This document shows positions 1 to 20,606 of a stretch of 20,606 bases of DNA, in pieces; the first letter of the stretch is position 1, and every line of letters begins with the position of its first letter. Under the pieces are notes generated by a model. It had not been told where the DNA came from and searched no databases. It worked only from the letters and a program-made list of their open reading frames with translations. Location: the IMG/VR virus record IMGVR_UViG_3300027895_000011, positions 1 through 20,606 of that record. One strand, 5' to 3'. A program made the translations under genes and the position numbers. This DNA is from a virus.

Positions 1-1
1 C

Positions 2-418
2 TGCGATTTCGCCAATACGAGTAAGGAAACTCTGCTTGCAAGCAGCCATCAGCATATTGGCGACGTGCGATCCGCGCTCGCGTTTATGGGAAGAATTCTC
101 GCCAAGGCAAGCGAGGTTCACGACCACGACAAGATTAGCGACATTGATGGTTTCCACCGTGACTTCGTGACTGGATTCGTTAAGACATCGTGGTGGGACA
201 ATCACCGTAAGGTCAACCGCCACCACTTGCTGCAGGCTGATGGCGTTCCCGCAGACGTGAATCTCATCGATGTGCTTGACATGATTTGCGATTGCGTCAT
301 GGCTGGCATGGCACGCTCTGGAAGCGTATACCCGCTAAACATCGATGCCGAAGTGTTGCGTCAGGCCTTCGATAACACTGTGGAGTTGCTCAAATCTCAA
401 GTGAAGGTAGTAGAGTAA
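2..418 (+). CDS. Conserved phage hypothetical protein, 5' end outside window
   Basis: The frame is open from the first bases of the window to a TAA at 416-418, so the start lies upstream. A GTG at 65 could start a 117-aa form, but residues encoded before it (HQHIGDVRSALAFMG) read as continuous conserved protein, so I treat the gene as 5'-partial. The visible part has a VHDHDK segment followed by DIDGFHRDF and a WWDNHRKVNRHHLL stretch, rich in His and Asp. The HDxxK pattern recalls the DUF5662-type phage proteins, but this assignment is weak. Its function is unknown. It directly abuts the next gene, whose GTG follows the TAA without a gap, so the two are probably co-translated at the upstream edge of the lysis/packaging region. 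Confidence 0.7.
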   Translation, partial: CDFANTSKETLLASSHQHIGDVRSALAFMGRILAKASEVHDHDKISDIDGFHRDFVTGFVKTSWWDNHRKVNRHHLLQADGVPADVNLIDVLDMICDCVMAGMARSGSVYPLNIDAEVLRQAFDNTVELLKSQVKVVE

Positions 419-922
419 GTGCCTGATAAAGACTTCTGCCTCGTTATACGCTTCGTCAACAGTAAAGGCTTCGTCAGCTCTGCCATAGACTTTGTCGAGG
501 GTGGGGCTGGCGAGTATGACCATACCGAATGCCAGGATGTGGTGACGAATGAATGGATCGGCGCACATGACAATGGCGGGTTCGAGCGCAGGCCATGCGG
601 CTATATGAAGCCGTCACGCGAACGCCGCTATGCGATCCCCTGCACGCAGGAAGAGTACGACCGTGGCATGGCATGGCTGAACTCTCAGATTGGCGTTCCA
701 TACAATTTCATGGACATCCTGGGCATTCTGATGCACAAGGATCTTACGTCTTCGGGCCGCTTGATCTGCTCGCAGGCGATGTTCTCGTACATCTATACGG
801 CGCTCGGCCGGCTGCCACTCAATGCGCTGCCTGAGAATGCAAACCGCATCACCCCTGAGACGCTTCACCTGAGTCCATTACTGATCGGTCACTGCACCTA
901 CAGCTTCCCGGAGCCCAAATGA
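419..922 (+). CDS. Permuted papain-fold (NlpC/P60-like, YiiX/LRAT type) cysteine hydrolase
   Basis: The 167-aa protein starts at a GTG directly after the previous stop. It has a candidate catalytic His at residue 35 (EYDHTE) and a candidate nucleophile Cys at 117 (RLICSQA). A conserved-looking IGVPYNFMDILG segment (91-102) precedes the Cys. His before Cys is the order expected in the circularly permuted NlpC/P60 superfamily, whose members cleave peptide or acyl bonds. No signal peptide is visible. It overlaps a one-TM protein gene by 4 nt and lies just upstream of the terminase genes, where P22-like phages keep lysis genes, so a role as a peptidoglycan or cell-envelope hydrolase is inferred. 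It could instead be a virion-associated or deamidating enzyme. The fold call rests on motif order only. Confidence 0.6.
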   Translation: MPDKDFCLVIRFVNSKGFVSSAIDFVEGGAGEYDHTECQDVVTNEWIGAHDNGGFERRPCGYMKPSRERRYAIPCTQEEYDRGMAWLNSQIGVPYNFMDILGILMHKDLTSSGRLICSQAMFSYIYTALGRLPLNALPENANRITPETLHLSPLLIGHCTYSFPEPK

Positions 923-1158
923 ACTGGACTGATTGGGGGCCGACCATCATTGCAGTTATCACGGCAGTATTCACCGCTGGCATGATTGCAGGCCGTATAC
1001 GGCATCAGGAGACGGCATTGCTTGAACAGCATGGGCGCCTTGACCTGCATGATGTGAAGCTTGAGGTGCATGCAATAGCGATTGCCAAGTTGGAGTCATG
1101 GAAGGAAGGCTACAACGCTGGGGCTACCCGAATCGGCCTACATGGAGGCAACCAATGA
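919..1158 (+). CDS. Small single-TM protein, holin- or spanin-like
   Basis: This 79-aa protein starts at ATG 919 inside an ATGA overlap with the preceding hydrolase gene. Residues about 8-27 (TIIAVITAVFTAGMIAG) form one hydrophobic transmembrane segment near the N-terminus. The rest is polar, helical and probably coiled-coil. This layout fits an inner-membrane lysis accessory protein (class III-type holin or i-spanin-like). The evidence is topology plus position next to a candidate hydrolase; no family-specific motif was recognised. The next gene overlaps its stop in another ATGA, indicating coupled translation. Confidence 0.6.
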   Translation: MNWTDWGPTIIAVITAVFTAGMIAGRIRHQETALLEQHGRLDLHDVKLEVHAIAIAKLESWKEGYNAGATRIGLHGGNQ

Positions 1159-1310
1159 AGTCATTCCTACGCAAATGGCTGGGCCTGACTGAGGACTTGG
1201 ACAAGCTGAATGGCACACAGTATGAGCAGCACATGCGGATATTGGAACTGGAGCGTCATGTGTCTGAGTTGGACCCTCTCCGCGACAAGCATGGAAGGTT
1301 CACGAAGTAG
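1155..1310 (+). CDS. Small coiled-coil hypothetical protein (51 aa)
   Basis: The start at ATG 1155 is chosen because it overlaps the preceding TGA (ATGA at 1155-1158); an ATG at 1098 in the same frame would place the first 19 residues inside the previous gene. The 51-aa product begins MKSFLRKWLGL and is dominated by charged helical heptad-like sequence (MRILELERHVSEL), ending in DKHGRFTK. No transmembrane segment is visible. Its position after the one-TM protein suggests a partner of that protein or a small packaging-region protein. Function unknown. Confidence 0.55.
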   Translation: MKSFLRKWLGLTEDLDKLNGTQYEQHMRILELERHVSELDPLRDKHGRFTK

Positions 1311-1317
1311 CTAATCA

Positions 1318-1656
1318 ATGGGAAAGCCTGAAAACACGCCACCTAACAAGCGAAAGCTTACACCCGAGATGGAGTCTAGAAAGTGGAAGCCGGGGCAGTC
1401 TGGCAATGCAGGCGGGCGTCCCAAGAAAAAGCCCATTACGGAGATGTATGAGCGCATTCTGAACAGTCCAGAGAACATCGCAGCCATCGAAAAGGCTACT
1501 GTGGCAGCCCTACGTAAAGGCAATATGGCGATGGTGTTGCAGCTTCGGGAGATGGCTGACCGTACTGAGGGCAAGGTGACGTTGCCGATTGAGGCCGATG
1601 TGAGTGTGAATCTAGCCGATGCGATTGCGCAGGCGCGAAAGAGGGCAGGTCGATGA
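1318..1656 (+). CDS. DUF5681-domain protein, probable small terminase subunit
   Basis: The 112-aa protein carries the hallmark KWKPGQSGNAGGRPKKK at residues 22-38, typical of DUF5681 proteins encoded beside phage terminases. The remainder is helical (ITEMYERILNSPENIAAIEKATVAAL and following) and ends in a basic ARKRAGR. Small terminases bind the packaging site and load the genome on the large subunit. That role is inferred here from position immediately upstream of the large terminase, separated only by a 46-aa overlapping gene. The Shine-Dalgarno is weak; the start follows the previous stop by 7 nt. The stop overlaps the next ATG. Confidence 0.65.
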   Translation: MGKPENTPPNKRKLTPEMESRKWKPGQSGNAGGRPKKKPITEMYERILNSPENIAAIEKATVAALRKGNMAMVLQLREMADRTEGKVTLPIEADVSVNLADAIAQARKRAGR

Positions 1657-1793
1657 AGCCAAAACTATACAAGCGGTTTGGAAGATGGAATATGCGCGAG
1701 GGCGACAAAATCACAACCATCTGGTCTGACTGGGTTGGCGAAATTACCATTGCCAACGCGATCGACTACTTCCGCAGTAAAGCGAATGCATGA
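1653..1793 (+). CDS. 46-aa hypothetical protein between the terminase genes
   Basis: A short frame starts at ATG 1653 (ATGA overlap with the small terminase stop) and ends at TGA 1791-1793, itself an ATGA overlap with the large terminase start. The product starts MKPKLYKRFGRW and ends DYFRSKANA; it is basic and contains five tryptophans or tyrosines in its first half. Exact 4-nt overlaps on both sides strongly support translation and suggest it couples expression of the two terminase genes. No family was recognised. Confidence 0.6.
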   Translation: MKPKLYKRFGRWNMREGDKITTIWSDWVGEITIANAIDYFRSKANA

Positions 1794-3247
1794 AGGGTGG
1801 CCTTGCTGCTGAGGAATTAGAACTCGCCACTGACATTGGCAGCTTCAGCTTTGACCCTCCAGGGCTAGTTCGATATGCATTCCCCTGGGGATCTGACAGG
1901 CTAAAGACTCCCGGCCCGCGTTCATGGCAGGCAGACATTCTTGGGGAGATTCAGGATCACCTGTCCAACCCTGATACGCGCTTTCAGCCGTTGCAGATTG
2001 CGGTAGCTTCCGGCCATGGTATTGGTAAGTCTGCGCTGATCTCCATGATTATGGCGTGGGCCATGAGCACCTGTGAGGATTGCAAGGTTGTCGCAACAGC
2101 AGGCACAGGGTCGCAGCTCAACACAAAGACGGTGCCAGAGGTGCAGAAATGGTTCCGGCTGGCGCTGAACTCGCACTGGTGGGACATCAATGCCACCTCA
2201 ATACGAGTCAAAGACCCTAATCACCAGGCTCTTTGGCGCACGGACTTTGTTACGTGGTCGGTGCAGAAGACAGAAGCATTCGCCGGTCTGCACAATCAGG
2301 GAAAGCGCATCGTCATCATCTTCGATGAGGCAAGCTCGATCGATGACATCATTTGGGAAGTTGCAGAAGGCATTCTCTCAGATGAAGACACGGAGATTAT
2401 CTGGATCGCGTTTGGTAATCCCACGCGCAATACAGGCGAGTTTTACAGGGCTATCACTGGTGCGAATCGTTGGAAGACGCGGCAGATTGATTCGCGCACG
2501 GTAGAGGGCACGAACAAGACTCTGCTGGATGCTCAAATCAAAGAGTGGGGTGAGGACAGTGACCGTGCGAGGGTACGTATACGGGGTGAGTTCCCGCGTG
2601 GTGGTTCTACTCAGTTTATTTCTGGTGAGGTTGTTGCTGCTGCCCGCAAGCGCATTGTTGATGGCTATAAGGCGATGCCCGTCATCCTTGGGGTTGACGT
2701 AGCGCGGTTTGGAGACGACCGATCTATCATCTGCCGTAGGCAAGGGCGCAAGGCTGATTTCATCGGCAAGTTCTACGGGATCGACACCCAGAATCTAGGC
2801 GGCAAGGTGCAGGAGATGATTGACCGTGAGCGGCCGGACGCGGTTGTGATCGATGGTGATGGCATTGGCGGTGCAGTGTTCGACTTTCTGAAGGCCAGAG
2901 GTTACGACCGCAAGACCGCAATGGTTGAGTTCCATGGTGGCGGTACACCGACCGACCCGCACAAGTATCTGAACCGCAGGGCTGAAATCTGGGGAGAGAT
3001 GCGGGACTGGCTAGAAGGCGGGCAGATACCCGACGAGGCAGAGATCGAGACAGACCTTACCGGCCCGGATTATGGGTATCACCCCACAAAGGGTTGCTTG
3101 GCTCTGGAGACGAAGGACGATATGAAGTCTCGCGGCGTCGATTCTCCTGACTTGGGGGATGCGCTGGCAATGACATTCGCTGTGAAAGTTGCACCACCTA
3201 AGCCAAAGCAGCAGGGACCGAAGCCGACGCATTCGGCATGGAGTTGA
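1790..3247 (+). CDS. terL: Terminase large subunit (ATPase/nuclease packaging motor)
   Basis: The 485-aa protein has the two-domain layout of TerL. The N-terminal ATPase shows a Walker A at residues 75-81 (GHGIGKS) and a Walker B at 174-180 (IVIIFDE), with a coupling-like GNPTRNTG at 209-216. The C-terminal RNase H-fold nuclease shows GVDVARFGDD at 301-310 (Asp303), AVVIDGDG at 351-358 (Asp355) and a third acidic site in SPDLGDALAM (Asp454 or Asp457). TerL drives ATP-dependent translocation of the genome into proheads through the portal and cuts concatemers. Length is normal. The start overlaps the upstream stop (ATGA). A headful-type strategy is suggested only by the P22-like neighbours. Confidence 0.95.
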   Translation: MKGGLAAEELELATDIGSFSFDPPGLVRYAFPWGSDRLKTPGPRSWQADILGEIQDHLSNPDTRFQPLQIAVASGHGIGKSALISMIMAWAMSTCEDCKVVATAGTGSQLNTKTVPEVQKWFRLALNSHWWDINATSIRVKDPNHQALWRTDFVTWSVQKTEAFAGLHNQGKRIVIIFDEASSIDDIIWEVAEGILSDEDTEIIWIAFGNPTRNTGEFYRAITGANRWKTRQIDSRTVEGTNKTLLDAQIKEWGEDSDRARVRIRGEFPRGGSTQFISGEVVAAARKRIVDGYKAMPVILGVDVARFGDDRSIICRRQGRKADFIGKFYGIDTQNLGGKVQEMIDRERPDAVVIDGDGIGGAVFDFLKARGYDRKTAMVEFHGGGTPTDPHKYLNRRAEIWGEMRDWLEGGQIPDEAEIETDLTGPDYGYHPTKGCLALETKDDMKSRGVDSPDLGDALAMTFAVKVAPPKPKQQGPKPTHSAWS

Positions 3248-3248
3248 G

Positions 3249-3398
3249 ATGGCGAAGTTAGAGACCGTAGTAGGCAAGGGAGTTCCGACGAGCAAGTTTG
3301 GTGCGCCCGCTAAGCAGCAGGTAGGCAAAGGCACGCTGAGCGAGGCGTCCGCCGCAAAGATTCGAGCGAAGGCAACCCGCATGTTGGGAGCAAAGTAA
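3249..3398 (+). CDS. Small basic hypothetical protein (49 aa)
   Basis: ATG 3249 follows the terminase TGA by 1 nt, with a GGAG-like Shine-Dalgarno in the end of terL. The product starts MAKLETVVGKGVP and ends AKATRMLGAK; it is Gly-, Ala- and Lys-rich with no aromatic core except one Phe. A longer frame from ATG 3189 would lie inside terL and is less likely. The next gene begins directly after its TAA. Function unknown; small basic proteins at this position can be DNA- or capsid-associated. Confidence 0.55.
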   Translation: MAKLETVVGKGVPTSKFGAPAKQQVGKGTLSEASAAKIRAKATRMLGAK

Positions 3399-3875
3399 AT
3401 GCAGAAGGAAGAGCGCCAGCTCAGGACGTTGATGCGTCTGGCCCCGTCGATTCGGGATCACAAGGACTTCGAAACGAAGCTGACCACTGCGCCGCCTCAT
3501 CTGCGCACCATCATTTATGAGGCGTGCAAGCCGTTCCTGAAGTTCGAGGCGCGGCCATTGGATCGTTATGTGGCTAGTGCAGGACGTATGGCTGAGCGCG
3601 AAAATCTGCCGACGATGGATGAGCACGGCAACCTGCACGAGTTCCAAGCGGTGCAGGTCGGGCTTGCCGAGTCAGTTGCAACTGAGACCCTCACATTGGT
3701 ATGCCACAAGTGCACCCGAGAGGATAAGTTCTTTGCTGTCGGAAAGGAGACCAACGTGGATGTGATCATGAAGGCCCGCGTCGATGGCTGGATCTACAAC
3801 TATTTGGCGGATCCTCCGCATGAGATTTGCCCCAACTGCCCGACGTCGCTAAGGACAGACCGCTTCGATGCCTGA
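3399..3875 (+). CDS. Hypothetical protein with a CxxC...CxxC zinc-binding pattern
   Basis: The 158-aa protein starts directly after the preceding stop. Its N-terminal two thirds is helical and charged. Its C-terminal part has CHKC at residues 102-105 and CPNC at 144-147, separated by 38 residues that include a GW motif. The four cysteines suggest one zinc ribbon or treble-clef site. Such small zinc proteins occur among phage packaging genes, but I recognise no named family. It ends with an 8-nt overlap with the next gene. Confidence 0.6.
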   Translation: MQKEERQLRTLMRLAPSIRDHKDFETKLTTAPPHLRTIIYEACKPFLKFEARPLDRYVASAGRMAERENLPTMDEHGNLHEFQAVQVGLAESVATETLTLVCHKCTREDKFFAVGKETNVDVIMKARVDGWIYNYLADPPHEICPNCPTSLRTDRFDA

Positions 3876-4071
3876 AGAAACTTTCACTGATTTCATGGTG
3901 CGTTGCCTGGAGCAGCAAGACGCCGTCACCTCGGCTACTCTCATCGTTCGCCGTTCCGATGGAACGATAGGCTATCGCTGTTTCAATCAAGAAGTTGCGG
4001 ATACGTTGGGACTCATGCGTGTAGCGTCGCTTTCTGTCGAGAACGACTTGATTTCAGGATGGAAGGAATAG
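3868..4071 (+). CDS. Small hypothetical protein (67 aa)
   Basis: ATG 3868 overlaps the end of the zinc-pattern gene by 8 nt. The 67-aa product (starts MPEETFTDFMVRC, ends DLISGWKE) has an alternating hydrophobic pattern (ATLIVRRSDGTIGYRCF) consistent with a small beta-hairpin domain. The stop TAG abuts the portal ATG, and its last codons supply the portal gene's strong Shine-Dalgarno (AAGGA at 4063-4067). Function unknown. Confidence 0.6.
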   Translation: MPEETFTDFMVRCLEQQDAVTSATLIVRRSDGTIGYRCFNQEVADTLGLMRVASLSVENDLISGWKE

Positions 4072-6216
4072 ATGCCTGATAAAGACTCCGACCTCGGAAC
4101 CGGCAATGGCAAGCTGCTCAAGAAGATCCGCCAGCGGTATGCATACGCCATGGATAAGTGGCGATACAACCGCGAAGAGGGCCAGAAGAACATGCGGTAC
4201 GTGTCTGGCGATCCTTGGAGCGAAGAGGACAAGCAGGCGCGTAAAGGGCGTCCTACGGTATGCCCTGATGAACTGAATCAGTACGTTAATCAGGTCGTCA
4301 ATACAGCCCGTCAGAATCCCCGCGGCATCAAGATAGATCCAGCCGGCGATGAAGCGACAGAGAAGCTTGCCGAGTACCGCGAGAATCGCATTCGGGCTAT
4401 CGAATATGCCTGCAATGCTTCCCAGGTGTACGTCAACGGGCTGCAAGGCGCGGTAGAGCGCAACATCGGCTACTGGAAGGTAAGCCGCACGTATGTTTCT
4501 GATGATTCAGACGAGCAGGAAATCATCGTTCTTCCGGTGCAGAACCCAGACACAGTTCTGATCGACCCCGACTATAAGGAGCTTGACGGCTCGGATATGA
4601 AATGGTCGTTCGAATTCGAGCGCATTCCACTGGAAGAGTTCGAAAGCGAGTATCCAGATGCTGAAAAGCGGAGTTTCTCAGCCGATGATTTTGGTGATGA
4701 TGCTGGTTATTGGTTCGATGGTAAGGCTATCGTTGTGGCCGTTTACTCCGAAGTTCAGATGTCGGAGAAAAAGGTAGGCAAGAGCCAACGATCGGTGTTC
4801 CGGCGATCTTCGGTGAAGCAGTACAAGACCAACGGCGTAGAGATTCTTGCAAAGTCAGAGCAGCCTGGTCCTTACCTGCCAATCGTTCCGGTATTCGGCA
4901 AAGAATTATGGGTTGACCGCGGAGAAAGCGGTGGCGGAAGTTCGGCGCAACGCATTCTAAACTCTCTTGTATCGCTTGCGCGTGACCCGCAGAAGGCGTT
5001 GGCGTATGTGATGAGCGCCATGCTGGAGAATTGCGGCCAGCTTCCGAAGTCATCCTATGTCGGAGCAGTTGGGCAGTTCGAGACCGACAAGGATGCATGG
5101 GATACGCTGAACTCGATCTATCACCCGTATCTGCAGTACGACATGATTGTTGATGCGGCAAACTCCCCGCTTCCTCCCCCGCAGAGACTTCAGGCGGCAC
5201 CTGACTTCCAGGCTTATAGTGTGGGCACGGACATCTGCCGGCGAGCGATTCAAGCCGCAATGGGTATCAGCCCTCTGCCGACTGCTGCGCAGCGCCAGAA
5301 TCAGAAGTCCGGCACAGCGCTGACCAAGATTCAGTCGGAGCAGGCGGTTGGAAGCTACCACTTGGTGGACAGCTACGACCGGGCAATCAAGCTTACCGGC
5401 AGAATCATGAATCACTGGCTTTCTGAGACCGACCTTGGCGAGACAACTCGACCAGTACGTGAAGCAGACGGCAAGCACAAGCTGGTGAAGATCAACACGG
5501 ATGCGGCGGTGGTCGAAGATGACCATGAATACCACTTCCCGATTGCAGACGATAAGGGCCGCTATCAGGTAACAATCAGTTCCGGTCCCTCGCATGAGTC
5601 GCAGCGCGAAGAGGGCAGCGAGTTTGTTGACACGCTGATGCAGAATTTGCCAAACATGGCTTTCCTGTCTCCGCAGCAGCATGCGCAAATCATCGCTCTC
5701 GGCATAAAGTTGAAGCAGCTTGGCCCTCTTGGCGATCAGATGGCCGAGATTATCAGCCCGCAGAACAATGGAGCGCAGCAGCAGTTGGCGCAGATCCAGC
5801 AGCAAGCGGCGCAACAGCACCAGCAGATGCAGGAGATGCAGGCTACCCTCCAGAAGCTCATGCTCGAGCGTCAGGGCAAGGTGATTGAGATGCAGGGCAA
5901 GGCGCAGGCACAGGCCTTGCAGCATCAATTCGACATGTCCGAGGCCGATAAGGACCGCGAAGTCAAGCTGGCTGTGGCCGAGATCGGCACCAAGGCGCAG
6001 ATTCAGACCGAGCGCGAAGGCATGGTGCATGATCTGGAATCGCAATTCCATGATCAGGCTCATGATGTCGCAATGGCTACTGTGCAGCATGGCCAAGCGC
6101 AGCAGCTACAAGAGCAGCAGGCGGCTACGCAGTCGGCACAGAGCGCACAGGACGCGCAGCAAGGCCAAGACGCACAAGTAACACAAGCCGCGTTGCAGCC
6201 ATCACCCACAGAATAA
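4072..6216 (+). CDS. P22-type portal protein
   Basis: The 714-aa protein closely matches the length of the P22 portal (725 aa) and carries typical features. It has an N-terminal helical region with KNMRYVSGDPW and CPDELNQYVNQVVN (around residues 40-95), a clip/stem region with VQNPDTVLIDPDYKELDGSD, and a long C-terminal helix. The portal forms the dodecameric ring at one capsid vertex through which DNA is packaged and to which the tail attaches. From about residue 565 the C-terminus is extremely Gln/Ala-rich and helical, ending in low-complexity QSAQDAQQGQDAQ, which resembles a long barrel or tail extension. It starts directly after the previous TAG. Its first 24 nt resemble the start of the gene at 419. 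Confidence 0.92.
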   Translation: MPDKDSDLGTGNGKLLKKIRQRYAYAMDKWRYNREEGQKNMRYVSGDPWSEEDKQARKGRPTVCPDELNQYVNQVVNTARQNPRGIKIDPAGDEATEKLAEYRENRIRAIEYACNASQVYVNGLQGAVERNIGYWKVSRTYVSDDSDEQEIIVLPVQNPDTVLIDPDYKELDGSDMKWSFEFERIPLEEFESEYPDAEKRSFSADDFGDDAGYWFDGKAIVVAVYSEVQMSEKKVGKSQRSVFRRSSVKQYKTNGVEILAKSEQPGPYLPIVPVFGKELWVDRGESGGGSSAQRILNSLVSLARDPQKALAYVMSAMLENCGQLPKSSYVGAVGQFETDKDAWDTLNSIYHPYLQYDMIVDAANSPLPPPQRLQAAPDFQAYSVGTDICRRAIQAAMGISPLPTAAQRQNQKSGTALTKIQSEQAVGSYHLVDSYDRAIKLTGRIMNHWLSETDLGETTRPVREADGKHKLVKINTDAAVVEDDHEYHFPIADDKGRYQVTISSGPSHESQREEGSEFVDTLMQNLPNMAFLSPQQHAQIIALGIKLKQLGPLGDQMAEIISPQNNGAQQQLAQIQQQAAQQHQQMQEMQATLQKLMLERQGKVIEMQGKAQAQALQHQFDMSEADKDREVKLAVAEIGTKAQIQTEREGMVHDLESQFHDQAHDVAMATVQHGQAQQLQEQQAATQSAQSAQDAQQGQDAQVTQAALQPSPTE

Positions 6217-6393
6217 GGAGCTCGGGAACGACCTCGTCAGGCACGGCGGGGCATACCCAGGAATCGCTGCCTGGATGGAAATTGTCTTCCATGTTCCTAT
6301 GACCCCGGCAATGGGGTGAACAGAAGGCACCGGGCGTCTTTGTGCCACCAAGTTTTGTAACCCGCTGACCCGGCGTAAGGGTAGGAGCCACAA
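6217..6393 (+). other. Non-coding gap with five consecutive predicted hairpins
   Basis: This is the largest gene-free stretch in an otherwise overlapping operon. By eye it folds into helices in series. Helix 1 is CCAGG 6257-6261 with CCTGG 6270-6274. Helix 2 is ATGGAA 6275-6280 with TTCCAT 6287-6292, directly stacked on helix 1. Helix 3 is GTTC 6293-6296 with GAAC 6318-6321, plus an inner ACCCC 6302-6306 with GGGGT 6313-6317. Helix 4 is GGCAC 6326-6330 with GTGCC 6342-6346. Helix 5 is a weaker ACCCGC/GCG...GGGT pairing around 6360-6382. An AGGAG Shine-Dalgarno (6383-6387) for the scaffold gene follows. No terminal T-tract follows helices 1-3, so it is not a simple terminator. No known RNA family was recognised. 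Confidence 0.5.
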
Positions 6394-7419
6394 ATGAGTG
6401 AATCGACGGCAGTAGCGGAATCGTCCTCCGCGCCAGTAGTAGAAACCTTGGAACTTCCTCGCAGTGGAACTCCTGACTACGCCGAATGGCGTGTCAGCGG
6501 CAAGTTACCCGAAACCAAGCCGAAAACTGAGGAATCGGCATCCTCTGACACTCTGATAGAAGAGACGGCCGACGCCGGGGAAGCGACCGCCCCACAGAAG
6601 AAGCAGGAGAAACGCAGGCCGGATGCGGAAAGCCGAATCGCCGAGCTGATAGCCGAGAACAAACGGCTGAAGGCAGAGCGAGAGGCCAAACCCGCAGATC
6701 AGACCAAGCCTGATACCAAAGCTGAACCAGCGCAGCAGTTCACCCGCCCCAAGCCTAAAGCAGAAGACAAGAACCCAGACGGAACTCAGAAGTACGGAAC
6801 ATATGAGGATTTCGTTGAAGAACTTGCCGACTGGAAGGCAGAACAGCGATGGGATGCAACACAGCGCGAACAACAGCAGAAGACTCAGGCACAAGAGGTG
6901 CAGGCGAAGGTAAAGGAAGCCGAGGCGCGATATCCGAACTTCAAGGAGATCGCGATTCCAACGGTCGAAGCCATTCTGAAAAATCAGGACATTGCCCCAG
7001 TCGTAAAGCAGATGCTAAACGACTCTGATGTGTGGACTGATTTGATCTTCACGATTGGCGGCGACCCTGATGCGCTGGCGGATTTCGTTGAAATGGCGAA
7101 GTCGGCACCAGGCAAGGCTATTCGCTATATCGCTGCTACCGAAAGGCTGATCGCTGAGGAACTGGACAAAGGCACGACTGAGGCTACAACCACAGGTCGT
7201 GATGCATCCGGCAAGTTCGCAAAGGCTGAGACGACTCCTGTAAAACGTGGGCCCGAAAGTGCAGCAGAGCCGCCTCTCGAAATCGGCAACCGGGGAACCG
7301 GAACGATGGATGAGGCAGCAAGGGCGCTTTCCGACATTGAACGCGGCAATCCGAACGCGGTACGTGCCTGGATGAAGGCTGAAAACGCAAAGGATCTACG
7401 CCGCCGACGCGGAGTGTAA
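6394..7419 (+). CDS. Putative capsid scaffolding protein
   Basis: The 341-aa, highly charged, helical protein sits between portal and coat exactly where P22 has its scaffold (gp8, 303 aa). The first 70 residues are Ser/Thr/Glu-rich and disordered. Coiled-coil segments are visible around residues 70-100 (ESRIAELIAENKRLKAERE) and 145-190. The C-terminus is strongly basic (KDLRRRRGV), like the coat-binding end of known scaffolds. Scaffolds direct coat assembly into a procapsid and then exit. Sequence similarity to P22 gp8 is not evident, so the call rests on composition and position. It has a good AGGAG Shine-Dalgarno after the structured gap, and its last codons carry the GGAG used by the coat gene. 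Confidence 0.75.
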   Translation: MSESTAVAESSSAPVVETLELPRSGTPDYAEWRVSGKLPETKPKTEESASSDTLIEETADAGEATAPQKKQEKRRPDAESRIAELIAENKRLKAEREAKPADQTKPDTKAEPAQQFTRPKPKAEDKNPDGTQKYGTYEDFVEELADWKAEQRWDATQREQQQKTQAQEVQAKVKEAEARYPNFKEIAIPTVEAILKNQDIAPVVKQMLNDSDVWTDLIFTIGGDPDALADFVEMAKSAPGKAIRYIAATERLIAEELDKGTTEATTTGRDASGKFAKAETTPVKRGPESAAEPPLEIGNRGTGTMDEAARALSDIERGNPNAVRAWMKAENAKDLRRRRGV

Positions 7420-8658
7420 ATGGCAAATAATTTCCTCAACACGCAATGGGTTGCGTTGAAAGTCCTTCGTCTGCTGCTGAACAAGCTGGTAGTTGCGGAG
7501 TACTTCAATCGCTCGTGGGAAAAAGAGTTCCAGAAGGAGTTTGCTCCTGGTTCTCAGGTTTCCGTCAAGTTTCCGCAGCGCTTCACTGTCAATGACGGCA
7601 TGGGCTATGCGCCGCAGGATATCAACCGCTTGCAGACCCCGGTTAATCTCGACCAGTGGATGCAGGTTTCGTTCGAGTGGGATGACTACGAGAATGCTGT
7701 AAAACTGGAGCGCTCGGAGGAAGAACTTGAAGAGCAGTACTTCGAGCCCGCCGCCGCCGCTCTTGCGCAGGAGTGCGACTCTCGTTGCGCTCTGTGGGCC
7801 TCTCAGAATGCCAGCATGACTGTTGGCGCTTTGGGAACCGATCCAACCTCGGTGGCTACCTACTACACGGCACGTCAGCGCCTTGAAGAGAATGCCGCTG
7901 GCGTCCTTGGCAAGCGGGCGATGCTGATTTCCTCGAGCATGATGACGACCTTGGGAACTAACATCACCACGATCTTCCACCCCGCCGACGAAATCACGAA
8001 GGCATGGAAAGAAGGCGTGATCGGTGAACTCGGCGCGTCGATGTTCTATGAATCGCAGTCGCTATACTCGCACACTGCCGGAACATGGGCGGCGGCGGTT
8101 ACGGTAAACGGGGCGAACCAGAGCGGAACCTCGCTGACGGTTAACTTCACGGCTGGCGACACGGTTACGGTAGGAGACAAGTTCTCCATTGCCAACGTGA
8201 ACCTTGTCAACCCCATGACCCGGCGCATTCCCGGCAAGGCCGTGAACAAGGTCTTCACCATCACCCAGGCACTTACGGCGGTTGGCGGTGGCGCGGATGT
8301 GATCAACTTCCTGCCTCCGATCTACGGCCCCGGTTCGCAGTATCAGAACGTAGATTCACTGCCAGCTAATGCGGCAGCTTTCACGCTCTGGCCTGGAACC
8401 ACTAACCCCAACGGTGCGGTCGGTACGATCGGTCTCAACCTCACCCGCCAAGCCTTTGCCCTCGTCGGAGCCAAGCTATATGTGCCGAAGGCGGTAGAAG
8501 AGAGCGGAACGGCGCAAGATCCTGATACCGGTCTCTCGGTGCGCAAGGTCAAGGCATGGGATCCTGTGCGATCGGTGCAGGTCAACCGCATGGACTCTCT
8601 CTTCGGTCTGGGCAATCTCTATCAAGACAATGGCGCTGTTTGCGTCGTGGGAGCATAA
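7420..8658 (+). CDS. P22-type major capsid (coat) protein
   Basis: The 412-aa protein is near the P22 coat length (430 aa) and has the same architecture. An N-terminal region (SVKFPQRFTVNDG, then an ELEEQYFEPAAAALAQECD helix) is followed by a HK97-fold core. An inserted beta domain lies around residues 230-290, including the signature-like TAGDTVTVGDKFSIANVN and KAVNKVFTIT, which matches the position of the P22 I-domain. It makes the icosahedral shell. It starts directly after the scaffold TAA with GGAG at 7411-7414. Confidence in the fold is high; the closest named relative cannot be given without a search. Confidence 0.9.
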   Translation: MANNFLNTQWVALKVLRLLLNKLVVAEYFNRSWEKEFQKEFAPGSQVSVKFPQRFTVNDGMGYAPQDINRLQTPVNLDQWMQVSFEWDDYENAVKLERSEEELEEQYFEPAAAALAQECDSRCALWASQNASMTVGALGTDPTSVATYYTARQRLEENAAGVLGKRAMLISSSMMTTLGTNITTIFHPADEITKAWKEGVIGELGASMFYESQSLYSHTAGTWAAAVTVNGANQSGTSLTVNFTAGDTVTVGDKFSIANVNLVNPMTRRIPGKAVNKVFTITQALTAVGGGADVINFLPPIYGPGSQYQNVDSLPANAAAFTLWPGTTNPNGAVGTIGLNLTRQAFALVGAKLYVPKAVEESGTAQDPDTGLSVRKVKAWDPVRSVQVNRMDSLFGLGNLYQDNGAVCVVGA

Positions 8659-8660
8659 CC

Positions 8661-9404
8661 ATGAAAAATTTCCTCAAACTGCTCATCATCCTTGCGGGGG
8701 TCGGTTCGCCGGCCTTCGCTCAGACCTCCCTCACCGCAACCACGCTTGGTAGCGCAGTCAACGCTATTAATCAGAGGACTATTCAGCTGGCCTCTGCGAC
8801 AGGCGTGGTTGCGCCCTCTGCCCTAACCGGATCTGGATCGGAACTGTTCATCGATTCCGAAGCCTTCACAGTAACTTCTGTGAGCGGAACCTATGTCACG
8901 GTGACTCGTGGCGCATCTGGCACGGCGGCTTCTGCGCATGTGTTGGGTGCGATGGTTCTTATCGGACCTCCGCAGGCGTTTATCAGCACTCCGTTCGATC
9001 CGGCCGGAGCGTGCAAGGTAGGCGCTGGTATCTTCCAGTATTCTCCGCTCATCAACGTCAGAACGGGGAATGAATGGCTATGCTCTACCATTACCGGTAA
9101 GGTCGTCCCTGGATTCAGCAACGTAGCTGGTGTACCGCAGGTAACAACTGCGGTTGCTTCTGCGGCTGGGTTGGTTACTCCGAGCGGTCCTTTGTTCCAC
9201 ATCACCGGCGCACTGGCCATTACGGGGTTCAATATCCCGGTTGGCTTCGACCCGAAAGAAGGTGGGACGATCTCCGTTATCCCGGATGGAGCATTCACGA
9301 CCACGACCGCAGGCAATATCGCTGTGGCTTCGACTGCTGTGGTGGGCAAGGTGCTCTCGTTCACCTACGACGCGAACACGGCTAAGTTCTACCCGTCCTA
9401 CTAA
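8661..9404 (+). CDS. Capsid-decoration-like protein with an N-terminal signal peptide
   Basis: The start at ATG 8661 is set by GGGAG at 8649-8653; upstream codons in this frame lie inside the coat gene. The 247-aa product opens with a textbook Sec signal (KNFLK, hydrophobic LLIILAGVG, SPAFA|Q after residue 20). The mature part has a repeat-like beta module (LFIDSEAFTVTSVSGTYVTVTRG) that I associate with phage decoration proteins. Its C-terminus (TISVIPDGAFTTTTAGNIAVAS then TYDANTAKFYPSY) also reads as a structural beta protein. Position right after the coat supports a capsid-surface role. A Sec signal on such a protein is odd, since virions assemble in the cytoplasm. The protein may instead be exported. 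Two mature cysteines are present. Confidence 0.65.
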   Translation: MKNFLKLLIILAGVGSPAFAQTSLTATTLGSAVNAINQRTIQLASATGVVAPSALTGSGSELFIDSEAFTVTSVSGTYVTVTRGASGTAASAHVLGAMVLIGPPQAFISTPFDPAGACKVGAGIFQYSPLINVRTGNEWLCSTITGKVVPGFSNVAGVPQVTTAVASAAGLVTPSGPLFHITGALAITGFNIPVGFDPKEGGTISVIPDGAFTTTTAGNIAVASTAVVGKVLSFTYDANTAKFYPSY

Positions 9405-9410
9405 CCCAAC

Positions 9411-9444
9411 AGGGCGCATCTTTCGGGGTGCGTCCCTCTTTTTT
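9411..9444 (+). terminator. Rho-independent terminator after the decoration-like gene
   Basis: An 11-bp stem with one bulged T pairs 9411-9420 (AGGGCGCATC) with 9427-9437 (GGTGCGTCCCT) around a 6-nt loop. It is followed by C and six T residues (9439-9444). It lies 6 nt after the stop of the decoration-like gene. The GGAG Shine-Dalgarno of the next gene starts at 9445, immediately after the T-tract, so termination here would reduce expression of all downstream tail genes relative to coat. Confidence 0.8.
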
Positions 9445-9453
9445 GGAGCAATC

Positions 9454-9669
9454 ATGGCAGACGAAATCCACCCCGCCGAAGGCACGATGGCGATTCATCC
9501 CGACACCCTTATCGATGGCCAGCCCGCACCAGCACAGGCCACCCACGAACAGATTCCCTTGGCCGTCAACGAGCCGGTAAAGCCGCAGCTCCGTCGTTTC
9601 GTTGACCAAGATCCGCACGGCTTCAAGAATAAGGGTCTTGGCGATCTGAGCAAACTCCACAGCTTCTAA
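9454..9669 (+). CDS. Small hypothetical head-region protein (71 aa)
   Basis: ATG 9454 is chosen because it has GGAG at 9445-9448 and follows a terminator; longer in-frame starts would lie inside the preceding gene. The 71-aa product starts MADEIHPAEGTMAI, is acidic and Pro-rich, and ends DPHGFKNKGLGDLSKLHSF. It overlaps the next ATG by one base (TAATG). No family recognised; the position between decoration and adaptor genes suggests a minor head protein. Confidence 0.6.
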   Translation: MADEIHPAEGTMAIHPDTLIDGQPAPAQATHEQIPLAVNEPVKPQLRRFVDQDPHGFKNKGLGDLSKLHSF

Positions 9670-10196
9670 TGCCCATCCCTGAACCATCCTCCTCCCGCCC
9701 CTCAAATCTCACCAAACAGCAGCAGCAGGACGCCCTTGCTGCGTGCTATGGAGTAACGCCCATGCCGACACAGCAACTCTCTGAATCCGAAATTGCGCAT
9801 ATGCGCACACTCTTGGCTCAGCATGACTCTGAGAACAAGAAAGTCACCATCCACGATCTGAATCATCCTCCGCGTGAGCCGTATCGATTTCAGAAGTTCC
9901 CCATGATGGTCTACGACCTCCAAAACAGTTATCCATCGCAGGATAAAGTTCGCCCCAAGGCCAATGGCGCGGGCGTGGAGACTGTCCATATCCCGGCCAA
10001 GGTTGTGAGCCGATTGGTGCAATCCGAAGATCAGTTACAGGCCGCGCTTGCGGATGGATGGGATGAAGAGGCGCCAGCATTCAACGAGGAGCGTGTAGAG
10101 CCGCTGTCGGCACAGTACTCGAACGAGGCTGGACGCATCGACGCGGAGATTGAAGCCACCCGCCCCAAGCGCCATTACAACCGGAAAGTTGCCTAA
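9669..10196 (+). CDS. Hypothetical head-associated protein (175 aa)
   Basis: ATG 9669 shares a base with the previous TAA. The N-terminus is Ser/Pro/Gln-rich. The middle has YRFQKFPMMVYDL, and the C-terminal half has VVSRLVQSEDQLQAALADGW followed by DEEAPAF. I associate the pattern of a FPxMVY strand plus a short AAL-x-x-GW helix ending in a Pro-rich tail with small uncharacterised proteins near phage capsid genes. The basic C-terminus (RPKRHYNRKVA) is followed at once by the GTG of the adaptor gene. Function unknown. Confidence 0.6.
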   Translation: MPIPEPSSSRPSNLTKQQQQDALAACYGVTPMPTQQLSESEIAHMRTLLAQHDSENKKVTIHDLNHPPREPYRFQKFPMMVYDLQNSYPSQDKVRPKANGAGVETVHIPAKVVSRLVQSEDQLQAALADGWDEEAPAFNEERVEPLSAQYSNEAGRIDAEIEATRPKRHYNRKVA

Positions 10197-10958
10197 GTGA
10201 CTGCGAACAGCATAACCGTAACTGCTCTCTCGCTCATCAATGCCTCCGCGCAGGAAATCGGCGCATTGGCAGCGGGGGAGCAGTTGTCGAACGATGACCT
10301 TGCATGGGTACTGCAAAAACTCCAGCGGGTTATCGACAACTTCAATGCGAAGCGGACGATGGTGTACGCGAACACCTTCACCGCATTCACGCTGGTGGCC
10401 AACCTAACGCCGCACACCATTGGTCCGACTAGTACTTTTGTGGTCAATCAGCGCCCAGTTGAAATCCCCTCTATCGGCCTAGTGCTTAACAATACGACTC
10501 CGGACACGGTAGAAATCCCCTTGACGCCGCGGGATAAGGACTGGTGGGCAGCTCAGCGCGTCAAGAACATCACATCTTCAGTCCCAACCGACTTTTATTA
10601 TGAGCCGGACTGGCCGAATGGATCTATCTACTTCTGGCCAGTACCAAACGCAGTCAACAATGTGCTGATCCAGCAGCGGACGGTCATCGGAGAGATTACG
10701 ACCCCCGCTCAGACTTTCTCCATGCCTCCAGGCTATTGGGATGCCATCATTTACACGCTTTCTATAGCAATTTCACCGTCTTTTGAGCGACAGGTGAGCC
10801 CCGATTTACGCCAGCTGCAGATGGAATCTGTTCGCGCAGTGCAGAGCAATAACATCAAGTCGCCAAAGGCTGACACCGGAGATAACGGCATGCCGGGAGT
10901 CGGCGGACGAGGCGGATTCAATTATGTTTCAGCACAACCGGGCAGCGGTACTCGATAA
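10197..10958 (+). CDS. P22 gp4-like head-tail adaptor (tail accessory factor)
   Basis: The 253-aa protein starts at GTG 10197 directly after the previous TAA. Its first 60 residues form paired helices (SITVTALSLINASAQEIGAL, then LSNDDLAWVLQKLQRVIDNF). They are followed by a beta domain with FTLVANLTPHTIGP, RPVEIPSIGLVLN, YYEPDWPNGSIYFWPVP and PPGYWDAIIYTLSIAI. This helix pair, TIG, YY..P and WPVP order matches phage head-completion adaptors such as P22 gp4. These bind below the portal, close the packaged head and dock the tail. It is longer than P22 gp4 (166 aa) and ends in a Gly-rich tail (GMPGVGGRGGFNY). Position just before the gp10-like gene supports the call. Confidence 0.78.
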   Translation: MTANSITVTALSLINASAQEIGALAAGEQLSNDDLAWVLQKLQRVIDNFNAKRTMVYANTFTAFTLVANLTPHTIGPTSTFVVNQRPVEIPSIGLVLNNTTPDTVEIPLTPRDKDWWAAQRVKNITSSVPTDFYYEPDWPNGSIYFWPVPNAVNNVLIQQRTVIGEITTPAQTFSMPPGYWDAIIYTLSIAISPSFERQVSPDLRQLQMESVRAVQSNNIKSPKADTGDNGMPGVGGRGGFNYVSAQPGSGTR

Positions 10959-13337
10959 GTGAGGATCGGATTTGTCGGTCCTTCGTATACGGCGCGATCG
11001 ACCGCGGTAGCAGACGAAGAGTGCATCAACTTCTTTGCGCAGTCGGTGGAGTCGCAGGCTGCGATTGTCCCAAGCAAGCCCTATGGCGGTCAGTCGGCGG
11101 CTGGACTCAAGGCTTACTTTTGGACACCGGGGTTATCGGTATTCTCCGCGTTTCCAGGTAGCCCAGTGCGCGGTCAGTGCTGGACAGGCAGCCGTCTCTT
11201 TGTGGTCGCAGGCGACACGCTCTACGAGGTTACGAGCACTGGAGCGCAGACGGCCATAGGAGTTGTGGGGAGCGATGGAAAACCCGCTTCCCTTTCATTC
11301 AACCAGATTCAATTGTTTGTGGTATCCGCTGGGCAGGCGTTCTGCTATACGCTTTCCGTGCAGGCTTGGGCAGCAAATACCGTGTTCGCCGTCGGCGCAC
11401 TGATTCTTGACGGCGCGGGGCATATCCAGAAGGCTACGGCTGCAGTTTGGACGCCGAACACGCATTTTGCGGTGGGCGCGGAGATTGTTGACGGCAACGG
11501 CAACGTGCAGAAGGCTGCACAGGCGGGTTGGGCAGCCAATACGGTATTCGCCTTAGGTGCAGAGATAGTTGATCCGCAGGGCCACGTTCAGAAGGCACAG
11601 GGAGCAGGATGGTTAGCGAATACCGATTTCACTCTGGGCGCAGAGATTATTGACCCTAACGGCAACGTGCAGAAGGCCTTTGCCTTTGGATGGTCAGCGA
11701 ACATCGTATTTGCTCTCGGATTCGAGATTGTTGACAGCAATGGAAATGTTCAGAAAGTAACGACGGCAGGAACCTCTGGCGCGACTGTTCCCGTCTGGAA
11801 TACCTCAGGAACGACCGCAGATAACACCGTGGTATGGACCTTCCAGGCGAGCGCCGCAGGTAGCGCGGGAACCTCGGGAGCGAGTGAGCCGGTATTTAGT
11901 ACGAATGGAGCCACGGTGGACGGAACCGGAACGCTATTCTGGGTATTTCAAGCCAGTGCGGCCGGGAAGGCTGGCACCTCGGGAGCCGCGCTCCCATTAT
12001 TCAATGAATTCGGCGGATTCACCCCGGACGGAACCGGAACGCTGGTGTGGTTGGATCAAGGCGTGGCCGTAGGTGCTGGAACTTCAGGTACGACGGTGCC
12101 AGTCTTCGGCACCGCAACGATAGTGGACTCTGGCACACTGGTATGGATCTTCCAGGGAGCCTCAAACGGCAATGCAGGCACTTCAGGCGCAGCCGAGCCC
12201 GCCTTCAATGACGCAGGCGGTAACACGCCGGACGGCACAGGTACGCTCGTCTGGGTAGATCGAGGGCTGCAACTGCTGAATGTCACTTCGCAGTTTACCG
12301 GTACGCCGCTGAAGGTCGATTTCTCGGACAGCTTCTTTATCGTGATGTTCTCCAACAGCAACAAATTCCAGATGTCGCAGGTATTGGACGGAACGACATG
12401 GCCAGGACAACTCGTAAACGAGGTCGAAGTCTTCGCAGAGAACATCCGGTCTCTCATCGTGAATCATCGCGAGCCGTGGATTTTCGGAAGTCTTCGCGCA
12501 CAGCCGTATCAGGACACCGGGAGCGCGGAGGTTTTCGATGTAATCCCCGGCACTCTGATTGAAAAAGGCTGCGCGGCGACGTTCGTTCCGTGCCGATTGG
12601 ATAATTCGATCTTCTGGGTAGATCAGGACGAGCGCGGTGGGTTGTCGGCCTGGCGCTCGAACGGATATACCCCTGTGAGAGTTTCGACCTATGCGGTTGA
12701 GACTGACCTCGGCACGAACTCTCAAGCGAATATTCAAGCCATGACGTCTTACGCCTACGTGGACGCCGGGCATATTTTCTGGGTGCTGTACGTCCCCAGC
12801 TCAAGCTGGTCATGGGTCTTTGACGTAGTGGAAGGCCTATGGCACAAGCGAGCATCATGGAACCCGCAGACTGCAACATTTGGGCCGCATTTTAGCTGGA
12901 ACCACTCGTATGCGTTCGGCATGCACCTGGTAGGCGACTGGAATTCTGGAAACCTATACCAGATGAGCATGGCAAATTTTCAAGACAATGGCTCCAATAT
13001 CCAGCGCGTCCGACGGACTCCTACCATCTTGAACGAGAATGAACGGATTTACCACGCTGAAATCATGGTGGACTTCGACATAGGGTTGGGCCCTCAGCCT
13101 CCCTTGCTTGACGGAAATGGAAACCCCCGGCCACCTCAAGCAATTCTTCGGTGGAGCAATGACCGAGGTAAAACATGGTCCAATCAGCATGTTCAGGGAT
13201 GCGGTTTTGCTGGGCAGTACTTGGCGCGGGCTATCTGGCGACGATTGGGACAGTCTCGCCACAGGGTCTATGAATTGAGGGTTTCTGATGCAATACCTTG
13301 GATCATCGTGGATGCTTATTTGAAGGTGGGGTCATGA
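10959..13337 (+). CDS. P22 gp10-like tail/DNA-stabilisation protein with inserted tandem repeats
   Basis: The 792-aa protein starts at GTG 10959 after the adaptor TAA. Residues 1-136 show the gp10-type opening (INFFAQSVESQAA, TPGLSVFSAFPGSPVRG, LFVVAGDTLYEVT). Residues about 440-792 continue as a beta-rich propeller-like domain (WPGQLVNEVEVFAENIRSL, AWRSNGYTPVRVST, WVFDVVEGLWHKRASW). Between them lie five 27-aa repeats (137-271) and five 33-35-aa GTSG repeats (271-436). Removing this 300-aa insert leaves about 492 aa, close to P22 gp10 (472 aa), which forms the tail hub beneath gp4 and blocks DNA leakage. The insert resembles carbohydrate-binding-like modules. It ends with an ATGA overlap. 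Confidence 0.82.
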   Translation: MRIGFVGPSYTARSTAVADEECINFFAQSVESQAAIVPSKPYGGQSAAGLKAYFWTPGLSVFSAFPGSPVRGQCWTGSRLFVVAGDTLYEVTSTGAQTAIGVVGSDGKPASLSFNQIQLFVVSAGQAFCYTLSVQAWAANTVFAVGALILDGAGHIQKATAAVWTPNTHFAVGAEIVDGNGNVQKAAQAGWAANTVFALGAEIVDPQGHVQKAQGAGWLANTDFTLGAEIIDPNGNVQKAFAFGWSANIVFALGFEIVDSNGNVQKVTTAGTSGATVPVWNTSGTTADNTVVWTFQASAAGSAGTSGASEPVFSTNGATVDGTGTLFWVFQASAAGKAGTSGAALPLFNEFGGFTPDGTGTLVWLDQGVAVGAGTSGTTVPVFGTATIVDSGTLVWIFQGASNGNAGTSGAAEPAFNDAGGNTPDGTGTLVWVDRGLQLLNVTSQFTGTPLKVDFSDSFFIVMFSNSNKFQMSQVLDGTTWPGQLVNEVEVFAENIRSLIVNHREPWIFGSLRAQPYQDTGSAEVFDVIPGTLIEKGCAATFVPCRLDNSIFWVDQDERGGLSAWRSNGYTPVRVSTYAVETDLGTNSQANIQAMTSYAYVDAGHIFWVLYVPSSSWSWVFDVVEGLWHKRASWNPQTATFGPHFSWNHSYAFGMHLVGDWNSGNLYQMSMANFQDNGSNIQRVRRTPTILNENERIYHAEIMVDFDIGLGPQPPLLDGNGNPRPPQAILRWSNDRGKTWSNQHVQGCGFAGQYLARAIWRRLGQSRHRVYELRVSDAIPWIIVDAYLKVGS
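11367..11771 (+). repeat. Five tandem 81-bp (27-aa) repeats inside the gp10-like gene
   Basis: Codons for a repeat-initial Trp fall at residues 137, 164, 191, 218 and 245, an exact 27-residue period with no indels. The consensus is W-x-x-N-T-x-F-A-L-G-A-E-I-V-D-x-x-G-N-V followed by QKA. The copies differ at many third-codon positions, so the array is old rather than freshly expanded. The W-xxN-xxF-xxG pattern resembles the first half of modules often found in phage tail proteins with a chitin-binding-like flavour. Confidence 0.9.
11769..12266 (+). repeat. Five tandem GTSG-type repeats (33-35 aa) inside the gp10-like gene
   Basis: Units begin with GTSG at residues 271, 304, 339, 374 and 407, with unit lengths 33, 35, 35 and 33 before the last. 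The consensus is GTSG-AA-x-P-x-F, then a Gly-rich stretch, then DGTGTLVW. The last copy leads directly back into the gp10-like fold (LQLLNVTSQFTG). This is the usual second half of the W..NT..GTSG..P..DGTVTW module; here first halves and second halves have been amplified as two separate blocks. Confidence 0.88.
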
Positions 13338-14074
13338 GTTCAAAGCCCATCGTTTCGGTAACAACCCCAACAGGTCCGATTGTCGATCCGCAGAGCGGGC
13401 AGCCTACCTTCGCGTTCACGAAGTGGCTGCAGGGTATCGGAAATACGATCAATCTGGCGTTTACCGCACAGGGAACACTTTCTGGGAATTCAATTCCTAC
13501 CCCCACGGCAGATACATTAGGCGGCGTGACGACTGCCGGACCTGCGACAAGTGAGTGGATCAATCAGATTGACGCGACCGGCACGCCTCATTTGAGTCAG
13601 CCTGCATTTTCGGACATCAGCGGAACCGCGATCGCGGCCCAAGTCCCTGCACTTTCGGCACTGAATGGAAGTGTTACACCCTCGCAGGTGCCTGCTCTAT
13701 CGCAGTTGAACGGAGCCGTAACGCCTGTTCAGGTTCCTCCGCTCTCCTCCCTGTTGGGCGCGGTTACTCCTGTCCAGGTTCCGCCTCTCTCTGATTTGTT
13801 GGGTGCGGTAACCCCGGGACAGGTGCCAGCTCTTTCCGCCTTGAATGGGAGCGTAACCGCGACTCAAGTTCCATTGCTTTCCGCCCTGAGAGGCAGCGTT
13901 ACGGCGGCCCAAGTCCCTGCACTCTCCGCGCTCAGTGGGCAGATTACCGAGGCGCAGCTTCCAGCTGCGGGGATCACGGTCACAATTACTACCGCCAAGC
14001 TGACAACGGCCGGCACAAACGGATCCATGACTTTCACAAACGGAATTTTGACGGGACAGGTACAGGCCACATGA
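13334..14074 (+). CDS. Fibrous tail protein with 15-residue repeats, tail-needle position
   Basis: ATG 13334 is chosen because it overlaps the gp10-like stop (ATGA) behind AAGGTGGGG; an in-frame ATG at 13298 lies inside the previous gene. The 246-aa product has an N-terminal segment with FAFTKWLQGIGNTIN. Eight 15-aa repeats follow at residues 97-216 (consensus G-SVTPxQVPxLSxLx), then a C-terminal cap containing NGSMTFTNGILTGQ. The gene directly follows the gp10-like gene, where P22 encodes its tail needle (gp26, 233 aa) that plugs the tail and penetrates the envelope. A trimeric beta-spiral shaft is inferred from the 15-residue periodicity, which adenovirus fibre also uses. It may be a needle analogue or a short fibre. 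Confidence 0.65.
   Translation: MSSKPIVSVTTPTGPIVDPQSGQPTFAFTKWLQGIGNTINLAFTAQGTLSGNSIPTPTADTLGGVTTAGPATSEWINQIDATGTPHLSQPAFSDISGTAIAAQVPALSALNGSVTPSQVPALSQLNGAVTPVQVPPLSSLLGAVTPVQVPPLSDLLGAVTPGQVPALSALNGSVTATQVPLLSALRGSVTAAQVPALSALSGQITEAQLPAAGITVTITTAKLTTAGTNGSMTFTNGILTGQVQAT
13622..13981 (+). repeat. Eight tandem 45-bp (15-aa) repeats in the fibre gene
   Basis: Repeat-initial Gly residues fall at positions 97, 112, 127, 142, 157, 172, 187 and 202 of the fibre protein. The core QVPALS is kept in six or seven units with conservative change (QVPPLS, QVPLLS), and the last unit is degenerate (QITEAQLPAAG). Nucleotide identity between neighbouring units is high in places (for instance units 3 and 4), which points to recent duplication or slippage within the shaft. 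Confidence 0.92.
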
Positions 14075-14247
14075 TCGATATATGCGCAGTAATTGAACGC
14101 GAAACCGGGCAGAAGGTGACCGAAGATACCCCACTCGATGAGCTCAACGTGGATTCTCTGGAATTCCTCGACCTGCTGATTGTCCTCGGAGTGCCAAATG
14201 ATGGCGAATACCAGACTGTCGGAGATATTGTGAAGGTGACAGCTTGA
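14071..14247 (+). CDS. Minimal acyl carrier protein (58 aa)
   Basis: The 58-aa frame starts at ATG 14071 (ATGA overlap with the fibre gene) and ends at TGA 14245-14247. It contains the phosphopantetheine attachment signature DELNVDSLEFLDLL with Ser29 in the D-S-L context at the start of helix II. A C-terminal YQTVGDIVKV matches helix IV of ACPs (typically TVGDLVDYI). Bacterial ACPs are about 78 aa; this one lacks most of helix I and has a very short helix III region (GVPNDGE). ACPs carry acyl chains on a 4'-phosphopantetheine arm after modification by a host AcpS-type enzyme. The stop overlaps the next gene, a GNAT acyltransferase, which suggests the two act together. Confidence 0.85.
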   Translation: MIDICAVIERETGQKVTEDTPLDELNVDSLEFLDLLIVLGVPNDGEYQTVGDIVKVTA

Positions 14248-14708
14248 TTTCTGTCCAGACAGAGACATGGAAAGCGATCGATGCAGAGATTGAGGAAGTA
14301 GCCGGTTATCATTGGCAGGAGCTTGCCCTCGACAAGCTCTTGTTTCAGCGCGATCTAGACCACGAACGCTACCTGAAGATGGAAGAGCTGGGGATGATGC
14401 ACGTTGTCACCGCCCGCGCCGATGGCAAGTTGGTTGGCTACATCGTCTGTTTCGTGATGCCACATCTGCACTATAAGTCTTCCGGACTCGTGGCTCTTGC
14501 TGACATGTACTTCATCCTCCGCGAGTACCGTAAAGGCGGACTGGGCGTGCGCATGTTTCGTGAGATGGAGCGAGGCCTGAAGCAGCGCAACGTTATTAGA
14601 GCGCACATGAGTTGCAAGGTGCATGAAGACCACACGAAGTTATTTGAGGGAATGGGGTGGACTTTGACCGATCTGACTTTCAGCAAATTGCTGGTGGAGG
14701 GTAAATGA
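14244..14708 (+). CDS. GNAT-family N-acyltransferase
   Basis: The 154-aa frame begins at TTG 14244, overlapping the ACP stop (TTGA) with AAGGTG at 14233-14238; no in-frame ATG is available before residue 45. The GNAT acyl-donor loop is seen as REYRKGGLGVRMFREMER (RxxGxG, near residues 97-114). Strand beta-4 is LVALADMYFILREYR, and the C-terminal segment HEDHTKLFEGMGW matches GNAT motif B. GNATs usually transfer acetyl from acetyl-CoA to an amine, but some members (acyl-homoserine lactone synthases, FeeM-like N-acyl amino acid synthases, HlyC-type protein acylases) use acyl-ACP. The coupled ACP makes an acyl-ACP donor plausible. The substrate is unknown; the fibre protein is one candidate. Confidence 0.85.
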   Translation: MISVQTETWKAIDAEIEEVAGYHWQELALDKLLFQRDLDHERYLKMEELGMMHVVTARADGKLVGYIVCFVMPHLHYKSSGLVALADMYFILREYRKGGLGVRMFREMERGLKQRNVIRAHMSCKVHEDHTKLFEGMGWTLTDLTFSKLLVEGK

Positions 14709-15748
14709 GCGTAACTGGCGGAATCATCGCGGGCGTTGGCCTTGCCGGATCGATTGGGGGAGCTGCGATCAGTTCCAATGCCGCAGGAGACGCCGCCAGC
14801 ACCCAAGCCACTGCCGCCGATCAAGCCGCACAGCTCCAGTACCAGGCATCGCAGAACGCTCTCAACTTTCAAGAGGGCGTCTATGGGCAGACACAAGCCA
14901 ATGAAGCACCATTCCTCGCATCTGGTGAAGCTGGGCAGGCCAACCTTGATTATCTTCTAGGCATAACTCCCCCGACCACTCAAGGCGCGGCGGCGGGTAC
15001 GCCGGGAGCATATACCGGTGCTGGTGTTGGCGTGGGTGGGACTGCCACCAACCCCGCTACGGGAACTACAAACCCCGGAACAAGCCCCACTACAACGGGA
15101 TCTACAAACCTCAGCTCGATGGTAAATCCGAGTCTTGGAAACTTCGGATCACTGTTGCAGGGGTATCAGGGAGGACCATTTGTTGCGCCTACGGCCGCGC
15201 AGGCGCTTGCGGCCCCCGGGGAACAGGCTCAGCTTCAGCTGGGCGAGCAAGCTCTACAGCAATCTGCTGCTGCAAGTGGTAGTTTGCTCACCGGAGGGAC
15301 GGCGGAAGCCATCAATGGCTATGCGCAAAACCTCGCCTCCACTAATTACCAAAACACCTACAACAATGCGTACAACACGTATGCGTCAGGGTACAACCAA
15401 TTTCAGAACCAGCAGACCAATGAATACAACCGGCTGTCCTCGCTAGCTGGCGGTGGACAGGTTGCCGCCAACACGCTTGGAACTCTTGGCTCAAGCGCAT
15501 CAAGCGGAGTGGCCAGCAACCTTACCGGCACGGCGAGCGCAATCGGTCAGCAGCTCAACAATGCGGGGGCGGCCAACGCGTCAGGCATCGTTGGTGCGGC
15601 TAATGCCTACAGCGGGGCGCTGAGCGGCACAGCTGGCAACCTCAGCAATCTTGCCCTATTGAGCTCTCTCGGATCCAACAATCCGAACTCGTCAAACTAT
15701 CAACTTCCGACCGTGCCGACTGCGGGCATGAATATGTATGGGGGCTAA
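14705..15748 (+). CDS. DNA ejection / internal virion protein (P22 gp7/gp14-type region)
   Basis: The 347-aa protein starts at ATG 14705 (ATGA overlap) with a strong GGAGGG at 14696-14701. The N-terminus is a glycine-zipper-like hydrophobic helix (TGGIIAGVGLAGSIGGAA) suited to membrane insertion. A Gln/Ala helical stretch and ANEAPFLASGEAGQANLDYLLG follow. A Gly/Thr-rich low-complexity linker is found around residues 90-135. The core is LQLGEQALQQSAAASGSLLTGG followed by NLASTNYQNTYNNAYNTYASG and NRLSSLAGGGQ. I recognise this core from widespread podoviral ejection or tail-assembly proteins. Such proteins leave the virion to build a conduit across the envelope. The exact P22 counterpart cannot be assigned. 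Confidence 0.72.
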   Translation: MSVTGGIIAGVGLAGSIGGAAISSNAAGDAASTQATAADQAAQLQYQASQNALNFQEGVYGQTQANEAPFLASGEAGQANLDYLLGITPPTTQGAAAGTPGAYTGAGVGVGGTATNPATGTTNPGTSPTTTGSTNLSSMVNPSLGNFGSLLQGYQGGPFVAPTAAQALAAPGEQAQLQLGEQALQQSAAASGSLLTGGTAEAINGYAQNLASTNYQNTYNNAYNTYASGYNQFQNQQTNEYNRLSSLAGGGQVAANTLGTLGSSASSGVASNLTGTASAIGQQLNNAGAANASGIVGAANAYSGALSGTAGNLSNLALLSSLGSNNPNSSNYQLPTVPTAGMNMYGG

Positions 15749-15751
15749 ATA

Positions 15752-17344
15752 ATGGGATCTATACCTCTACCAGCGCTTGACCTCAATAAGCCAGCCGCAT
15801 CGCCTGACGTGCTGGAGCAGTACGGCCGCCTCATGCAGCTGCAGAACTCTCAGCGACAGTCCCAGCAAGCGCAGCAGATGGCCCCGCTACAGCTCCAGCA
15901 GGCCCAACAGAATGTGCAGACAGGTGCGGTCGAACTCCAGCAGAAACAGCAGCAGCAAAAAGACCAACAGGCCATGACTTCGGCAATGCAAAGCTGGGAC
16001 GGCAAGGATTACAACCAAATCATTCCGCTGGTGGTGAAAAATGGCGGTTCTGCTCAAGCTGTGATGGGTCTCAAAAAGAACATCCTCGACCAGCAAACGC
16101 AGATTGCCACCGCCGCCAAGGACAATGCCGATGCCGCGAACGCCGGAATTATGGCGACGACCAAGAAGAACGACCTCATAACAGGCGCTCTTTCTCCACT
16201 GCTTGATTCGAAGCAGGTTCCTGATGCTCAACTTCCTCAAACTCTGCTATCGACCGTGCAGAGCTTAGCGCAGCAAGGAGTATTGGACCCACAGCATGCG
16301 CAGGCGGCTGCGCAACTCGCCCAATCGGGTGATCCGAACGCTATGCGGCAGGGCATCGACACCTTTAGTAAGACACTCACGGCGCACTCGCAGATCGTAG
16401 AGGATGCACTCAAGAAGGCCCAAGCCAACTCTGCACAGGCAGAAGCGGACAAGGTGAAGGCCTCCACCGACCCTACCAGCCCTCTGTATTCGCCAAGCCC
16501 TGCGGCGGTAGCTATGGGTACGGCTCCGGGAGCGCAGCAGATTCAGGCGGGAGAGGTGCGGCAGGCAGCCGCAAAGGCAGGCGCAGAGGAAAATGCACGT
16601 ATGCCGGGAGAGATGGCTCTCGCACGTCAGCGGCAGGCGCTTTCGCAGGGCGACCCAAAGGCTGCAGCGCAACTGCTGGTGAGCGGCGATGCTACGCTGT
16701 CAGAACTGAAGGCACGGGGCGCAACTCCTGAATTCATTGCCAACACGCTAAATGCGGCCCATCAGTTGAGCGGAGGACAATACAACGCTCAGGCGGCAGA
16801 CGCGGAGTTTCAGGTTGCCAAGTCACCGGCGAACGTTGCTTTCTTCGGATCCGCCAAATCCCTCACTGACCCGGGAGGTACGCTCGAACAGCTAGGAAAG
16901 GCCGGGAAGCTTCTTCCGCAGAGCCAATTAAAGGCGCTCAACACTATTGCCGATTGGGAGAAGGCTGCCACGAGCAATGGGCCGCTCGCCCATTATGCTG
17001 CGACAGCCCTAGGAGTAGCGGACGATTATGCCAAGGTCATGGGGGGAGGCGTTGGCAGCGACTCGTCAAGACAGGCAGCGCTAGATCTTGCAAAGGCCAA
17101 TGCCGGCCCTGATGCTCGCGCCGGGGCTATTAAGGGTATCCGCGATGCAGTCAATTCACAGGTTCAATCCCGCATTGGAAACAATTCAGTGCTCGGGAGA
17201 ATGTATGGAAGTTCCTCGACATCCGCACCGGCGAAGGCTGCCCCGTCAGGGCCGCCTCCCGGAGCAACACACACTGCACCCGGCAGTGATGGCAAAAACC
17301 ACTATACGAACGATAAAGGACAGGATTTGGGGGTTGCACCGTAA
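15752..17344 (+). CDS. Putative internal virion / ejection protein, Gln-rich (530 aa)
   Basis: ATG 15752 lies 3 nt after the previous stop with a GGGGG-rich leader. The N-terminal 75 residues are a Gln-rich helix (QQAQQNVQTGAVELQQKQQQQ region). The long middle is Ala/Gln-rich and helical with no catalytic motif. The C-terminus is Pro/Ser/Gly-rich ending HYTNDKGQDLGVAP. Size, composition and place second in a row of three fit a P22 gp20-like (471 aa) ejection protein packaged in the head and injected with DNA, but sequence does not prove this. The stop shares a base with the next ATG (TAATG). Confidence 0.62.
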   Translation: MGSIPLPALDLNKPAASPDVLEQYGRLMQLQNSQRQSQQAQQMAPLQLQQAQQNVQTGAVELQQKQQQQKDQQAMTSAMQSWDGKDYNQIIPLVVKNGGSAQAVMGLKKNILDQQTQIATAAKDNADAANAGIMATTKKNDLITGALSPLLDSKQVPDAQLPQTLLSTVQSLAQQGVLDPQHAQAAAQLAQSGDPNAMRQGIDTFSKTLTAHSQIVEDALKKAQANSAQAEADKVKASTDPTSPLYSPSPAAVAMGTAPGAQQIQAGEVRQAAAKAGAEENARMPGEMALARQRQALSQGDPKAAAQLLVSGDATLSELKARGATPEFIANTLNAAHQLSGGQYNAQAADAEFQVAKSPANVAFFGSAKSLTDPGGTLEQLGKAGKLLPQSQLKALNTIADWEKAATSNGPLAHYAATALGVADDYAKVMGGGVGSDSSRQAALDLAKANAGPDARAGAIKGIRDAVNSQVQSRIGNNSVLGRMYGSSSTSAPAKAAPSGPPPGATHTAPGSDGKNHYTNDKGQDLGVAP

Positions 17345-18903
17345 TGGATGCCGTAACTCTGGACCTCAGCAAGGCTCAGCCTCTTCCAGCGGCTCCGGTG
17401 CAACTCGACATGAGCAAAGCGCAGCCCTTGCCTCAGGCAGAGGACACGCGCAGCCTATGGCAGAAGGCCAAAGACAATTTCAATGCGGCCACGCAAGGCG
17501 CGAAGCCGGGAGACGGCGCGGTGAAGTCTTTCGTAGAAAATGTCGGCGCGGGCGGGGGAGACGTTGTAAGGGCTCTCGCTCATCCGATCGACACAATCAG
17601 TTCCATGGTGAGTACACCAGACCCGATGCTCCGGTACTTCTCTGGAGACAAGGACGCGGTTACGCAGGAAGCAAAGTCTATGCCGGGCGTAGCTCGAACC
17701 ATTGGTCAGGTTGGGACTGGCACGATCATCGGCGAAGCTGGTGGGGCGGCTCTTCGAGCTGTGCCGAAAGTTACGAGAGCTATAAGTGATACAACAGGCG
17801 CAGCCATCGATGCGGTTAAATCTAAGTTAGCTGGACCTCAGCCCGATGTAATGCCTTCTGCGGCAAAGCTCCCCCTGATAGCGCAATCTGGAGTAGAGGA
17901 CATATTTAGGGCAGCTGCCCCCACAAGCAAGAACGCTGGATTTCGCGAGAACTTAAACGTGGTGGCCCCCGATCTGGCGGATATTGCCAGAAAGGTGGAT
18001 ATTTCCGAGGCCAAGGGCGGCATCATCAACCCAGATATGCGTGTTCGGGCGACGGTGGATGCTATCCGTGATCATTTGAACGATATGGCACAAAATGAGC
18101 GGGTTCCCCAGATCGAACGCAATGCACAGAGTGTAGTAAAAGTAGGGACTAACCCTAACGCAGTCCGCGGACTGGAATATCTGGAATCAACAGCGGGCGA
18201 CGTGGAGGATAGTCTGCTGGCGCGTAAAGCTCTGGATGGTGGAACCATTAACGTTGCTGAGGCTGACAAGCTGGCAAAGGTTGCAAACCAGACACTACTT
18301 TCCTATGAGCGAGCGACTCCAGAGGCAAAGATGCAGCTTCAGACCGCCAACCCCAAGATAGGCGGTCTGAAGGCGTTGGATAGTGACCTTACGGATAATC
18401 TAAACGGAGTTCTCCAGTCCAATGGGGAAAAGGGGCTCTACTCCTACGAGCGCCGATATGCAGGGCTTAGTGCGGTCCTTGACCAACTCCAAAGCCGCAT
18501 GAATGCGACAGAGCTAAAGCAGCAGGGAGTATTTGGTACTGTAGGCCAAATAACTCGTCCCATTTTGAAATTGGTAAAGGAGGGTCCTTCCGGCGTACCT
18601 TCTGCAAGTCAGGCGGCAGTATCCGATGTCAATATAGGGAGAACGCTTCAGAATGGCCTGAAGAAGCTAAAGTCTAGCGGGATTACGGCATACGATCCAA
18701 CGCAATATCCTACACCGAGATCTCGACCACCTATGTTGCTACTCCCTGATCAATCTGGAGCAAAGATACCGTTGATGGCTCCTGATCCCGGGATGAGCGC
18801 GGGCGAGCGCTCAGCAGCATTGAATCAATGGTTACGCCAGCGCCAGCAACTTGCCCTCCCGGCACAATCAACGCCCATCAGGCTTCCGACGTCAAACCCG
18901 TAA
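17344..18903 (+). CDS. Putative internal virion / ejection protein (519 aa)
   Basis: ATG 17344 overlaps the previous TAA by one base. The 519-aa protein opens with a duplicated motif (LDLSKAQPLP at residues 7-16 and LDMSKAQPLP at 21-30). A region with hydrophobic, Gly-rich helices follows (TIGQVGTGTIIGEAGGAALRAV, about 118-139) that could contact membranes. A long helical domain comes next, then a Pro-rich basic tail. It is last in the ejection-protein group, matching the place of P22 gp16 (609 aa). No lytic transglycosylase motif was found. Function is inferred from context. A terminator follows 2 nt after the stop, closing the late operon. Confidence 0.6.
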   Translation: MDAVTLDLSKAQPLPAAPVQLDMSKAQPLPQAEDTRSLWQKAKDNFNAATQGAKPGDGAVKSFVENVGAGGGDVVRALAHPIDTISSMVSTPDPMLRYFSGDKDAVTQEAKSMPGVARTIGQVGTGTIIGEAGGAALRAVPKVTRAISDTTGAAIDAVKSKLAGPQPDVMPSAAKLPLIAQSGVEDIFRAAAPTSKNAGFRENLNVVAPDLADIARKVDISEAKGGIINPDMRVRATVDAIRDHLNDMAQNERVPQIERNAQSVVKVGTNPNAVRGLEYLESTAGDVEDSLLARKALDGGTINVAEADKLAKVANQTLLSYERATPEAKMQLQTANPKIGGLKALDSDLTDNLNGVLQSNGEKGLYSYERRYAGLSAVLDQLQSRMNATELKQQGVFGTVGQITRPILKLVKEGPSGVPSASQAAVSDVNIGRTLQNGLKKLKSSGITAYDPTQYPTPRSRPPMLLLPDQSGAKIPLMAPDPGMSAGERSAALNQWLRQRQQLALPAQSTPIRLPTSNP

Positions 18904-19056
18904 CCGAACTGGTCGTTTTACAGTTCGTCTTTTATCGGAATGATGCATAAGAAACAAGCGGATCTGAGATCCTACCCAACCAAGCCCCCTCGTCACCAAA
19001 CCTAGCACGATGAATCCAATAAACGCCAACATTATTCCACCAGCTATAGCAAGCAT
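18892..19056 (-). CDS. 54-aa single-TM membrane protein in the reverse-strand cassette
   Basis: On the minus strand an ATG (19056-19054) with a GAGG Shine-Dalgarno 6 nt upstream opens a 54-aa frame ending at TGA (18894-18892). The product begins MLAIAGGIMLAFIGFIVLGL, a clear transmembrane helix at residues about 2-21, followed by a basic cytoplasmic-type tail (SDKRRTVKRPVRLRV). It lies 21 nt downstream of the secreted-protein gene on the same strand and overlaps the last 12 nt of the plus-strand ejection gene tail to tail. Small membrane proteins at this site in P22-like phages include the superinfection exclusion protein SieA, but no sequence relationship is claimed. It is easy to miss because of its size. 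Confidence 0.5.
   Translation of the reverse strand: MLAIAGGIMLAFIGFIVLGLVTRGLGWVGSQIRLFLMHHSDKRRTVKRPVRLRV
18905..18934 (+). terminator. Rho-independent terminator closing the late operon
   Basis: A perfect 7-bp stem pairs CGAACTG (18905-18911) with CAGTTCG (18921-18927) around a 9-nt loop, followed by TCTTTTAT. It begins 2 nt after the TAA of the last ejection-protein gene. On the minus strand the hairpin is not followed by a T-tract, so it probably acts only on plus-strand transcripts. The tailspike gene downstream would then need its own promoter or read-through. Confidence 0.72.
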
Positions 19057-19077
19057 AAAAGACCTCGGATTCTATTT

Positions 19078-19380
19078 TCACTCGGCGCACGCGTTCTTTG
19101 CCTTGTCCAGGTCTTCCCTTGTGTAGTGAGGATCAAGAATAAGAACACGTCCACCCTTCGCTTTTATTTTATCTACTTCTTTGTCTTTGATTTCGCTGCG
19201 GAACGATATGCCAGCAGGATAGTTGCCTGCTAGATAAGTGAGCATATGCTTCTGGGCGCTTCCTTCTCTGCTCCAGCTTCCGATTCCTGTGGCCGGTGCA
19301 TTAGCGGCAAGAACGACGCACGGCGATGGCTGAGCGATGGCAGGCAAGTAGCAGAGCAACAGTAGGACCAAGGATTTCAT
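19078..19380 (-). CDS. Secreted small protein of unknown function, reverse-strand moron candidate
   Basis: The 100-aa minus-strand product has a short Sec signal peptide (MKSLVLLLLCYLPAIA, cleavage before Gln17) and an 84-residue mature part. The mature protein has two cysteines (21 and 98) placed to form one disulfide between its ends. It also has GSWSREGSAQKHMLTYL, an RSEIKDKEVDKIKAKGGRVL basic helix-strand segment and DPHYTREDLDKAK. I recognise no family. It is the first gene of a two-gene reverse unit and is divergent from the tailspike gene, with only 37 nt between the two starts. An extracytoplasmic role, for example altering the surface of a lysogen, is inferred from signal peptide and position only. 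Confidence 0.7.
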   Translation of the reverse strand: MKSLVLLLLCYLPAIAQPSPCVVLAANAPATGIGSWSREGSAQKHMLTYLAGNYPAGISFRSEIKDKEVDKIKAKGGRVLILDPHYTREDLDKAKNACAE

Positions 19381-19417
19381 AGGGTTTCAAGTCTCTCACC
19401 CCTCAAAGGAAATATCA

Positions 19418-20606
19418 ATGATAAAAAAACTGCTTTTCGCGGCTGCGATGCTGTGTGCTTACGCAACGGCTCAAGTCCAGGTTGCGCCAATTGTTAATCC
19501 TCACGTCACTTTCGTAAATGCTGCGGGAGGACCTTGCTTCGCTTGCACCCTCCAGACCTTCGCGGCTGGCACGACGACGCCACAGGCCACCTACACGGAC
19601 GCCACCGGCACCTCGCAGAACAACAACCCTATCGTCCTAGACGCCTCGGGCGGGGCAAATATCTGGCTCGGACCGAATGCCTATAAATTCGTGCTGATCG
19701 ACTCCACCGGAACCACAATCTGGAGTGTTGACCAGGTGCCTTCGCTGAAATCATTGCTGGCGACGATCCAAATCAGCCCAAGCCAAGTGACAGGAACGGC
19801 GGTTGTCCAGAATCCTTCGGTAACCCAGACAGTGACGCAGCCGGTGAATACAAATTTCAATGTGCAAACGAGCGGTACCGGAGCGCTTCAGCACAATGGC
19901 AATGCGGTAGTGGATACGGTACCAGCCGCGGCGCAGACCGTCACGCAGCCTGTAAACACCAATGTAAGCCTGATCACCAGCGGTACCGGAACTGTGCACC
20001 TTGCGTCTATCGAGCACACGATATACATGACTCCGGGTACGGCCGAGACGCTGGCGGCTGCTTTAGTGCGCCTTGAGACTCTGAGTGCGGGTGCGGGCGG
20101 AACGATCATTATTCCCACTGGGATTATCCAGTCGGGCGGATTCAGCTGCACCGTGCCGAATGTAACCCTCATCGGCTCCGGACGCCCCGGCTATAACACC
20201 GGATTCACGGCAATGGCCGGGGGAACGATCATCCAAGGCACTGTATCAGCTTCTCAAGGGTGCAACCACTTCGTTGTGAAGAATCTCGGCGTAGATGTTG
20301 GCTCGGCGTGGGTTGCTGCCGGTAATGCGGCTACGGATGCTCTATCAATTTTCAATAACGGGCAGGTTGTTGGTGCTACTCCCCTCGATGGGGTTCTGGT
20401 CGATAACGTGTCGTGCTTGGGGTCGAGTCTTTCGGCGGCCTTCCACTGCATGTTGGTGGAGAATGTCACGAACTCCATGATCCACAATGTTGTGGCGATT
20501 CTTAACCAGCACGGAATCATCCTGAAAGGCACTAACTCACATATCGACGGTTTCTATTCTGCGGGCCATTCGGTTGATTCGGTAATCGTGAAGTCGGACA
20601 ACTATG
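19418..20606 (+). CDS. Beta-helix tailspike protein with N-terminal signal peptide, 3' end outside window
   Basis: The frame from ATG 19418 (AAAGGAA at 19405-19411) is open to the window end, giving 396 residues. Residues 1-18 form a signal peptide (MIKKLLFAAAMLCAYATA|Q). Residues about 25-107 form a small beta domain (TFAAGTTTPQATYTDATGTS, NPIVLDASGGANIWLG, YKFVLIDSTGTTIWSVDQV) typical of podoviral fibre N-termini. Two 36-aa repeats with QTVTQPVNTN follow at 137 and 173. From about 228 a right-handed beta-helix begins (GGTIIIPTG, then VTLIGSGRPG and DGVLVDNVSCLG), as in pectate-lyase-like tailspikes that bind or cleave surface glycans. The signal peptide is unusual for a virion spike. Catalytic residues are not identifiable in the visible part. 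Confidence 0.78.
   Translation, partial: MIKKLLFAAAMLCAYATAQVQVAPIVNPHVTFVNAAGGPCFACTLQTFAAGTTTPQATYTDATGTSQNNNPIVLDASGGANIWLGPNAYKFVLIDSTGTTIWSVDQVPSLKSLLATIQISPSQVTGTAVVQNPSVTQTVTQPVNTNFNVQTSGTGALQHNGNAVVDTVPAAAQTVTQPVNTNVSLITSGTGTVHLASIEHTIYMTPGTAETLAAALVRLETLSAGAGGTIIIPTGIIQSGGFSCTVPNVTLIGSGRPGYNTGFTAMAGGTIIQGTVSASQGCNHFVVKNLGVDVGSAWVAAGNAATDALSIFNNGQVVGATPLDGVLVDNVSCLGSSLSAAFHCMLVENVTNSMIHNVVAILNQHGIILKGTNSHIDGFYSAGHSVDSVIVKSDNY
19826..19990 (+). repeat. Two-copy 36-aa repeat in the tailspike linker
   Basis: QTVTQPVNTN occurs at tailspike residues 137-146 and 173-182, each followed within 5 residues by TSGTG. The period is 36 residues (108 nt) and the codons differ between copies. The unit lies between the N-terminal domain and the beta-helix and probably forms a trimeric beta linker. 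Confidence 0.75.

Follow-up and report, generated by a model that had tools for sequence, protein, structure and literature searches.

We describe a conserved two-gene unit of viruses of soil Acidobacteria, recognized by sequence comparison, in which a gene for a small acyl carrier protein (ACP) directly precedes a gene for a GNAT-fold acyltransferase in the operon encoding the virion. The material is the viral contig IMGVR_UViG_3300027895_000011, analyzed over its 20.6 kb (hereinafter, the window). Sequence comparison and modeling establish a predicted ACP fold with a conserved serine, a predicted GNAT fold, the fixed adjacency and shared distribution of the two genes, and their place in the virion operon. 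Phage ACPs and the podovirus GNAT are each known, while the fixed pair appears to be new; the earlier suggestion of an undescribed system, made from the sequence alone, would thus apply to the pair and not to its components, as the GNAT occurs in many podoviruses.

The window covers the late operon of a short-tailed phage, from the terminase through a DNA-ejection gene, in the order large terminase, portal, scaffold, major head, adaptor-like, Hc3, repeat ORF, ACP, GNAT, and gp7-like gene. The features considered here are as follows.

1790–3247, + strand: large terminase (phrog_2)
4072–6216, + strand: portal protein (phrog_156)
7420–8658, + strand: major head protein (phrog_283)
10197–10958, + strand: SU10-type adaptor protein (weak match)
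10959–13337, + strand: head closure Hc3-type protein (phrog_578)
13298–14074, + strand: repeat-rich putative fibre/needle gene (the likelier start is the ATG at 13334)
14071–14247, + strand: predicted ACP, 58 aa, phosphopantetheine site D28-S29-L30, Ser codon at 14155–14157
14244–14708, + strand: predicted GNAT-fold acyltransferase, 154 aa, Acetyltransf_1, phrog_1249, TTG start
14529–14546, + strand: RKGGLG, the canonical GNAT Q/RxxGxG/A loop for the CoA pyrophosphate (GNAT residues 96–101)
14705–15748, + strand: P22 gp7-like DNA-ejection protein (phrog_598), the best candidate target

The reading frames, the 4-nt overlaps, and the motifs NVDSLEF with Ser29, TVGDIV and RxxGxG noted in the sequence-only reading are all present in the window, and the phrog and Pfam assignments of the neighbors bear out the placement of the pair among virion-building genes, in the head-tail/ejection part of the operon. 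Stop and start codons overlap as ATGA at 14071 (repeat gene and ACP), TTGA at 14244 (ACP and GNAT) and ATGA at 14705 (GNAT and gp7-like gene), and therefore these four genes are probably translationally coupled. The gene upstream of the ACP had been taken for a repeat fibre gene; it is indeed repeat-rich and shares the ATGA overlap, but its identity as a fibre is backed by no Pfam match, and we retain it as a structural-type, putative fibre/needle gene. The Hc3-type protein of the window (10959–13337) contains an insertion of several ALGAEIVDPNGNVQKA-type repeats, variable among relatives. At positions 419–922, a match to phrog_1128 (48 bits) carries an enoyl-CoA hydratase-like label that may be wrong, the sequence seeming closer to papain-like, NlpC/P60-type proteins.

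Judged by its sequence and predicted structure, the 58-aa frame is a genuine acyl carrier protein. It contains the motif N-V-D-S29-L-E-F, and TVGDIV at residues 49–54. On its own it is marginal, as it scores 18.3 bits against Pfam PP-binding (PF00550), below the gathering score of 20.8; but the same model is matched by 20 of 21 homologues at E ≤ 0.1 (best 5.1e-9), and the family profile retrieves solved ACPs, with Aquifex ACP 2ehs at E 7e-15 and many others below 1e-9, so that the proposed assignment is upheld by the family. Longer homologues match many NCBIfam ACP models, every one of them under its strict cut-off. Asp28, Ser29, the presumed site of modification, and Asp52 are invariant across 28 homologues with identity down to 24%, and Leu30 is nearly so. 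The dN/dS ratios, obtained only for pairs with measurable dS, are 0.07–0.23, indicating purifying selection, and the net charge is about –5 to –13 in all family members. The AlphaFold2 (AF2) model (pLDDT 85) has helices at residues 4–12, 22–25, 29–39 and 50–57, with Ser29 starting helix II, and reproduces the four-helix ACP fold with a shortened helix III region; its best 50 structural alignments are all to ACP or PCP domains (Z 7–8.2, rmsd 1.6–2.1 over 57–58 residues). Conservation, dN/dS and fold together rule out a chance open reading frame. A tblastn search of isolated phages with the window ACP yielded no match with E below 1.

The window GNAT scores 34.1 bits against Pfam Acetyltransf_1 (cut-off 20.7) and matches the phrog_1249 acetyltransferase family; its AF2 model (pLDDT 95) aligns with GNATs at Z up to 15.8, which indicates a GNAT fold. 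The profile scan of the GNAT family used a narrower alignment, A6. Among the matches listed, it is to solved CoA-dependent acetyltransferases that the model comes closest; a RimI ranks first by Foldseek, and several entries are tied by Z. GNAT folds are hard to tell apart by structural match, and HlyC, LuxI and FeeM, absent among the structural matches listed, are not thereby excluded as families.

Scans with ACP and GNAT queries produced 74 GNAT loci from a single viral scan, plus two from bacterial genomes, and the adjacency of an ACP was scored by profile search of forward frames. In 30 distinct records the GNAT is directly preceded by an ACP; 28 of them are viral contigs, the window included, and two are genomes of Acidobacteriota (Acidicapsa dinghuensis and a MAG). 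Thus the co-occurrence anticipated from the window alone extends to its relatives. Eight of these ACPs (L042, L043, L047, L051, L052, L056, L057, L061) came from outside the alignment used to build the profile. The ACP stop codon overlaps a GNAT start by exactly 4 nt in 19 of the 30 records. As judged from these comparisons, the recurrence of the adjacency is far beyond chance.

Outside this set, 56 more distantly related GNAT loci, some of them from known phages, all lack an ACP beside the GNAT, and no ACP was found anywhere in 18 ACP-less records searched whole, the same profile being positive in 8 of 8 ACP-bearing phage records. Mapped onto the GNAT tree, the presence of the ACP requires 3 label changes, compared to 20.8 with shuffled labels; the exceptions are one unlabeled row inside the ACP group, which is the putative L049 relic, and the labeled L058, a long branch. 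A single gain of the ACP in the GNAT family is thus possible from the tree. Sequence identity among the ACPs rises and falls with that among the GNATs (Mantel r 0.49, 0 of 2000 permutations), a correlation that in part reflects shared descent. We also observe two irregular cases. The L028 and L032 GNATs are 94% identical and their ACPs only 60%, as if the ACP had been swapped or evolved much faster. At L021:3872–4459, on the contig shared with L049, an ACP helix-II remnant with DSLE lies in one open frame with the GNAT, and may be a relic because helices I and IV are missing, or else a natural fusion. When 396 Acidobacteriota genomes were searched with the GNAT, only the already known Acidicapsa genome matched, which makes the pair a rarity among sequenced hosts.

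Many podoviruses without the ACP carry relatives of the GNAT (phrog_1249) in an equivalent position, mostly between the head/tail closure and internal virion or ejection genes. The GNAT precedes internal virion protein B in Lentibacter phage ICBM1, of the Zobellviridae, follows tubular tail B in a Zobellviridae phage, and precedes an internal virion protein in Pseudomonas phage PfAn1, whereas the more distant relative bbp24 of BPP-1 adjoins the terminase. Unlike the window, no ACP is found nearby in 12 such loci of known phages. These GNATs are annotated and their function is unexplained. Kinship with T7 gp13 was rejected, as no profile similarity is seen (hhalign probability 0.4%); no solved structure of T7 gp13 was found in the PDB.

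An Asp/Arg beta-hydroxylase-like ORF occupies the slot before the GNAT in at least 38 of the 56 loci without an ACP, many of them metagenomic (36 identified by motif and two by Pfam PF05118). The slot thus seems, from these assignments, to hold a modification-related gene in both groups, an ACP or a hydroxylase. Such 2OG oxygenase (PF05118)-like ORFs, e.g., L008:3401–3997 and L010:3378–4004, with about 36 further ones, seem to form with the GNAT a conserved, so far unexplained pair of ejection operons.

In every ACP-linked locus long enough to show it, the gene after the GNAT encodes an ejection-type protein that starts with M-S or M-G and continues into a Gly/Ala/Ile-rich segment, while its equivalent in ACP-less phages mostly starts with MVAAA; since both sets are largely separate branches, this association with the ACP may be due to descent only. 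As a candidate acceptor, the gp7-like ejection protein probably ranks first, followed by the upstream repeat protein.

With somewhat less than even confidence, we propose that the GNAT is supplied by acyl-ACP charged by the host and acylates an amine, the probable acceptor being a neighboring virion protein and the ejection protein in the first place. A host phosphopantetheinyl transferase (PPTase) would convert the phage ACP to its holo form via Ser29, and host fatty-acid enzymes would load an acyl group onto it. The translationally coupled GNAT would then transfer the acyl group from the phage ACP to an amine. The acceptor would be a neighboring virion protein, perhaps most likely the gp7-like ejection protein with its membrane-type, Gly/Ala/Ile-rich N-terminus, and its acylation might aid assembly of the channel or insertion into the membrane as the DNA is ejected. 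No PPTase or AMP-ligase was found in eight ACP-bearing phage records of 35–42 kb, while PPTases are present in both host genomes; hence the ACP, if charged at all, would depend on the host for both charging and loading.

The choice of the acyl donor is where the evidence diverges. An acyl-ACP donor has a precedent in HlyC, a GNAT-fold enzyme that acylates a protein from acyl-ACP (PMC8339906). It is disfavored because the window GNAT keeps RxxGxG, while the ACP-dependent ApxIC, like the HlyC/RtxC enzymes, is devoid of CoA-contacting elements (PMC8339906); because the closest listed solved structures are CoA-dependent; and because ACP-linked GNATs show no clear excess of positive charge over the others (mean net charge –0.1 vs. 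–0.8). GNAT relatives in ACP-less phages presumably use acyl-CoA, which also counts against it. Some features do set the ACP-linked GNATs apart: 18 of 26 have a CoA loop shortened by one residue (RxGxG), compared to none of 45 others, the window being among those with RxxGxG; most have S-C-K-V-H-x-D-H at positions 123–130; and residue 42 is K or R in 25 of 26 (Arg42 in the window). These sequence differences follow descent and are leads rather than proof of a changed donor.

Instead of a protein, the GNAT might use acyl-ACP to N-acylate an amino acid, a polyamine or an amino sugar, yielding a small molecule that alters host signaling or the envelope. FeeM-type synthases and LuxI have a GNAT-like fold and use acyl-ACP, FeeM being moreover encoded with an ACP, and polyamine and aminoglycoside acetyltransferases are among the structural neighbors of the window GNAT. 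We nevertheless consider such a product unlikely, as the position of the GNAT before the ejection genes is fixed in nearly all relatives, ACP-less ones included, which points to virion biology, and no further biosynthetic gene is seen beside the pair. The acceptors of FeeM and LuxI are small molecules, and neither family is among the structural or sequence matches listed for the window GNAT.

The ACP might also be non-catalytic, as it is with LYR proteins and MukB, its phosphopantetheine arm stabilizing or regulating the GNAT or the ejection complex, with the GNAT itself perhaps a virion or assembly factor. The location of the GNAT between the tail-tube and internal virion protein genes, the same slot as that of T7 gp13, the shortening of the ACP to 58 aa and the CoA loop retained by the GNAT all agree with this role; yet the GNAT is without detectable sequence kinship to T7 gp13, and its conserved CoA loop and active-site region would argue for catalysis. 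We regard a purely structural or regulatory ACP as rather improbable.

Two further explanations seem very unlikely. The GNAT might use acetyl-CoA with the ACP or its arm being acetylated, as substrate or competitor, which fits the retained CoA loop of the window GNAT; but the GNAT persists in relatives that have no ACP, which makes the ACP an unlikely general substrate of the family. We give equally little credence to an auxiliary metabolic ACP serving host fatty-acid synthesis beside an unrelated GNAT, the way other phage ACPs have been read (PMC11705849, PMC8224337, PMC11924767), as the ACP tracks one GNAT group, always directly upstream, sits in a late structural operon, and has a shortened fold.

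Small ACP genes are likewise present in other phages (Schitoviridae R22Y, Rhodobacteraceae prophages, Erythrobacter phage R6L, P-HM2, jumbo phages), but, unlike the window, no annotated GNAT adjoins the ACP in five records examined, and in three Rhodobacteraceae prophages the ACP is accompanied by fab genes (acpP-fabF-fabG). Phage ACPs have been reported as metabolic genes (PMC11705849, PMC8224337, PMC5463345), and “acyl carrier protein” is listed among the predicted genes of Acidobacteriota vOTUs (PMC11924767). In the open-licence literature, we have not come across any account of an ACP-GNAT pair conserved within a virion operon.

The HlyC/ApxIC acyltransferases depend on the host's own ACP. 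Like the proposed system, these enzymes (RtxC) combine a GNAT-type fold, an acyl-ACP donor and a protein acceptor (PMC8339906), but the window GNAT has no sequence match to HlyC, including no HlyC/RtxC Pfam match at E ≤ 1. If the proposed transfer holds, the pair would work by analogy with HlyC or FeeM, yet without the HlyC sequence and loop features. Fatty acyl groups are added to ribosomal peptides by GNATs of the selidamide, nostolysamide (NpuN) and microvionin pathways (PMC13060382); NpuN, however, consists of tandem GNATs for which use of acyl-CoA has been demonstrated, and the products are peptide natural products, not virions.

Taken further, acylation of a neighboring virion protein might mean that a dedicated carrier-dependent system lipidates the phage's own ejection or needle protein for membrane penetration, the operon slot being a virion-protein modification module; this is conceivable, although we think it doubtful. 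As part of the same joint reading, and with as much reserve, virion lipidation in Acidobacteriota podoviruses would parallel the N-myristoylated capsid proteins of animal viruses. Acidicapsa dinghuensis 4GSKX, a named strain, has a copy in its genome (L042), which makes the pair testable. If the proposal is true, phages would acylate their own particles from a private carrier protein, a virion chemistry that we have not found described in tailed phages, and a GNAT family common in the ejection operons of podoviruses would obtain a function. For at least one group, phage ACPs, now classed as metabolic genes, would then have to be seen as components of a modification system.
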